Shown here one piece after another: positions 1 through 64,000 of a stretch of DNA of 64,000 nt. Within the stretch, counting starts at the first letter, position 1. The number at the start of each line of letters is the position of its first letter. Below the pieces are notes generated by a model. That model did no database searches. It saw only the letters and a list, made by a program, of their open reading frames with translations, and was not told the DNA's origin. The translations under genes were made by a program, and so were the position numbers. The stretch comes from Gammaproteobacteria bacterium (GTDB lineage Bacteria; Pseudomonadota; Gammaproteobacteria; Pseudomonadales; Azotimanducaceae): positions 1-64,000 of the forward strand of contig DUBB01000031.1 of the NCBI GenBank assembly GCA_012960535.1, written 5' to 3'.

Positions 1-569
1 GCAAATACTTCGGCGAGTTCAAGCGCTTTGGAATTGACCCAGGCATTGTGGCCGCTGTCATCGCTGAGAACGATGGCGGCATCACCTGAGACCTCATCAA
101 GGAATGACCTTGGCGATAACATCTCAAAACGCTCGAAAAAGCCACTGTCCCACTGACCGCCGGTAATCCATACAGCATTCGGTCTGTTTTCAACACAATC
201 TGCCATCGTTTCCCTGATTAGATCAGGGTCCGCAGAAAACGGGAAGTTACACTGGTACAGTTCCTTGACTGCGCCCCCCAGCGGATGCAGATGCGCATCT
301 ATCAGGCCTGGTAACAGCAAACGTCCTTCAAGGTCTACAACCTCTGTATCCGGCCCGATATAAGCAGCGGCAGTCGCCTCATCTCCGACAAAAACAATCT
401 TGCCTGCGGATACCACGATAGCCTCAGCCATCGGCTGATCTGCCGTGACGGTGTATATCATGCCACCCCGTAGAACCAGTTCGGCGGCTTGCTGCTGCTG
501 CTGACAGCCCGATAGCGCGAGAATCAGTAGGGCGCCCGCAACGGCGCTGCATGATATCGCTGGATTCAC
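1..569 (-). CDS. Amidohydrolase family lipoprotein (YtcJ-like), C-terminus outside window
   Basis: Only the N-terminal ~189 residues are in the window; the gene runs off the left edge. The reading frame opens at a GTG with a lipoprotein signal peptide: a hydrophobic stretch ending in the lipobox LSGC, then a poly-Gln linker. After that comes the metal-dependent hydrolase start: a beta-sandwich segment (VLRGGMIYTV, GKIVFVG) and LPGLIDAHLHP, whose HxH is the first metal-ligand pair of the amidohydrolase superfamily. A later WITGGQWD segment is typical of the YtcJ/AepA-like branch. It probably hydrolyses an amide or cyclic amide at the outer or inner membrane; the substrate cannot be told. It lies 39 bases downstream of the TonB-receptor stop on the same strand, so the two may be co-transcribed. 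Confidence 0.8.
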   Translation of the reverse strand, partial: MNPAISCSAVAGALLILALSGCQQQQQAAELVLRGGMIYTVTADQPMAEAIVVSAGKIVFVGDEATAAAYIGPDTEVVDLEGRLLLPGLIDAHLHPLGGAVKELYQCNFPFSADPDLIRETMADCVENRPNAVWITGGQWDSGFFERFEMLSPRSFLDEVSGDAAIVLSDDSGHNAWVNSKALELAEVF

Positions 570-607
570 CAACCAGTCACCCTGCAAAAGCAACAAAGGC
601 CGGCAAA

Positions 608-3028
608 TCAGTAAGCACCGATTTTATAATCCAGCGATACACCCCAGGTACGCGGCATCCCATTGGCTCGAATCCACGGCCCATTTCCCCCCTGATAAGC
701 AGCCGGGTAATAGTATGCGTCGGTGATATTCCTGCCCCAGAGTAATACTCGCCACTGTCCATCATCAGTGCCATAACCTAACCTGAGATTGGCAACATGG
801 TAAGCTTCTGTTGCATCCGAAGGCTGGCTACCTCCCGTGGTTGAATCGGTATAGCTGTAGTCAACTGCCAGGTCCATTACCTTACTGTCGCCAACGGACC
901 ATTGTCTGGCAATCTGGCCATTAAATTGCATATGAGGCGACATCGCCAATTCACCGCCAGAAGCATCCTTTCGGACAATAGTCGGCCATGCACTGAGGTC
1001 CCGGTCTATTGCCATCCACTCCTTTATTTCCGTATCGAGCAAGGCCACACCCAACTGGACCATCCAACCATCAGCCGGTGCCCACTGTACATCAACTTCA
1101 GCACCCATTATTTCGGACTTATCAACATTTCCCAGACCAGAGATATTTCCTACAAAAGTCACGGCAGCATCCTGCTCCTGTTTATCTTTGTAGTCATAGA
1201 AGAAGGCAGCGGCATTAAATTGCATTCTACCCTCCGCCAAGGTTGCCTTGATTCCAGCTTCATAGGCTGTCAGGACCTCTTCCCGGATCGGTTGCAACTG
1301 GCGGGTTCCGTTAGAATTTGCGCCGTTAAAGCCACCCGACTTGAAACCATTCGAGACCGTCCCGTAGACCAGCACATCGTCATTGACTGAGTAATCCAGT
1401 GTTACCTTGCCCATCAAACGATCGGTTTCAATGGTATCGCTGAATACGCTGAATGCCGCATCCGGTGTCCCTGCTATGAGCATCGACAGGATATTGGTCG
1501 GCGAACCTGGGTCATCGTCAATGGTTGCACAGTCCCCCACACCCATGGACGTCCCGAATGCGAAATTCATAAATCCTGCCAGCGTGCCATCATCGGCAAC
1601 AAAGGTGCAGCCAGTCCAGGCCCGCTCCTCGCTGGTGTAACGACCCCCTAAGGTCAGTCGCCAGGCATCACTGAGCCGCCATTCCACATGACCAAATACA
1701 GCAACGGAGTCCGTTTCCTGGGTGTATTTTGTATCAAGCTCCATAATTGGCGCGACCGCGAATGGCGTGGCCAGGCCCCAGTCAGCAGAAGCAGCACCAT
1801 AGAGAGAATCAGACATGAAATAATGGTAATACTCGTCCATCTCATCAGTTGAGAAGTACACACCAGCAATCCAGTTAAGGTCATCATCACCGCCTGACAA
1901 ACGAAGCTCCTGAGAGAACGTTGACAGATCGGTTGTGTTGATGTTGCTTGAGTCATTGTAAAACCCGCCATCCCAGTCATTGGACTCTACTCTGTCAAAC
2001 TGATCAAAGCCGGTAATTGACGTCAGCAATACATTACCCATATCCCAGGTAATGGTCGCCGATAGACCAAACAACTGATTATCACGCTGCGGTCTGAGAT
2101 CAAAAGTCCTTCCCGTCTGGGCGCTGGTATAGCTATTAGTCCAATCGGCTGCGTCATTTTCTCCCGTGGAATACCAAGGCGGGGTCTCACCCGCATTAGC
2201 ACCAAAAACATAGTTCCCAAGGGGTGAATACGGCGTTGCAAATTCGCCCAGGCCGATAACCGTTCCGTTATAAGCGGTATTTGCCCGGTTCTCCGACTGA
2301 TCGTCCACGTAATGCAGATTCAACATCACACTCGTGTTATCACTGAGGTCTATATCAAGCATGGCTCTTAGGGCCAGGGTGTCCAGTTCGCCGAGTTCAT
2401 CATCCCGGGTCGTGCTCTTCTGCCAACCTTCGCCGGATTGAACTGTCCGGATGGCTAGCCTGCCACGTGCTGAATCACCCAAGGAGCCACTGGTATATCC
2501 TTCCAGGTCAAAAGTCCCGTAGCTACCTAAACCTGCTGTGAGGCCTGCTTCATATTCATCTGTCGGCTTTCTGCTGACGAAATTGATCTGACCGGCTGTG
2601 GTATTACGACCATAAAGATCGCCCTGGGGTCCTTTAAGAACCTCAACTCGTTCAACATCAAACATCAGACCGCGGCTCATTACAGTATAAGGTATGGCAA
2701 CCCCATCGAAATACAGGCCTACGGTCGAAGATGCTGCGGTGGAATAATCCTGATAACCGACACCTCGAATGGTATAAAGCGGTACGCCGGTAGCCGCAGT
2801 TTCATTGACAGTTAAGCCAGGCGTGAACATCGCCATATCTTCGGCGGTCTTAAAACCCCTGTCTTTAAGTTGCTCACCCGTGAACGCGTTAACCGTGATA
2901 CCCACATCATTAACACCCTGTTCACGTTTTTGCGCCGTTACAATGATCTCTTCAATAACCTGCGAAAAAGATGCCACGGGCATCAACGTTAACCCCAACA
3001 TCAATAGGGCACTGATTAATCTACGCAT
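608..3028 (-). CDS. TonB-dependent outer-membrane receptor
   Basis: An 806-residue outer-membrane transporter with a cleavable signal peptide (MRRLISALLMLGL...SFSQ) and a TonB-box-like EEIIVTAQKRE at about residues 26-36. The plug domain follows, with YTIRGVGYQD and VERVEVLKGPQGDLYGRNTTAG at about 60-190. The barrel ends in aromatic-rich strands (TWGVSLDYKIGAY at the C-terminus). The sequence is of the sphingomonad/marine-gammaproteobacterial type that takes up organic substrates rather than a clear siderophore receptor. The start has a good Shine-Dalgarno (GGGAGAG about 6 bases upstream). It is divergent from an AraC-family regulator, which is the obvious candidate controller, and upstream of the amidohydrolase. 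The substrate is unknown. Confidence 0.95.
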   Translation of the reverse strand: MRRLISALLMLGLTLMPVASFSQVIEEIIVTAQKREQGVNDVGITVNAFTGEQLKDRGFKTAEDMAMFTPGLTVNETAATGVPLYTIRGVGYQDYSTAASSTVGLYFDGVAIPYTVMSRGLMFDVERVEVLKGPQGDLYGRNTTAGQINFVSRKPTDEYEAGLTAGLGSYGTFDLEGYTSGSLGDSARGRLAIRTVQSGEGWQKSTTRDDELGELDTLALRAMLDIDLSDNTSVMLNLHYVDDQSENRANTAYNGTVIGLGEFATPYSPLGNYVFGANAGETPPWYSTGENDAADWTNSYTSAQTGRTFDLRPQRDNQLFGLSATITWDMGNVLLTSITGFDQFDRVESNDWDGGFYNDSSNINTTDLSTFSQELRLSGGDDDLNWIAGVYFSTDEMDEYYHYFMSDSLYGAASADWGLATPFAVAPIMELDTKYTQETDSVAVFGHVEWRLSDAWRLTLGGRYTSEERAWTGCTFVADDGTLAGFMNFAFGTSMGVGDCATIDDDPGSPTNILSMLIAGTPDAAFSVFSDTIETDRLMGKVTLDYSVNDDVLVYGTVSNGFKSGGFNGANSNGTRQLQPIREEVLTAYEAGIKATLAEGRMQFNAAAFFYDYKDKQEQDAAVTFVGNISGLGNVDKSEIMGAEVDVQWAPADGWMVQLGVALLDTEIKEWMAIDRDLSAWPTIVRKDASGGELAMSPHMQFNGQIARQWSVGDSKVMDLAVDYSYTDSTTGGSQPSDATEAYHVANLRLGYGTDDGQWRVLLWGRNITDAYYYPAAYQGGNGPWIRANGMPRTWGVSLDYKIGAY

Positions 3029-3052
3029 AATTACTCTCCCTGTAACTTCTTA

Positions 3053-3097
3053 TCGTGTAAATCCTTGTCGTGTGAATCCTTGTCGTGTGAATCTCTG
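3053..3097. repeat. 15-bp tandem repeat, three copies
   Basis: Three head-to-tail copies of a 15-base unit (TCGTGTGAATCCTTG; the first copy has A for G, the last ends TCTCTG). It lies 25 bases upstream of the TonB-receptor start, so inside its leader. There are no spacers, so it is not a CRISPR. The 15-base period matches the array at 35576. Confidence 0.85.
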
Positions 3098-3181
3098 AGA
3101 TTTTTTTATTCGTGGTATTCTGAGCTCCCGACAGCAAAATAAAAAAATCCCACTGAATACAGTATGTCAAATTCAAAATGC

Positions 3182-3209
3182 ATTTACTTGACTTTTTAGT
3201 GCATATAAT
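3182..3209 (+). promoter_or_regulatory. Possible promoter of the AraC-family gene
   Basis: A perfect TATAAT lies at 3204-3209, 41 bases before the AraC ATG. The only good -35 match (TTGACT at 3188) is too close, and the hexamer at the proper distance is poor, as for an activator-dependent promoter. The ATGCAT and GTGCAT words on either side may form a weak dyad. This is a tentative call. Confidence 0.25.
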
Positions 3210-3250
3210 AGAGTTTTAGCTACAAAACCCCGCTAATAGGGCCTGTTGAA

Positions 3251-4306
3251 ATGTTTTCACCAACTCATGAGCCCATTATCTCAACATCAGTCCTATTATC
3301 GATCTATAACAATCTTAGTGACCAACGGGCGGTGTTTAATCAGGGACTGAAGCAGTTCGGTATTAACACTGAGGAATTACATGATTTTCATGGCCAGATC
3401 AGTCTCCGGCTTTTCGTCCAGATATTTGAATGGCTAGCTCAGGCACTTGGTGACCCATGGCTCGGCCTGAAAATTTCTCAGCGAGCTGGCCCAGATGCAC
3501 TCGGCGCAGTGGGCTACCTGTTCCTGAGTTCTGGCAAACTGGAAACGGCACTGCAAAGCCTGGCACGTTATCTGGATGCCATTCAGAACTCTTCCAGAAT
3601 CGATATTGGCTACGTTGATGATCTTGTCCAGGTGCGATATCGCATAATCGACGAGACAATATCACCCAAGCGGCAGGACAGTGAATTCTCGATTGGCCTG
3701 ATATGGCGTTATATAAAGCTCCTCAGCAGGAATAAATGCAAACTGGTACAGGTAAGCTTTGAGCACGACAAACCTCAAGCAACCCCTACGCTACCCACTC
3801 GCATCTTTAAATCGCCGGTGCTGTTCAACGCAGAATCAAATAGCCTGGTCATATCACGAGAGGACTTGCAGTATTGGCATGAAGGGCACGATCCGCATCT
3901 GTTCCCCATTCTAGAGGATCACATCTCGCATACCCTGGCACAGTTAGACTCGGCCACCACTTTCACTGAATCAGTAACGCAACTGATTACCGATCAAATA
4001 CTCGACCAGGGGGCGAGGGCAAAGTTAATTGCCGGGATAATGAATATATCTACTGCAACACTGCATCGGAGACTTAAAAAAGAAGGTTTCGCATTCAAGG
4101 AGCTAGTGGATTTGCGCTGCAAGAAGCTTGCAAAGCGGCTACTGGACCACAGCAACCTGCCTATCGCAACGATATCACGTCGGCTCGGTTATACCGATCC
4201 GGCAACATTCAGCAGAGCCTTCCGGCGCTGGTCCGGTGCAACACCGCGGGACCACAGGCAAACTACCAGGCAACAAAAGCTGAGGGAGTTCAGGGCCAAT
4301 AGTTAA
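3251..4306 (+). CDS. AraC-family transcriptional regulator (OruR/ArgR-like type)
   Basis: A 351-residue DNA-binding regulator. The N-terminal ~190 residues fit the 'arabinose-binding domain of AraC' type (PF12625: LSQRAGPDALGAVGYL-like core, here ISQRAGPDALGAVGYLFLSS) found in OruR, GbdR-like and many catabolic regulators. The C-terminal ~100 residues carry the double helix-turn-helix, with STATLHRRLKKEG as the first recognition part and the AraC signature IATISRRLGYTDPATFSRAF ending WSGATPRDHR. It is divergently transcribed from the TonB receptor with a 222-base shared upstream region, so that receptor and the amidohydrolase are its likely targets; this is inference from position. The start codon has only a weak ribosome site. 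Confidence 0.92.
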   Translation: MFSPTHEPIISTSVLLSIYNNLSDQRAVFNQGLKQFGINTEELHDFHGQISLRLFVQIFEWLAQALGDPWLGLKISQRAGPDALGAVGYLFLSSGKLETALQSLARYLDAIQNSSRIDIGYVDDLVQVRYRIIDETISPKRQDSEFSIGLIWRYIKLLSRNKCKLVQVSFEHDKPQATPTLPTRIFKSPVLFNAESNSLVISREDLQYWHEGHDPHLFPILEDHISHTLAQLDSATTFTESVTQLITDQILDQGARAKLIAGIMNISTATLHRRLKKEGFAFKELVDLRCKKLAKRLLDHSNLPIATISRRLGYTDPATFSRAFRRWSGATPRDHRQTTRQQKLREFRANS

Positions 4307-4381
4307 GTTCATTTCGCTGTAGCCGGTTATTCAGGCAACCCGGGATGCACCGCCGACACTCTGATTACGATGCCGGAGGTT

Positions 4382-5836
4382 TCATGACGCAAATACCTCT
4401 GGCGTATAAAACCCGTGGAATTGGTGCGGAACATGATGTTTCAACTTCAACGAACAAACCTGATCAGAGATGTCATCAGCTCGAAAGATGAGCAGCTCAC
4501 TGTTGTGCTCAAAGCCGTTGTAAACCACTTCCATCAAGTAGCCATCATCTTCTTTCTTGGCATTTAACTTCGGCACAAACAAAGGTTCTGATCCATAAAA
4601 CCCGGGCGGCAAGGTGACCACATCGGCTTGACCATCAAAGGTAACCCTTGAAATTGCGTTAAAGAAGCTATTAGCCCCATTGTCCACTGAGCAAGCGGTA
4701 TAGGTCACATTATTCTTGGTTCCCAGGAGCTCGTTATTGAAGGTTGGGAATTCAGATTCCACGTCACTGACCTGTTCGGTGTGCAGATCGCCAGTTTTCA
4801 TATTGAGACGATACCGCCTATACCATCCACCACCGAATCGCCCGGCCCTATTAAAAACATCAGCTAAAGTATCATTGGCTTCAAAGTTATCCTGGAACAT
4901 GCCATCTACGATGATCTCATCACCCTGCTCGAAAGCGTTACCAAAATGAATAATGGCACCGGGCGTAGTCTCAAAGCGTTTTACTTCCTTGAACGTATTG
5001 AGATCAACTACGACAATCTGCATGGCTATATCATCGTCAAACCTTACCTGTTCCGAAATCGTCCTTGAACCCAGGATTACTGGCAGCATATTGCCAAATA
5101 CAATGGAACCAAGAAAGAAGATCGCATATTTGTCTGACAAAGCAAAATCATGGCAGAACGGAAAATTTTCAAGGGGAATCTGCCCCTTCCTGAACAATTT
5201 TCCTGCTGAGTTAATGCGATACATATTAATGCAAGGCTTGGGACCCTTAAGGCCAAAGCCAGAAATGCCCGCACCATAATTAATGTAATCTCCGGTGCTC
5301 GGATGCACCTTGCCATGGGCACTGAACACCATCGAGGGTTCCAGTTCACCTTCATAAGTAAACTCACCGAGAGTCTCCAAGGAGCCTGGTTTCAAGGCCC
5401 AGGGTTTACCCCCTTCGTTTAACGCGAGCAGATGACCGCCGTGGTATACGCTGCTGGTATTTGCCGGATTGGCTGGCATCTTGAACAGATTGGCAAACAG
5501 GCCGCCTTCAATCTGAGTGCCAAATCCCCGGTAAAGTACTTTCTGCGCAGCGGTTTCATCCAGGTATTTGGGCGTTCGCACGTAGCGATTACGAAAATGT
5601 GCCCTGCCCTCATTAAAGGTAAACGCGCATAGCATGCCGTCACCATCAAACCAATGACCGTATGCTGTCGAGCCGATTTTCTGCCGACCCGGGCCATTTC
5701 GAAAAAACGTGCCTTTAATATCAGCAGGTATGCTGCCTTCCATTTCAAGCAAGTCATAGTCGTATTCTGAATCAAGATTTTCCAACCCGCCATGACAGGT
5801 TGGAATCTCGTTTTCGCCTGATGCTGGTAAGCTCAT
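4382..5836 (-). CDS. Carotenoid oxygenase / RPE65-family dioxygenase
   Basis: A non-heme iron dioxygenase of about 484 residues that cleaves a carbon-carbon double bond in carotenoid, apocarotenoid or stilbene-like substrates. Family landmarks are FFRNGPGR, HWFDGDGM and FRNRYVRTP near the N-terminus. The four expected iron-ligand histidines are present, numbered from the chosen start: H174 in FSAHGK, H229 in FCHDFALS, H297 in IIHFGN and H474 in HQFHGFYTPE at the extreme C-terminus. I chose the second ATG (5836) because GAGAGGG stands just upstream of it; an ATG 18 bases earlier lacks a ribosome site. Whether it is a lignostilbene dioxygenase or a carotenoid-cleaving enzyme cannot be decided. 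No carotenoid biosynthesis genes lie nearby. Confidence 0.9.
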   Translation of the reverse strand: MSLPASGENEIPTCHGGLENLDSEYDYDLLEMEGSIPADIKGTFFRNGPGRQKIGSTAYGHWFDGDGMLCAFTFNEGRAHFRNRYVRTPKYLDETAAQKVLYRGFGTQIEGGLFANLFKMPANPANTSSVYHGGHLLALNEGGKPWALKPGSLETLGEFTYEGELEPSMVFSAHGKVHPSTGDYINYGAGISGFGLKGPKPCINMYRINSAGKLFRKGQIPLENFPFCHDFALSDKYAIFFLGSIVFGNMLPVILGSRTISEQVRFDDDIAMQIVVVDLNTFKEVKRFETTPGAIIHFGNAFEQGDEIIVDGMFQDNFEANDTLADVFNRAGRFGGGWYRRYRLNMKTGDLHTEQVSDVESEFPTFNNELLGTKNNVTYTACSVDNGANSFFNAISRVTFDGQADVVTLPPGFYGSEPLFVPKLNAKKEDDGYLMEVVYNGFEHNSELLIFRADDISDQVCSLKLKHHVPHQFHGFYTPEVFAS

Positions 5837-6390
5837 TGCACCCTCTCTATTCATTAATAGGACCCAAAGAAAAACAGATTAATCACCATCGAATACTGTC
5901 TTATCATCCCTCGATTACTTCTAAATCCAGTTTCCACCTGCCATTCGCTGCATTGAGATAAAAAATCCTCCGGTCGTAAATTAGCTTTCTTTAGCCGTTA
6001 GTAGCCGATATTTAAGCTAACTGGTCAACAGAATCAGTGCAGATTGTGCCCTAAATCTAACTCTACATCTAGCACGGCTGGCGCTCTCTCATACTGCTTT
6101 ACTCGCCCATTGATCAGAGAGGCCCATAGCCAATTCGGCTCAAGTCAACTTTCTAAGCAAACAGCCTCTAACAGAAATGCGGCAACTGTTTTTTCATTTC
6201 CCCTTGCAACACAGATATAATCACTTCCCGCTTGGACGCAGTTGCAATGCCAATAGGCTAATTATGGATCGAGTAAAATTAATGTGTATTATGTCTTAGC
6301 ACTGCAACTATAAACATGAATAGCCGGCAACTACTAACCAGCAAGCAGAGCCTACAGTGGAAGCGGACCAATTATTGGTGGAGATAGAAC
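5837..6390. other. Divergent intergenic region, no gene seen
   Basis: A 554-base region between the carotenoid-oxygenase gene and the paa operon. I see no convincing open frame. A TATAAT at about 6212 has no well-spaced -35 box. A good ribosome site (GGTGGAGA) precedes the paaG start at the right edge. It presumably holds promoters for both flanking units. Confidence 0.5.
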
Positions 6391-7173
6391 ATGAGTGATA
6401 TCGAATTTGAGATCGACAAAGGGGTGGCAGTTCTCAGGTTAAACCGACCCGAATCTCTGAACAGCTTTACCGACGAAATGCATATAGAAGTAAGTGGCGC
6501 ACTGACCCAGGCAGCACAGGACAAATCAGTTCGAGCTGTGCTTATAACCGGCAATGGTCGTGGATTCTGTGCAGGTCAGGACCTCAGCGCAGTTGCCTCG
6601 CCAGGCGATGGGGAAACCGACCTGGGCATTACCGTTGGCAAATTTTACAACCCATTGGTCAGGCTTATTACTACCATGGAAAAACCCGTGATCTGTGCAG
6701 TAAATGGTGTCGCTGCAGGTGCTGGTGCCAATCTGGCATTCTCCTGTGACATTGTTATAGCAGCTCGACAGGCCAGTTTCATTGAATCTTTCTCGAAACT
6801 GGGCTTGATTCCTGATACTGGCGGAACCTGGATTTTACCGAGATTAGTGGGCATGGCCAGGGCAAAAGGCCTGGCCATGTTAGGACCCAAAATTACTGCT
6901 GAACAGGCCCTGGACTGGGGTATGATCTGGCAAGTCGTTGACGGAGAGAAACTCATGGAGACCAGCATGAGCCTGGCCAGGGAACTGGCCACGCAACCCA
7001 CTCGAGGATTCGCGTTAACTAAACAGGCATTTGCCGCATCAACAGTAAACAGCCTCGATCAACAACTCGAACTCGAGAAGGAACTGATGCGAACCGCGGG
7101 TAAGACCCACGATTACCAGGAAGGCGTTACTGCTTTCCTTGAAAAAAGGCCACCCGTCTATATAGGAGAATAG
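6391..7173 (+). CDS. paaG: 2-(1,2-epoxy-1,2-dihydrophenyl)acetyl-CoA isomerase PaaG
   Basis: A 260-residue crotonase-fold enzyme that isomerises ring-1,2-epoxyphenylacetyl-CoA to the seven-membered oxepin-CoA in aerobic phenylacetate breakdown. PaaG-type marks are GNGRGFCAGQDLS (oxyanion-hole region, ~53-65), NGVAAGAGANLAFSCDIV (~108-125) and FSKLGLIPDTGGTWILPRLVG (~133-153), which carries the catalytic Asp. It is the first gene of a tight operon with paaI and paaABCDE, which makes PaaG far more likely than a generic enoyl-CoA hydratase. The start has GGTGGAGA 7 bases upstream. A paralogue lies at 37413. Confidence 0.92.
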   Translation: MSDIEFEIDKGVAVLRLNRPESLNSFTDEMHIEVSGALTQAAQDKSVRAVLITGNGRGFCAGQDLSAVASPGDGETDLGITVGKFYNPLVRLITTMEKPVICAVNGVAAGAGANLAFSCDIVIAARQASFIESFSKLGLIPDTGGTWILPRLVGMARAKGLAMLGPKITAEQALDWGMIWQVVDGEKLMETSMSLARELATQPTRGFALTKQAFAASTVNSLDQQLELEKELMRTAGKTHDYQEGVTAFLEKRPPVYIGE

Positions 7174-7176
7174 CTG

Positions 7177-7605
7177 TTGAACCCTCAATCCCTGGCCAGA
7201 GCCTGTGTTGACGAAATGCTCAAGGGTGATGCCTGCTCTGCAGCGCTTGGCATGCAGGTCACCGAGATTGATGTCCAACATGCTTGCGTGAAAATGGCTA
7301 TTCGCCGTGATATGGTAAATGGTCATGGTGTGTGTCATGGCGGTATGATTTTTTCGCTGGCAGACAGTGCCTGCGCATTTGCCTGTAACAGCGAAAATCA
7401 CAGTGCTCTGGTAGCAGGTGCACAGATTGATTTTCTTGCACCGGCAAAGCTGAACGATGTGTTAACCGCGACTGCCAGCATGGCAAACCAGAGCAAACGT
7501 AAGGGTATTTACGATGTTTCTGTGGTCAATCAGAAAGATCAACTCATTGCACTTTTTCGGGGGCACTCACATCGGCTGGGTGTGCCTACCATAGAGCAGA
7601 ATTAA
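7177..7605 (+). CDS. paaI: Phenylacetyl-CoA-pathway thioesterase PaaI
   Basis: A 142-residue hotdog-fold acyl-CoA thioesterase of the PaaI type, thought to rescue CoA from dead-end ring-hydroxylated or epoxidised phenylacetyl-CoA. The family motif VNGHGVCHGGMIFSLADSA (~48-66) holds the HGG loop and the catalytic Asp. Translation starts at a TTG three bases after the paaG stop. The ribosome site AGGAGA is inside the last codons of paaG, so the two are translationally coupled. Confidence 0.93.
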   Translation: MNPQSLARACVDEMLKGDACSAALGMQVTEIDVQHACVKMAIRRDMVNGHGVCHGGMIFSLADSACAFACNSENHSALVAGAQIDFLAPAKLNDVLTATASMANQSKRKGIYDVSVVNQKDQLIALFRGHSHRLGVPTIEQN

Positions 7606-7641
7606 CGGCTTACCAAGCAGCTAAGGTCGGTGGAGAAATCT

Positions 7642-8595
7642 ATGTCAGAAGAAGTTAAGTCAGAACAAGAAGTTCTATTCCAGAAACGCATCGACGCCGA
7701 GGAAAAAATCGAACCGAAAGACTGGATGCCGGAAAAATACCGCCAGACCCTGATTCGGCAAATGTCGCAGCATGCCCATTCCGAGGTGATTGGCATGCAA
7801 CCCGAAGGAAACTGGCTTACCCGCGCACCGACACTTCATAGAAAATGTATTCTACTAGCCAAGGTACAAGATGAAGGCGGTCATGGACTGTATCTATACA
7901 GTGCCGCCGAAACGCTGGGTATCAGTCGTGACGAACTGGTTAAGGCACTGCACGATGGCGTTGCCAAATACGCGTCAATTTTCAACTATCCGGCGTTGAC
8001 CTGGGCAGATATTGGCGCCATTGGCTGGCTTGTCGATGGCGCAGCTATCGTCAACCAGATATCCCTGCAAAGGACATCCTATGGCCCTTATGCTCGCAGT
8101 ATGGTACGAATCTGTAAGGAAGAAAGTTTTCATCAACGGCAGGGCTATCAGATCATGGTGACCCTGAGCCAAGGTAGTCACGAGCAGAAAGCCATGGCTC
8201 AGGATGCCCTTGATCGCTTCTGGTGGCCGTCGCTTATGATGTTTGGCCCCCACGATGCAGAATCTGCTCATTCCGCCCAATCCATGAAATGGAAGATTAA
8301 ACGCCAGAGCAACGACCAACTTCGCCAGAAATTTATCGACCAAAGCGTTAAACAGGCTGACGTCATTGGCCTCAAGATTCCTGATCCAGCATTGAAATGG
8401 AATGCAGATCGCGGCCATTACGATATTGGAGCAATTGACTGGTCTGAATTTGCACGAGTCATTAAAGGCGATGGCCCCTGTAACCGACAGCGCCTGCAAC
8501 ACCATAACCGCGTTCATGCAGAAGGCGCATGGGTGCGCGATGCCGTTGCCGCCTATGAAGCCAAGCACAAACAACGATCAACCAGGGCGGCCTAG
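7642..8595 (+). CDS. paaA: 1,2-phenylacetyl-CoA epoxidase, catalytic subunit A
   Basis: The diiron catalytic subunit of the PaaABCE multicomponent oxygenase that epoxidises the ring of phenylacetyl-CoA. The sequence is very conserved: [40 protein letters not shown] and [21 protein letters not shown] near the N-terminus, then [16 protein letters not shown]. The two Glu/His groups in the QDE..H and EESFH segments are the expected diiron ligands. The start is put at the ATG at 7642, preceded by GGTGGAG; an upstream in-frame GTG at 7630 lies inside that ribosome site. The order paaA-B-C-D-E follows directly. Confidence 0.97.
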
Positions 8596-8617
8596 CTAGC
8601 CCACAAAGGCACTTATT

Positions 8618-8890
8618 ATGAAACTTTATGAGGTTTTTATTCGTTCCAGGCGAGGTCTGGATCACAAACATACCGGGAGCCTTCACGCAGAAAACCCACA
8701 GCAGGCGCTCGAATATGCCCGTGATATCTACACCCGTCGCAGCGAAGGCATCAGCATCTGGGTTGTCAATTCGTCTGATATTGTCGCTTCGCAGGAATCA
8801 GATTGCGAGAGCTTTTATGACCCTCATGACGACAAACCTTATCGGCATGCAGCGCACTATCAATTACCCGATGAAGTCAACAATATGTAA
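8618..8890 (+). CDS. paaB: 1,2-phenylacetyl-CoA epoxidase subunit B
   Basis: A small (90-residue) PaaB subunit that bridges PaaAC heterodimers in the epoxidase complex. It starts MKLYEVFIRSRRGLDHKH and has SLHAENPQQALEYARDIYTRR, both diagnostic of the family, and ends in an acidic tail with FYDPHDDKPYRH. It lies between paaA (22-base gap) and paaC (11-base gap). Confidence 0.97.
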   Translation: MKLYEVFIRSRRGLDHKHTGSLHAENPQQALEYARDIYTRRSEGISIWVVNSSDIVASQESDCESFYDPHDDKPYRHAAHYQLPDEVNNM

Positions 8891-8901
8891 GGTGAAATAC
8901 C

Positions 8902-9660
8902 TTGATTGATAAAGAACAGCTAAAGGAGTTTGTGCTCAGGCTCGGTGATGATTCACTGGTGCTAGGCCATCGCCTTTCCCAATGGTCCAGCAATGGCCCG
9001 TTCCTGGAAGAGGACTTAGCCCTGACTAATGTTGCCTTGGACTATGTGGGTAGGGCCAGAATGTTTTATGGCTACACCGCAGAGATTGCAGCAGATGGCT
9101 CCACTGAAGACAGCTACGCCTATAACAGAGATTGTCGTGATTTTACTAACCTGCTTATTCACGAACTGCCTCGCGGCGACTTTGCCTTTACCATGGCACG
9201 TCAATACCTGGTAGATGAATTTAGCCTTGCCTACATGAAAAGGCTGAAACTCTCGAGAGATAAGACCCTGGCAGCGATAGCAGAGAAAGCCTACAAAGAG
9301 GACCTCTATCACCTACGCCGCAGCACCAGCTGGATACTTCGTCTTGGCGATGGAACTACACAAAGCCATGACCGCCTGCAGAATGCCATCGACGACCTGT
9401 GGGGTTATACAACCGAGTTATTCGAGATGGACGAGCTCGACCAGGAAATGTCTAAAGCCGATGTTGGCGTGGATGTTGCCAGTCTACAACCCGAGTGGAT
9501 CAGGCAAGTCACAGCGACCCTAAGCGACGCCACCCTCACAGTCCCAGCGAACGACTGGGTCGTCACCGGGGGCCGCAAAGGCATACACACTGAAGCCCTA
9601 GGCCATATGCTATCAGATATGCAGTTTCTGCAGCGAGCCTATCCGGGGCAGCAATGGTAA
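8902..9660 (+). CDS. paaC: 1,2-phenylacetyl-CoA epoxidase structural subunit C
   Basis: A 252-residue ferritin-like partner of PaaA. It has the diiron fold but is regarded as structural. Typical segments are LRLGDDSLVLGHRLSQW and LEEDLALTNVALDYVGRAR, then FAFTMARQYLVDEF and KEDLYHLRRSTSWILRLGDGT. Translation appears to start at TTG, with AAGGTGAA just upstream in the end of paaB. The last seven bases overlap the paaD start (ATGGTAA). Confidence 0.96.
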   Translation: MIDKEQLKEFVLRLGDDSLVLGHRLSQWSSNGPFLEEDLALTNVALDYVGRARMFYGYTAEIAADGSTEDSYAYNRDCRDFTNLLIHELPRGDFAFTMARQYLVDEFSLAYMKRLKLSRDKTLAAIAEKAYKEDLYHLRRSTSWILRLGDGTTQSHDRLQNAIDDLWGYTTELFEMDELDQEMSKADVGVDVASLQPEWIRQVTATLSDATLTVPANDWVVTGGRKGIHTEALGHMLSDMQFLQRAYPGQQW

Positions 9661-10187
9661 CTAACCGCTCAGCTTACAATCCTGGAATTTCTTTACTTCC
9701 TGCGGAAAATCATGCACGCAACGGGCGCAGGAAAAATTCGGATTGCGGGTCTCTGTGGGATTTGCTGGATGCCGTAAAAGACCCTGAAATTCCCGCTCTG
9801 AGCCTCTGGGATCTTGGTGTTCTGCAGGACATAACCCAGATTGACGGGGCGATCGTGGTGACCATCACACCCACTTACTCGGGCTGCCCTGCCATGCAGG
9901 TTATGGCAGAGGATATTGCAGCAACGCTTCGTCAGGCAGGATATGACAACTTCAGAATTTCAACCCGGCTCGCGCCAGCCTGGACAACAGATTGGTTATC
10001 TGAGCTCGGCAGGCAACAGTTAAGGTTGTATGGAATAGCACCACCTCGCAATGAAAGCCCAATCCATTGCCCCAGATGTGATGCCACCGAAATACGGCTG
10101 ATCAGCCAATTCAGTTCGACACCATGCAAGGCGCTGTATCAGTGCAGGGACTGCGCTGAACCTTTTGATTATTTTAAACCAATCTAG
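9654..10187 (+). CDS. paaD: PaaD, epoxidase maturation (iron-sulfur assembly) protein
   Basis: A MIP18/DUF59-family protein needed for the function of the phenylacetyl-CoA epoxidase, probably in iron-sulfur or iron loading of PaaE or PaaA. The N-terminal half has the DUF59 core LLDAVKDPEIPALSLWDLGVL and TPTYSGCPAMQVM, with the reactive Cys. The C-terminus has a zinc-ribbon-like pair CPRC...CRDC. At 177 residues it is slightly longer than usual because of a ~30-residue N-terminal extension; a later start is possible. It overlaps the end of paaC. Confidence 0.94.
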   Translation: MVTNRSAYNPGISLLPAENHARNGRRKNSDCGSLWDLLDAVKDPEIPALSLWDLGVLQDITQIDGAIVVTITPTYSGCPAMQVMAEDIAATLRQAGYDNFRISTRLAPAWTTDWLSELGRQQLRLYGIAPPRNESPIHCPRCDATEIRLISQFSSTPCKALYQCRDCAEPFDYFKPI

Positions 10188-10195
10188 GAACAGCA

Positions 10196-11287
10196 GTGGC
10201 AGAGACACATTTTTTTTCCCTGACAGTGGCCAGCATCGCACCCGAAACAACCGATGCAGTCAAAATCGGATTTGACATACCCGCCGCGTACCGGAACAGA
10301 TTCCGCTACAAGCCAGGACAGTATCTAACAATCCGCTCCAAGCTTGGCGGTGAATCTGTGAGTCGTTCCTATTCAATCTGTTCGGGCATCAATGACCCCA
10401 TAATGCAAGTAGCTATAAAACGGATTGACGGTGGCCTATTCTCCAATTTTGCTAACGACACAATCAAGGTAGGTGACATTGTCGATTGCATGCCCCCTCA
10501 GGGAAACTTCAGTGCTGAACTGGCTAACGGCCATGAGAAAAACTATCTCTTTATCGCTGCTGGAAGCGGCATCACACCTGTCATTTCCAATATCAAGAGC
10601 ATTCTTGAGGAAGAACCAAAAAGCCGGGTAACGCTGCTGTTCGGCAATCAGCGCACCAGCACTATCATGTTTCGCGAGACATTGAGCTTTCTCAAGAATC
10701 GATATATGACCCGGTTACACTGGGTCAATCTATTGAGCAGAGAAGACCAGGGTGCGGACTTGTTAAATGGCCGGCTGAATAACCAGAAAGGCAGTGACTT
10801 GAGCAAGACATTGATTGACCTGCGCAGCTTCAGCGAATATTTCATCTGTGGCCCAGAATCCATGATCTCTGAGGTTTCACGAGGCTTGCGAGAAATGAGT
10901 GTCAAAGAAGAACACATCCACTATGAACTATTTTCCTCTTCTGCTGAAGACGCACAGCGAGTGATTGAAAAACATCATGCCAGAGCAAAACAGTATGCTG
11001 GCAGGATGAGCCACGTAACCATTGTTATGGATGGGCGATCAGTTGGTTTCGATCTCTCTGCAGCCGGTGCAAACCTGCTCGACTCGGGAATTGACCAGGG
11101 TTTGGACCTGCCTTTCTCCTGCAAGGATGGCGTCTGCTCTACCTGCAAAGCAAAACTCCTAATTGGCAAAGTGGACATGGATATCACCCACGCTCTGGAA
11201 CCCGCAGAAATCGAAAACGGCTTCATTCTGACCTGTCAGGCCCACCCAATCAGTGACAAGGTGGTCATCGACTTCGACCAGAAGTAG
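10196..11287 (+). CDS. paaE: 1,2-phenylacetyl-CoA epoxidase reductase subunit E
   Basis: A 363-residue electron-transfer subunit passing electrons from NADPH to the PaaA diiron site. Domains in order: FAD-binding ferredoxin-reductase domain with VSRSYSICSG (~57-66); NAD(P)-binding domain opening with LFIAAGSGITPVISNIKSIL (~120-140) and FICGPESMI; then a C-terminal plant-type 2Fe-2S domain with CKDGVCSTCKAKL and a fourth Cys in LTCQAHP. It starts at GTG nine bases after paaD and is the last gene of the operon. paaK (ligase) and the lower-pathway genes paaZ, F, H and J are not in the window. Confidence 0.95.
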   Translation: MAETHFFSLTVASIAPETTDAVKIGFDIPAAYRNRFRYKPGQYLTIRSKLGGESVSRSYSICSGINDPIMQVAIKRIDGGLFSNFANDTIKVGDIVDCMPPQGNFSAELANGHEKNYLFIAAGSGITPVISNIKSILEEEPKSRVTLLFGNQRTSTIMFRETLSFLKNRYMTRLHWVNLLSREDQGADLLNGRLNNQKGSDLSKTLIDLRSFSEYFICGPESMISEVSRGLREMSVKEEHIHYELFSSSAEDAQRVIEKHHARAKQYAGRMSHVTIVMDGRSVGFDLSAAGANLLDSGIDQGLDLPFSCKDGVCSTCKAKLLIGKVDMDITHALEPAEIENGFILTCQAHPISDKVVIDFDQK

Positions 11288-11580
11288 TACTGCTGACTCA
11301 ACCCCATTCAGTCACATAAGCCGACCCAGTGATCGATTGCTCTAGCACGCAATCAAAACCAAAAACTGAACTCTGTTACTGGCCGATTAGGTCAACCAAA
11401 CTGAGAAAATGCCGTTATTCTCTACTCCAGCTGAACTTACAGCGTTGTCTCTAATAGCGCTAAAAACAGGACCACTGACAATCAATTCGGCAGTGATTTA
11501 TCCTACTACCATCGACGATAAATCGTAAGGTTACCTAATAGCGAAGGCGACTGACTATCAGCAGACCCGCTTGACCGCAG

Positions 11581-13164
11581 TTAACGCGCCTCGCTGCGAA
11601 GACCAAGAAACAAGCTCACCATCATCAAAAACATGATCAGAGAAAAAGGGAACGCCGTGGCTAAAGCCAAAGCCTGAATGGAGGAAAGCCCGCCTCCCAG
11701 CAGCAGCGCTATACCTATCAAGCCTAAAGCTACACACCAGAAAATGCGCTGGGTGACTGGCGTGCTAATCTTGCCTCCGGCGGTCATCGTATCGACAATT
11801 AACGAACCCGAATCCATTGAAGTGACGAAGAAAACGAGAACCAGAGCAATACCCACAATAGAAGTAATCAGCGTGAAATCAAACTGACCAAGAAAGACAA
11901 ACAAGGTCAGCTCAGGCTGAAAATTCCTGACGCTATCGGCTATATCGAGCACACCCTGATCAAAGTACTGAACCATTGCAATATGGCCGAAGATAGTCAT
12001 CCACAACATAAATATCAGGGAAGGCGCCAGAATTGTCGTCAAAATAAATGCCCTAACGGTACGCCCAGTGGATATTCTGGCAACAAACATACCTACAAAC
12101 GGAGAAAACGCAATCCACCAGGCCCAGTAAAAGGTAGTCCAGTCATGCATATAATAAAAATCAGTTCTACCAGACCAGTTACTGAGTTCAGGTAGGTAGC
12201 TAATGTAAGCAGCGCTGTAGTGGAAGAATTGCTCCATTATTTCAAGCGTTGGGCCACTGAATAACACAAACAAGCCCAGGCAGGCAGCCACCGCCATATT
12301 CCATTCGCTCAATCTTTTAATTCCGCCATCCAGGCCATTGAGTACCGAGGTCAATGCCATTGCCGTAATAACAATAACTAACAGGATATTGGTGGCAGAT
12401 CCCATGGGCACGTCAAAAAGGTAATTAAGGCCACCTGCTGCCTGCTCAGCGCCATATCCCAGCGATGTAGCCAACCCAAATAGCGTTGCAAAAACAGCAA
12501 TAATATCAACTATATGACCGGGCCAGCCCCAGGTTCGCTCACCCAATAAGGGGTATAGTGCTGAGCGAATGACCAAGGGAAGGCCCTTGTTGTAACAAAA
12601 AAAGGCCAGCGACAAACCCACCAGGGCATAACCAGCCCAGGGATGAAATGCCCAGTGGTAAATAGTGGCAGCCATAGCCAGCTCCCTTAACGACTGCCCT
12701 TCCATGGATTCAGCATTAAGGGGGGGTATCAGGGCGTGGTTCATGGGTTCCAGAACACCATAAAACATAATACCGATACCGATTCCTGCCGCAAACAGCA
12801 TACAAACCCATGACACGAAGTGATAACGCGGGCTCGCCTGCGGCCCACCTATCCGAATTCGTCCATATGGTGACAGAACCAGGAAAACACAGAAAAGAAG
12901 ATAAAGGTTCATGGCGCCCATGAAAAACCAATCCAGGGTGGTAGTAAGCCAGATTCTTAATTCATTGAAATAGACAGCTGCCAAATCGGGTTGGCTTAAA
13001 GTAAAGACTATAAAAGAAACGATAGTGCAACTGCTGATCAGGAACACCGGGTTATGAATATCAAGCCCGAAAGGTCTGATATTGTCCTGACCCACCTGGT
13101 AAGTAGAAGAATATAAGGATTCTACGGCTAGCGATTGCTCGGGCTGAGTTTCATCGATCGACAA
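11581..13164 (-). CDS. BCCT-family betaine/carnitine/choline-type transporter
   Basis: A 527-residue, 12-helix sodium- or proton-coupled carrier for quaternary ammonium compounds. The family signature DWTTFYWAWWIAFSPFVGMF with ARISTGRTVR (~345-375) is intact, including the Trp cluster that binds the trimethylammonium head group. The N-terminus NPVFLISSCTIVSFIVF is also typical. It starts at TTG with AGGA upstream. It is the last gene of a minus-strand series behind two MttB-family methyltransferases, an SSS symporter and a serine hydrolase, which supports a betaine-like substrate. The 293 bases between this gene and paaE hold no gene that I can see. Confidence 0.94.
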   Translation of the reverse strand: MSIDETQPEQSLAVESLYSSTYQVGQDNIRPFGLDIHNPVFLISSCTIVSFIVFTLSQPDLAAVYFNELRIWLTTTLDWFFMGAMNLYLLFCVFLVLSPYGRIRIGGPQASPRYHFVSWVCMLFAAGIGIGIMFYGVLEPMNHALIPPLNAESMEGQSLRELAMAATIYHWAFHPWAGYALVGLSLAFFCYNKGLPLVIRSALYPLLGERTWGWPGHIVDIIAVFATLFGLATSLGYGAEQAAGGLNYLFDVPMGSATNILLVIVITAMALTSVLNGLDGGIKRLSEWNMAVAACLGLFVLFSGPTLEIMEQFFHYSAAYISYLPELSNWSGRTDFYYMHDWTTFYWAWWIAFSPFVGMFVARISTGRTVRAFILTTILAPSLIFMLWMTIFGHIAMVQYFDQGVLDIADSVRNFQPELTLFVFLGQFDFTLITSIVGIALVLVFFVTSMDSGSLIVDTMTAGGKISTPVTQRIFWCVALGLIGIALLLGGGLSSIQALALATAFPFSLIMFLMMVSLFLGLRSEAR

Positions 13165-13262
13165 GATGTTCCTGCTGACTGTTATTCATAGGCACCCTAG
13201 CATGGTGACACCTGTGATGTCATGTATACAAGCATCGGGCAACCGGAAACCAGTTTTAGTCT

Positions 13263-14570
13263 TTAATCGTCGCGAGCAGCTGTTGGCCCTTTCTGTTTTA
13301 CGTAGACGCCCCGTATCACCTCAAATACCGCAGCACGCAGGTCCTGTTGGCTATCGTCTTCCTTGAAATAGCTGGTAAAAACCGCAACCAGGTCAAGTGC
13401 TGGGTTCACCAACAGGCCCTGCCCACCCCAACCTCCCTTGAACAGAAAGCCTTGTCTATCAACATAGTCCCATTGGTAGATATTGTGACTTCCATCGTCC
13501 CGAACCAGATTGGGATTAGCCTTATTGAATAGAAAATCGATGTGCTTGGCAGAGATAATTTTCGTTTCTGAAACAATGCCATAGGAAGGCGTAAAAAGTA
13601 GTCCAAACCGAGCCAGGTCCCTCATATTAGACAAAAAGCCGCCATGGGTAAGCGGTATACCGTAACGGTAAGCAAGGTAAGATGCATCGGCTTCCGCGCC
13701 AATCAACTGCCAGATCTCCCTGGTGAAAACGTCCTGGAACGGTTCACCAGTCAGCTTCTCCAACAACCAGGCCAATACAAAAGTATTCAAACCGGAATAG
13801 GAAAATTTTTGGCCCGGCTCAGCGTGCTTAGATACACGCAGCGTTTTCAGAAAGTCATAGGGATTATCCGGCGCAGACGCTTCCCTGAAGCCATCACCGA
13901 TGGCCATAGAATACTGGTAATAGCAGGATTGCCGATTTTCGTATTCATCCTGGCAGTCAAGCCCCGTGGCCATATCAAGTATATTGCGGATACTGATTTT
14001 AGCGATATCAGAACCCGCAAGTTCCGGCAGGTAAGATTGAATCGGCCGACTCACATCAACCAGGCCCCGTTCCTCATAGATCCTTATCAGCGTTGCCGGC
14101 AGCACCTTGGCAACCGACCAGTAAATCGGTTTCTCGTAGGGCTGCATGCGCGGATAGTGTTGATAGACGATCCGGCCACGATGCAGTATAACCACGCCCA
14201 TTGCTGTGGTGTGTTTACTTCCCAGAAAATCAGAAAAGGCCATTGCACCACTGGCAGTGCTGATTTCATAATCTCCAATCGATGCATTCGGTTCGACTGC
14301 CAGCTTACTAACTGGACCACCTCGATAGACATTTACAGTGGGAAACAGCTGATGCACATTTTTGTGCATCCAGCCCATCTGCTCACCAGTCACCGTCCAC
14401 CAGATATCGTCAATCGGCACCAGCCTCTGCCGCCTTTGAATTTCCGCCGGGGTGTAGGCCGATTCAAAGTTTGCGTCCCACTGTTCAGCAATCCCTGGTT
14501 GAGCAAACACAAAGATCAGGGTAGATAAAACTAGAGCAAATAAATTAGGCATGGCAGGACCGTTTTTCAT
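13263..14570 (-). CDS. Serine hydrolase of the beta-lactamase (class C/AmpC-like) family, exported
   Basis: A penicillin-binding-protein/class-C-like esterase or amidase of about 435 residues with an N-terminal signal peptide (LFALVLSTLIFVFAQPGIA). Active-site motifs: SVAK as SxxK in PIYWSVAKVLPATL, YSG as the second motif in KFSYSGLNTFVLAWLLEKLTG, and an HGG-type turn in GIPLTHGGFLSNMRDLARFG. It most resembles 6-aminohexanoate-dimer-hydrolase-like enzymes. The start is uncertain: MKNG at 14570 gives the best signal peptide, and none of the three ATGs has a clear ribosome site. It lies between the symporter (57-base gap) and the BCCT gene, in the same orientation. Confidence 0.85.
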   Translation of the reverse strand: MKNGPAMPNLFALVLSTLIFVFAQPGIAEQWDANFESAYTPAEIQRRQRLVPIDDIWWTVTGEQMGWMHKNVHQLFPTVNVYRGGPVSKLAVEPNASIGDYEISTASGAMAFSDFLGSKHTTAMGVVILHRGRIVYQHYPRMQPYEKPIYWSVAKVLPATLIRIYEERGLVDVSRPIQSYLPELAGSDIAKISIRNILDMATGLDCQDEYENRQSCYYQYSMAIGDGFREASAPDNPYDFLKTLRVSKHAEPGQKFSYSGLNTFVLAWLLEKLTGEPFQDVFTREIWQLIGAEADASYLAYRYGIPLTHGGFLSNMRDLARFGLLFTPSYGIVSETKIISAKHIDFLFNKANPNLVRDDGSHNIYQWDYVDRQGFLFKGGWGGQGLLVNPALDLVAVFTSYFKEDDSQQDLRAAVFEVIRGVYVKQKGPTAARDD

Positions 14571-14627
14571 ATTAATATAAGTAAGCATAAACAGGAATAC
14601 AGTCAGGGTGAAGCCCTGATGCGCCTA

Positions 14628-16190
14628 CTACCACCAGGTCGCATACAGCGCTACCAGAATCAGTGTCACCAGGGCAGCGGCCAGATTAAAACCGCCACTT
14701 GTGGCGAATTCGATGTCCCGGAGTGGTACCGAACCTGTTTGATCGCGATTACCAGCCATGATTGAAATGATTAACGCTATGGCAATACATAACAGGAAGA
14801 CAATCCCAACCCGATCAATAAACGGCAGCTCCGGCCAGAGCATCTTGAAAGCAAAAGACAATAGAGCAGAAGCGATTGCCGCAGCAAGGGCACCCAGGGA
14901 GGTCGTTTTCTTCCAGAACATTCCCAGCAGGAAAATCACCACAATACCAGGCGTAAAGAAACCCGTAAATTCCTGAATATACTGAAATGCCTGATCAAAA
15001 TTACCTAGCAGGGGTTTAGCGCAGATCATGGCCATCAGCATAGCCAGAATCGTCACCATTCGGCCAACCTTGACCCTGTTGCTGCTGATATCACTTTCAG
15101 TGCTGAAGCTGGGATAAATATCCAGGGTGAAAATTGTTGCAATACTGTTGGTCATCGAGGCCAGCGACGATACGATAGCAGCCAGCAACGCGGCAAAAAC
15201 CAAGCCCTTGATTCCCGACGGTAACAGCATCATGGCCTCAGGATAAGCCTGGTCTGGCACCGTCAAGGTCGGCGATAATACAAAGATCGCAATCCCTGGA
15301 AGCACCACGATTACCGGCATCAGTAATTTGAGAAAGGCGGCGAAAGCTATACCCTTCTGTGCTTCCCTGAGATTTCGGGCGGCCAGCGCACGCTGAATAA
15401 TATACTGATTAAATCCCCAGTATGAGATGTTCATAATCCACATACCACCCAACAGCACAGACAGCCCGGGCAGGCTCATATAGTGCGGGTTGTCCGGACT
15501 TAGGATCAAATCAAACTTCTCGGGTGCACGGTCAGTCAGTAACTGAAAACCTTTTAAGATACCTTCACCAGCGGCCACCGTATCGAGCAAAACCCAGGCG
15601 ATCATCAAACCACCCAGCACCAGCACCAGGACCTGTATTATATCTGTAAAGGCGACTGCCTTGAGTCCACCGTAAAGTGAGTAGCTCACAGCGAACCCTC
15701 CCAGCAGCACCATACTCAGCACAATATCAAGCCCAGCGACTGTATTCATCGCCAGTGCACCCAGCCACAATACCGATGTGAGATTCACAAAAATATAGAC
15801 GCCAAGCCAGAAAAAAGCCATGACCATACGAACCTTATGATCGTATCGCTGTTCCAGAAACTGCGGCATAGTGTAAATGCCTCGCTTCAAGAAAATGGGT
15901 AACAGAAATTTACCCACCAGAATTAGCGTAATGGCAGCCATCCACTCGTACGAGGCAATCGCTAAACCAATGGCGTAACCCGAACCAGACATGCCAATAA
16001 TCTGCTCAGCCGAAATATTAGCTGCAATCAGCGAAGCGCCAATGGCCCACCAGGGTAACGATTTACCTGCAAGGAAATAATCCTGGGCGTTCTTCTGATA
16101 CCCCGATTCTTCCTGAGAAACCCATTGCGCTAGTGCGAACAAGCTAATTGCATATAAAAAAACAATTGTAATATCAAGAACAGACAACAC
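14628..16190 (-). CDS. Sodium:solute symporter (SSS family, vSGLT-like)
   Basis: A 520-residue membrane carrier with about 14 predicted helices. It shows SGLT/SSS marks: FLAGKSLPWWAIGASLIAANISAEQIIG near helix 1-2, FLEQRYDHKVR, and the sodium-site region VFAALLAAIVSSLASMTNSIATIFTLDIY. The closest resemblance is to sugar-type symporters, though the setting among methylated-amine genes leaves the substrate open. The start is GTG, with AGGGGG about 10 bases upstream. It is downstream of the two MttB-family genes with a 300-base gap that contains a carboxylesterase remnant. Confidence 0.93.
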   Translation of the reverse strand: MLSVLDITIVFLYAISLFALAQWVSQEESGYQKNAQDYFLAGKSLPWWAIGASLIAANISAEQIIGMSGSGYAIGLAIASYEWMAAITLILVGKFLLPIFLKRGIYTMPQFLEQRYDHKVRMVMAFFWLGVYIFVNLTSVLWLGALAMNTVAGLDIVLSMVLLGGFAVSYSLYGGLKAVAFTDIIQVLVLVLGGLMIAWVLLDTVAAGEGILKGFQLLTDRAPEKFDLILSPDNPHYMSLPGLSVLLGGMWIMNISYWGFNQYIIQRALAARNLREAQKGIAFAAFLKLLMPVIVVLPGIAIFVLSPTLTVPDQAYPEAMMLLPSGIKGLVFAALLAAIVSSLASMTNSIATIFTLDIYPSFSTESDISSNRVKVGRMVTILAMLMAMICAKPLLGNFDQAFQYIQEFTGFFTPGIVVIFLLGMFWKKTTSLGALAAAIASALLSFAFKMLWPELPFIDRVGIVFLLCIAIALIISIMAGNRDQTGSVPLRDIEFATSGGFNLAAALVTLILVALYATWW

Positions 16191-16296
16191 AGCTTAATAC
16201 CCCCTGGTAAGCCAAGACAGGTCAGAGATTCAAGAACTCAAAAACAGGGCTGCTTTTCTCTGTGGCATCCAAAAAAGAAGCATCCTCCAGCAGACG

Positions 16297-16470
16297 TTAT
16301 TTGAGCCCAGGAAAAGTGGCGGCTTCTTTGTACAGGCGTATACCTGCACCCCGCCTACTATCCAGGACGATGAATTTACCTTCTCCTGGCTTTGAGTTCC
16401 AGAGTCGCCACAGCGGCAGTGATCCACCCCGGTCCTTTCCAGGTGAACTGCTGTAGGCAAATTGGGCCCA
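16297..16470 (-). pseudogene. Remnant: C-terminal end of a type-B carboxylesterase
   Basis: A 57-codon open stretch ending in TAA reads like the C-terminus of carboxylesterase type B: FAYSSSPGKDRGGSLPLW (compare the family's FARTGxP...LPxW) and PGEGKFIVLDSRRGAGIRL. It has no start codon or upstream catalytic part; a TAA precedes it in frame, only 24 bases from the stop of the MttB-family gene. It looks like the tail of a gene lost when the neighbouring block was inserted or deleted. The family call rests on the look of these motifs only. Confidence 0.5.
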
Positions 16471-16493
16471 TTAAAATGAAGGCGGGGGCGAAC

Positions 16494-18023
16494 TTACTTA
16501 ATTCTACGCCGCCTGCCAGCTCGGCCGCGATGACCTGGCTGGGCTTTCGGCATCGGCGGTTCAGCGGTCGGAAGCAACTCGGGTAGTGCGGTCTGGCTTT
16601 TCAGCCCCGAAACAATTAAAGCCCGCATTGCAGCATCGATATGAGGGTCCGTTTCGAAAGGCGTATAGTTACGCAGCCTTTGCTCAACCTGCCTATTAGC
16701 CCGCTGCTGCAGTTCTTCCGATCCCGCCTCTTCCCAGCTTTCACGGTTTAATCGGTCAAAAACCGGATCAGTCAGGTAAAGCTCATTAGGCCAGTGCTCA
16801 AGGGTATGTGGCGAAGTAATCAGGTGATCGTCTTGAATCAATTCTTTAACCAACTCTTCGGTGGGTAGATCACCCTGCACTTTAATTTCCCGAACGAAAT
16901 GAAGCGACTGCCCACATATCTCGTTATCAAATACGAGTTTAGCTAAGCTGAAGGTGAGTACGAAATCCAGCATCCCCGGGCCTGAAACGGAATTTATACC
17001 TGCAATCGCAGCCAGCAGGGCACTGCTGAAGCTCTCCCCACCTGCCTGCGCATCGAGTAATTTACTGTCGCTGAGCGCCATGTATGCCTGAGTTGGCAGA
17101 TTCAGAGACTTGGCAATTGCAACATAAGCCACATTGAGGTGCTGCGCCTCAATGGCCGCCATGGGAGAACTGGCAGCCTTCATATGAAAAGTGGCAGGTG
17201 CTCCACCAAACAGAACCGGTGCACCCGGCCTGATAATCTGTGCCATGGTCAAACCAGATAGCACATCAATACAATGAAACACCAGCGCGCCAACCAGCGT
17301 GACCGGCGCAATAAGCCCCATCAGGGTTACCGGTACGATCTCGACCGGAATACCCGCTTCAACACAATCCAGTAAATTCTGGCAGGAATCTTCTCCATAA
17401 CGGAAATTACCGGTCGCAGTGATAGTGAAAATGGCCATAGGTCGGTCAATCAAGTCTTGTCGATCGTTACGGAACATCTGTAGCATTTCTGCCATTACCG
17501 GTACGCCATGTTCACTGAATGCGCCGGACACGACCGGCTTTTTTGATGAAATCAGCGTCATGTAGAGTCGCCATGCATCTGACACCTGGGACTCAATATC
17601 ATGATTAGTTGAGAATGCCGTTGCCAGGTAAGCAATATGCTCCAGACCATCACAGAGCCGGGCATACTCAATGAAGTCGTTTGAGTCCGCCAGCCTGACC
17701 TGCCCATTCCTGTGGTCAAGAATCTTTAATCCACTGGAACCCGGCACGTAGTGCACATTATTACCACCAATTTCGGTATAGAAGTCACCATCCCGATTGA
17801 AAAGTGAAAATGACTTAGGGGTGTCTGCTATAGCCCTGTCCACAACATGCTCTGGAAAGAGTATGCGCTGGCTGACCGGATCCGCCCGCAGGCCATGATC
17901 CAGCAACCGCTGCCTTAGTCCGTTGCCACGTATTTCGATACCAACCTCTGCCATCAGGCGTTTTGCTTCATCCAGAATGCGGCTGATCATAGTGTCGTTC
18001 AGGGTCTGTAATAGTGGTCGCAT
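16494..18023 (-). CDS. MttB-family (non-pyrrolysine) methyltransferase, copy 1
   Basis: A 509-residue member of the trimethylamine methyltransferase superfamily (PF06253). Members move a methyl group from a methylated amine, such as glycine betaine, to a corrinoid protein. Recognisable parts are [16 protein letters not shown] near the N-terminus, [49 protein letters not shown] and the C-terminal [26 protein letters not shown] with [10 protein letters not shown]. There is no in-frame amber codon, so it is of the MtgB-like, pyrrolysine-free kind. It lies 22 bases behind copy 2. No corrinoid-protein or corrinoid-activating gene is present in the window. Confidence 0.9.
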
Positions 18024-18045
18024 CTGTTTGTCCTGTGACTCTGAT

Positions 18046-19569
18046 TCAATTTTGCGCTATCTCTTTTTTACGCACATCCACATACTCGTTCAAAGCAGTC
18101 AAGATTGATTCATTCATTTCCGGTTGTTCATATTCTTCGAGCAGTTTCTTCCAGATGGTATTGGCTCTGGTTGCCGTATCCTGTGCACCCTGTTCTTCCC
18201 AGCTCTCGAAGTTTTCTCGGGTCGAAAGCAACGTAGGATAAAAAGCGGTTTGGTAACGAGCCAGGGTATGCTCAGTAGCAAAGTGATGGCCCCCGGGTTG
18301 TACTTCTGCAATCGTTGCCAGTGCCAACTCATCTTCGTTTACTTCTATGGGCTCAAGCGTCTGCGTCATCATCTGCAACATTTCCGCATCCAGAATAAGT
18401 TTTTCAAATGAGGCGGTCAAACCTCCCTCGAGCCACCCGGCAGCATGATTAACAAGGTTGACATGACCCATCACCGAACCCCATAGCGACATTTCACTTT
18501 CATAGGCTGACTGAGCATCGACACAATTCGATGAGGTTGTATTACTGGAGCGGCTCGGTAAACCTAGATATCGGGCTATCTGGCTGCTGGCGAGCGTCAT
18601 CTTCGTATATTCCGGCGTTCCCAGAGCGGGAGAGCCACTCTTCATATCAACATTGGATGCAAACGATCCATACATTACCGGCGCGCCAGGTCGCACGCAT
18701 TGTACGAGTGTAACCGCTGCAAGAACCTCCGCTGTCTGCTGCACCAGTGTTCCAGCCAGGCTGATCGGGCTCATGGAGCCAGCAAGCGTAAACGGCGTCA
18801 CACAACTTACCTGACCCGCGCTAGCAAGCTCGATTATAGCCTCTGACATGGGAACATCCAGTTGCATGGGCGAATTGGTATTAATAATACCGAGAACGGC
18901 AGGCTTGCGCTTGAGTTCAGCCCGGTCCGTAGCCAATGCGATACAGGTCATTTCAAGGCAGTCGATAGTCCGGTCCCGGCCCAGAGCGTATGCCTGAACG
19001 TTCTTATCCAATAAAGTGAACTGCGCCAGGTATAGATCAAGATGACGTGAAAGAGGCGGTAGATCCATGGCCTCAAATGCACCACCACCTTCCTGATGAA
19101 TCACATTGATACTTTGGACAAGTCGCAGATAGTCACATAATTCTGCATAGGTTCCTGGACGCCGACCTTTATCAAGATCACTGCAGAATGCCGGACCGCC
19201 GACAGAGGTAAAAACGATATTATTGTCACCAATGATCAGATCACGAAGGGGATTTCTCGCCCGCAGGGTGAATGATGCAGGTGCGTAAGAAAGGTACTCG
19301 AGCACCATTTCACGATCAAAACGTATGGTCTGCTGCGCTTTGTCAGCTTTCCCTCCAGCGGCAATCAGCCGGTGGCGACTTTCCTCGTGCAGAAATCGCA
19401 TTCCTTTGGTTGCAAGTATCTTTAACGCGCCATCAACAATTTGCTCAACCTGATCTGGGTTTAGAATCTCTACGGCAGGATATGAATTAGTTACACCTTC
19501 ATATGGCAGTTGTGTAACAGCACCAACCTTCCTTCTATTGCCCCTGATACGACCGCGCTTGCCACCCAT
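18046..19569 (-). CDS. MttB-family (non-pyrrolysine) methyltransferase, copy 2
   Basis: A 507-residue paralogue of the previous gene and first of the minus-strand operon. Family segments: [79 protein letters not shown] and the C-terminal [23 protein letters not shown] followed by [10 protein letters not shown]. Sense codons run throughout, so it is pyrrolysine-free. The basic N-terminus [13 protein letters not shown] is usual in this group. The ribosome site is AGAGGA. Its divergent neighbour is a homocysteine-type methyltransferase. Substrate candidates are glycine betaine, proline betaine, carnitine or trimethylamine-like compounds; the sequence does not discriminate. Confidence 0.9.
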
Positions 19570-20045
19570 GTAGCTTATCCTCTTATCTCTACTTCGAAGG
19601 GTTGTTTAGTTTTCAGCGTTTTGCATGTTCAGAGCCTAACTTATCAAAGCTAAGATCTAAACTCCTGTTGCAGCAAACCATCCTCAGTTCGGCTGTACGG
19701 CAGCCACCATACTTTTATATTATTCACCTTTTGTTAAATCACTTACCACGCGAGACCTGGTTCAGTTTGGTACTCCTGAACAGCTATCAACAACAATCTC
19801 TTAGCATTCTTTCTGAAACAGCATGCTTGTGTGCACTGACCCGTCGCTTGCCGGATTCTGGTACAAATACCCCAAGCGTTACGGCTGCAAGAGATGATGG
19901 CGGTTGAAAATGACTCAAAAATACCGGAGTATTCACAACCTGATCCACTTTGATGGCATGGAATCTCTAACAAGCGCCGAGTGCCCTTAAAACCAAAACA
20001 AGAACCTGATCATAGGCGCCCCATCAATTGCTGCTGAAAGACAAT
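19570..20045. other. Divergent intergenic region of the methylated-amine island
   Basis: A 476-base region between the MttB-family operon and the homocysteine-methyltransferase operon. It must carry promoters for both. I found no convincing small gene, hairpin with T-run or riboswitch core in it. Confidence 0.45.
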
Positions 20046-21041
20046 ATGTCCAACCCACTGACCGACCTCCTCAATGAACGCGATTATCTCCTCGCTGACG
20101 GTGCCACCGGCACCAACATGATGGCCATGGGACTACCGGCCGGGCAAGCCGCAGATCTTTGGAACCTGCATTCGCCCGAAAAAGTAACGGATCTGCACAA
20201 CGCCTTTTTAAAAGCGGGCGCAGATATTATTCTGACCAATACTTTCAGTTCAAACCAGTTTCGACTGAGCCTTGATCACGCCGAACATCTGACCACTGAT
20301 ATCAATGTAGCCGCAGCAAGACTGGCCCGCTCAGCGAGCCAGTCGGCAGGACACCCGGTCATAGTAGCTGGATCAATGGGTCCAACCGGGGAACTCATGG
20401 AGCCCCACGGCACCATGAGCCACGAATCTGCCGTCAAAGCTTTCACCGAGCAGGCCAACGCTCTAGCCGAAGGAGGTGTTGATGTACTCTGGATCGAGAC
20501 CATCTTCGCCTTTGATGAATTACTAGCCGCGGTCACAGCGGCTGCCTCTACCGGCCTACCCGTGGCCTCGACCATGACATTCGATACGGCTGGACGGACC
20601 ATGATGGGCAAGACCCCAGAGCAGGCCAGCGAATTCATGCGTTCCAATTTACCGCCACTGATTGCCTATGGTGCAAACTGTGGTGCTGGACCTTCCACAC
20701 TGGTGGATACAATCTCCAGATTCAGTCGATGTGCTGCTGAGGATGACATCATTATTGCCAAAGGTAATTGCGGCATTCCACAATCAATTGATGGCAAGAT
20801 CGTTTATAGCGGTGACGATGAAACCATGTGGCACTACGCCCGTCTGGCACGCGATTGCGGCGCGCGAATCATCGGCGGCTGCTGCGGTACCACACCAGCA
20901 CGACTCAAGACAATTGCAGCAGCACTGCATGGCTATACACCGGGAGATTTTCCCGATGTGAAAACCATTGAAGCATCGCTGGGCCCGATTCAAAAAAGCA
21001 AAAAACGCAGTAAACGGCAGAATGCGAGAACGTCCGCCTAA
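20046..21041 (+). CDS. Homocysteine S-methyltransferase / BHMT-like zinc methyltransferase
   Basis: A methyltransferase of about 331 residues (PF02574) that moves a methyl group from betaine, S-methylmethionine or a similar donor to homocysteine. It has the family start LLADGATGTNMMAMG and LTNTFSSNQFRL, and the zinc ligands as the NC pair (GANCGAGPS, mid-C-terminal half) and the CC pair (GGCCGTTPARL near residue 280). MmuM, BHMT and the MetH N-domain all share these, so the methyl donor is not defined. Its place beside MttB-family genes and a betaine-type carrier favours a betaine donor. The ATG at 20046 is chosen; a TTG 18 bases earlier is also open. Confidence 0.9.
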   Translation: MSNPLTDLLNERDYLLADGATGTNMMAMGLPAGQAADLWNLHSPEKVTDLHNAFLKAGADIILTNTFSSNQFRLSLDHAEHLTTDINVAAARLARSASQSAGHPVIVAGSMGPTGELMEPHGTMSHESAVKAFTEQANALAEGGVDVLWIETIFAFDELLAAVTAAASTGLPVASTMTFDTAGRTMMGKTPEQASEFMRSNLPPLIAYGANCGAGPSTLVDTISRFSRCAAEDDIIIAKGNCGIPQSIDGKIVYSGDDETMWHYARLARDCGARIIGGCCGTTPARLKTIAAALHGYTPGDFPDVKTIEASLGPIQKSKKRSKRQNARTSA

Positions 21042-21071
21042 ATCGAAACCCGCCCCTATCCTAACCAGTCA

Positions 21072-21107
21072 CTTGAGTTCCCCGATCAACCCCGGTTAAA
21101 ACTCAAG
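21072..21107. repeat. Inverted repeat between methyltransferase and TMADH-like genes
   Basis: Perfect 8-base arms CTTGAGTT and AACTCAAG are separated by 20 bases in the 168-base gap between the two plus-strand genes. It could be a regulator site or a weak attenuator hairpin. There is no T-run directly after it. Confidence 0.4.
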
Positions 21108-21209
21108 CATCAGAAACCGTCTTTCAATCCGAAAAAAATCGCGTAGCTGGCACAACTTCGCTTTACCTCGCTTTGCGGTATCATTAACTTTTCAGTTAAT
21201 GGAGTAATA

Positions 21210-23279
21210 ATGCCCACTCGCGATCCACGCTATGACATCCTGTTTGAGCCTGTCAAGATCGGACCCGTCACTGCCAAGAACCGTTTTTATCAAGTGCCCC
21301 ATTGTACCGGGATGGGCTGGTTGCGACCCCGTATGGCTGCCGCTGTTCGCGGCATCAAGGCAGAAGGCGGCTGGGGCGTCATCTGCACTGAATATTGCTC
21401 CATCCACCCTTCCTCTGACGACACCCCCTACGCGAGCCATTCTCTCTGGGACAGTGGCGACATCAGGTCACACCGCCTTATGACCGACAAATGTCATGAA
21501 CATGGGGCTCTGGCGGGAGTCGAACTGTGGGTCGGCGGCGTCGAATCAGCCAATTATCTGAGTCGCGAAGTGCCATTGGATGTGGTGTCAATGTCGAACT
21601 GGAAGGGCGAGCCGTATCAGTCCCGGGCAATGGACAAATCTGATATCAAAGCACTTCGCCGCTGGCATCGAAATGCTGCGCTGCGCGCTAAAGAAGCCGG
21701 CTTTGACATTATCTATGTCTATGCCACTCACCAATACCTGCTTGATAATTTTCTAAACCCGACTATAAACACCCGAACCGATGAATACGGCGGAAGCCAG
21801 GAAAATCGCATGCGCATCGTTAGGGAAATTATCGAAGACACCCAGGAAGCGGTCGGTGATTCCTGTGCAATAGCTGTACGTTACAGTGTAGACGACGGCG
21901 ACGGACCGGACGGCGCGCCTGTTCATGCCGACCGCCTGGAGATTTTTGAGGCTCTTGCTGAGCTGCCCGACCTCTGGGATATCAATATAGAGGATTACTC
22001 CTGGGAAATGGGCTCGTCACGCTTCACCCGGGAAGGTGCCCTGGAAGCATACCTTGCAGAAGTTAAATCAAAAACTTCCAAACCCGTGGTATCGGTCGGA
22101 CGATTTACATCTCCAGACACTATGGCAAGCCAGGTCAAACGCGGCATAATTGATTTTATCGGCGCAGCAAGGCCCTCTATCGCCGATCCGTTTCTACCGA
22201 GCAAGATAGAACAAGGACGACCTGAGGACATCCGGGAGTGCATCGGCTGCAATATCTGTTATACAGGGGACAGCAAGCACTACCCGTTACGCTGCACTCA
22301 AAACCCAACCATGGGGGAAGAATGGCGTCGCGGCTGGCACCCTGAAAATATCCAGGTGAAAGGCTCGAACTCGAAGGTGCTCGTTGTTGGTGCCGGACCG
22401 GCTGGACTGGAGGCTGCGCTGGCGCTTGGCCAGCGCGGTTACCCGGTCATGTTAGCCGAAGCCACCCGAGAACTCGGTGGCCGGGTTACCCTGGAAAGCC
22501 AACTGCCAGGATTGGCTGAATGGGCACGGGTGCGAGATTATCGAACCGCCCAGCTGAGTAAAATTCCTGAAGTAGAAATCTATCGTGAAAGCAGACTTTC
22601 TCTGCAAGATATCCTCACAGTGGGTGCCGATCATGTCGCCATCGCGACCGGCTCACAATGGCGTCGCGACGGCTATGGCAGTCATAACATAACCACCCTG
22701 AATCCTCGGCCACCCCCTGAAAGAACCTATACACCCGACGACATCATGGCCGGAAGAATACCCGTTGGTCCGACCATCGTATATGATGATGACCGGTTTT
22801 ATCTGGCAGGCCTGATCGCCGAAAAACTGTCCATGAATGGCCTGGAGGTCACTTATGTCACGCCTGCTGTCAGAGTTTCAAACTGGAGCACGCACACAGA
22901 AGAGCAAGAGCGCATCCACCGCAGATTAGCCGAGCTCGGCGTCAATATCGTCCTGAATCACAGCCTCGATAGCTTTGACGGCAACCAGGCAATCATAAGT
23001 TGCGTTTATACCGAAACCGAGCAGACCCTGTCCTCTGACAACCTTGTTCTGGTTACCTGTCGCCAATCACAGGATAGCCTTTACCACGAACTACTAAGCG
23101 CCATGGAGCAGAAACTGGAAGGTACGCCGCTAACGGTGAAACGCATCGGTGATGCTGATGCGCCAGCAATCATTGCAGCGGCCGTGTACTCGGGTCACAA
23201 GTATGCGCGACAACTGGACGAGGATATTGACAGCGATAACCCGGCCAAATACGACAGGGTGTTTTTTAGTGAAGAATAA
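21210..23279 (+). CDS. Trimethylamine/dimethylamine dehydrogenase-like iron-sulfur flavoprotein
   Basis: A 689-residue old-yellow-enzyme-type oxidoreductase close to trimethylamine dehydrogenase (TMADH). In order: FMN barrel starting RDPRYDILFEPVKIGP, with NRFYQVPHC whose C32 matches the TMADH cysteine that binds FMN covalently; Y62 in TEYC; VYATHQYL; W265; a 4Fe-4S site C344-x2-C347-x2-C350-x11-C362; then an ADP-binding domain with VVGAGPAGLEAAL (~393-405). The third member of the TMADH substrate-binding aromatic bowl, four residues after the third cluster Cys, is Asp354 here instead of Trp. It is about 40 residues shorter than TMADH. It probably oxidatively demethylates a methylated amine other than trimethylamine. 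GGAGT precedes the ATG. Confidence 0.92.
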   Translation: MPTRDPRYDILFEPVKIGPVTAKNRFYQVPHCTGMGWLRPRMAAAVRGIKAEGGWGVICTEYCSIHPSSDDTPYASHSLWDSGDIRSHRLMTDKCHEHGALAGVELWVGGVESANYLSREVPLDVVSMSNWKGEPYQSRAMDKSDIKALRRWHRNAALRAKEAGFDIIYVYATHQYLLDNFLNPTINTRTDEYGGSQENRMRIVREIIEDTQEAVGDSCAIAVRYSVDDGDGPDGAPVHADRLEIFEALAELPDLWDINIEDYSWEMGSSRFTREGALEAYLAEVKSKTSKPVVSVGRFTSPDTMASQVKRGIIDFIGAARPSIADPFLPSKIEQGRPEDIRECIGCNICYTGDSKHYPLRCTQNPTMGEEWRRGWHPENIQVKGSNSKVLVVGAGPAGLEAALALGQRGYPVMLAEATRELGGRVTLESQLPGLAEWARVRDYRTAQLSKIPEVEIYRESRLSLQDILTVGADHVAIATGSQWRRDGYGSHNITTLNPRPPPERTYTPDDIMAGRIPVGPTIVYDDDRFYLAGLIAEKLSMNGLEVTYVTPAVRVSNWSTHTEEQERIHRRLAELGVNIVLNHSLDSFDGNQAIISCVYTETEQTLSSDNLVLVTCRQSQDSLYHELLSAMEQKLEGTPLTVKRIGDADAPAIIAAAVYSGHKYARQLDEDIDSDNPAKYDRVFFSEE

Positions 23280-23351
23280 AACCCATCATCCTTGCAGCGA
23301 TACTGACTTTGATCGTTACCCACACCGATACCAATTGCATCGGAGTCCGTC

Positions 23352-24254
23352 ATAAACAATCCCCGGTCTAACACTCTAATAGCCCTGCTAAACAAAAATA
23401 CCTTTAACCGGTGGCCGCTGTGGCTGCTTATCTGCCTGCCGCTATCAGCAGGTATAATCATTGCCCTGAGCAGCAATAATATGGCCACCGCGGCAGGCGT
23501 TTCTGCCATGATTCAATTTTCGGTACGCTGCGCGGTACCCTTTTTGTACCTGGCTTTTGCCGCCTCTTCTGTGCACGCCCTGTACCCAGGTCCATTAAGC
23601 CAGTGGCTATTGCGCAATCGGATTATTTTCGGACTGAGCTTTGCAACAGCAATGGCTTGGCAACTGATATTCATCTTGTGGCTGGTTAACATCCATACCG
23701 CACATTACATTAACGAGGTTTATGTATTACGCGATGTCATAGAGGGTGTCCTGGGCTACGGCTTTTTAATTGTTATGGCATTAACGTCCTTTAAATTCGG
23801 GCGACGCCAATTAAGCCGCAAAAGCTGGAAAGCGCTGCACAAAACAGGAATCTATTTCCTATGGGCATATGCATGGAGTGTCTACTGGTATGAATTATAC
23901 TATTACAACGATGTGCAGATAATTGATTACCTCTATTATTGGCTAGGCTTGTCGGCACTGTGCCTGCGCATCGCCGCCTGGTTCCAGAAGCAACGACGCG
24001 AGTCTACAAATAACGCTAGTCTGAATAAACCAACATCGTTTATCGGTTGCACGGTCATCATCAGCGGATTTGTAGCGGCCAGTTCCGGCTCCAGCTGGAG
24101 CACACCGGCGCACACTTTTCTACTTGATAACCCGCTTTTATCCTTCCCTGAACTCTACCTGCCTTACTATCCGTTCGTGCCATTTCTACCTGTTTTTACC
24201 ATCATCGCCGGTGCCTGGCTGCTGCTCAGGCTTCAACCGGGTCAAAACGATTAG
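23352..24254 (+). CDS. Ferric-reductase-like transmembrane protein
   Basis: A multi-helix membrane protein of the ferric reductase/MsrQ-like kind (heme b). The helices include WPLWLLICLPLSAGIIIALS, FLYLAFAASSVHALYP, FGLSFATAMAWQLIFILWLVN and GVLGYGFLIVMALTSF, with conserved WKALHKTGIYFLWAYAW, where the His is a likely heme ligand. The first ATG (23481) would remove the first helix. The frame is open back to a stop at about 23309, and GGAG at 23342 stands 6 bases before an in-frame ATA at 23352, which I take as a rare start; CTG at 23385 is the alternative. It follows the TMADH-like gene by 72 bases and could take its electrons to the membrane. Confidence 0.8.
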   Translation: MNNPRSNTLIALLNKNTFNRWPLWLLICLPLSAGIIIALSSNNMATAAGVSAMIQFSVRCAVPFLYLAFAASSVHALYPGPLSQWLLRNRIIFGLSFATAMAWQLIFILWLVNIHTAHYINEVYVLRDVIEGVLGYGFLIVMALTSFKFGRRQLSRKSWKALHKTGIYFLWAYAWSVYWYELYYYNDVQIIDYLYYWLGLSALCLRIAAWFQKQRRESTNNASLNKPTSFIGCTVIISGFVAASSGSSWSTPAHTFLLDNPLLSFPELYLPYYPFVPFLPVFTIIAGAWLLLRLQPGQND

Positions 24255-24300
24255 TGGCGACTGTTTGAACCAACAAGCAGGATCAGACATGACAAAACCA

Positions 24301-24340
24301 GGCCCAAACTGGGCCGCGGAAATATCGCGGAATTTTCTTT
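24301..24340 (+). terminator. Probable transcription terminator after the TMADH-like operon
   Basis: Two adjacent GC-rich hairpins (GGCCCA-AAC-TGGGCC at 24301-24315, and CCGCG...CGCGG at 24314-24330) are followed by AATTTTCTTT. A third hairpin (ATAGGC...GCCTAT, 24363-24380) has T's on its minus-strand side, so it may serve the convergent glutaredoxin gene. Confidence 0.45.
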
Positions 24341-24438
24341 GCAATTACTATGAGCGGCATAAATAGGCTGATCGGCCTATACCCATCAGCAACCCAAAAC
24401 AAAAATAGAGGACTTCCACCGTAATATAAAAATCCTGC

Positions 24439-24678
24439 TCACAAATCCAGCAGCACCACTAACCGGTCCGGGATCAGATCATCTCCGCCGTAGATCTCGC
24501 CATTAATACTTAGCGCAGGCGCACTACGAATGCCCTTCTCCTGCATCAATTTAGCGGCTGCTTCATCCACCATCAGGTCCCGAACCTCAAAGGCCAGTCC
24601 TTCTGTCGTCAAGATGCGCTTAAGTACCTCACACGGTGCACACAAGGGTGTGGTATAAACAATAATCTTTGCTTGCAT
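24439..24678 (-). CDS. Glutaredoxin-like thiol-disulfide protein
   Basis: A 79-residue single-domain glutaredoxin fold with the redox pair CAPC in IIVYTTPLCAPCEVLKRIL, a cis-Pro region at IRSAPAL and the GGDD turn near the end. It begins three bases after the stop of the selenoprotein gene, on the same strand, so the two are surely co-transcribed. It is therefore a likely thiol reductant or partner for the selenocysteine site; this is inference from position. Confidence 0.9.
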   Translation of the reverse strand: MQAKIIVYTTPLCAPCEVLKRILTTEGLAFEVRDLMVDEAAAKLMQEKGIRSAPALSINGEIYGGDDLIPDRLVVLLDL

Positions 24679-24681
24679 GAA

Positions 24682-25566
24682 TCAGCTTTCGCTCGATTTC
24701 AGTTTACGATACCGTTCTTTAGCAGCCATCCAGTTGTCATAGGCTTCTCCTTCAAGGAAGGGCTGCTCCTGCGTGAAAATCGTTTCTTTCCAGTTTTCTC
24801 CCTGAGGCCAGCTATAGGGCGCGACCACGGTCTTGCCTGGCGCATCGGCCGACTCCAGCAATCCCAGCGCTATATCCAGGATACTCGACTGCATAGCCTT
24901 ATCGAAGGGCACACCACAAGGGTTGCCCAGAGGAAAATCGACAAATACCAGCCTCGGTACGCCGCAATATTCAACAATATCGCGCGCGGTCGCGATCATC
25001 ACTGTCGGGATGCCATTATCCTCCAGGTAACGGGCTACCAGACTCACGGTCTGGTGACAAACCGGTCACACGGGTGTGAGGACAGCAATATCCACTTCAT
25101 CCTCTCGGCACCTTTTCAGTACTTCCGGGGCATCCGATTCCAGTGTTTTCTTCTGGCTATAGGCTGTGTAAACACCATGGCAACGTGGCGCCATACTACT
25201 GATTCGTCCCTGCTGGACCTTCTCCTGCAGACGCGTCACGGGAAAATAGGAATTCACATCATCGAGGTGGGTCGCGTGCTGATCAAAATGTTCCTGGCGG
25301 CTAAACAATCTTTCTACCGGCGTATTGGTGGGTATGCTATAAGCATTACCGACCAATAGTTCATCGCTCTTATCGCGCCCTTCACCATTAGCATTACTCA
25401 CAGCAACATCACTGGTCGACACCAACGCGACGCGGCACTCAGAAAGCGGCTTGCTAAGCCGACTGAAAGGGATATCCTCAAAGTGAGCCCATTGGTAAGG
25501 TTTTTTATAGCCCTGGGAAAGATAGTAGTCTCGGGTTCGGTCAATGTACCTGACTGGATCGCTCAC
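24682..25566 (-). CDS. Selenocysteine-containing GrdB/PrdB-like reductase (U-P-V-C), TGA read through
   Basis: A single 294-residue reading frame, provided the TGA at 25066-25068 is read as selenocysteine (U167). Before it comes RCREDEVDIAVLTPV and after it PVCHQTVSLVARYLEDNGIP, the exact setting of the redox-active Sec in the selenoprotein B family of glycine, betaine, sarcosine and D-proline reductases (PrdB/GrdB). Reading continues in the same frame through PRLVFVDFPLGNPCGVP. A SECIS-like hairpin follows the TGA. The start is GTG with GGAGG 7 bases upstream. The family reductively cleaves C-N bonds in anaerobes; the substrate here is unknown. A CxxC glutaredoxin follows at once, and a methylated-amine island adjoins. 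The Sec synthesis genes are not in the window. A frame-broken pseudogene is unlikely because coding continues intact. Confidence 0.88.
25037..25055 (-). promoter_or_regulatory. Bacterial SECIS-like hairpin of selenoprotein gene 1
   Basis: On the minus strand ACCAGAC-CGTGA-GTCTGGT forms a perfect 7-bp stem with a 5-base loop. There are 17 bases between the TGA and the loop, within the 16-37 range known for bacterial SECIS, and the second loop base is G as the rule requires. The same structure occurs at 62048 in the second gene. Confidence 0.8.
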
Positions 25567-25893
25567 GGTTATCCTCCGGAATTAATAGAACTTCAGAATA
25601 GAGACTACTCCTTGCTACGGGTCTCAGCAATGGTATGGCTAAAACGTGATGCCATTGCCCCCGGGCGGCAAATTAGGGCTCACTAATATCAGCCAACAAG
25701 CACAGCGAGACTTGAACAAGACCCGGTATCGCAGACAGCATTTACAGGCCCATACAGCCAACCAAAGACTGACGGGCTCACAATCAAAACCGAAAACCGT
25801 CATTTCAGAGTTCGGCGAATGGTGCACTTTAAGTGCCTGAGCAAACCCAGATCATGCCCAGACATTCAAAGTCGCTGTATTACCAAGCAGCTA

Positions 25894-26772
25894 TCAACTT
25901 CCAGATCGCCAGAATTGGGTTTTTGGCTGAGCTGAATCACTTTCTAGAATATCATCTGCACTTTCGACAAAATCCTGGTAATCAAAGCCAGTGCCTAGAT
26001 CAACGCCCCTGTTGGCATAGACCATGTCTGATGCGAATCTGCCCCCTGCAGCCTGGATTATTCGGCCATTGGGTGCGTCATCTGACGCCATATATAACAC
26101 CGCTGGACTCACCAGTTTGGCGTGATTGGAGTCTTCTGGATTGTCCGCGTCAATATCACTACCCGGAACGCTGGCGGTCATCCTTGTAGCGGCACCCGGC
26201 GATAGACAATTCACATGAATATTATGGGAAGCGCCCTCTCTGGAAAGATTATTCATCAGGCCAACCATACCCATTTTTGCTGCACCATAATTTGACTGAC
26301 CGAAACTACCTAGAATACCGGACACAGATGAGGTAAATATCACCCTGCCAAAATTCTTCTCATACATTATTGGCCAGGCATGCCAGGTGACGTAAGCGGA
26401 CCCATTCAGGTGAACATTGATCACCAGGTCCCACTCATCAAGACTCATCTTCTTGAAAGACTTGTCCCGCAATATCCCGGCATTGTTAACGACGATATCG
26501 ACCGTGCCATATTCCTTCACAGCCGTTTCAACTATACTCCTCGCCCCGTCACGGTCCGACACAGAAGCTTTATTGGCAACAGCCTCGCCCCCGGCAGCCC
26601 TGATCTCCTCTACCACCGAGTCAGCGGCATCACTCTGCCCGGTACCATCCACAGCACCGCCCAAATCGTTCACTACGATGCGTGCACCATGTTCGGCTAA
26701 CAGCAAAGCATGTTCTTTGCCTAACCCACCCCCTGCGCCAGTAATAATGGCAACTTTACCTTCCACACTCAT
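25894..26772 (-). CDS. SDR oxidoreductase, peroxisomal multifunctional/HSD17B4-like (3-hydroxyacyl-CoA dehydrogenase type)
   Basis: A 292-residue short-chain dehydrogenase with the cofactor motif TGAGGGLGKEHALLLAEHGA (~11-30), the NDLGG signature after strand 2 that marks the MFE-2/HSD17B4 branch, NNAG, a catalytic Ser in TSSVSG and YGAAK as YxxxK. Members oxidise 3-hydroxyacyl-CoA or related alcohols with NAD. GGAGA precedes the ATG. It lies upstream of the selenoprotein gene on the same strand, but 327 bases without a gene separate them, so a common transcript is possible but not shown. A further 313-base region with no gene visible separates it from the divergent serine hydrolase. Confidence 0.92.
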   Translation of the reverse strand: MSVEGKVAIITGAGGGLGKEHALLLAEHGARIVVNDLGGAVDGTGQSDAADSVVEEIRAAGGEAVANKASVSDRDGARSIVETAVKEYGTVDIVVNNAGILRDKSFKKMSLDEWDLVINVHLNGSAYVTWHAWPIMYEKNFGRVIFTSSVSGILGSFGQSNYGAAKMGMVGLMNNLSREGASHNIHVNCLSPGAATRMTASVPGSDIDADNPEDSNHAKLVSPAVLYMASDDAPNGRIIQAAGGRFASDMVYANRGVDLGTGFDYQDFVESADDILESDSAQPKTQFWRSGS

Positions 26773-27085
26773 GATTGAATCTCCAAATTATCTAAAGGGG
26801 CAATTAAGCATTTCCTGACCAAGTTAGCAAGATGGGCAGGCGAATGCCCCGATACAGGCGAATGTCTTTCATTTCGCGATCTGGCAGTAGTGAACTTATC
26901 CAGACTGCGAAGGACAACGAATTCAATTCATGCCTGTTAACGGTTGACTGATAACCGCCTGAGCAGGCATATCACCATTCCGAAGAAACGGTGTGCCCAG
27001 TCGACTCATGCAAGCTGCAAACATTACAACTATCGAACCGATTTGCAGTTAAGTAGACTATCCTACAAACCAGCGGAGGAGAAAG

Positions 27086-28378
27086 ATGCAAGGGAGCAAA
27101 GTCGAGCAGTTGCGCATTGAAGGCCGGGTAGCGCCGGGGTTTGAGTCAGTGCAACGATTATATGAACACAACATGCGATCATTGGCCGAAAAAAACACCC
27201 AGCTCTGCGTTTACTACAACGGCGAAAAGGTCGTAGACCTGTGGGCTTCGACAATCGCTGACAGCGACTTTTCTGCAGACTCTCTGGTAAATGTCTTCAG
27301 CAGTGGCAAGAGCCTTGAAGCCATTGCCATGGCATCACTGGTTGACAAGGGTTTATTGAAATATGACGCCAGGGTAAGCCACTATTGGCCCGAGTTTGGC
27401 GGTGGTGGCAAACAAACCCTGACAGTGGCCGAACTCATGCGTCACGAAGCGGGTCTCGCCGCCTTTCATACAACCCTGGACCCACAGGATCTGCTTGCCG
27501 ACAAACTCAAGGAAAACAGGATCGGCCGGATTATTGAAGGCCATTCCCAGACGTTCCGCAAGGCAGCGGGCAGCAAGCGCGAATACCACGCCATCACCCG
27601 GGGCTGGATTGTTAACGAGGTTTTTCGCCGAGTAGATCCAGCGGGTCGAACCATCGGGGAATTCCTTCGTGAGGATATCAGCGAACCGCTGCTGGCAGAT
27701 GTCATCATCGGTGTCCGCGAGGCAGAATTAGATCGCATTTCTGACGTAACGCCCCTTGGTACTGGCTTTCAGTTTAAAGAAAGTCTGAAACCAAAATTCC
27801 TGAGAAGAATGGAACACAATATCTTCCAAATCCTCGGCAGAATAATCCGCCTGATGCCGATGCTGCGTAACGGCACAATGGCCGGGGCGCCCACCCCGCT
27901 TAAGGGTATGAGCGGGCTAGTTTTCTTTAACGATCGCACCTTCAGAATGGGAGAAACCCCCTCCGCTAACGCCAACTGCAGCGCAAGAGGCCTGGCTAAA
28001 CTCGCCGCCATGATGGCTGCCGGTGGCAAATGGGCCGGAACCGAATATCTGAGCGAAACAGCATGGAAATCACTGCATGATCACCCGGTTACAGCAGCGA
28101 TGGGGCCCAGCAACACCACTTTTACACAAGGCGGTGTGGCATTTTTTTCAGAGCCGCCTGAGCCCAGCACGCAATTTGAAAACGCCCTCAATACCGGCAG
28201 AGAGGGATTTTATGGTTGGATGGGACTGGGCGGTTCCATCTTTCAGTGGCACCCTCAATACAACATCGGTTTTGGCTACGTTCCGACTTCGCTCAATGTT
28301 CTGGATATCGTTAACGAACGAGGCAAGGCTTATCAAGCTGAAATACTGCGTTGCATCGAAAAATCAAATAGACCCTAG
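27086..28378 (+). CDS. Serine hydrolase, beta-lactamase-related (EstB/LACTB-like), cytoplasmic
   Basis: A 430-residue class-C-like esterase without a signal peptide. SxxK is SSGK in LVNVFSSGKSLEAIAM (~73-76), and the second motif is YHA in KREYHAITRGWIVNEV, typical of the EstB/type VIII carboxylesterase group. The loop GWMGLGGSIFQWHPQYNIGFGY near the C-terminus supplies the third, W/H-G-G-like part. A very strong ribosome site (GGAGGAG) precedes the ATG. It stands alone, divergent from the SDR. The substrate is unknown; esters of phenolics or fatty acids are usual for the family. Confidence 0.9.
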   Translation: MQGSKVEQLRIEGRVAPGFESVQRLYEHNMRSLAEKNTQLCVYYNGEKVVDLWASTIADSDFSADSLVNVFSSGKSLEAIAMASLVDKGLLKYDARVSHYWPEFGGGGKQTLTVAELMRHEAGLAAFHTTLDPQDLLADKLKENRIGRIIEGHSQTFRKAAGSKREYHAITRGWIVNEVFRRVDPAGRTIGEFLREDISEPLLADVIIGVREAELDRISDVTPLGTGFQFKESLKPKFLRRMEHNIFQILGRIIRLMPMLRNGTMAGAPTPLKGMSGLVFFNDRTFRMGETPSANANCSARGLAKLAAMMAAGGKWAGTEYLSETAWKSLHDHPVTAAMGPSNTTFTQGGVAFFSEPPEPSTQFENALNTGREGFYGWMGLGGSIFQWHPQYNIGFGYVPTSLNVLDIVNERGKAYQAEILRCIEKSNRP

Positions 28379-28590
28379 CACCACTTGTTGGCGATGTTTC
28401 GTTAGAAAATTAGAACCCTATTCACGTCAATGCGTGCCCTGACGGCCTGTGAGTTACGACCGAGTGCGGTCTCGATCCGGCAAGATCAAAATCGAACACC
28501 ATTAGCTTCAACATCATTTGAACTGGCATCCTGCAATACTTGGTCATTCATGTGAGAATGTAAGCTGTCCGTTGAATTTACGAAGAGCCC

Positions 28591-29886
28591 ATGACCCCTA
28601 ATACTAGTTCAGACCAACCTGGAATCACCACCGCACCCTGGTATCGCTGGTATGCGCTGGCGGTACTGGTGCTGGTATTTACCTCAAGCCATGTCGACCG
28701 GCAGATTATGGGCATATTACTTGAACCCATTAAACACGACCTGAACGCCAGTGACACGCAAATGGGTTTCCTGATCGGGCTGACCTTTGCCTTGTTCTAT
28801 GCCACCCTGGGTATGCCCATCGCCATGCTCGCAGACCGGGGCAATAGAAGAAATATCATTACCTGGGCTATCACCATCTGGAGTGGTATGACCGTTCTCT
28901 GTGGCTACGCCCAGTCGTTTGCCCAACTGGCCATCACGCGTATTGGAGTCGGCATTGGCGAAGCCGGTTCCAGCCCTCCTTCGCACTCGATGATTTCAGA
29001 TATGTTCCCAATGAGACAACGCGGAACCGCCATGGGAATTTACGCCCTGGGCGTCAACCTGGGCTTACTGATCGCCTACCTTGCTGGTGGTTGGATGAGT
29101 GAGAACTGGGGCTGGCGCACGACTTTTATCGTTGTTGGCCTGCCTGGCCTGGCGATCGCTCTACTGACTCGTTTTACTGTGGTTGAGCCGAAACGCGGCC
29201 AACAGGAAGCAGAGCGAAAAATTCCGCAAGCGCCTCCATTTAACGAGGTAGCCAGGTACATGTGGCACACGCCTGCTACGCGCCACGTTGTATTTGGAAG
29301 TGCCCTGGCGGGCTTCGTAGGTTATGGCATGGTGCTGTGGCTGCCCGCATTCTTTGTCAGATCGCACGGCCTGAGCCAGACTGAAGTCGGTTTCACGCTG
29401 GCCCTGATGACCGGCGTGGTCGGTGGCACCGGTACGTTCCTCGCCGGTAAACTCGCCGATGTACTCTCGGCCCGGGACCAGCGCTGGTTCGCCTGGGTTG
29501 TGGCAATCGGTAAAGGTGGATTGGTGCCCTTTCTCGTCTGGTTTTTCATGATGCAGGAGTTTCTACCTGCTTTACTGATCTATCTTGTTCCCGCTTTTCT
29601 GGGCGGATTCTACTTGGCACCTACCTTTGCCATGGTGCAGAGCCTGGTGAAACCAGAAATGCGCTCCGTTGCAGCCGCAATTTGCCTGTTCCTGTTGAAT
29701 ATTATTGGCCTCGGGTTGGGTCCGCAAGCGGTGGGCATTGTCAGCGATCTGCTAGCCGACCAACATGGCAAAGAGTCCCTGCGCTATGCATTAATGATTT
29801 TCAGCCTGGTTAACATCTGGTCTGCCCTGCACTATTTTCTCGCTGCTCGAACGCTGCGTGAGGATATCAAAAAGGCGGCGACGTGA
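28591..29886 (+). CDS. MFS transporter, spinster-like
   Basis: A 431-residue, 12-helix major facilitator. The start WYALAVLVLVFTSSHVDRQIMGILLEPIKHDL, the loop PIAMLADRGNRRNII between helices 2 and 3, and RIGVGIGEAGSSPPSHSMISDMF in helix 4-5 are those of the spinster-type group common in proteobacterial degraders of organic acids and steroids. It transports an unknown organic solute with protons. It follows the serine hydrolase in the same direction after 212 bases. Confidence 0.92.
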   Translation: MTPNTSSDQPGITTAPWYRWYALAVLVLVFTSSHVDRQIMGILLEPIKHDLNASDTQMGFLIGLTFALFYATLGMPIAMLADRGNRRNIITWAITIWSGMTVLCGYAQSFAQLAITRIGVGIGEAGSSPPSHSMISDMFPMRQRGTAMGIYALGVNLGLLIAYLAGGWMSENWGWRTTFIVVGLPGLAIALLTRFTVVEPKRGQQEAERKIPQAPPFNEVARYMWHTPATRHVVFGSALAGFVGYGMVLWLPAFFVRSHGLSQTEVGFTLALMTGVVGGTGTFLAGKLADVLSARDQRWFAWVVAIGKGGLVPFLVWFFMMQEFLPALLIYLVPAFLGGFYLAPTFAMVQSLVKPEMRSVAAAICLFLLNIIGLGLGPQAVGIVSDLLADQHGKESLRYALMIFSLVNIWSALHYFLAARTLREDIKKAAT

Positions 29887-29972
29887 TTTACCCCACCGAA
29901 ACAAATGACTGACCCTGTCACAGCCAATAGAAACCACGGCAGGCAAGCCATCATGGACAGCAGGTTTTCTCA

Positions 29973-30824
29973 TTATGTCGAGCCAGACTTTGGCCATATC
30001 TGCGGAAACAGAGGGTCATGCATGGGTTCGCCGGGTACCAGATCCAGCTCGCGGTAAGGCGGGGATGTCAGCCAGGGTCGCTCAGCGAAACGAGCATCAT
30101 CGCCCAGCCAACGGGTCGAAAAACCACGACGACGGGTTGTCAGACCCTGGGTTGCAGGTGCACCATGAAGAACACGCATCTGAAAAACGATGCAATCACC
30201 CGGTGACAAATCCCAGCACAGGATGCGGTGAAAATCTCTCTGCTTATCAATATCGGGGACATCGTCAAAGCCCGGCGCATTGTCTGCGTAACTGGAGTGA
30301 TCAATAAACAGTCTTGGCGTATACAACGTGCCATCAGAGTGGGATCCAGCAACAAATTCAGGGCAGGCGTTTTTGGGGACCGGATCCAGCGGCAACCACA
30401 GGGAGCAAAGCTGGTCGCCGTCCACGCCATAGTAAGGCTGGTCGTGATGCCAGGGGGTGACCTGCTGAGTGCCTGGTTCCTTAACCAGAACATGTTCATG
30501 ATAAATTCGTACACTGGCTGACTGCATGAGCCGGCCAGCGATCTCTGCCGCTGGCGACTCGGTAATGAAATCCCGGTATTCATCGATTCTTTGCCAGTTA
30601 CAATAGTCATCGTAGAAACGACCCGGTTCGCCTTGTGGTGTATAGTTCATGCTATCCGGCCCAGGGTCGGAAAAGTTTTTTTCTACCCCGACAGCAAGAT
30701 GCTGCAACCATTTCTGGTCAAATAGTCCACGCAGACAAACAACCCCATCAATATCATAGTCTTTGATTTCATTATCAGTGATATCAATCAAAAAAGGCGC
30801 CTCCTCTAAACGTCTGTGTGCCAT
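29973..30824 (-). CDS. Phytanoyl-CoA dioxygenase (PhyH) family oxygenase
   Basis: A 283-residue iron(II)/2-oxoglutarate oxygenase. The metal triad is HxD in TPWHHDQPYYG plus the distal His in VLHGAPA, and the 2OG-binding Arg follows in the TRRRGFSTRWLGDDARF segment. The C-terminal PFPxIWP-like ending (DPLFPQIWPKSG) is frequent in bacterial PhyH enzymes. It hydroxylates an unknown small molecule. It is convergent with the MFS gene (86-base gap). Confidence 0.92.
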   Translation of the reverse strand: MAHRRLEEAPFLIDITDNEIKDYDIDGVVCLRGLFDQKWLQHLAVGVEKNFSDPGPDSMNYTPQGEPGRFYDDYCNWQRIDEYRDFITESPAAEIAGRLMQSASVRIYHEHVLVKEPGTQQVTPWHHDQPYYGVDGDQLCSLWLPLDPVPKNACPEFVAGSHSDGTLYTPRLFIDHSSYADNAPGFDDVPDIDKQRDFHRILCWDLSPGDCIVFQMRVLHGAPATQGLTTRRRGFSTRWLGDDARFAERPWLTSPPYRELDLVPGEPMHDPLFPQIWPKSGST

Positions 30825-31254
30825 CCCGGTACAGCCAGGCTTCTAATAAAACCAGCCCTGCTCAAACCGACCCTGTCAGGCGCTTTCTTTAGTCTGTCGA
30901 GATAATTTCAGAAGCTTGCAGCGAGGCTTACGGCTGCGTGCTCGCTTGCCCCTATCCCAGAAGATTATAGCCAGAGCCTAACCTGCAACTAACCAGGGGT
31001 AAAGACAGCTAGCGACAGTTGGCTATGTATCAGGTCCCCAACAGACCAGCTTTAATCTGCAAACCCATAGCATTCGTGCAAGAATGTAATGAGTTGACCC
31101 TCACCAAAGTGCCTGAAATGGATTTATTGCTGGGCACGCAAATTCTCGAAAACCAATATGATAATGGGTCAAGGCATCATTTGAATACAGGCAAACAGGT
31201 ATAATACTAAAAGCAGTCCAGCCAGCTCGTCTGGGTGAATATTAAGGGTCTTCA
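30825..31254. other. Divergent intergenic region, no gene seen
   Basis: A 430-base gap between the PhyH and acyltransferase genes. It holds a TATAAT at 31200-31205 without a well-spaced -35 box, and AAGGG serves as ribosome site for the next gene. The small open frames here lack family features and ribosome sites. Confidence 0.45.
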
Positions 31255-32580
31255 ATGAGTCGCATCGCCACAACTAAACCAGGTCTCTGGAGGCAGGCAA
31301 CTGCCATGGCCACGCAGACGCCCGAGTCACGCAATCGGTACGTCGACTTTCTGCGCGCCCTTTCAATTGGAGCCGTCATTTCCGGACACTGGTTGTTGAT
31401 TGCACCCCAGATTATTGATGGCAATCTAACCCTTAGCAATATGCTTGAACTGGAACGTTGGACTCATTGGTTCACCTGGACCTTCCAGGTGATGCCGATA
31501 TTCTTCCTGGTCGGGGGATATGCTAATGGGGTTTCCTGGAGCACGGCCATCAGGCAGGGACATGGCTATAGTGAATGGCTGAACAATCGACTTGGAAGAC
31601 TAATCAAACCGGTCCTGCCGCTTGTTCTCATCTGGGCGGTTATCGGTGCTGCAGGAAATCTGCTCGGCATTCGTTCTGAGATTCTATCGGTGGCATCACA
31701 GGTCGCGCTGGTGCCTGTCTGGTTTCTATGTGTCTATATCGTGGTGGCACTTCTGGTTCCTTTGACCTGGAAAGCCTGGCAACGATACGGCCTGGTCTCG
31801 TTCTGGTTTCTGGCCCTGCTGGCGATTGCAAACGACGCGCTGTTCTTCGCAGCGGGAATAACCGAGCTAGGCTGGTTCAATTACGCATTCGTCTGGCTGG
31901 CGGTGCACCAGTTAGGCTATGCATGGAGAGATGGACACCTGAGCGGCCTTCGAAACGCTGCAACCTGGGCAATCGGCGGAGCGCTATTGCTGTTTGTTAT
32001 GACGTATTTCGGCCCCTATCCGATTGCCATGGTGAGCGTACCCGGTGATGAGGTCAGCAACACCTTACCCCCCAAATTCGCCATGCTGGCGCTGGGTATG
32101 ACGCAGACAGGCATCCTCCTGGCGTTTGAGTCACAGGCACAACGCTGGCTGACTCGAATTGGACCCTGGAGTGCGACCTTACTGATCAACAGCATGATCA
32201 TGACGATCTATCTATGGCACCTCACCGCCTCAACTCTGGTGATTGGTATTGCCTGGCAGCTAGGCAATATTGGCCTGGATGTAGACCCGGGTAGCCAGTT
32301 GTGGTGGTTGTTACGCCCCGTCTGGCTGGTAATTTATATTGTTGCTCTGAGCCTGTTAGCTGCGCTGTTTCATGGACTGGAGCGCGGTACCACCGGTACG
32401 CTCCGTCCCATTTCCAGCTGGAGACTGGTATCGGGCGCGATGGTGGTGTGCGCAGGTCTTGCATTGCTGGCCCTGGCCGGCATTGTCGGTGACCAATGGT
32501 TGGGGCTTCGCCTATACGTACTCTGCCTGCCTTTTCTGGGTGCCGTCATTGCCGGAATTCTACCATTTCAGAAAGTTTGA
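31255..32580 (+). CDS. Acyltransferase family 3 membrane protein
   Basis: A 441-residue integral membrane protein of the acyltransferase 3 family (PF01757), with about 10-11 helices. The N-terminal RYVDFLRALSIGAVISGHW carries the conserved Arg and the His of helix 1, and VMPIFFLVGGYANGVSW and LGRLIKPVLPLVLIWAV follow as in the family. It O- or N-acylates a surface glycan, lipid or small molecule. It is monocistronic; a decayed P450 lies just behind it on the other strand. Confidence 0.88.
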   Translation: MSRIATTKPGLWRQATAMATQTPESRNRYVDFLRALSIGAVISGHWLLIAPQIIDGNLTLSNMLELERWTHWFTWTFQVMPIFFLVGGYANGVSWSTAIRQGHGYSEWLNNRLGRLIKPVLPLVLIWAVIGAAGNLLGIRSEILSVASQVALVPVWFLCVYIVVALLVPLTWKAWQRYGLVSFWFLALLAIANDALFFAAGITELGWFNYAFVWLAVHQLGYAWRDGHLSGLRNAATWAIGGALLLFVMTYFGPYPIAMVSVPGDEVSNTLPPKFAMLALGMTQTGILLAFESQAQRWLTRIGPWSATLLINSMIMTIYLWHLTASTLVIGIAWQLGNIGLDVDPGSQLWWLLRPVWLVIYIVALSLLAALFHGLERGTTGTLRPISSWRLVSGAMVVCAGLALLALAGIVGDQWLGLRLYVLCLPFLGAVIAGILPFQKV

Positions 32581-32610
32581 ACCGCTGTTGCAGTGCCCAG
32601 GCCTGTCAAC

Positions 32611-33326
32611 TTATATCCGCTGCAGCCGAACAGGCACAGCTTTGATACCGCCCACGAACTTATTAGGCAGTCGGATGACGTCGCCGACTCTCTCTACCCT
32701 ATGAAAATGCTTCATGATTTCTTCCCGCAGTACCTGTAGCCGCAACGCTTCCCAACGCTATTTCATGTCGATACCGTCATCACTGCTGACCTGGCGTACC
32801 GTTGTCTTAATATCCGACCAGTGAATCAACTTGTGACGCTCCTGGTGAGGAGGATCAAAGCGCATAGCGCGCATGCGTCCGGTCATTTCGATACTCACTT
32901 CCTGCATCCAGTTGAATATCTCGCCGACGGGCAGGTTTCCAAGTATACCAACCGCAAGCTCGCGGAAAAACGGCTCAACCTCAGCCAATTTCTTCGCGGC
33001 CTTGGCGAGTATTACGGTCTACCGGCTTGGTCCGTGCCAAGGCAAGTCTAGCTGAAGAAAACTTTTACCCTGCAGCCCCTCGCTGTTAACCGCGCCTCAG
33101 GATCGATAATCGCAATACCTACGGATTCGAAAGAAAATACCTGAAAATACCTGAAAATACCTGAAAATACCTGATGAAGGGTATCAACTTCTTTGACGAG
33201 GCGAGAAGGGGTCACAGACCAGAAGGCATCATTGTCCCTATAAGCAAGATAATGAAGCGGGACTTTGCGTCTTAGTCGAGAAAACCAGTATTTAATATGC
33301 CCACAAGCGGGCGCCAATAATACCAT
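32611..33326 (-). pseudogene. Decayed cytochrome P450 gene (frameshift, stops, heme region lost)
   Basis: Three P450-like blocks occur in order on the minus strand. Block 1 (33326-33050) has YWFSRLRRKVPLHYLA, NDAFWSVT and KEVDTLHQVFS. Block 2 (about 33020-32760, another frame) has AEVEPFFRELAVGILGNLPV, FNWMQEVSIEMTGRM and ERHKLIHWSD. After a TAG in the same frame, block 3 (to 32611) has ALRLQVLREEIMKHFHRVE and the typical ending GGIKAVPVRL. The whole middle, including the heme-binding Cys region, is missing. A 10-base tandem expansion sits in block 1. The N-terminus overlaps the end of the neighbouring serine-hydrolase gene. It resembles the CYP153-type group; nonfunctional. Confidence 0.8.
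33133..33172. repeat. 10-bp tandem repeat, four copies, inside the P450 remnant
   Basis: Four perfect copies of GAAAATACCT. The three extra copies add 30 bases, so exactly ten codons, between HQVFS and FESVGIAIIDPE of the P450 remnant. This is a replication-slippage type expansion. Confidence 0.9.
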
Positions 33327-35160
33327 AGTAGCTTAGATACACCGCCGCAATCACAAGGGCAGTCGACACCATAAGCGAGTGACTCCATACCCAACTACCC
33401 GTTTCCAAGCGTCTATGCCGATATAGGATTACCTGCGCCAAAGACACAAAAGATAATAAAGCCCAAAAAATGGAAAGCACCCAATAAGCGACTGAGATTG
33501 TTGAGAAAGTTCCCAGGTCGCTTGTATCTCCTGCTAACAAACACGCGATTGAACCTAGCAGGCAGATAATGGTTAACAACGGCAGCAATCGCACCCACAG
33601 ATGATTGATTTTCGCTGGCCTGCCAATAAGCCGGCCGAAGACCCATATGGGCGCGAATATAACTGAACTGGCCATCATCAGGCCAACATAGACCAGCAGC
33701 CCAATGCTCAGGTAAGCCACAGCCTCCGGAACCTGTCTTGCTGTCCCGCCTCTTCCCTGCAAAAGTTTCACGCCCTGCTGTGACTCCAGCATCATTAGCG
33801 AAGGCAGCGCATCACCCGTCTTGATAAAAGAATGACTGGCCACAGGTAACAATTCAGTGGGTTCTCCAAAGACGGGGCTGAAAATCATGCGGCCTCTTTC
33901 GAAATCCACCCTGGCCATTCCCAGCAGTTTTTCCAGCCCTCTGGTCATTTCCATTCGAGGCGAGTCGGGTTGATAGAACCCGATGTAGCTCGTGTCAAAG
34001 ACAGGGTCAGTGATCACGGTAACCGGTTCAGGCTTCTCCAGCGCGCTGGTTAGAAAAGCGGTAAATTCATCATCAATAGCTGAAAAGGCCATGCCATTGG
34101 CCGCGTTAATGGAGAAAAAATAACCTAGCCCGGGTCCTGGGAGGTAAGCATAGGCTGAGAGAAATCCGTCGATGCCACCATCATGACCATGGAAAACAAA
34201 TCCATCGCTCTGGATGTACATGTTGCTTAAGCCATAACCTGCCTGAAGGCCATTTCGGGCAGCGAGGCTGGACTCGGGTGTTTCCATACGCGTGATCGAG
34301 CTTTCCTGCAAAATCCGCCGGCCGTCAAGCTCTCCCCTGCCGATAAACATTCGAAGTAGCTGAATCATATCGTCACTGGAGGCATTCAGCGCGCCCGACG
34401 GCCTGACTGGAATATGAACGTATGGCGCTATAGTCTTACCATCGTAGGCGTAACTCGAAACAACTTTTTCATCAAAATAAAAACTCGCGCCAGTCATGCC
34501 CAGAGTACTTAAAATCGCTTCGTCTGCAAAAGTTTCAAAGGTCTTCCCCGTTACTTTTTCAAGCACCAGAGCAGCTACCGGTGGCCCCATATTCGAGTAG
34601 GAAACTCGACTGCCGGGCCGCCATCTGACATCTCGAGAACCCTGATTAAACTCAATACCATCAAGCGTTGTGACCTCGGGGTCACTGAAAGCGAAATCCC
34701 TGACGTGGATATCATCAAATCCGGCAGTATGTTCAAGAAGATGTACCAGCTTTACAGGATCACTGGAATGCCAGGGGTTCACAATGCCTGCCTCAGGTAC
34801 CAGGTCCTGTACCGATTGATCCAGTGACAGCTTTCCTTGCTCAACCAGTTTAAGAATCGCCAGGGACACAAAGGTCTTTGAGATTGACCCTACCCGAAAC
34901 AGACTTTGCTGTGTAACTGGCTGCTCAGACTCAATATCAGCGAGTCCAAGCGCACCCTGCCAAATCAATTCCTTATCGGAAACAATGGCACCAATCAGAC
35001 CCGGCGTTTTATTTTCGGTTAGAATACTGGTCAGGCGCGACTCAAATTCAGTGACTGATTTCGCTGCCACAAACTCATCCGCCTCTGTTGCCGATAGTGT
35101 CGACATGCCCAGGGAAACAAATACCAACACTATTAATCTTAGAAGGTCGTGTGTAGTCAT
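33292..35160 (-). CDS. Exported serine hydrolase with C-terminal membrane domain
   Basis: A two-part protein of about 622 residues. After a signal peptide (LIVLVFVSLGMSTLSATEA) comes a beta-lactamase-related domain with SxxK as SISK in RVGSISKTFVSLAILKLVEQG, YSN in SRVSYSNMGPPVAALVLEKVTG and HGHDGGIDGFLS as the third motif. The last ~150 residues hold four hydrophobic segments (IGLLVYVGLMMASSVIFAPIW; LLPLLTIICLLGSIACLLA; and two more). This layout is common in bacterial D-aminopeptidase or esterase homologues anchored at the membrane. The ATG at 35160 is preferred over a TTG 9 bases earlier. Its 3' end overlaps the P450 remnant. Confidence 0.9.
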   Translation of the reverse strand: MTTHDLLRLIVLVFVSLGMSTLSATEADEFVAAKSVTEFESRLTSILTENKTPGLIGAIVSDKELIWQGALGLADIESEQPVTQQSLFRVGSISKTFVSLAILKLVEQGKLSLDQSVQDLVPEAGIVNPWHSSDPVKLVHLLEHTAGFDDIHVRDFAFSDPEVTTLDGIEFNQGSRDVRWRPGSRVSYSNMGPPVAALVLEKVTGKTFETFADEAILSTLGMTGASFYFDEKVVSSYAYDGKTIAPYVHIPVRPSGALNASSDDMIQLLRMFIGRGELDGRRILQESSITRMETPESSLAARNGLQAGYGLSNMYIQSDGFVFHGHDGGIDGFLSAYAYLPGPGLGYFFSINAANGMAFSAIDDEFTAFLTSALEKPEPVTVITDPVFDTSYIGFYQPDSPRMEMTRGLEKLLGMARVDFERGRMIFSPVFGEPTELLPVASHSFIKTGDALPSLMMLESQQGVKLLQGRGGTARQVPEAVAYLSIGLLVYVGLMMASSVIFAPIWVFGRLIGRPAKINHLWVRLLPLLTIICLLGSIACLLAGDTSDLGTFSTISVAYWVLSIFWALLSFVSLAQVILYRHRRLETGSWVWSHSLMVSTALVIAAVYLSYYGIIGARLWAY

Positions 35161-35575
35161 ATCTAACAAAGCCTGACAAGTTGGTTTTCACCACTTTACC
35201 TTTTTTAAACTACGAATCAAGATAACGCCAGATATCCAACTCGCAGAGCGATTAATCACGACTTTATCTTTAAACCAAGCTTTCCCTGGACGCCAAACCA
35301 TCCGTGTGACTGCTCATCTCACCTGCCGTGACACGGTGCTGCTGTAACCAGGGACCTCCATTTCTGAACATCCTAATCAGACCGCTATCATTCCAATTGG
35401 CCTGGGCAGTGATTCGCTGATAACACCCTTCTGCAAATAGCGTGAACGCCTACTTCTGCAGAAAATCTGACCCATCGATAGATCAGCGATATTGTAGAGA
35501 TTCCAGGTGCCAGAATTTTCTGGCTTAGTTAATCCCCGACTAGGCAGTGAAACCTTAAATCACCAAGACATTCAT

Positions 35576-35620
35576 TATATGACTGGACTATATATGACTG
35601 GACTATATTTGATTGGACTA
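35576..35620. repeat. 15-bp tandem repeat, three copies, in a 510-base gap
   Basis: Two perfect copies of TATATGACTGGACTA and a third with two changes (TATTTGATTGGACTA). It lies 51 bases before the indoleamine-dioxygenase-like gene, in the promoter region. I see no gene in the rest of the 35161-35670 gap. The period equals that of the array at 3053, though the unit differs. Confidence 0.9.
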
Positions 35621-35670
35621 TAGAACTGAATATCAGATAGCGTTAAACACCGAATCATAAGGAACGGCTG

Positions 35671-36816
35671 ATGAAAGGCTTCCTGCCATACAACAAACCC
35701 CTGCAATCGTATAGCGTTACTTCCTCAGACTCCCTGAACAGGCTACACGACATTGCCAATCAATTACCGAAATTACTGTTAACCGGGCGAGTGCCCAGAA
35801 CCCTTGGGTTACTTCAGAAAAATGACCTGGCCATTGACGAATTATTGGCAGACCACCTGCACCAGGACCAGCGGCTTGCCATGGCCCAGCTGAGTTTTAT
35901 AGCCCATGCCCTGATTCTTGGTGGACCGAGCCCGATTAGGATCATTCCGGAAGTCATCGCCAGACCCTGGGTTCAATTATCAAAAAAACTGGGCAGGCCG
36001 CCGGTATTAAGTTATGCCAGCTATTGCCTGGATAACTGGTTTTTATTGGACAACAAAGAAGAAATTTCGCTGGAAAATGTGGGTTTGATCACCAATTTTC
36101 TGGGCGGGATAGATGAAGACTGGTTCGTTACAGTCCACGTCTGTATTGAAGATGCTGCTGCAGATGCCATTGCAGCAGCTGCCACATTGGCGACCTGCTC
36201 CGAGAGTTCAGACGAAAACGAAATCACCTACCTCCTGAATCGGGTTGCTGAATCGATAATTCAGGTTAACCGCATCTTCTCCCGAATGCCCGAGCGATGT
36301 GACCCGTATATTTACTATCAAAGGGTAAGACCATTTATTTTTGGATCCAAAGACAATCCTGATCTCAAACAGGGGCTCATCTTTGAAAATCAATTTTCCA
36401 ATAAACCTCAGTACTTCAGGGGTGAAACAGGCGCGCAAAGCAGTATCATCCCCAGCCTCGACGGTGCTCTGGGAATTAGACACGAGAACGACTCACTCAG
36501 GCACTATCTAAACGAAATGCGTAACTACATGCCACCCGAGCACAGGAGTTTCATCGAAAATATAGAGAACACATCTCAAGTCAGAAGTTTAGTAGACCGG
36601 TCCAACGCCATGAAAAATGCTTACAATAGCTGCCTCGAACAATTAAGAATTTTTCGATCGCTACATCTGAACTATGCAGATACCTATATTCACCAGCAGG
36701 CGCAGATAAGCAACCCTATTGGACGGGGTGGATCCACCATAGTCGGAACGGGTGGGACTCCTTTCATGTCCTATCTAAAAAAACACAGGGATGAAACCGC
36801 AAAACAAAAAAAATAG
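35671..36816 (+). CDS. Indoleamine 2,3-dioxygenase-family heme protein
   Basis: A 381-residue protein of the IDO family (PF01231), heme dioxygenases that open the indole ring of tryptophan or related indoles. Landmarks are RPPVLSYASYCLDNW (109-123), the substrate-pocket segment FRGETGAQSSIIPSLDGALG (249-268, compare FAGGSAGQSS in mammals), FRSLHLNYADTYI with the proximal heme ligand H332, and GTGGTPFMSYLKKHR (359-373) which closes over the substrate. AAGGA precedes the ATG. No kynureninase or formamidase is next to it, so a full kynurenine route is not shown here. The following small exported NTF2-like protein may be co-transcribed. Confidence 0.9.
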   Translation: MKGFLPYNKPLQSYSVTSSDSLNRLHDIANQLPKLLLTGRVPRTLGLLQKNDLAIDELLADHLHQDQRLAMAQLSFIAHALILGGPSPIRIIPEVIARPWVQLSKKLGRPPVLSYASYCLDNWFLLDNKEEISLENVGLITNFLGGIDEDWFVTVHVCIEDAAADAIAAAATLATCSESSDENEITYLLNRVAESIIQVNRIFSRMPERCDPYIYYQRVRPFIFGSKDNPDLKQGLIFENQFSNKPQYFRGETGAQSSIIPSLDGALGIRHENDSLRHYLNEMRNYMPPEHRSFIENIENTSQVRSLVDRSNAMKNAYNSCLEQLRIFRSLHLNYADTYIHQQAQISNPIGRGGSTIVGTGGTPFMSYLKKHRDETAKQKK

Positions 36817-36896
36817 CCTGGCTAAACTGAAAGCCTGATGGGCGAACCCAGCTAGGTCTGCTACTCTGATTTGAACTATTCACCATGGAGTGAAAC

Positions 36897-37340
36897 GTGC
36901 AGAGAATTACCGTACTAACGCTGATGCTGCTGAGCCTGCCTTGGGTATACGCAGAACAGCACAGCCAAGCCGTCAACGCAGCACAGGGAGTACTCGACCA
37001 ATTTATGCGCGAATTCAACAATCGTGACCTGGTGGCCTTGGCTGAAACATTAAATTATCCCCATGTCCGATTCGCCAGCGGCACCGTTAAAGTTTTTGCC
37101 AGTGCAGAGGAATTCTCCGCTCGGCCGGTTTACAGGGCACTAACTGCATCTGGCTGGGACCATTCTAGCTGGCGAGCCCGGGATATCGTGCTAGCCTCAC
37201 CAGTGAAAGTTCACATAGCCACCACCTTTGAAAGGTTCGACCAGGACAACAGGTCAATCGGATTGTATCCATCGCTCTATATCGTTACCTACCTAAACGG
37301 CCACTGGGGAATACAGGCACGATCATCTCTGGCGCCCTGA
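36897..37340 (+). CDS. Small exported NTF2/SnoaL-like protein of unknown function
   Basis: 147 residues with a signal peptide (ITVLTLMLLSLPWVYA) and a single cone-shaped NTF2-like domain: AAQGVLDQFMREFNNRDLVALAETLNYPHVRF at the start, and YPSLYIVTYLNGHWGIQARSS at the end. Such domains bind small molecules or act as isomerases, and no catalytic set is evident. It starts at GTG with GGAGTG upstream and lies 80 bases behind the IDO-like gene. Confidence 0.75.
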   Translation: MQRITVLTLMLLSLPWVYAEQHSQAVNAAQGVLDQFMREFNNRDLVALAETLNYPHVRFASGTVKVFASAEEFSARPVYRALTASGWDHSSWRARDIVLASPVKVHIATTFERFDQDNRSIGLYPSLYIVTYLNGHWGIQARSSLAP

Positions 37341-37412
37341 CCCAATTGGATTCAGCAATGCTGTTAGCATCAGGCTAACGTCAGGCGGTACATGATCTTA
37401 AAGCACGCCGGT

Positions 37413-38195
37413 TTACTGCCCTTTAAACTGAGCAGCGCGTTTTTCCAGAAATGCCGCAACCCCTTCGCGGCTATCAGCACTTTGCTGAGCCTGGTGCTGC
37501 AAATCCGATTCAAGCTGCATCTGCTTGTTAAAATCATTTTCCCAGGAAGCCCAGTAAGCCTTGCGAATCAGCCCCAGCGACATGGGACCGTCGGCAAGTC
37601 GTATCGCCATTGCCATGCCAGCCTCAGCCAGATCAATATCCGGGCTCACGCTATTAACCAGACCCCAGTCTAGCGCTTTGCTGGCGGGTAAGCGCTCTGC
37701 CAGCAAGGATAATTCCATAGCCCGCCCCCAGCCTATTAATCTCGGCAGATACCAGGTAGCACCCCCATCCGGGACCAGGCCGATTTTTGCAAAGGCCTGC
37801 AGGAAATAGGCACTTTCTGCAGCGATTACAATATCGCCCACCAGAGCCAGGCTCATGCCAACGCCAGCTGCCACGCCATTGACTGCGGTTACCATTGGAA
37901 AGGGTAAATTACGCAGCTTATTCATGAGTGGCGCATAGTGAGTTTCTAATACAGACCCAGCCGGCTCAGCTGACTCTGACGATGCACTGCCCTGCAAATT
38001 TGCGCCTGCACAGAAACCTCTGCCCACCCCGGTTAACAGCAGGCAGCGCACCTGGTCAGTATGGGTTGCCTCAGACACCGCTACCGACAGTTCTCTTACC
38101 ATTTCTCCAGACAAGGCATTCAAAACATCGGGCGCATTTAATTTCAAAACAGCAACCTTACCTTTTACTTCCAGGATCACTGATTTATAAGACAT
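37413..38195 (-). CDS. Enoyl-CoA hydratase/isomerase family protein (PaaG-like paralogue)
   Basis: A crotonase-fold protein of about 260 residues that resembles the paaG product of this window: GVGRGFCAGANLQG, NGVAAGVGMSLALVGDIVIAA, AKIGLVPDGGATWYLPRLIGWGRAMEL. The Asp of the VPDGG motif is kept. The C-terminal SREGVAAFLEKRAAQFKG is usual. Three start codons (GTG ATG ATG) lie together behind AGGGGG; I took the third. It stands alone, convergent with the IDO pair, so its acyl-CoA substrate is not defined. Confidence 0.9.
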   Translation of the reverse strand: MSYKSVILEVKGKVAVLKLNAPDVLNALSGEMVRELSVAVSEATHTDQVRCLLLTGVGRGFCAGANLQGSASSESAEPAGSVLETHYAPLMNKLRNLPFPMVTAVNGVAAGVGMSLALVGDIVIAAESAYFLQAFAKIGLVPDGGATWYLPRLIGWGRAMELSLLAERLPASKALDWGLVNSVSPDIDLAEAGMAMAIRLADGPMSLGLIRKAYWASWENDFNKQMQLESDLQHQAQQSADSREGVAAFLEKRAAQFKGQ

Positions 38196-38425
38196 CATCA
38201 CCCCCTACCTTTATATTTAACGGTTCAGCACTATCATCACCCAGTTAAATAGCTGGCACAAGAGACTCCACTCGGGTCTTATCAAGTCTTCAGGGGTTGT
38301 GGCAGTCCAGCATTTCCTGGCCGACTGACTTCCCTGCGAGATAACCGACCAGACCCCCAATGAATACAGCTGTTTTATTATTCCTTATCATCTTATGCTT
38401 ACCCTGGGTTCAAGGAGGCTCAACG

Positions 38426-39247
38426 ATGGGTGGCGAACTGCACATCAATGATATTGTGGATTTTCATACCTACCCGTTAGCCAGCACAGATGCCAAGGCA
38501 CGACGAATGCTGGTTGACCCGTTCAAGACCCAGCTCGTCCAGAAGCAGTATTGTGTGGTCCCTGGATTCGTATGTCCCAAAGCACTGTCTCTCATGACAG
38601 CGGAAGCAATGGCAGGTCGCCCCTTTGCTTTTGACAACAATTCAAGACGAAACGTTTACCTGCAGAGGCAACCGGACCCGGCACTTCCTGAAGACCATCC
38701 CAGAAACGTATTCTCCGATACCAGCACCCGGATGATCGCTTATGATCAGATTCCTATTCGCTCTCCTCTGAAGACTTTTTACCATTCAGTTGAAGTTCGC
38801 AACTTTATAGCAGACATCGTCGGTGTTCAGGCTCTGTACGATAACGAAGACCCTTATCAGCCAGCAAATTACATCTGCTATAACAAGGGGGACCGTTCCT
38901 CCTGGCACTTCGATGCCGACAATTCATTTACTGTCACCTTGATGGTGCAGAAAACAGAACAGGGCGGTGAATTCGAGATGTCACCAAACTGCCGGACCGA
39001 CCAAGACCAGCAATATGACCGAGTAGGCCAGTTCCTGCGCGGCGAGCTGGACAACAGTATCGTATCAGTTAATAGAGAACCCGGTGCGCTGTGCATCTTT
39101 CGTGGCTGTAATTCCCTGCACCGGGTTTCGCCGGTGCTGGGTAGTGCCATGAGGATCATGGGGGTATTCGTTTATGAGCGGGAACCCGGCATTATCGGCG
39201 ACCAGGAGGTCAACGAAACCATCTACGGGGAACGAGTGCCCCGTTAG
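38426..39247 (+). CDS. 2OG-Fe(II) oxygenase-like protein (HalD/ArpA type)
   Basis: About 273 residues with a jelly-roll oxygenase core: RSSWHFDADNSFTVTLMVQ gives the HxD pair, SLHRVSPVLGSAMRIMGVFVYE gives the distal His and the 2OG-binding Arg, and GGEFEMSPNCR lies between. This resembles the HalD/ArpA group that acts on small polar molecules such as amino acids. A perfect AAGGAGG stands 7 bases before the ATG at 38426, so the longer frame from 38360, with a pseudo-signal sequence, is not used. The substrate is unknown. Confidence 0.8.
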   Translation: MGGELHINDIVDFHTYPLASTDAKARRMLVDPFKTQLVQKQYCVVPGFVCPKALSLMTAEAMAGRPFAFDNNSRRNVYLQRQPDPALPEDHPRNVFSDTSTRMIAYDQIPIRSPLKTFYHSVEVRNFIADIVGVQALYDNEDPYQPANYICYNKGDRSSWHFDADNSFTVTLMVQKTEQGGEFEMSPNCRTDQDQQYDRVGQFLRGELDNSIVSVNREPGALCIFRGCNSLHRVSPVLGSAMRIMGVFVYEREPGIIGDQEVNETIYGERVPR

Positions 39248-39360
39248 TATTGGATTAACCCCTATCCAGCACATTAGTGAGTGTCGCGTCCCGTTGTTAA
39301 GGCCTGATAACCCAGGTCTAAAATCATTGATTTTACCTCGTCAAATGGCACAATATCCGT

Positions 39361-40945
39361 ATGCCGTCAATTATCTTCCACAACGTGAATTTCAGTTACG
39401 ATGCACCTTATACGGAAGTTTTCAGTGAATTATCACTCCTAATTGATACTAGCTGGAAGACTGGCCTGACAGGCAGAAATGGTAGAGGTAAATCCACCTT
39501 GCTTAAATTACTAGCCGGCGATATCCGGCCGGATAAAGGCCAACTGGAGACGTCCACCCGAACTGCCTATTTCCCCTATGCACCCACTGACTATACCCTG
39601 TCTTCCTTTAATGTCATCAAAGATGCTGTCGCACCCTTTCGACAATGGCAGGCGCGTATGGATAAGTTATCCGCAGCCACCGAGAATGATTCGCTACAGA
39701 TTTTTGCAGACATTCAGGAACAGTTCCAGCAGCAAGGCGGTTATGACATCGATGGTCGAATCGAAAAAGAAGCCGATCTAATCGGTATCGACCCGAGCCC
39801 TGCTCAAGCGATCATTCGGTTCGCTCAGCGGCGGTGAACAGACTCGAATGCTCATTGTTGCACTCTTTCTGAAGACAGATTATTACCCCCTCATTGACGA
39901 GCCAACCAACCATCTGGATATGCAGGGAAGAATGCTGCTGACCGACTATCTTGCCTACAAAGACGGCTTCTTACTGGTTTCGCACGATCGTTACTTACTG
40001 GATGGCTGCGTCGACCATATTGTATCCATCAACCCTCAGGATGTTCGCGTAAACAAGGGCAATTATTCCGTCTGGCGCCAACAGATGGAATTTGAGAATG
40101 AATTCGAGGGTCGTCGAAAGGAAAACCTGAAACGAGAGATTAAACATCTGCACCATGCCGCACAGCAACGTCGCTCAGGTTCACTGGCAAAAGAGAAGGA
40201 GAAATCCGGTGCCTTTGACAAAGGTCGTATCGGTCATCTAGCTGCTAAACAGATGCAGCGAGCCCTATCTATCGAAACACGCATACAGAAAAATATTCAT
40301 GCCAAGGAGGCTTTGTTAAAAAATGAGGAAAAAAAACGTCAACTCAAAATAACGACCCATAGGCAACAGCCAGGAGCATTGCTGACCATCAACAATCTTA
40401 TGATTGAGCGAGGTGGGAAAAAGGTCATCAGAAACCTATCTTTGCAAATATACCCGGGAGATCGTGTTGCTATCACAGGCAGCAATGGCGCTGGGAAAAC
40501 CACTCTTTTCGACACGATCAGCGGCAGGCTCCAGCCTACTTCGGGAATCCTGAAAATACCGGCTCACAGAAAAATAAGCCGATCTTTTCAGGAGCCGCTC
40601 TGGAATTCAGGAAACCTGCGAGAAAAGCTGCTTGCCAGCAGCATTGAAGAAACACAATTTCGACAGTTTATGAGCGTTTACGGTATTGCCAGAGATGTAT
40701 TTGAGCAGCCTCTGGAGACCTTCAGTCAGGGGCAATTAAAAAAAGTTGATCTGATCCGATCGATGATGGAACCCACTGACCTGCTGATATGGGACGAACC
40801 CATGAACTATATTGACGTTCTGTCCAGAGAACAGATCGAAGAGGCTATCCTCAGCAATGAACCTACCTTGTTATTCACCGATCACGATCGTTACTTCGTG
40901 GAAAATATCGCCAGCAAACTCATCGACCTGGACCAGTTGAGCTAA
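39361..40945 (+). pseudogene. ABC-F ATPase gene (Lsa/Vga-like) broken by a frameshift
   Basis: Two open frames together make one ABC-F protein. The first (39361-39837) has FSYDAPYTEVFSELSLLIDT and GRNGRGKSTLLKLLAG, the Walker A of the first ATPase. Near 39800 the frame shifts by one base: the other frame reads LLKRSFGSLSGGEQTRML, the signature motif, then LIDEPTNHLDMQGR and SHDRYLLD, a basic linker, GSNGAGKTTLFDTISG, FSQGQLKK and LLFTDHDRYFVENIA. One extra base in GACCCGAGCC explains the break. It resembles the antibiotic-resistance type that protects ribosomes (Lsa/Vga-like). It is a recent pseudogene or a sequencing error; everything after the shift is intact. Confidence 0.85.
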
Positions 40946-41032
40946 CCGGATTAGATTCGCTACCTAGCATTGGGCAGCGGTTCTGCAAAACCAGGCCCGC
41001 TTGCCCTTAAAAATAACAGCCAGCGTCATTAA

Positions 41033-41067
41033 CCCTGATTCAAGTATCAGGGTACCGGTTTCCCGGT
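41033..41067. terminator. Hairpins between convergent genes, possible bidirectional terminator
   Basis: CCCTGAT-TCAAGT-ATCAGGG (perfect 7-bp stem) is followed by ACCGG-TTTC-CCGGT, between the convergent ABC-F and DUF885 genes. The flanks are A/T-rich but have no long T-run. Confidence 0.4.
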
Positions 41068-41102
41068 AAGTAAAAACTTTGGGTTTCGGTGACAATCTTG
41101 AT

Positions 41103-42938
41103 CTAAGCGTCACCGTCCAGCAATTTTTTTTGGGTAATCCAATCAGAAACCAACCTGTCGAGAACAAACATGGGCGGTTCACCATGATCCAGAATGATCG
41201 AATGAAATTCTCGAATATCAAATAGCGCGCCAAGTTCAACCTGTGCCCGCTCTCGCATTTCTAAAATCTTGAGCATACCCATCTTATAACTGCAGGCCTG
41301 ACCGGGCCAGACAATGTAGCGTTCAATTTCAGCACGGACTTCTGTATCCGACATCCCTGTGCTTTCTTTCATATAGCTGATGGCGGCTTGCCTTGACCAT
41401 TTCTTATAGTGCATCCCCGTATCGACTACCAGTCGAACTGCTCGAAACAATTCGCTCTGCAGCACGCCCAGTTCGTCGTAGGAATTGCTGAGCAGGCCCG
41501 CTTCCACTGCCAGCTTTTCCGCGTACAGTGCCCAGCCCTCGCTGAACGCAGAAGTACCATAACCAAAACGTCGATAAAGCGAGAGCGCCTCATTTTCCAG
41601 ATTCAAGGCGATCTGCAGATGGTGGCCAGGAACCGCCTCGTGAAAGGTCAGGGTACGCATGCTGTAGACAGGCGTCTGTTTGATGTCATACAGATTTGCA
41701 TAAAACACACCCGGTCGACTGCCATCCAGACTGGGCTGCATATAGTAGCCACCTGCCTGAGTCTGTTCCGAGTACTCAGGCACCGCTCTCACTGCCACCC
41801 TGGCCTCAGGCATTCGGTTAAAGTACCCCGATATTCCTTCCTGGGCATCTTCTACCATCTCGTTAAAATCGGCGATAACAAGGTCTTTACGATCGGCAGT
41901 ATCCTCGTACAAATACTCAGGATCCTCGTTCAGATCATTCATTAAAAGCCCCACCGCACGACTGGCATCGTAACCCAGGTCGTTCAATATACGCCGCATT
42001 CTCGCGGTAATTCTTTCAACTTCACTAAGGCCCAACTGGTGTATTGTCTCCGGGCTATACTCGGTTGTCGTATAACCACGCAACTGTAACCGGTAATAGG
42101 CATCACCAGACGGCAGCGACCATACCCCATCGTGCTTGTTAGCCTGATGGTAGGTTCTTTGCAGGTAACCGAGCAAACCGCTATAGCCGATATTCATATG
42201 CTCATCAATGGCCTGATCCAGCTCAGTCGACAGCGCTGAAACCACCTCTGGCGCCAATCCAAGCTCAGCCGTTTTCGTTTTAAATACCTTCCGCAAGGGG
42301 TGCTGATCCTGGTAAGCAAGTATCTCTTCGAGTTGACGCATAACATGATCGTAGACGAATTGGGGAGCGAAAATCTGCGCGCTCTGCTGTTGTTCCAGCC
42401 AGGACAACAGGTTGGCACTCACTTCATCGAGAAGCTTGATACGGTCTATAAAATCCCTGGCTTCACGTTCGCTTCTGATGGGATGAATGTCAGTCAAAAA
42501 CTCTATCAGGTTCAGGTGAGCACCGCCGATCTGGTTCAGCGGAAAATCATGAAAGCGAAAAGATTCGAACTCGGTAATCGAATTCTGAGTATCAAACACC
42601 GCTATTGCGTGCGTTATTTTCTCGTTATCTGACAAGCCAGCAGTTCGATAACTTTTCAGAACCTTTAGCCTGGCCAGGGTATCCTGATAGTCAGATTCCT
42701 GTTCCTCCAGCGTTCGCAGGGAAAACTTTGAGTTATGCCCTGTCAGGAAATTCAGCGAGTCAAACAGGCCAATCGAAGTCAAAGCTTCCGGCGAATCAAT
42801 GAGATCACTGATCAGTTCCTTAGCCAGGAAGTGATCGAGAAATAATGGTCGCATGAAAAAAAGATTCATCAGGTAAAACAAACCCAGAACCAACAGGGCG
42901 GCTGCGCCGTATTTCAATTTTTTCAGAAATGATTTCAT
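41103..42938 (-). CDS. DUF885-family membrane-anchored putative metallopeptidase
   Basis: A 611-residue protein with one N-terminal membrane anchor (AAALLVLGLFYLMNLFF) and the DUF885 domain. The metal-binding-like HEAVPGHH (433-440) and the downstream FSEGWALYAE with E467 give the HExxxGHH...E arrangement of this family, thought to be zinc peptidases. Residues 270-300 and 390-415 (GGYYMQPSLDG, GVFYANLYD) are conserved family segments. It acts outside the cytoplasmic membrane if the anchor is N-in. The gene is monocistronic. Confidence 0.9.
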   Translation of the reverse strand: MKSFLKKLKYGAAALLVLGLFYLMNLFFMRPLFLDHFLAKELISDLIDSPEALTSIGLFDSLNFLTGHNSKFSLRTLEEQESDYQDTLARLKVLKSYRTAGLSDNEKITHAIAVFDTQNSITEFESFRFHDFPLNQIGGAHLNLIEFLTDIHPIRSEREARDFIDRIKLLDEVSANLLSWLEQQQSAQIFAPQFVYDHVMRQLEEILAYQDQHPLRKVFKTKTAELGLAPEVVSALSTELDQAIDEHMNIGYSGLLGYLQRTYHQANKHDGVWSLPSGDAYYRLQLRGYTTTEYSPETIHQLGLSEVERITARMRRILNDLGYDASRAVGLLMNDLNEDPEYLYEDTADRKDLVIADFNEMVEDAQEGISGYFNRMPEARVAVRAVPEYSEQTQAGGYYMQPSLDGSRPGVFYANLYDIKQTPVYSMRTLTFHEAVPGHHLQIALNLENEALSLYRRFGYGTSAFSEGWALYAEKLAVEAGLLSNSYDELGVLQSELFRAVRLVVDTGMHYKKWSRQAAISYMKESTGMSDTEVRAEIERYIVWPGQACSYKMGMLKILEMRERAQVELGALFDIREFHSIILDHGEPPMFVLDRLVSDWITQKKLLDGDA

Positions 42939-43130
42939 AAACAGGCTCTGGCAACTAAATTGAATGTGGTGAAGGCATTAGATTATACCTATTCCAGGCG
43001 CCCAGAATAGACTGTAGCCTCCTGCACTGACGGCCCATCGTCTGGCTCAGACCTGAACCCGCCGCTTAGCTGCCGAACTGGCCCATGGGCCCGAACAGCC
43101 ATCAGAAGACTGTTATGAAACCTATCGTTG

Positions 43131-44474
43131 CTACTCGTAGGATTCGATGAGAGCCTGATAGACAGCAACGCGGAAATCTTCGCGTAAAGCCCAGGGCGAG
43201 CCCATAAGCTGAATCATGGCTAAAGCCACAATGTCTTCTTCCGGGTCGACCCAGAATATGGTGCCGGCAGCACCACCCCACATATAAGCGCCGCGACTGG
43301 CTATAGCCTGATTACTGACCGGGTCCAGAATGATGCCAAAACCAAGACCGAAGCCAAATCCCCGGAAACGATTATTGAGCGGATTCTCCCCTGAACCACT
43401 AGCCGATATCGTGGCGGGAAGGTGATTCTGGGTCATGAACTTCAACGTTTTTGCACCCAGAATCCGATGCCCGTCCAAGCTGCCCCCAGCGCGCAGCATC
43501 TCTGCGAAACGCATGTAATCACGGGCCGTGGACACCAGTCCACCGCCGCCAGAATATAGCGATACTGCGTGGTAATTGCTCATCGCATCGTCACTGGAGT
43601 CGATTCCTAATCCAGGCACGGTAGACCCAATAACTTTCAACTGCTTACTGCTGCGATCCCAGTAATGATTGGCTAGAAACCGGTCCAGTTTATCCACTGG
43701 CACCTGAAAAAAAGTATCTGTCATCGCCAGCGGCTCAAAAATATTTTTGTGGAGATACTCATCAAAACTGAGTCCGCTCATCCGTTCAATAATCAGACCG
43801 GTCAGATCAACCGCAATGGAATAATGCCACTGTTCGCCTGGATGATATTTCAGCGGTAACGTGGCGATCTTTTCAGCAAATTCGCTCAAGTCCTCCGCGC
43901 CCCAGAGACCGGCCGCTCGATAGGCCTGATCTACGGCGTCTCTTGGATCAAAACCATAGGAGAAACCGGCAGTATGGGTTAGCAGGTGATGCATTGTGAT
44001 AGGGGTTTTTGTAGCAACCAGGCTACCATCAGCCTGCATCACCTTAAGGTCAGCCAGCTCAGGAAGCCACTTTGTGATCGGGTCGGAGAGATGAAAGTGC
44101 CCCGCCTCATAGAGCTGCATGGCTGCTACGGCAGTGATCGGTTTGGTCATCGAATATATTCGAAACAGGTCATCTTTTTTAAGCGGCTGGACATCATCCA
44201 CAGAACGTGTGCCCGTGGCTTTCGAGTAAACCATCTTCCCCCCTCGGTTTACCATCAGTACCATTCCAGCAAGCTTACCCGAATCGACGTAAGCATCCGC
44301 AAGGGTAACCAGGCGCTGCAATCGTTCACTGGACACACCGGCTTTTTCCGGCTTAATCACAGTTAATTCAGCAGCTTCAGAGGCCATAGCCCAGACACTG
44401 AGTAGCAACAAAACAGCATTTCCCAGATATCGATCGTTTAATAAATGGTTTAATAAATGTTGACGCGTTGCCAT
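43131..44474 (-). CDS. Exported serine hydrolase, beta-lactamase/EstB-like
   Basis: About 447 residues with a signal peptide (LGNAVLLLLSVWAMASEAA) and a class-C-type hydrolase domain: SxxK as SMTK in FRIYSMTKPITAVAAMQLYE, YSI in GEQWHYSIAVDLTGLIIERMSG, and a C-terminal YMWGGAAGTIFWVDPEE that replaces the KTG loop, as in type VIII carboxylesterases and the lovastatin-esterase-like group. The start at 44474 has AGGAG 7 bases upstream; the frame is open 21 bases further. It is divergent from the glyoxalase gene. Confidence 0.92.
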   Translation of the reverse strand: MATRQHLLNHLLNDRYLGNAVLLLLSVWAMASEAAELTVIKPEKAGVSSERLQRLVTLADAYVDSGKLAGMVLMVNRGGKMVYSKATGTRSVDDVQPLKKDDLFRIYSMTKPITAVAAMQLYEAGHFHLSDPITKWLPELADLKVMQADGSLVATKTPITMHHLLTHTAGFSYGFDPRDAVDQAYRAAGLWGAEDLSEFAEKIATLPLKYHPGEQWHYSIAVDLTGLIIERMSGLSFDEYLHKNIFEPLAMTDTFFQVPVDKLDRFLANHYWDRSSKQLKVIGSTVPGLGIDSSDDAMSNYHAVSLYSGGGGLVSTARDYMRFAEMLRAGGSLDGHRILGAKTLKFMTQNHLPATISASGSGENPLNNRFRGFGFGLGFGIILDPVSNQAIASRGAYMWGGAAGTIFWVDPEEDIVALAMIQLMGSPWALREDFRVAVYQALIESYE

Positions 44475-44777
44475 GTTGCTCTCCTGTTTCTCCACGATAA
44501 AGTACCTTACGTCCGATAACTGAGGTTCAAAACAGCCTCGGCATCAAGTGGACTTTGAGACATTGTGACCTGTCTAGTCTGCTTGCATCTACGGGGCGAG
44601 CCAAATAAACGCCGGCCCTGAAGCGAACCCCAGCAGTCAGACTTGGCGCAGCCAGCGCACAACAGGCAATGCAACAATTTCTGGAGACCTGCTGCCGCTG
44701 CCCGCGGAGCTGCCAGGTTAATCTTTTTCAAATCAGGGTGTGTTAAGTTGGCTATCAGGTCCATTCTAAGGAACATT

Positions 44778-45266
44778 ATGAAAGCCCCAACTGACTATGT
44801 CTTGAACCAGACCATGTTGCGAATCAAGGACCCAGCGAAGTCTGTGGCCTTTTACCAGGAAGTCCTGGGTATGACCCTACTGGACAAATACGATTTCCCG
44901 GAAATGGATTTCAGCCTCTATTTTATGGGCTATCCACAGTCAACCATCCCGGCGGCGCCCTCAGCCAGGGCCGAATGGGTTTTTTCTCAACCGGCCCTGC
45001 TGGAACTGACTCACAATTACGGTACCGAGACAGACAAGGATTTTTCCTATCATGATGGCAACCAGGCACCCCAGGGATTCGGTCACATCGGGATCTCGGT
45101 CCCAGATGTGTACAAGGCCTGTGAAAGATTTGATTCTCTCGGCGTTACTTATGTAAAACGCCCCAATGACGGCAATATGAAAGGCCTGGCATTTATTAAA
45201 GACCCGGACGGCTACTGGATCGAGATCCTGTCAGCAACTGGCCTGCGGGACCTCATATTAAAATAA
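44778..45266 (+). CDS. gloA: Lactoylglutathione lyase (glyoxalase I)
   Basis: A 162-residue VOC-fold enzyme turning the methylglyoxal-glutathione adduct into lactoylglutathione. The four metal ligands of glyoxalase I are present: Q11 in LNQTMLRI, E76 in [10 protein letters not shown]103 in GFGHIGISV and E149 in YWIEIL. The long-form insert [15 protein letters not shown] is of the zinc-type (eukaryote/pseudomonad-like) enzyme. TAAGGAA precedes the ATG at 44778; the frame is open upstream without a start signal. Confidence 0.93.
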
Positions 45267-45350
45267 CAATCCAAACCAACCCAGGGACAACAGTGCACTC
45301 AAATATAACTCGTGCTAGATTGCCATATGGAACCCAAAAAGGAGATGAAT

Positions 45351-45773
45351 ATGACTTTGGCTCAGGATATAAACCCTGTTAACAGTGAACTCATGGATAC
45401 GCTGGTTGAAGCCTCAAAAATGGACTGGCTGCAAACCGGCGAGAAATCATTCATGAAAATTCTTTACACCGGCTCGGAAAGCGGCTCCTGGGCAGTGCTG
45501 CTGCGCTGGCTGAAAGGTTATACTGCGGCGCCGCATAAACATCTAAGCGGTTCTCACACCTTCATTCTCAGCGGCAAATTGCAGGTAAGAGATGGTGTTT
45601 TGAATGCCGGCGACTATGTTTACGAACCCAATGGCATGCTGCACGGCGAAACCACTGCACTGGAAGACACCGAGTACCTTTTTATCTGTAACGGTCCAGT
45701 GCTGTTTTTCAACGACGACAACTTCACCAATTATCTGGGCTGGGAAGAGCTACGTAGAATGCAAAACAGTTGA
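45351..45773 (+). CDS. ChrR-type cupin-domain protein
   Basis: About 140 residues with one cupin barrel: YTAAPHKHLSGSHTFILSGKLQV (metal-ligand His/His/His-like set) and the second motif YEPNGMLHGETT. It resembles the acetylacetone- or dihydroxyacetophenone-dioxygenase-like cupins and the ChrR C-terminal domain. The reaction is unknown. The ATG at 45351 is preceded by AAAGGAG; other ATGs just upstream lie in or before that site. It is followed by a five-gene run of acyl-CoA-type genes in the same direction. Confidence 0.85.
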   Translation: MTLAQDINPVNSELMDTLVEASKMDWLQTGEKSFMKILYTGSESGSWAVLLRWLKGYTAAPHKHLSGSHTFILSGKLQVRDGVLNAGDYVYEPNGMLHGETTALEDTEYLFICNGPVLFFNDDNFTNYLGWEELRRMQNS

Positions 45774-45877
45774 CCCATTGCTCTTGCTGATCAACCTATT
45801 GCATTATCACGAGGGTTGAAAGGAACTAGCTGGTCTAGACCTGACACGCCCAGCTGTTGCACAATGACAAACGCAAT

Positions 45878-45913
45878 AAACGAACCGACAAACGAACCGA
45901 CAAACGAGGACAG
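45878..45913. repeat. 12-bp tandem repeat, two and a half copies
   Basis: AAACGAACCGAC twice, then a partial AAACGAGGACAG which also forms the ribosome site of the next gene. It lies directly before the acyl-CoA dehydrogenase start and makes a false N-terminal extension (repeated TDKR) in that frame. Confidence 0.8.
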
Positions 45914-45916
45914 GCT

Positions 45917-47257
45917 ATGCCAATCGACTTTGATGTAGAACCAGAGTTTCAGACGCAAATTGACTGGGTTGAAAAATTTACCAAAGAAGAAATTGAACCC
46001 CTGGATAATTTCCTGCGGGCACCCAAGACAAAACAAGGTGAATCGCTTGACAAGGACAGTTGGAATGCCATTCGCGCGCACATAGACAACTTGAAACAAC
46101 AGGTCAAGGATCAGGGCCTATGGGGGTTTCATCTGGGCCCCGAATTAGGCGGGCCTGGCTATGGGCAGGTAAAGCTGTGCCTGCTGAACGAAAAACTTGG
46201 CCGCACACGCATGGGGCCCACACTCTTTGGTTGCCAGGCACCAGATACGGGGAACATGGAACTCATTGCCCACAACGGCACTGATGAACAGAAGAAAAAA
46301 TATATGGAACCGCTACTTTCCGGTGAAATGCATTCAGCCTATTCCATGACTGAACCCCATGCAGGGGAACCCGGCGAATTTATCTGTTCGGCGGTCCGTG
46401 ACGGTGATGAATGGGTTCTCAACGGTGAAAAGTGGTTTACCTCCAATGGTGCAGCCGCCGACTTCCTGATCGTCATGGCGATAACCTCACCAGAAAAAGA
46501 ACTGCTTGAAAGGGCCTCAATGTTTATCGTAGATCGCGACACACCGGGAGTTGAAATCATTCGAAATGTTCACTCGTTAGGTACACCGCTTAAGGAAAAC
46601 TACAATGTAACAAGTGGTGGCGGTCACGCTTACATACGCTATAACAATGCTCGAGTACCCGCTGCTAACCTGCTGGGTAATGAAGGTTCAGGATTTGTTG
46701 GATCGCAGACAAGGTTAAGTGGAGGTCGAGTGCATCATGCCATGCGGGCTGTCGGGGTCTGTACCAAGGCCCTGGATATGATGTGTGAGCGGGCCCTGAG
46801 CCGCAAAGCCAAAGGCACCTTGCTGTCTGAATTACAAATGGTTCAGCAGGACATCGCTGATTCCTATATCCAGCTCAAGCAGTTTCGCCTGCATGTGCTG
46901 TATACCGCTTGGCTGATTGACAAAACCAAAGCCTATACGAGGGAGATTCGCAAGGAAATCGCGTCAATAAAGATTACCGCCGCGAAGGTCAATCATGACA
47001 TCATCTATCGTGCCATCCATCTGCATGGTGCGCTGGGCATGTCCAATGAAACACCACTGGGTGAAATGTGGATGTCCGCACCTCAGATGGGAATTATGGA
47101 TGGAACCACTGAAGTCCATAAAAGTAACCTGACCAAACTTCTGCTGAGAGACTATGAAGGCTGTGCCGATCTGTTCCCGACTTATCACTTGCCGAAACTG
47201 ATAGAACAGGCACAGGATAAGTTCGACAAAGTCATCGGTGACTATCTGGCAGGATAA
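45917..47257 (+). CDS. Acyl-CoA dehydrogenase
   Basis: A flavoprotein dehydrogenase of about 446 residues of the large ACAD type (ACAD10/11-like). Segments: GFHLGPELGGPGYGQVKLCLLNEKLGRT, the FAD-binding AYSMTEPHAG and NGEKWFTSNGAAADF, GGRVHHAMRAVGVC, and the C-terminal HLHGALGMSNETPLGEMW with IMDGTTEVHKSNLTKLLLRDY. The catalytic Glu region fits the long-chain/ACAD11 group. The start is the ATG at 45917 behind GAGG; the 20 upstream codons are an artefact of the 12-base repeat. An MDR-type reductase follows after 10 bases. Confidence 0.94.
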   Translation: MPIDFDVEPEFQTQIDWVEKFTKEEIEPLDNFLRAPKTKQGESLDKDSWNAIRAHIDNLKQQVKDQGLWGFHLGPELGGPGYGQVKLCLLNEKLGRTRMGPTLFGCQAPDTGNMELIAHNGTDEQKKKYMEPLLSGEMHSAYSMTEPHAGEPGEFICSAVRDGDEWVLNGEKWFTSNGAAADFLIVMAITSPEKELLERASMFIVDRDTPGVEIIRNVHSLGTPLKENYNVTSGGGHAYIRYNNARVPAANLLGNEGSGFVGSQTRLSGGRVHHAMRAVGVCTKALDMMCERALSRKAKGTLLSELQMVQQDIADSYIQLKQFRLHVLYTAWLIDKTKAYTREIRKEIASIKITAAKVNHDIIYRAIHLHGALGMSNETPLGEMWMSAPQMGIMDGTTEVHKSNLTKLLLRDYEGCADLFPTYHLPKLIEQAQDKFDKVIGDYLAG

Positions 47258-47267
47258 GGGCTTCACT

Positions 47268-48275
47268 ATGACTGATAATCAACGAATCCTGCTCAGCGAA
47301 ATTCCTAAAGGAAAACTGACCGAGTCGCATTTTTCCTTGGACCAGGTGGCCATTGAAAAGCCTGGTCCGGGGGAGGTATTGATTCGCACCCTGATCCTTT
47401 CACAGGATGCCGCCAATCGCGCCTGGATGCAGGGCGCTACCTATCGTAGTGCCCTCACCACCGGCCAGGTGATGTCAAGCTTTGGCCTGGGCGAGGTGGT
47501 TGAATCTAATGACGACCGCTTCGCTCCGGGCGATCTGGTGGGCGGAGATCTGTGCTGGCAGGCGTACGCAACGCTCCCGGGTAGACAGATTTCACCGGCT
47601 CATACCAACGGTGGACCGCTCAGTCACGGGATTTCACTTCTGGGCGTTGCCGGCTTAACCGCTTATCATGGCCTCATCAATGTGCCAACGATACACGCAG
47701 GTGAAACACTGTTGGTTTCCGCCGCGGGAGGATCAGTCGGCTCCCTGGTTGGCCAGATTGGCAAGATCAGGGGTGCAAAGGTTATTGGCATCGCAGGCGG
47801 CCCGGACAAGTGCAATTGGGTCGTTGACGAACTAGGCTTTGATGCCTGTTTAGATTACAAAGACACCAGCGCGCCATTAAGAGATTTACTGGCACAGCAG
47901 GCCGGTGACGGCATCGATGTATATTTCGATAATACCGGCGGTGATATTCTGCAGACAGCGCTGTTCGCTATGAACGTAAAAGGTCGCATATCCTGCTGCG
48001 GCGCCGTGTCCATGTATGATGGCAAACCCAGACCCGGGCCTTTTGGTATCCCCGGCTTACTCGTAACAAAAAGACTGCACATGCAGGGCTTCCTGGTCTC
48101 AGACTACAGCCATCTTGACTGGGATGCCCGTCATGACCTTTCGCTCTGGGCCAAACTGGGCCAGTTAAAAGTCGTGGAAGATATTATTGATGGTCTGGAG
48201 AACGCCCCACGCGGCCTGATCGGTTTGTTAGCCGGTGATAATCGTGGCAAAAGAATGATACGTGTTGCGACCTAG
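47268..48275 (+). CDS. NADP-dependent MDR oxidoreductase (PTGR/CurA-like enoyl reductase)
   Basis: A zinc-free medium-chain reductase of about 335 residues that reduces alpha,beta-unsaturated ketones or aldehydes. It has the SEIPKG...F start of the family, LGVAGLTAYHGLI, the NADP motif SAAGGSVGSLVGQIGK, DVYFDNTGGDILQTAL and RISCCGAVSMYD, all as in prostaglandin-reductase/CurA homologues. The ATG at 47268 (ATAAGGG upstream) avoids overlap with the dehydrogenase gene; a frame from 47238 is less likely. It is co-transcribed with the acyl-CoA dehydrogenase. Confidence 0.93.
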   Translation: MTDNQRILLSEIPKGKLTESHFSLDQVAIEKPGPGEVLIRTLILSQDAANRAWMQGATYRSALTTGQVMSSFGLGEVVESNDDRFAPGDLVGGDLCWQAYATLPGRQISPAHTNGGPLSHGISLLGVAGLTAYHGLINVPTIHAGETLLVSAAGGSVGSLVGQIGKIRGAKVIGIAGGPDKCNWVVDELGFDACLDYKDTSAPLRDLLAQQAGDGIDVYFDNTGGDILQTALFAMNVKGRISCCGAVSMYDGKPRPGPFGIPGLLVTKRLHMQGFLVSDYSHLDWDARHDLSLWAKLGQLKVVEDIIDGLENAPRGLIGLLAGDNRGKRMIRVAT

Positions 48276-48542
48276 CGCCCGCTGAAAAAAAATCAGCCTT
48301 TCAGTATGTGCTGGATCGGCACCGTGTTTTGCCTTAAAGCGCCTGATCGCAGCACCGAACCGGAATACCTCGCACGTCAATTCACATGATCGTCTTTGAC
48401 AGATTTAGACGGCTCTCAGCTGTATCATGCTAACCGTAACTGCAAGAGAGAACATTCATCTGGCCAGCATCCAGCTGACAAGGCTTGTTTTTCACTTAGC
48501 CAGATTCTATGGTGGTTGAGAGCTTAATCCAGGAGACACGCC

Positions 48543-49430
48543 ATGCCGGAAGAAGGACCCGGTCAAATCAGTACAGCGGAAGTAGGATGCTATACCGTGG
48601 CCAGAACCACGCTGTTGGACGCACGCAGGATTATGGCCTATGCCGCCTCTATCAATGACACCAACGAGGCTTATTTCAATGATCTTCGCGAACCGGGCTT
48701 GCAGGTTCATCCGGCGATCTGTTTCTCCCTGCAGTGGAATGCCCGCTTCCTGATTGATCGAGCAGTCAATCTGCAAGCAGCGCCTTTTGGTGTCCATGCA
48801 GAAACGGACCTCAGGATTTTTCAACCCTTCAAACAGGGCGAAGCCATAACCACCCAGGGGCGTCTAGTCGCTCGAAAGCAGATACGACCCGGTGTCTATA
48901 GCGTCGATCGTTACCGAATGACCAATGGCCAGGGGCAACTGGTAGCTGAACTTGACTACAACGGGATCATTCGCGGCGGCAAGCTTGACGGTGCTGATAT
49001 TGAGCTTGAGCCTGAGATCGATAAACCTGTCTGTGACAGTCTGCCTGAACAACCCCTCTGGTCAGAGGAAATCTACATCAGCATTCATGCAGGGCAGCAG
49101 TATACGGAATGCGCGGCTATTTTTAACCCTATCCATACTGAACCCAGTGTTGCCAGAAAGGCAGGCCTTCCGGGCGTGATTCTTCATGGCAGCGCAACTA
49201 AGGCATACGCATTGACCGAGGTGATCAATCATTGTTTTGCCGGGGATGCACGCAGGGTTCGCAGACTATGCGGTCAGCTTCGCGGCATGGTGCAAATGGA
49301 CTCGACCATCCGGGTCGAGTGTATGGGGATTCAGCAGACCCGTGAGGAAAAGCAAGTGTTTTTCAGAGTGCTGAATGACGCCGGCCAGGCGGCCATTACT
49401 AACGGGGTTGTGTGCGGAACACGGGACTGA
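48543..49430 (+). CDS. MaoC-like double-hotdog dehydratase/hydratase
   Basis: A 295-residue protein of two hotdog repeats. The N-terminal one (RIMAYAASINDTNEAYFN, VHPAICFSLQWN) is degenerate. The C-terminal one carries the hydratase-2-like motif FNPIHTEPSVARKAGLPGVILHG, with the catalytic Asp replaced by Asn (the usual pattern is D-x-N-P-x-H). It probably hydrates or dehydrates an acyl-CoA for the upstream dehydrogenase and reductase genes. A good AGGAGA lies before the ATG. A hairpin GCTGA-A7-TCAGC in the 267-base gap may end the previous gene's transcript. Confidence 0.85.
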   Translation: MPEEGPGQISTAEVGCYTVARTTLLDARRIMAYAASINDTNEAYFNDLREPGLQVHPAICFSLQWNARFLIDRAVNLQAAPFGVHAETDLRIFQPFKQGEAITTQGRLVARKQIRPGVYSVDRYRMTNGQGQLVAELDYNGIIRGGKLDGADIELEPEIDKPVCDSLPEQPLWSEEIYISIHAGQQYTECAAIFNPIHTEPSVARKAGLPGVILHGSATKAYALTEVINHCFAGDARRVRRLCGQLRGMVQMDSTIRVECMGIQQTREEKQVFFRVLNDAGQAAITNGVVCGTRD

Positions 49431-49544
49431 TAGTCGCCATCACCATCTGGAAAGCGGCGTTTGCCAGCGGCAGCTATTGGGTCAGCAGCCAGCTGCTGCC
49501 AGCCAGACAAACGATTTAACCTCAAAGGCATGTTTTCTGGCAGG

Positions 49545-49614
49545 GCGTACCTGCGAGGGCGTACCTGCGAGGGCGTACCGGCCAGGGCGTACCTACGAGG
49601 GCGTACCTGCCAGG
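49545..49614. repeat. 14-bp tandem repeat, five copies
   Basis: Five contiguous copies of GCGTACCTGCGAGG, two exact and three with one to three changes (GCGTACCGGCCAGG, GCGTACCTACGAGG, GCGTACCTGCCAGG), in the 238-base space between convergent genes. There are no spacers. Frames through it give repeated arginine- and tyrosine-rich peptides without support. Confidence 0.92.
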
Positions 49615-49668
49615 GCTTCATTTTGACCGCCGCCCCAGATCACTGAACCGAGAACAGCCTATGCAACT

Positions 49669-50601
49669 TCAAGGTGCAGCATATTTCCCGGAAAGTTGAC
49701 CCGCATGACCTCCTTTGTTCCCTGACTGGCGCCATTCGGCCCGGGTCTGCCTCGGCCAGGTACGCTTGAACTGATCACTGACCTTAAAAGTCAATCGACC
49801 CAACTCCTGGGTTTCCTGCTCTACCAGATCACCGTCCTGAAGAGGGTGCAGGCCCTGATGGTTGGTTCCTAACGCAATGATATCACCGGGTTCAAGGGTG
49901 GTATTGCTGGTAACAAAGGCAAGCGACTCTGCAATATTGTGGGCCATGTCGCTGGTGTTGTAGTCATGAGTGAGTCTGCCGTTGTTCCACTGCTGAACGT
50001 GCAGGTTCATTGGATCAGAAATCTCATCCGCCGTCGTAATCCATGGCCCCAGAGGCGCAAAATCATCCTGACCCTTCATAAAATAGGATAAGCCCATACC
50101 GGTCGCCAGTCCTCTGGCTGAACCGTCGACAAAATTCAAGTAACCAAAGATATATTCACTGGCTGCATCGACCGGCACCCGAGTCGCCTTTTTACCAATA
50201 ACCAGGGCCACCTCAGCCTCGCCCTCGAACACTGTTGCTGGCACGTCGGGCAAGTGCATGCTCGCGCCATGGCCAATGACGCTATGGGAATTCTTGAAGA
50301 AAGCCTGGGCAGGGGGTTTCTCCTTCAGCAGACCATTTTCCATGTAGTTAACTGCCATACACACTATGGCCACGGGCTTGGGCAGAGGTGCCTGCAGCTT
50401 TACATCAGCCAGTGGCCGCGGCGCGGCAGATAGCAGAAATTCTTCAATTCGGGGCTGATAGGTAGCCCACTGTTCAATGACTCGATTTATTGTCTGCTGT
50501 GCTGGCAGAATATCTAACTCAGTGACCACCGGCGAGATATCTATAACGCCCTGGTCGGTTATAACGGCCAGTTTGAAATCATCAATGTAGGCAATTTTCA
50601 T
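49669..50601 (-). CDS. Fumarylacetoacetate hydrolase (FAH) family protein
   Basis: A 310-residue FAH-fold hydrolase/decarboxylase. The C-terminal ~210 residues hold KPVAIVCMAVNYMENG, VFEGEAEVALVIGKKA with the metal-binding Glu pair, GYLNFVDGSARGL and LEPGDIIALGTNHQGLHPLQDGD, as in the 2-hydroxyhepta-2,4-dienedioate isomerase/acylpyruvase group. It is the last gene of a three-gene operon; its ATG overlaps the stop of the previous gene (ATGA). With a ring-cleaving-type VOC enzyme and a flavin monooxygenase upstream, a role on a meta-cleavage product is likely. Confidence 0.92.
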   Translation of the reverse strand: MKIAYIDDFKLAVITDQGVIDISPVVTELDILPAQQTINRVIEQWATYQPRIEEFLLSAAPRPLADVKLQAPLPKPVAIVCMAVNYMENGLLKEKPPAQAFFKNSHSVIGHGASMHLPDVPATVFEGEAEVALVIGKKATRVPVDAASEYIFGYLNFVDGSARGLATGMGLSYFMKGQDDFAPLGPWITTADEISDPMNLHVQQWNNGRLTHDYNTSDMAHNIAESLAFVTSNTTLEPGDIIALGTNHQGLHPLQDGDLVEQETQELGRLTFKVSDQFKRTWPRQTRAEWRQSGNKGGHAGQLSGKYAAP

Positions 50602-51755
50602 TCTAATTTCCTTTCCCCAGAACTCTGGAGACCTAGGTTATGATGGCGCATTTCCAGTTGCGCTTTGCCCGAGTCTTCATAGGCAACATCACCGATCATG
50701 GCGTGCTGCGCTGAAACGGTCAAATCACGAAAAATTCGCTGTAGTACATTATCATTTGCGACCGCTGCTGCGCCGGCCTGGCGAAGTGCCTTGCCGCCAA
50801 TGGCAAGGGAGCGTTCCGCTGCGTGTGCACAGACTGCCCGGAGCTTTATAGCCGCGTTCTTGAATGCGACCTGATCTCCCTGGCCAATCCGGGCCATCTC
50901 ATTAGCACCCTGCTTCACACCGGCGTAAAGACTTTCCCACTCTGCTTGCAATCTACCTAATTCGGTTTGAAAACTCTGCTTACTGGCGACCGTTAACGAG
51001 TCGCCCAATCGATACTTGGAAACCGCCTGCAGGGTAACCTCATCTATTGCCCGGCGAGCCCCGCCAAGGGATACTGAGGCATGTTCGATAGGCAGCCTTG
51101 ACATGGGATCAACCATATTTCCCCTGAGCGGCTTACTGGACAAAACCCGGCTGTGCGGCACAAATACATCCGATACCGAGTAACTGTTGCTTCCGGAACC
51201 AGACAATCCAGCAACATACCAATCATCATGAATTGTGACTTCTGTGATCGGTATAGCAAGACTCAGATTCTGTCTGGAATCAGCAACCCGGCAATTAGCA
51301 ACGATATAGCTAGCATGCTGAATCCCACTACCAAATCGCCAGTGGCCGTTCACAACATAACCCGCGTCGACTGCACTGGCTTCCCCTAAGGCTTTTAATG
51401 AACCCGCGGCCACCGGCAATTGTGCCTGCGAAAACACCTCAGCGAGGCCTTCATCAGGCAATCCCGATGCCATTATTGATATGATGGAATTGCCAATCAT
51501 CATTGTCCAGCAAGCTGACATGTCCGCTCTGGCAACCGCTATCATGACATCAACCTGTGTTGCCAGATCCACATTATAGCCACCGCATTCGACCGGCACC
51601 CATAATCGAAAAAGACCCTTTTCATGCAAAGCTTCAACGGCCTGCGGGCATAGCCTGCGAAGCTGTTCCGACTGGGCTGCTGTTTGGTCGAGCAGGGAGG
51701 AAATTTCCTCGACTCGAGCCAGCAGTGTTTCGCAGTCAGGACTAGCCTGTGTCAC
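50598..51755 (-). CDS. Acyl-CoA dehydrogenase-fold flavin monooxygenase (HsaA/HpaB-C-like oxygenase component)
   Basis: A 385-residue acyl-CoA-dehydrogenase-fold protein of the group-D flavin hydroxylase branch (HsaA, DszC, nitroalkane oxidase relatives). It opens SLLDQTAAQSEQLRRLCPQAVEALHEKGLFRLWVP and has GGYNVDLATQVDVMIAVARAD, NGHWRFGSGIQHASYIV and a C-terminal LQRIFRDLTVSAQHAMIG. It lacks the dehydrogenase catalytic Glu context. It would use reduced flavin to hydroxylate a ring or oxidise a C-S or C-N bond. No flavin reductase is adjacent. GTG start overlaps the previous stop (GTGA). Confidence 0.88.
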   Translation of the reverse strand: MTQASPDCETLLARVEEISSLLDQTAAQSEQLRRLCPQAVEALHEKGLFRLWVPVECGGYNVDLATQVDVMIAVARADMSACWTMMIGNSIISIMASGLPDEGLAEVFSQAQLPVAAGSLKALGEASAVDAGYVVNGHWRFGSGIQHASYIVANCRVADSRQNLSLAIPITEVTIHDDWYVAGLSGSGSNSYSVSDVFVPHSRVLSSKPLRGNMVDPMSRLPIEHASVSLGGARRAIDEVTLQAVSKYRLGDSLTVASKQSFQTELGRLQAEWESLYAGVKQGANEMARIGQGDQVAFKNAAIKLRAVCAHAAERSLAIGGKALRQAGAAAVANDNVLQRIFRDLTVSAQHAMIGDVAYEDSGKAQLEMRHHNLGLQSSGERKLE

Positions 51756-52291
51756 TCCTGGATACCATGTCGACGTGGCTCATAATAGTCCTCACGCGGT
51801 ACAAATCCTTTCTCATCAGCAAAGGACGATTCAACCCAATCTAGCGCACTGGCCTCACTCAATGAGGTATCCCAGGGTTTACCCTGAGGTTGGGGCACAT
51901 GCCAGGGTGTGTCCCAGAACACTTCTATGCCATTACCCTCAGGGTCATTAAAGTAAATCGATAGAGTATTACCATGGGATAAGGGTGCCACCTTGATTCC
52001 CTCGATACCGTTGAGGGTTCCTGCAAGGCTGGTGACGCTAGCAAACTCTGCTACACGAAAGGCAAAGTGGTGTGTCGAATTCGACGCTGCCTCATCACGA
52101 CGATTACAGACCATAGCGAGCTGATGGTGTTCTTCCGGCTGCTGGCTCATAAATACAATCTGCGGCGCGCCCTGTGCCGGGCTAATGGGGCCCTGATCAG
52201 TCACTACAAAGCCCAGTACCTGGGTATAAAAATCAATCATTTTATCGCGATCACGAACGTACATTACTGCGTGGGACCAGCTCAGTTTCAT
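51752..52291 (-). CDS. VOC-family extradiol dioxygenase-like protein
   Basis: About 179 residues, a single VOC module pair. The three metal-ligand positions of extradiol-type enzymes are present: His in WSHAVMYVRD, His in THHFAFRV and Glu in GNGIEVFWDTPW. It is first in the three-gene operon. The ATG at 52291 has AGGAGG 6 bases upstream, so the 17 codons in front are not used. It may cleave a catechol-like ring or act as a lyase; one-domain catechol dioxygenases are less common than two-domain ones, so this is tentative. Confidence 0.88.
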   Translation of the reverse strand: MKLSWSHAVMYVRDRDKMIDFYTQVLGFVVTDQGPISPAQGAPQIVFMSQQPEEHHQLAMVCNRRDEAASNSTHHFAFRVAEFASVTSLAGTLNGIEGIKVAPLSHGNTLSIYFNDPEGNGIEVFWDTPWHVPQPQGKPWDTSLSEASALDWVESSFADEKGFVPREDYYEPRRHGIQE

Positions 52292-52721
52292 GATAATCCT
52301 CCTATAATTCCTTGAAATTTTTCCTGGTGGCAAATCAACCATCCAGACAACATACCCTGCTAAAACAATGAATTCTCAAGCCCTCTAGGGGCTGCAGTCC
52401 TGGCCAAACTGTATATGGGGACAGATAGCAACGTCAATGCCTAGCGGCTAATCGCCTCAAGGACTAGGACAGCCGTGTACCCAGCAGTTGACCTGCTCTA
52501 AAAGCATCACAGAAACCCAGCTTTAAAGCCTGTTTAAAGCAAAGACTCCCGCATCTATGGTTTGTTCCAGACAGGTAAAAACAGGAAGATCAATGCTACA
52601 AAGTTCACCCGTGTTAGCTGTTAACGAACGACTATAGATTCAATCTCAGTTGTTTCTGGAAGCGTAAATATCTCAGTAAAAGGAACCGAGAAAACCGCAA
52701 AGCCCGAATGCTATATACCAA
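52292..52721. other. Intergenic region, no gene seen
   Basis: A 430-base region upstream of the VOC operon and behind a 34-codon gene. It has a weak hairpin AGCCC-TCTAG-GGGCT near 52379 and no family-like open frame. It presumably carries the promoter of the three-gene operon. Confidence 0.4.
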
Positions 52722-52826
52722 TTAATCAGCAGCAGTTCCACTGCCCGTCCAGGATAAAACAGCGCCAAAAAGCACGAGCCCGAATAGTGTACCCATAAGA
52801 CCACCGATGAACGCCTCTCTTAACAT
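52722..52826 (-). CDS. 34-residue single-helix membrane miniprotein (hypothetical)
   Basis: A short frame preceded by an excellent ribosome site, AAGGAGAGG, about 5-8 bases before its ATG. The product starts MLREAFIGGLMG and has one hydrophobic helix with glycine zipper spacing (GGLMGTLFGLVLFGAVLSW), then a short polar tail ending TAAD. No homologue is recognised. Such peptides often modify membrane enzymes or transporters. It stands alone between the sulfotransferase gene and the VOC operon, all on the same strand. It may be too short for automatic gene callers. Confidence 0.5.
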   Translation of the reverse strand: MLREAFIGGLMGTLFGLVLFGAVLSWTGSGTAAD

Positions 52827-52985
52827 TCTACCTCTCCTTGAAAAAACAAATTAATCCCATAAGATTGAACACGATTAATCATTTCCCAGCCTGCCCACTT
52901 CTGCACTCCTTTCTGCACTCCCTTCTGGCCTGGCTCGCTAATCAGCAACAACCTGAAGCGAACTAGAATATCGGGGTTAACATCA

Positions 52986-53717
52986 CTAAGCTGGCACTAA
53001 CCGGCGCTTGAATAAATACTCATAGTGCGGCCGCATGGCATCTGCCAATGCTTGCTGACGGGCATCCAGACAAAGCTCGCCCGAACCAGGCAAAGAGAAC
53101 GAGGTCGACTGATAAACTGCATCATACCAATGTTGGGCCCACACCCCATCAGTGTCTCGAGCTCCCTCAGGCCAGGACAACATGGATCCTTCAAATGCAA
53201 TACCCAGGTGGTCACACCAGGCACGCAAATGCGACTCAGGCTGCCTGAGGAACGCTTTGCTATCAATCACAAGCGGGTCTTCTCCTGTCATTTCAGCCAT
53301 ATAGTCATACAGTGCTACCTGTTGCAGAAAACCTATGTCAGCCGCGTTAACATCTGCTCTAACAGCGGCATAGGAGCTGATGACCGCCTCGGGCTCTCGA
53401 ATCAAAAAACAATTGTTCAGCTTAGACAACCAACCCCTGGGAACCTCATCCAGTAAGTGCAAGGTCATGTGCTTCTGATAAAACACGGGCTTACCCTCTG
53501 CAGGGGAAGCCAGACATTTATCGATAGCGGCCTGCCATTCACTGCCCTGAGCCTCAATCACGTCCGCTGCTCCGGGGTGATCAATACCCGTCTGCTGCAG
53601 ATAATAACCATAAAATGGTTCATCCAGTACGGTGCAATCACTGCGATTTTCCCAGGCGCGCATCATCGCTGTGGAGATGTTCCTGGGACCCGACCACATA
53701 GCAACCGGTAGGCTCAT
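52986..53717 (-). CDS. Sulfotransferase-family protein linked to an aminotransferase
   Basis: A 243-residue P-loop sulfotransferase-like protein. MWSGPRNISTAMMRAWENR is the 5'-phosphosulfate-loop equivalent, KHMTLHLLD is an inner strand, and CFLIREPEAVISSY is the 3'-phosphate-binding segment of PAPS enzymes. Proteins of this subgroup occur next to or fused with branched-chain-type aminotransferases in bacteria and protists. Here the ATG overlaps the stop of the class-IV aminotransferase (ATGA), so the two are translationally coupled. The acceptor is unknown. Confidence 0.87.
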   Translation of the reverse strand: MSLPVAMWSGPRNISTAMMRAWENRSDCTVLDEPFYGYYLQQTGIDHPGAADVIEAQGSEWQAAIDKCLASPAEGKPVFYQKHMTLHLLDEVPRGWLSKLNNCFLIREPEAVISSYAAVRADVNAADIGFLQQVALYDYMAEMTGEDPLVIDSKAFLRQPESHLRAWCDHLGIAFEGSMLSWPEGARDTDGVWAQHWYDAVYQSTSFSLPGSGELCLDARQQALADAMRPHYEYLFKRRLVPA

Positions 53718-54625
53718 GCAGCTGTCTCGTTTTCCATCATGGCCTGGTAGAGCGCCTGCAGACGCTCCACTACGGGCCCTTTCTCACTGTTTGTAATTTC
53801 ACGACCATCAACTTCCTTGACCGGGCATAAGCCCGCAAATGTTCCGGTCACGAAGGCCTCATCTGCACCATAGACCTCCATAAGGCTGAAGTTCTTCTCA
53901 AAAACCGGGATATTATGCTGCCGGCACAACTTGATGACATTGCCTCGGGTAATGCCGCCAAGACAATAATCACCGGTAGAAGTCCATACCTCGCCCTTAC
54001 GCACAATGAAGAAATGGGTCGAATTGCAGGTTGCCACGAAACCGTGCGGATCCAGCATCAAGGCCTCATCTGCACCTGCCTTGGTCGCCTGAATACAGGC
54101 GGTAATACAATTAATCTTGGAGTGGCTGTTTAACTTGGGATCCTGTATATCAGGGTATCCGCGCCGAACATGTACCGTAAACAGGCTAATACCTACCTGC
54201 GCTGTTTCCGGCAGGGCGTGCTTGTACTCTGGGATAATAACGATGGTCGCAGCAGAAATGGTTACCCGTGGGTCCTGGTAGGGTGTTGCTTTTAAACCAC
54301 GCGTGACCATGAGCCGTATATGCACGCCATCTGACATGCCATTTGCACTGATAAGCGCATATAACCTTGCTGTCATGGCTTGGCGAGTGATGCCGATATC
54401 CAGATCCAGCGCCTTCGCGCCTTCAAACAGACGGTCAAGATGCTGGTCCAGAAAAGCAATTTTGCCGCTGTGAAGCCGCAACCCCTCCCACACCCCGTCG
54501 CCTAGCACAAAGCCACTGTCGAAAACGGAAACTTTAGCTTCATGGCGCGGGAAATGACTTCCGTTTATATCAATTATAATTGCCTCATTGCGAGGATCAT
54601 CTACATATTCGTGTGTGCCTTTCAT
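53714..54625 (-). CDS. Class-IV aminotransferase (branched-chain/D-amino-acid type)
   Basis: A 303-residue PLP enzyme of fold type IV. KVSVFDSGFVLGDGVWEGLRLHSGK is the family N-terminal domain, DPKLNSHSKINCI carries the probable PLP lysine (DPK), EALMLDPHGFVATCNSTHFFIV is the conserved central segment, and GGITRGNVIKLCRQ binds the phosphate. D-alanine, branched-chain and aminodeoxychorismate-lyase-like members share these, so the substrate is open. It is coupled to a sulfotransferase-like gene. Confidence 0.9.
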   Translation of the reverse strand: MKGTHEYVDDPRNEAIIIDINGSHFPRHEAKVSVFDSGFVLGDGVWEGLRLHSGKIAFLDQHLDRLFEGAKALDLDIGITRQAMTARLYALISANGMSDGVHIRLMVTRGLKATPYQDPRVTISAATIVIIPEYKHALPETAQVGISLFTVHVRRGYPDIQDPKLNSHSKINCITACIQATKAGADEALMLDPHGFVATCNSTHFFIVRKGEVWTSTGDYCLGGITRGNVIKLCRQHNIPVFEKNFSLMEVYGADEAFVTGTFAGLCPVKEVDGREITNSEKGPVVERLQALYQAMMENETAA

Positions 54626-54893
54626 ATTTAACCTACTCAGTAACGGCTAATGCCTGCCAAAAAATCTGCTCATCTGCAATCATTAAGAGAAAGTCCGGCT
54701 GGGTGCCAGCCCCCATCGCAACCCTTTACACTTCTAATGTCAGCAGGGTCTCGACTGCCTTCTCCACCAGCCTTTGCGTATGGCCGCCTGACAGTTCACT
54801 AATCCATTTTATGCCACTGTGGATACCGCACCACCATCGACTGCGACTGGAAACATGAAACCTGCGCCCCTAACAGCTGGCCTGCAGCTGAGC

Positions 54894-57053
54894 TCAGGCG
54901 CTGGCTTCCTGACTCTCAGAAATATTAATCGGTATAGTGCTCGATCGAGTCATACCCGTATAACGCTGCAGCAAGTCGTCAGCGCTGACCAAGATATTGG
55001 TATTGGCGCCAACTTCGCGAACCGGCGCCTGCTTGTCGGGGGCCGTACCCCAATTGTGATGCATGGCAACAACTCCCCGCTTAATCCTGTCAGTGGCTTT
55101 AACCACAGCGGGTATAGAACCAAAGCGGGAATGAATAACAATTTCACTGTCATCAGCTATGTCAAGATCCGCTAAATCATCCGGGTGAATTAGCGCGGGG
55201 TTAGTGGTGCCCATTTTTTTACGCAATGCTGGGAGGTTCAGGCCAAAAGAGTTAAGAACATACTTACTGCGGTAGCCAATTAAAAGGTGACTGTATTCCT
55301 TGGAACCAACCGGAGTTTCATCCAGCTCCAGGAATTCGTCAGCAACGCCCTCCGGGAAAAGCTTCAGTCTACCTGTCGATGATGGCGGCGCGGGCTCAAC
55401 CTCGACCTGCATATCCTCAAAGACATGTCCGCCGGGATTGTCTCGCAAGAACTGAATATCAACCCTTGAACCTGCAGTAATCGCCTGAAGCAATTCAAAC
55501 TTGGTGGGTTTAGGATCATTCGGGATCAAGTGCCTGCCAATATTGACCTCTAGATTGAGTCTTTGCGCGAGACCCCAGTAAAGCTCCCACTCTTCAATTA
55601 CATCATGGTCGGTTTCAATCACTGTTTTACTGTATTGACTGTAGGGTTTTTCGTACCAGGGATCCGACAGCAGGGTGACATCCTCTCGCTCCAGGGTCAG
55701 CTTAGGTGCTAATACGTAATCCGCTATTTCTGCTGTGGCGGACATGTAGGGATCAATACAGACTAGCAAATCAAGCGCCTGTAAAGCAGCAAGCGTTTTC
55801 TGCTGGTCGGGCCATGCCATCAACGGATTGCCAGCAATCACAAACAGAGCTTTCACCTGACCATCACCAGGCATGAGTATTTCATCAGGTAACTGCGACG
55901 TTGGCATTTCACCGACCGGGCCAAATTTACTGGGCGAGATCAATTCTCCAAATTCCGGCCTGCTGCGGCAGCGAGCCCCCTGCCCCCATGCAACCGGTAC
56001 TTCGAACACCTGGGCATAGCGCGACGAAGGCGGCGACAATACGCCAGGATTAGGCACCGTGTCGCCGGCACGATAAAAGCGGCCACAGATGGTGTTCAGT
56101 GAAGCAACCAGATGCTGGGTCAGATTGGGATAAGCACTCATTTCAGGGCCGGTCCCAGTTATCGCCCCGCCCCTCGGTCCTGCTGCGAACAATCGAGCAG
56201 CCTCAAGAATCAGTTGACCAGGGATGTCTGTTCGATCAGCAACAGTCATCAGGTCAAAACCTTCAACCGCGGCACGCAATTCATCCAGCCCGCTGGTGAA
56301 CTCAGCACAGAAGGCCGCATCGTGCAGGTTTTCTGCGAGAATGATTCTGATCATGCCCGCTAGCAGGGCTGCATCTTCTCCTGGCTTAATCTGCAGATGT
56401 AAATCGGCCCGACGAGCCAGCTCTGTTTCACGCGGGTCGATCGCTATCAACTTCAAGCCCCGCTTGCGCGCCCGTCGCAACTGGTCTGCCGGACTGACCG
56501 AGGGCACGCCCCCCGGGGGAGCATAGTGCGAAACCAGAGGATTGTTGCCTATTACCATGGCAACATCAGCGTCATGGAAAAAATGGCTCCCTGCAGCCCA
56601 GTAACCCATGCGTGAGCCAACGAAAACCTTGGCCGGCTGGTCAATGGTCACACTGGTATAGTAAGACGGTGAATTTAATGCCGCATGCCAGGCGCGACTG
56701 TAAGCCAGCTGCGCCGAATTCTGAAAAGCCACTGTGCCATTATAGGTCGCAATACTACGCGGACCATATTGCTGGACTAATTTCCGAACCTGTTCGGCGA
56801 TTTCATCGATAGCCTGTTCGCTGCCAATATCAGTAAACCCGCCACTGCCCGTATTAACCTGGCAAGACGTCAAGCGCTCTGCCTGGTACATCTGCTCGAC
56901 CAGCTGGCGGCCCTTAATACAGGTATAGCCGCCATACATGGCATTGTCTGTGTCGGGCCTAACCTTGGTTACCCGGCCTTCGGATACTTCTGCTAGCATG
57001 GGGCAATAAGCGTGACAGTATCGACAGAACGTTTTTTTTATCGCTGTAGCCAT
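54894..57053 (-). CDS. Molybdopterin-dependent oxidoreductase (DMSO-reductase/formate-dehydrogenase superfamily)
   Basis: A catalytic subunit of about 719 residues with an N-terminal 4Fe-4S site C10-x2-C13-x3-C17-x27-C45 (FCRYCHAYCPM...YTCIKGR), then the bis-MGD core: NGTVAFQNS, VIGNNPLVSHY, LKLIAIDPRETELARRADLHLQIKPGEDAALLAGMI, IAGNPLMAWPDQ, and a C-terminal dinucleotide-binding domain with MHHNWGTAPDK. No twin-arginine signal is seen, so it is cytoplasmic. It resembles unassigned marine formate-dehydrogenase-like enzymes rather than a known formate, nitrate or DMSO enzyme. The start at 57053 is preferred because the 40 upstream codons look random. No iron-sulfur or membrane partner is adjacent. 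Confidence 0.9.
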   Translation of the reverse strand: MATAIKKTFCRYCHAYCPMLAEVSEGRVTKVRPDTDNAMYGGYTCIKGRQLVEQMYQAERLTSCQVNTGSGGFTDIGSEQAIDEIAEQVRKLVQQYGPRSIATYNGTVAFQNSAQLAYSRAWHAALNSPSYYTSVTIDQPAKVFVGSRMGYWAAGSHFFHDADVAMVIGNNPLVSHYAPPGGVPSVSPADQLRRARKRGLKLIAIDPRETELARRADLHLQIKPGEDAALLAGMIRIILAENLHDAAFCAEFTSGLDELRAAVEGFDLMTVADRTDIPGQLILEAARLFAAGPRGGAITGTGPEMSAYPNLTQHLVASLNTICGRFYRAGDTVPNPGVLSPPSSRYAQVFEVPVAWGQGARCRSRPEFGELISPSKFGPVGEMPTSQLPDEILMPGDGQVKALFVIAGNPLMAWPDQQKTLAALQALDLLVCIDPYMSATAEIADYVLAPKLTLEREDVTLLSDPWYEKPYSQYSKTVIETDHDVIEEWELYWGLAQRLNLEVNIGRHLIPNDPKPTKFELLQAITAGSRVDIQFLRDNPGGHVFEDMQVEVEPAPPSSTGRLKLFPEGVADEFLELDETPVGSKEYSHLLIGYRSKYVLNSFGLNLPALRKKMGTTNPALIHPDDLADLDIADDSEIVIHSRFGSIPAVVKATDRIKRGVVAMHHNWGTAPDKQAPVREVGANTNILVSADDLLQRYTGMTRSSTIPINISESQEASA

Positions 57054-57285
57054 AGTTGATTGTTCCCCGTGACTTCTAATTAAGTTGACCATCGCCTGAA
57101 TAACTACAGAGTTCAAAGACCAGACCGCTAAGTTAACAATATCACATGACACTCTGGCAACTTCAGTCGCCAATCCTCGTCATCGATGGCAATGGTTCCT
57201 TTAAGCTAGTTACATACCCATCTGGGGTATTTGATCAGAACAATTAGACGCCTAAAGGGGTGCCTGACCGCTCCGATTTTCTGCA

Positions 57286-59499
57286 TTATTTTTTGACATT
57301 TTCAGTAGCATAAACACTCGGTTTAAAATCGCTTCCCAGTGGACCGTCGGGATTTTCAGGGGTCGCCACGTACTGCCCAGGGACAGCATGATCACTGGCG
57401 ACACGTTTTCGGGCAGCCGCCGGTGTTTCCAAATGCTTTGCTGTCGCCATGGCGGCCTTACGATCCACTGGCTGCGGGCGCAGATCATTGGGCACTGGCA
57501 TGACATTGGCAGGATAGTAGGCCATCTTCTGCTTACCCGGGTCTAGACTATGAGCCACATTAAGCTCCCGCTGGTTGACACCTTTCACCGGTATCACACA
57601 ACTACCATCGATGACTTCCAGATCAAACCACCACTTCTTCACCGGGTTGCGGCGACCATTACCCATATAATCATCCAGCCAGACTGCCACAGGTACCAGC
57701 AAGGGCTTTAGGACAGGCAGGTGGATTCCGCACCAACTCGCCAGGCGCTGCAATATCGGGCCATCGCTGGTGACCACCTTATTCAAGGGACAGGTTTTCA
57801 TACATCGCCCGCAGGCCGAACCTCTGGCATTAGTCAGCCGATAACGCGCACAGCGCTCAACATCCGGTTTCCATATCTCATAGCCATTAAACATGACTTT
57901 GTCACCCCAGGAAATGGCATCACACGGACATTCCCGAGCACATTTCCAGCAGTTGCTGCAGAAACTCTGAAGGCCAAAATCGATGGGCTTGTCGGCTTCC
58001 AATGGCATATCAGTGGTAACAACCACGGTTTTCAAGCGAGGTCCAACAAAAGGGTTTAGTGCTAATTCACCGATTCGCGACAGCTCCCCCAAACCCGCTA
58101 GCAGCATCAGAGGCAATTGCAGGACTTCGCTATCGACATTGGTCTGGGAGCGTGAGGCGAACCCCAGCTGACGCAATAGCTCGGCCATGACACCAGCAAT
58201 CTCAGCACCACGCAGATAAGCCCGCATGGACTGTGAACCGGAAATCCAGTCGTCGCCGGAGGCACCTTCCATGGTGTCAAATTCCTGGTCAATGAGCATG
58301 ACCACGGCATACCTGTGATTGGTACTTACTGGCGTACCATCAGCACCGTGCGAGTACCAGGCGTAGCGCGGTATTTCACAGATGCCGGTCATATTGGCAC
58401 CGAGTAAATAGGATAACGATTTGAGCGCTCGGGAATTAGCGGCAGGATCAGCATAAAGCGTGGTATCGGCCTGCTTATTTTCCAAGCCAGATTGCTTAGC
58501 AACCATGGATCGCATGGACGGCATCATACCCGCTGTATGAGGTTGCTTGAAGGAAAAACGATGCCGCTCCCGCTGACTCTTATCGCCAAGATCACCGCGC
58601 AGTGCCCTATCAAAGAAGGTCGCTCGCTTTGACACCTGGGGTACCTCGTCATCCAGGATCAGGGTTGTTGGCTTATCAACCCGTTTCACCGTTTCCATTG
58701 GATAGTCGCCAAGATGCGTCGCCCGACCATTACGACGATGACGTTCCCGGCCTGAGGTGGCACCCCCCTGGCCGAACCAATAGGCTAACCCCTTGGCACT
58801 CAGGGCACTTGATGCCAGTGGGCGATCCGTTTCCAGCTCATAGTCAGTGGTGACCACGGCAATAGAGAAATCTCGATCGAAGTAAGGGTTGAGCAGACCC
58901 TGTTCACGACGTACTGCCAGACCAGCCAGAACCGCCAGGCGATCCATATCGACCGCGCCCGCGCCCATAACATGCGCTGATGCCATAAAACCCAGCTGCT
59001 TTATATGGCCAGCCAGACAGACCGCAATTCCACCAATTCGGCTGTCGGCAGCTTCCTGTAGCGCTGGCCCGATCCATTCTCGGGCCGGGTTACCTGCCTC
59101 GGGTAAACGCCCCCGCTCCAGTACCAGGACTACTGCAAATGAGTGATTCAACGGCGCCACTCCCTCGGTCCAGGCATTTTCGGGCATTCGGCATATACCG
59201 ATCTGTGACGCATTCATGAAATTGCAATAACCCTTCACATCGATCATCCGCCGATGTGGATCATCAGGCACCGGTGCTTTATATTCCGCCGGTTCAGCGC
59301 CAGAGTTATCAACAAATATGTTCAGGTAATCGCGTAATATTTCAGCCAGTGGTCCATCAGCTGAACGCTGGTAGCCTGCCGCCGGCACTCTCGGACGCTT
59401 GCTTTCAAGCTCGATTATGGCGTCATCGCGCGCCAGTGTTTCCAGAGGATAGGAACCCCACTGATACGGTCGCGACTGTGTCCTGGTTCGGAGAAACAA
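57286..59499 (-). CDS. Reductive-dehalogenase-like corrinoid/iron-sulfur protein with duplicated core
   Basis: A long RdhA-like protein (about 737 residues from a TTG at 59499; the frame is open to 59628). Two copies of a ~230-residue module follow each other: copy 1 has GSYPLETLARDDA, GICRMPENAW, FAVVLVLERG, IKQLGFMASAHV, LLNPYFDRDFSIAVVTTDYELETDRP; copy 2 has GDYPMETVKRVDK, GICEIPRYAWYS, YAVVMLIDQE, LRQLGFASRSQT, ALNPFVGPRLKTVVVTTDMPLEADKP. Only copy 2 continues into the two clusters, CSNCWKCARECP and C-x12-C-x2-C-x3-CP, as in RdhA. There is no twin-arginine signal, anchor gene or fused reductase domain. It probably binds a corrinoid and removes a halogen or other leaving group. The TTG is chosen since family similarity starts right after it. 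Confidence 0.85.
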   Translation of the reverse strand: MFLRTRTQSRPYQWGSYPLETLARDDAIIELESKRPRVPAAGYQRSADGPLAEILRDYLNIFVDNSGAEPAEYKAPVPDDPHRRMIDVKGYCNFMNASQIGICRMPENAWTEGVAPLNHSFAVVLVLERGRLPEAGNPAREWIGPALQEAADSRIGGIAVCLAGHIKQLGFMASAHVMGAGAVDMDRLAVLAGLAVRREQGLLNPYFDRDFSIAVVTTDYELETDRPLASSALSAKGLAYWFGQGGATSGRERHRRNGRATHLGDYPMETVKRVDKPTTLILDDEVPQVSKRATFFDRALRGDLGDKSQRERHRFSFKQPHTAGMMPSMRSMVAKQSGLENKQADTTLYADPAANSRALKSLSYLLGANMTGICEIPRYAWYSHGADGTPVSTNHRYAVVMLIDQEFDTMEGASGDDWISGSQSMRAYLRGAEIAGVMAELLRQLGFASRSQTNVDSEVLQLPLMLLAGLGELSRIGELALNPFVGPRLKTVVVTTDMPLEADKPIDFGLQSFCSNCWKCARECPCDAISWGDKVMFNGYEIWKPDVERCARYRLTNARGSACGRCMKTCPLNKVVTSDGPILQRLASWCGIHLPVLKPLLVPVAVWLDDYMGNGRRNPVKKWWFDLEVIDGSCVIPVKGVNQRELNVAHSLDPGKQKMAYYPANVMPVPNDLRPQPVDRKAAMATAKHLETPAAARKRVASDHAVPGQYVATPENPDGPLGSDFKPSVYATENVKK

Positions 59500-59883
59500 G
59501 GCTGATACCCCGCAATAGTTATATGTTGGTGTGCATATCAACCCTAGCATATACCGCACTGATTGCCATGAACCATCCAGTATCGGGCTGCTTGCCAGTG
59601 TCAGGATTGAGAATGCCCCTGGTGGCACCCATCAGTCAGGGATTCTCACAAAAAGCTCAGCAAGCGACTGGCAGCCGCCCCGAAATGGTTTCCTGAGGAT
59701 ATAGAAACCCGTTAGCAGTTAGACATAACGCCCAGCTAATCCATGCTAAAAATAACGCTACAATTGACGCCAGTGAACCCTGGCCTGGGCGTACCCGAAT
59801 GTGGGTCTATGCTCGGTCACAATGCAAATAATTATCCCATCTACGACTCAGGCAGGTTTAGATTGAAACGTTCGGCAAAGAAT
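59500..59883. other. Intergenic region upstream of the reductive-dehalogenase-like gene
   Basis: 384 bases between the SDR stop and the chosen start of the dehalogenase-like gene. If the ATG at 59628 is used instead, the first third is coding. No separate gene, hairpin with T-run or clear promoter was seen. Confidence 0.4.
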
Positions 59884-60756
59884 TTAATCTTTAAGCAGCT
59901 CGGCCGTTTCATCGCGGTGAAAGCCGTTGAATGCTGGCGCGCTCGAGCCCTCCTGTGCTTTAAACAGGAAACCGCCTCGACCATGGTGGATGCCACCATC
60001 CACACGCAGGTCAATGCCCGTTATAAAAGCCGCCATTTCGGACATCAGAAAAACGACCGCCGCAGAGATCTCCGCCGCGGTACCGTGCCGGTTGATGGGG
60101 GCTTTACGCACCACATTACGTAATCCCTGCCAGGCCGATTCGGGATAGCGGTCAAGGCCTGTGGTGCCAATAAACCCGGGTATGACACAGTTTACCCGGA
60201 CGCCGGAGGCCGCCCATTCAACAGAAGAGGTAAAGGTGAGATTAGACAAACCTGCTCGTGCTGCGCCGTTGTGTCCCATGCCCGGCATGCCATTTTCATA
60301 ATCAGCCCCCAGATGAACAATGCTACCGCCATGCTCCTCAAAGCACTGCCGATACATTTCGCGGGAAAGCAGGAAATAACTGGTGAGATTGTTTTCTATT
60401 ACAGCATTCCAGCCATTGAGGCTCAGATCTTTCAACTTTGCGGGGAACTGGCCACCGGCGGCATTAACCAATCCATGGACACGGCCATGACTATCAAGAA
60501 TTCTCTGAATCAGAGCGATTACTGCTTTTTCATCTCGAAGCTCGGCCGTGTATATTCCAGCGACCCGGCCTCCATCTTCTGTTATTTCGTCCCGAACCTT
60601 TTCCAGCTTTTCAATAGAGCGACCCGCCAGTATGACCTGTGCGCCAAGCGATGAAAGCTCGTGGGCGATACATCTTCCCAGGCCACCCCCTCCACCGGGG
60701 ATGAATATGGATTGCTGATCAAACAACCCAGGTCTAAATCCAGAGCGATAATGCAT
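59884..60756 (-). CDS. SDR oxidoreductase, PECR-like (trans-2-enoyl-CoA reductase type)
   Basis: About 290 residues. The cofactor loop is GGGGGLGRCIAHELSSLGA, and NAAGGQFPAKLKDLS replaces NNAG. The usual YxxxK is absent: the equivalent is GMGHNGAARAGLSNLT, with N and R in place of Y and K. This is just the HSGAARAGVxNLT pattern of peroxisomal trans-2-enoyl-CoA reductase (PECR), as is the later SSVEWAASGVRVNCVIPGFI. It therefore probably reduces a conjugated double bond with NADPH. The ATG at 60756 has AGGAA upstream. It follows the O-methyltransferase gene by 10 bases. Confidence 0.9.
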   Translation of the reverse strand: MHYRSGFRPGLFDQQSIFIPGGGGGLGRCIAHELSSLGAQVILAGRSIEKLEKVRDEITEDGGRVAGIYTAELRDEKAVIALIQRILDSHGRVHGLVNAAGGQFPAKLKDLSLNGWNAVIENNLTSYFLLSREMYRQCFEEHGGSIVHLGADYENGMPGMGHNGAARAGLSNLTFTSSVEWAASGVRVNCVIPGFIGTTGLDRYPESAWQGLRNVVRKAPINRHGTAAEISAAVVFLMSEMAAFITGIDLRVDGGIHHGRGGFLFKAQEGSSAPAFNGFHRDETAELLKD

Positions 60757-60766
60757 ATTGATATTC

Positions 60767-61774
60767 CTACTTTTTACCGCACACCCGCACCAGTATGCCT
60801 GGGATAAATTCGTGTACCTGAATATCGGTGAAGCCTGCCTGCCTGAAATAGGAAACACAGTCTGCCCGGGTATGGGTCATACCCGTACTATTTGACATGG
60901 TCTCGTACAGTCCCCAGATTGCTGCATCAAGGGGACCGGCACGATCATCATCGAGCATCTCTCCAATCAAGTGCATCTCTCCACCCGGTAATAGCGCATC
61001 AAATGCCTTACCAATGACCTGACCGATGATCTGGGAATTATACTGGGGCAGATTACTGGCCATAATGGCCAAATCGCAATCGGCTGGAAAATCATCCCGG
61101 GTGAAATCTCCAGCCTGGGTCGAGACCTGCTCTTCGACCCTGTGCTTGGATATGAATTCTTTAGTGATTTCAACAACCGGTGGCAGGTCGAAAACGACAG
61201 CTTTAAGGCCTGGGTAGTGCTGTGCAGCCACAATTGAATAGGCTCCGGATCCTCCTCCCAGATCCATCATCTTTGTAGCGGAAGACAGATCAACCTGCTT
61301 CGCGAAACGGCGCCCGGAACCAAAACCGACGCTGGCTGTTGCCTCATGATATCTGCGGGCAGCCTCCACCGTCATGGTCTCATAGCTGCCAATCACCGTC
61401 GCAGGTTCAGGGTTAGCAAGCTTTTCAGTGAGCTTGCCCCAGTTATCCCAGGCTGGACGGGTAAAGGTCAACCAGGCGGCAGCGTAACTTTTTTCACCTT
61501 TAACCAAAAATCGCTGTACGTCTTCTTCATTTTCGAAGTGGTCACTATGCCAATGAAGCAATCCCGATGCGGCACACATGGTCATCAGGCGATCAGAGTT
61601 GACCTCTGTGATACCAGCTCGAACAGCGAACTTGCCTACCGTATTGTCACCTTCGGCAACGCAGGTAAAAAGTTCAAGATCAATTGCTGCAAAAAGACTG
61701 GCAGAACCAATGAAGGCTCGGCTCATATTCTGCAATCGAACCGTATCTACCTTCGTACTATCGGTATTTTTCAT
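60767..61774 (-). CDS. SAM-dependent O-methyltransferase (acetylserotonin/hydroxyneurosporene type)
   Basis: A 335-residue enzyme with an N-terminal dimerisation winged helix (FIGSASLFAAIDLELFTCVAEG) and a C-terminal Rossmann methyltransferase: MMDLGGGSGAYSIVAAQHYPGLKAVVFDLPPV is the SAM site, then QAGDFTRDDFPADCDLAIMASNLPQY and LLPGGEMHLIGEML. These are the marks of PF00891. The substrate is a hydroxylated small molecule or, by context, an acceptor linked to the selenoprotein. Its ATG overlaps the stop of the selenoprotein gene (ATGA), so both are made together. Confidence 0.92.
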   Translation of the reverse strand: MKNTDSTKVDTVRLQNMSRAFIGSASLFAAIDLELFTCVAEGDNTVGKFAVRAGITEVNSDRLMTMCAASGLLHWHSDHFENEEDVQRFLVKGEKSYAAAWLTFTRPAWDNWGKLTEKLANPEPATVIGSYETMTVEAARRYHEATASVGFGSGRRFAKQVDLSSATKMMDLGGGSGAYSIVAAQHYPGLKAVVFDLPPVVEITKEFISKHRVEEQVSTQAGDFTRDDFPADCDLAIMASNLPQYNSQIIGQVIGKAFDALLPGGEMHLIGEMLDDDRAGPLDAAIWGLYETMSNSTGMTHTRADCVSYFRQAGFTDIQVHEFIPGILVRVCGKK

Positions 61775-62565
61775 GCAGCTGTGCCCGACCTGCCTGTGAA
61801 ATATTCAACCGGGGTCGGCCAGCTGTCTGACCAGTCCTCCAGGACACCCCCTATTTCAACTTCCTCAAAAAGCTCAAGCGCACGGCTGAGTATGGCTGTC
61901 TGCTGGTCTGCATTAAAAGGCTCACCGAAATTGTTTCCCATGGGGAAATTGACAAACAGACTCCTGGGTGGCTTGACCTGAGCAGTCAAGTCCCTTCCGG
62001 TAGAAATACATACAGTCGGTATGCCCGCCTGCTCAACAACTCGACATACCAGACCCACGGTCTGGTGATCTAAGGGTCACGCCGGCGCGGCGACCAGCAG
62101 GTCTACCTCATCTTCGCGCAGACATTTAATGAAAGTCGGGATCGATTCTTCTATTAATTTAGTTCGGTTGTAAATACGACCCATAAATCCGCTCCAGAAC
62201 CTGGGTGCTAAATCACCCAGGACACCCGCCTTTTGCAGCTCCCTTAATCGGTCAATGGGAAAGACACAATTTAGATCCTGGTCAGCATCATCATGATTGT
62301 AATAACTGTCATTGATCTGAAAATCGCTGCTATCAACTTCCTGATCCACTGCATCCAGGCGATGATCATTTCTGGCATCAGGATTAAAGCCGGGCATACT
62401 GCACAACGAAATCCCTCCAGAGGTTAACATCGTCACCCGACTCGCTGACACAGCTTTGTGGGGTTTTACCAAAGGTGCACTGTCATTAATGGTCCACTGG
62501 TAGGGCGGAAACCCCATGGATCCGTAATGCTTGTTTAATTCTTCAACATAATTGATCGGTTTCAT
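61771..62565 (-). CDS. Selenocysteine-containing GrdB/PrdB-like reductase (U-P-L-D variant), TGA read through
   Basis: A 264-residue product if the TGA at 62077-62079 is read as selenocysteine (U163). The frame continues without break: CLREDEVDLLVAAPA-U-PLDHQTVGLVCRVVEQAGIP, then PRSLFVNFPMGNNFGEPF. It matches the first copy at FPxxRLxE, LAPR, the Sec region and DFPxGN/NFPMGN. The Cys three residues after Sec in copy 1 (UPVC) is Asp here, so a selenenyl-sulfide pair of the usual kind cannot form. An excellent GAGGAGG precedes the ATG. The stop overlaps the O-methyltransferase start. A SECIS-like hairpin follows the TGA. The substrate is unknown; the family splits C-N bonds of glycine, betaine, sarcosine or proline. 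Confidence 0.87.
62048..62066 (-). promoter_or_regulatory. Bacterial SECIS-like hairpin of selenoprotein gene 2
   Basis: ACCAGAC-CGTGG-GTCTGGT on the minus strand: a perfect 7-bp stem, five-base loop with G at its second place, 17 bases from the TGA to the loop. It differs from the hairpin of gene 1 by one loop base only, whereas the 10 bases between TGA and stem differ freely (CCGGTTTGTC and CCCTTAGATC), so the stem is under selection. Confidence 0.8.
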
Positions 62566-62807
62566 TTAACCTCCTCAGCATCAGTCACTCGAGATTAAAA
62601 CACATTTCAGGCTGAACGTGGGCAGCGCTTCAGCGCGGCCTGAGAATCGATGGGTTTCGCTATTTCAAAAAGAGGCCATCCTGGACAAACAAACCTGAGA
62701 AGCTGGCAAGCGGCGGTTCTTTTGTAGATGGCCGATAGCTGAATATCAAAGGCGCTGGGCCATAGCAGGATAGCAAAGGTTAATTGACCACCTGGAGCAC
62801 AGCCGCC

Positions 62808-63383
62808 TCAACGATGAGCGCTTATGGGCTGACCGCTAAGAAGCCTATCCACCATAGTACGAAGCGCAGATTCCGCCTCTTTGCTGGTGGTGGCACCTGC
62901 TGCCTGCATTGCGTATCCTCCGAATACTGTCCAGCCCAGAACAATCGCGTTAGCGAGAGCGGCTCGATGCGCTGGCGTCAATGGATCAGTATCGGCTACC
63001 CGCAAAGCAGTATGGTCAACAATAGCCGCCGTCGCTATATGATCCCCGATCAATGATGTTGCATCATCCAAGATCAGCCGGGCAAGAATAACAGCTGTCA
63101 CTGGGCCCGCCTGCACCGTCAGATCCATGGGTGAAGAATTACTTTGAACCTGCAATCGCAAAGCCTCATTACGCTCAGCAATTGCCGCGCTGAGCAAAGC
63201 TTCCTTGGACCCGAAATGGCGATGCACCAGACCATGATTCACCCTGGCGAGTTTTGCCACTTCCCGGATGGAAAACGACATTCCTCGCTCAGCCAGCAGC
63301 GTCAACGCTGCCTTTTGCAGTGCGCTCTTTACTGCAGTCTTACCCACTGGTCGATCAATCTGGCTGACGGAAGCATCACTCAT
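62808..63383 (-). CDS. TetR-family transcriptional regulator
   Basis: A 191-residue repressor-type regulator. The N-terminal helix-turn-helix ALTLLAERGMSFSIREVAKLARVNHGLVHRHFGSKEALL (~28-66) is the TetR signature with the HFGSKE end; the C-terminal ligand domain is not assigned. Its ATG starts four bases from a perfect inverted repeat that also fronts the divergent TauD-type gene, so it very likely represses itself and that gene. The selenoprotein operon lies 242 bases downstream on the same strand. Confidence 0.93.
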   Translation of the reverse strand: MSDASVSQIDRPVGKTAVKSALQKAALTLLAERGMSFSIREVAKLARVNHGLVHRHFGSKEALLSAAIAERNEALRLQVQSNSSPMDLTVQAGPVTAVILARLILDDATSLIGDHIATAAIVDHTALRVADTDPLTPAHRAALANAIVLGWTVFGGYAMQAAGATTSKEAESALRTMVDRLLSGQPISAHR

Positions 63384-63386
63384 TGA

Positions 63387-63414
63387 ATAAGTGTATACAT
63401 TTGACTACACTTAT
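63387..63414. promoter_or_regulatory. Operator-like inverted repeat in the TetR/TauD divergent promoter
   Basis: Perfect 9-base arms ATAAGTGTA and TACACTTAT are separated by 10 bases. The site begins four bases from the TetR start codon and ends 26 bases before the TauD-type ATG. Size, symmetry and place fit a TetR operator. Confidence 0.75.
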
Positions 63415-63439
63415 GTCTATCGATAATAGAGCGTATTAA

Positions 63440-64000
63440 ATGAATAAGACATCGCGTGTTCGCGGTATTGTCCACAGCAGTCCAATAGAGCGGAACCCTC
63501 GGGCCGCCGCCATCCACAAAACTGCGTCGGGCCTGGCCTCCCTGGCCGAGACTAAGACCCGATTGCTCGAGCAAAGCGTGGTCGTAAGGACCGTGGCAGA
63601 CTTTCCCCATCTGGTCCTTGAGCATCTTGGCGCCACCATCGGCACTGTGGTTCACGGCATTGACATGAGCAACGCATCTGATCAGGAGATCAGCTACCTT
63701 TATCATCTGCTACTGGAACGGAAAGTCATCTTTTTCCGAGATCAGCACTGCACCCAAGCCGAACATATTGCTTTCGGCAGGCGTTTCGGGAAACTGGAAA
63801 TTCATCCATTTAATCCGCAGCATCCAGACTTTGATGAGATCATCCCCATTTATTCCAATGAGCGATACGTTGGTGGTGCAAATATGTGGCACAGTGATGT
63901 CATGTGGCGCATGGACCCCAGCCTGGGCAGTATTCTTCTCGCCAGGAGGGTTCCCGCACTCGGAGGCGATACCCTGTTTGCAGATATGGTCGCTGCCTAT
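63440..64000 (+). CDS. TauD/TfdA-family 2OG-Fe(II) dioxygenase, C-terminus outside window
   Basis: The first 187 residues of an iron(II)/2-oxoglutarate oxygenase; the gene continues past the right edge. After a ~65-residue N-terminal extension comes the family start LGATIGTVVHGIDMSN, LYHLLLERKVIFFRDQHCT, AFGRRFGKLEIHPF and the metal HxD pair in ANMWHSDVMWRMDPSLGSIL, then VPALGGDTLFADM. TauD/TfdA enzymes hydroxylate taurine, alkyl sulfates or aryloxyalkanoates so that they fall apart. It is divergent from the TetR gene and shares its operator region. Confidence 0.92.
   Translation, partial: MNKTSRVRGIVHSSPIERNPRAAAIHKTASGLASLAETKTRLLEQSVVVRTVADFPHLVLEHLGATIGTVVHGIDMSNASDQEISYLYHLLLERKVIFFRDQHCTQAEHIAFGRRFGKLEIHPFNPQHPDFDEIIPIYSNERYVGGANMWHSDVMWRMDPSLGSILLARRVPALGGDTLFADMVAAY

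Follow-up and report, generated by a model that had tools for sequence, protein, structure and literature searches.

A probable PrdB-like selenoprotein encoded beside a glutaredoxin in a bacterium of the Azotimanducaceae

Selenoproteins resembling PrdB have been reported repeatedly from the sea. The 2005 Sargasso survey recorded 42 marine 'PrdB' selenoprotein genes with a UXXC motif (Zhang 2005, PMC1088965), the 2008 GOS survey 235 Sec and 110 Cys 'PrdB' sequences (Zhang and Gladyshev 2008, PMC2398784), and both reports place 'proline reductase' among the most abundant selenoproteins of marine metagenomes, in agreement with the original prediction, which has such proteins noted in marine surveys. 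The terms 'operon' and 'gene cluster' are absent from the text of the 2005 report (PMC1088965) and from the main text of the 2008 report (PMC2398784), and 'paralog' is absent from the latter. For the clostridial enzymes, attack of a selenolate on the substrate has been described (PMC13188914), which is the basis of an analogy used below. Here we analyze a related gene in a 64,000-nucleotide stretch of DNA (the window) from a gammaproteobacterium of the family Azotimanducaceae.

The gene lies on the minus strand at 24682-25566, with a GTG start preceded at a distance of 6 bases by a GGAGG ribosome-binding site (25573-25577, minus strand). Under translation table 11 it appears as two minus-strand frames, 25566-25066 and 25047-24682, which become a single frame of 294 residues if the TGA at 25068-25066 is read through. 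This TGA is codon 167 and would be decoded as selenocysteine, U167 of UPVC, so that residues 164-173 of the product read TPV-U-PVCHQT. The two frames split by the TGA had been predicted to form one PrdB-like protein whose downstream part has no start signal of its own; both points hold, since read-through gives one frame and no signal comparable to GGAGG was found 5' of the first GTG of the post-TGA frame. The selenoprotein stop (24684-24682) is followed by the spacer TTC and then, at 24678, by the ATG of a 79-residue glutaredoxin on the same strand (24439-24678; PF00462, E 1e-10), confirming the predicted three-base gap to a CxxC glutaredoxin gene, here in the form CAPC.

The TGA is conserved among homologues. 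In an alignment of 57 homologue rows, a few of which duplicate one locus, 56 reach codon 167 (L043 ends short of it); 53 of the 56 have TGA, and the remaining three (L032, L035 and L036) have TGC or TGT, providing the Cys-containing homologues that had been sought at residue 167. A manual count across 97 relative genomes found exactly one TGA in 143 of 146 matches, a set that takes in weaker, longer GrdB-like frames; the three exceptions are G040:C181 with no TGA, a G009 fragment ending before the site, and G012 with two TGA and one TAG. The longer frames of the relatives are open over about 400 aa, show weaker similarity and contain one TGA (e.g. G050:C1:2343202-2343816 and G011:C117:7034-7648); they are probably GrdB-like, and the search of the relatives' genomes returned none from the window's own genome. 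Homologues run on past the TGA rather than all ending there, and dN is alike before and after it (0.134/0.131 for L019, 0.173/0.158 for L020, with synonymous change near saturation), so that coding similarity is unbroken through the codon as predicted. In close pairs, dN/dS before and after the TGA is 0.016/0.070 for L018 and 0.041/0.149 for L021, higher after it and far below 1. These sequence comparisons indicate that purifying selection persists past the TGA.

Immediately downstream of the TGA, at 25037-25055 on the minus strand, is a bacterial-SECIS-type hairpin with a 7-bp stem, spanning bases 13-31 past the first TGA base. The bacterial SECIS rule describes a hairpin just past the TGA with a small apical loop containing a G (PMC1088965); the loop of the window gene, CGTGA, agrees with it. 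Over a set of 55 Sec genes that takes in paralogues, 92.5% of the 385 hairpin cells are paired; the outermost pair fails in 20 of the 55 genes, where it is A-C. Pairing falls to at most 33% when the partner strand is slid out of register, and the observed pairing was reached in 0 of 10000 trials in which 3' halves were swapped among genes. The covariation score was reached by none of 500 shuffles, with three pairs changing on both sides; of the five measures, the two that count pairs altered on both sides and additional pair types were reached by 41 of 500 shuffles. Codon choice follows the same pattern: of the 44 Sec genes with Ser at residue 175, 43 encode it by AGT, compared to 12% of Ser codons elsewhere in the same genes, and all three Cys genes use AGC; the rows behind this count are kin and not independent, so that its p-value is nominal. 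In L040, L056 and L059, residues 173 and 175 are both altered and the hairpin pairs are retained, while L042 and L072 have one pair broken each in this region; the three Cys genes still have 17 of 21 cells paired. Folding relative to a synonymous-codon control gave a weak contrast (mean z -0.35, 56 TGA genes), partly because the same hairpins had supplied its codon table, and the hairpin was judged by pair counts and codon choice in place of this control.

The genome also holds the Sec machinery on which the prediction depended. Profile matches above cut-offs were obtained for selA (570 bits), selB (426 bits) and selD (252 bits, cut-off 125), and a tRNA-Sec scored 49.8 bits against an Rfam threshold of 47. 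ARAGORN labels this tRNA gene tRNA-Lys(ctt); since the Rfam alignment gives the loop CUUCAAA, we read the anticodon as UCA. The selA gene adjoins selB, and the tRNA-Sec gene adjoins the selD-type gene, a fusion that is the sole genome match above the selD cut-off and that draws more bits from TIGR04369 'fusion_not_SelD' (463 bits, short of the 700 that this model requires) than from selD. This gene (L017 3642-5870, minus strand) has an N-terminal pyridine-nucleotide oxidoreductase domain fused to it and shares its contig with selAB, which is about 36 kb away.

SelB and the selenoprotein gene occur together across genomes. SelB was found above cut-off in 45 of 56 relative genomes with the gene (G012 having just a weak, interrupted match to the gene), versus 7 of 41 without it; at a completeness of at least 97%, the figures are 19 of 19 versus 5 of 27. 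The 11 gene-bearing genomes in which SelB did not reach the cut-off, including G006 (96% complete) and G055 (95%), are likely explained by missing sequence. Of 14 additional genomes that carry a Sec copy, a count outside which L019 falls, 13 have SelB above cut-off, the exception being the Hydrogenedentota MAG of L023. Genomes with Cys forms keep SelB in four of seven cases, with none seen in the other three. Because Cys forms occur in genomes that keep SelB (L032, L035, L036 and G359), Sec appears to be replaceable. In a class-wide draw, the family was detected at E 1e-30 in 7 of 369 genomes, our own counted, with Cys forms accounting for four of these.

Could the TGA instead be a genuine stop, leaving a broken or two-piece gene? 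The table-11 ORF list does end at this codon and the second frame does contain a GTG, but the conserved TGA, the constraint downstream of it, the covariation of the hairpin and the Sec machinery make this exceedingly improbable. The window gene (25566-24682) is, judging from sequence, very probably one selenium-containing enzyme.

The pairing with a glutaredoxin characterizes one clade of the family. A quick maximum-likelihood tree of the 75 distinct genes picked out by a DNA pattern for UPx[C/D]HQ[T/S], drawn from the window and 76 fetched loci, places the window gene in a 23-member clade (SH-aLRT 100). A related glutaredoxin lies directly downstream in 21 of the 23 members; the two without it are L024 and L029, where a methyltransferase gene stands instead. 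None of the 52 other paralogues has a glutaredoxin of its own within 2.5 kb, or less at contig ends, a range that a distant glutaredoxin could escape; the second copy of L023 was left out of this number, as its glutaredoxin match belongs to an adjoining clade member. By record titles, the pairs occur in Pseudomonadota, Actinomycetota (including Acidimicrobiia), Chloroflexota and Hydrogenedentota, of which single placements may be wrong because the records are MAGs. For 20 of the 21 pairs, the distances of selenoprotein and glutaredoxin were compared and are correlated (Mantel r 0.66, reached in 0 of 10000 permutations), as would be expected under joint inheritance. A single branch within the clade unites the three Cys members, so one Sec-to-Cys change explains them. 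The adjacency here and in 21 of 23 clade members speaks for the predicted Sec/thiol redox pair in one operon, co-transcription being our inference. A glutaredoxin adapted for reducing a selenoprotein MsrA, reportedly described by Kim in 2011, offers a precedent.

Given these observations, we favor, with a probability of roughly 60%, the reading that the two genes form an operon for a stand-alone Sec reductase with its own reductant, the enzyme being recycled by the operon-encoded glutaredoxin. In a structure model of the protein (pLDDT 87.9), residue 167 follows a strand (160-164) and directly precedes a helix (168-183). The Sec167 selenolate, placed at the helix N-terminus after the strand in this predicted fold, would attack an electrophilic substrate by analogy with the clostridial enzymes. 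Cys170 would then resolve the intermediate to give a selenenyl-sulfide, and the co-encoded CAPC glutaredoxin would reduce the Se-S bond in place of the GrdA or PrdC of the clostridial enzymes, the two genes presumably being co-transcribed. The proposal includes no PrdA-type pyruvoyl partner in the reaction, and for this reason the substrate would not be D-proline by the clostridial route. As guesses, the substrate may carry an activated C-X, S-S or O-O bond, and the reaction may run in the reductive direction. Foldseek with the predicted structure found nothing within an E-value limit of 0.001, and VIA-align gave Z of at most 8.6, to LacI-type and Rossmann-like folds; since this is near the commonly seen level, we draw no function from the structure search. 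A phmmer search for relatives of solved structure returned a chance match only (E 0.71).

The same arrangement of UxxC at a helix start, a glutaredoxin operon and a COX1 gene would also suit a thiol/selenol peroxidase or disulfide reductase that protects against stress, built on a borrowed PrdB fold with the glutaredoxin as electron donor. We regard this as rather unlikely. Around the 75 family genes, the clusters met most often besides glutaredoxin are short-chain dehydrogenases (16 loci), AMP-binding ligases (11) and CoA-transferases III (10), followed by acyl-CoA dehydrogenases (6), all of varied position and strand and with one member per cluster Pfam-checked; such dehydrogenases, ligases and CoA-transferases fit catabolism slightly better, and several diverged paralogues in a single genome argue for substrate specialization.

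As a second alternative, the protein could be a reductase of amino acids or betaine of the PrdB/GrdB type, operating together with a pyruvoyl partner on behalf of the adjoining methylated-amine island. Homology in the core agrees with such a role: the best curated match is TIGR04483 PrdB (E 6e-33), with weaker matches to the GrdB, GrdF and GrdH models, and U167, C170 and H171 align with UGTCH of clostridial PrdB, the UxxCH active-site motif being present. The score, however, is 114.2 bits, under the cut-off of 300 that the PrdB of Peptoclostridium passes at 310.2 bits, and the GrdB, GrdF and GrdH matches all fall below their cut-offs. The GRDB model PF07355 gave no Pfam match for the window protein at E 0.001, while three paralogues in its own genome do match this model. 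PrdA was not found in any of five home-family genomes, including the window's own (93.6% complete), by a search that was positive in plasmid records from Acetoanaerobium and Terrisporobacter; neither of two alphaproteobacterial holders gave a PrdA match, in a search that had no positive control, and a search of the genome with PF09338 gave no match but was also silent in the controls. The GrdB/PrdB label of the original prediction therefore stands as homology and fails as function, the latter on the score and on PrdA. To judge from these profile results, the window protein is very probably not a D-proline reductase.

The island itself points the same way. The window does hold two MTTB genes, a BCCT transporter and a betaine-homocysteine methyltransferase gene, as the second alternative would have it, but L018 and L021, the two closest relatives, are the only others in which these genes recur. 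Because it is confined to them, we take the methylated-amine neighbourhood to be incidental, and the predicted tie to the island falls away; in the flanks available, glutaredoxin is the only neighbour shared across the clade. A function in methylated-amine metabolism was accordingly rejected, its flanking genes recurring only in near-identical relatives, and a reductase of this type with a pyruvoyl partner seems improbable, more so than the peroxidase. Within the MTTB-family gene at 18023-16494, whose frame is open with no stop, Rfam reports a PYLIS_3 match at 16976-17074 on the minus strand (38.4 bits, gathering threshold 38); the neighbouring MTTB gene is at 19569-18046.

The organism had also been described as apparently aerobic, which its COX1 gene supports. 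A haem-copper oxidase gene (COX1) was found in all seven genomes tested, from which we infer an aerobic life for these bacteria.

The own genome contains five PrdB-like Sec genes, two of them in the window. The second (61771-62565, minus strand; TGA at 62079-62077) reads UPLDHQT, with Asp where the resolving Cys would be, and belongs to a 13-member UPLD clade (SH-aLRT 97). Its end is overlapped by an O-methyltransferase gene (PF00891; 60767-61774, minus strand). Of the 13 UPLD clade members, 8 have an O-methyltransferase relative within 2.5 kb, versus 1 of 62 other rows, flank lengths differing between loci, and in four of the 13 (window, L123, L127 and L130) it starts no more than 13 bases from the selenoprotein stop.

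Returning to the stand-alone Sec reductase, we see about even odds that it is part of a wider pattern, in which the PrdB core is a general selenoenzyme chassis in bacteria with haem-copper oxidases, used without a pyruvoyl subunit and split into clades with different partners: a two-gene unit that includes its own glutaredoxin and has spread across phyla, and a UPLD clade that has lost the resolving Cys and is often near an O-methyltransferase. Openly licensed literature yielded no description of the Sec/glutaredoxin operon, in line with the prediction that this gene order is undescribed, nor of the UPLD variant with Asp for the resolving Cys. If the chassis reading is true, it implies a class of Sec reductases that operates apart from Stickland fermentation and is abundant in the sea and misnamed; if marine 'proline reductases' are of the window kind, their annotation and the amino-acid metabolism inferred from it would be wrong. 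The conserved pair is a defined two-protein system for asking what selenium is used for by oceanic bacteria that have respiratory oxidases.

Three known systems are close enough for comparison. First, the marine 'PrdB' selenoproteins (PMC1088965, PMC2398784) share with the window protein a Sec in UXXC, homology to PrdB and an origin in marine bacteria, and likened by description, not sequence by sequence, they very probably include the window family; the reports call these proteins proline reductase, that of 2005 together with its reaction. Second, proteins of Roseomonas haemaphysalidis and Haematobacter massiliensis named 'glycine/sarcosine/betaine reductase selenoprotein B family protein' are 43-47% identical to the window protein by tblastn and have CPVCHQT or CPICHQT, with Cys in place of its Sec; no glutaredoxin appears in the adjoining gene table of these loci, which is incomplete. 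These Cys forms (L139 and L140) are on plasmids, one beside a selO gene, and the strains are possible laboratory models. Third, clostridial PrdB (TIGR04483) has a collinear core like that of the window protein, and the TGA is present in all three compared. The two differ in that identity is 28-33%, with the window protein scoring under the TIGR04483 cut-off, and in that the window protein, unlike clostridial PrdB, has a C-terminal extension, a glutaredoxin partner and a COX1-bearing host.
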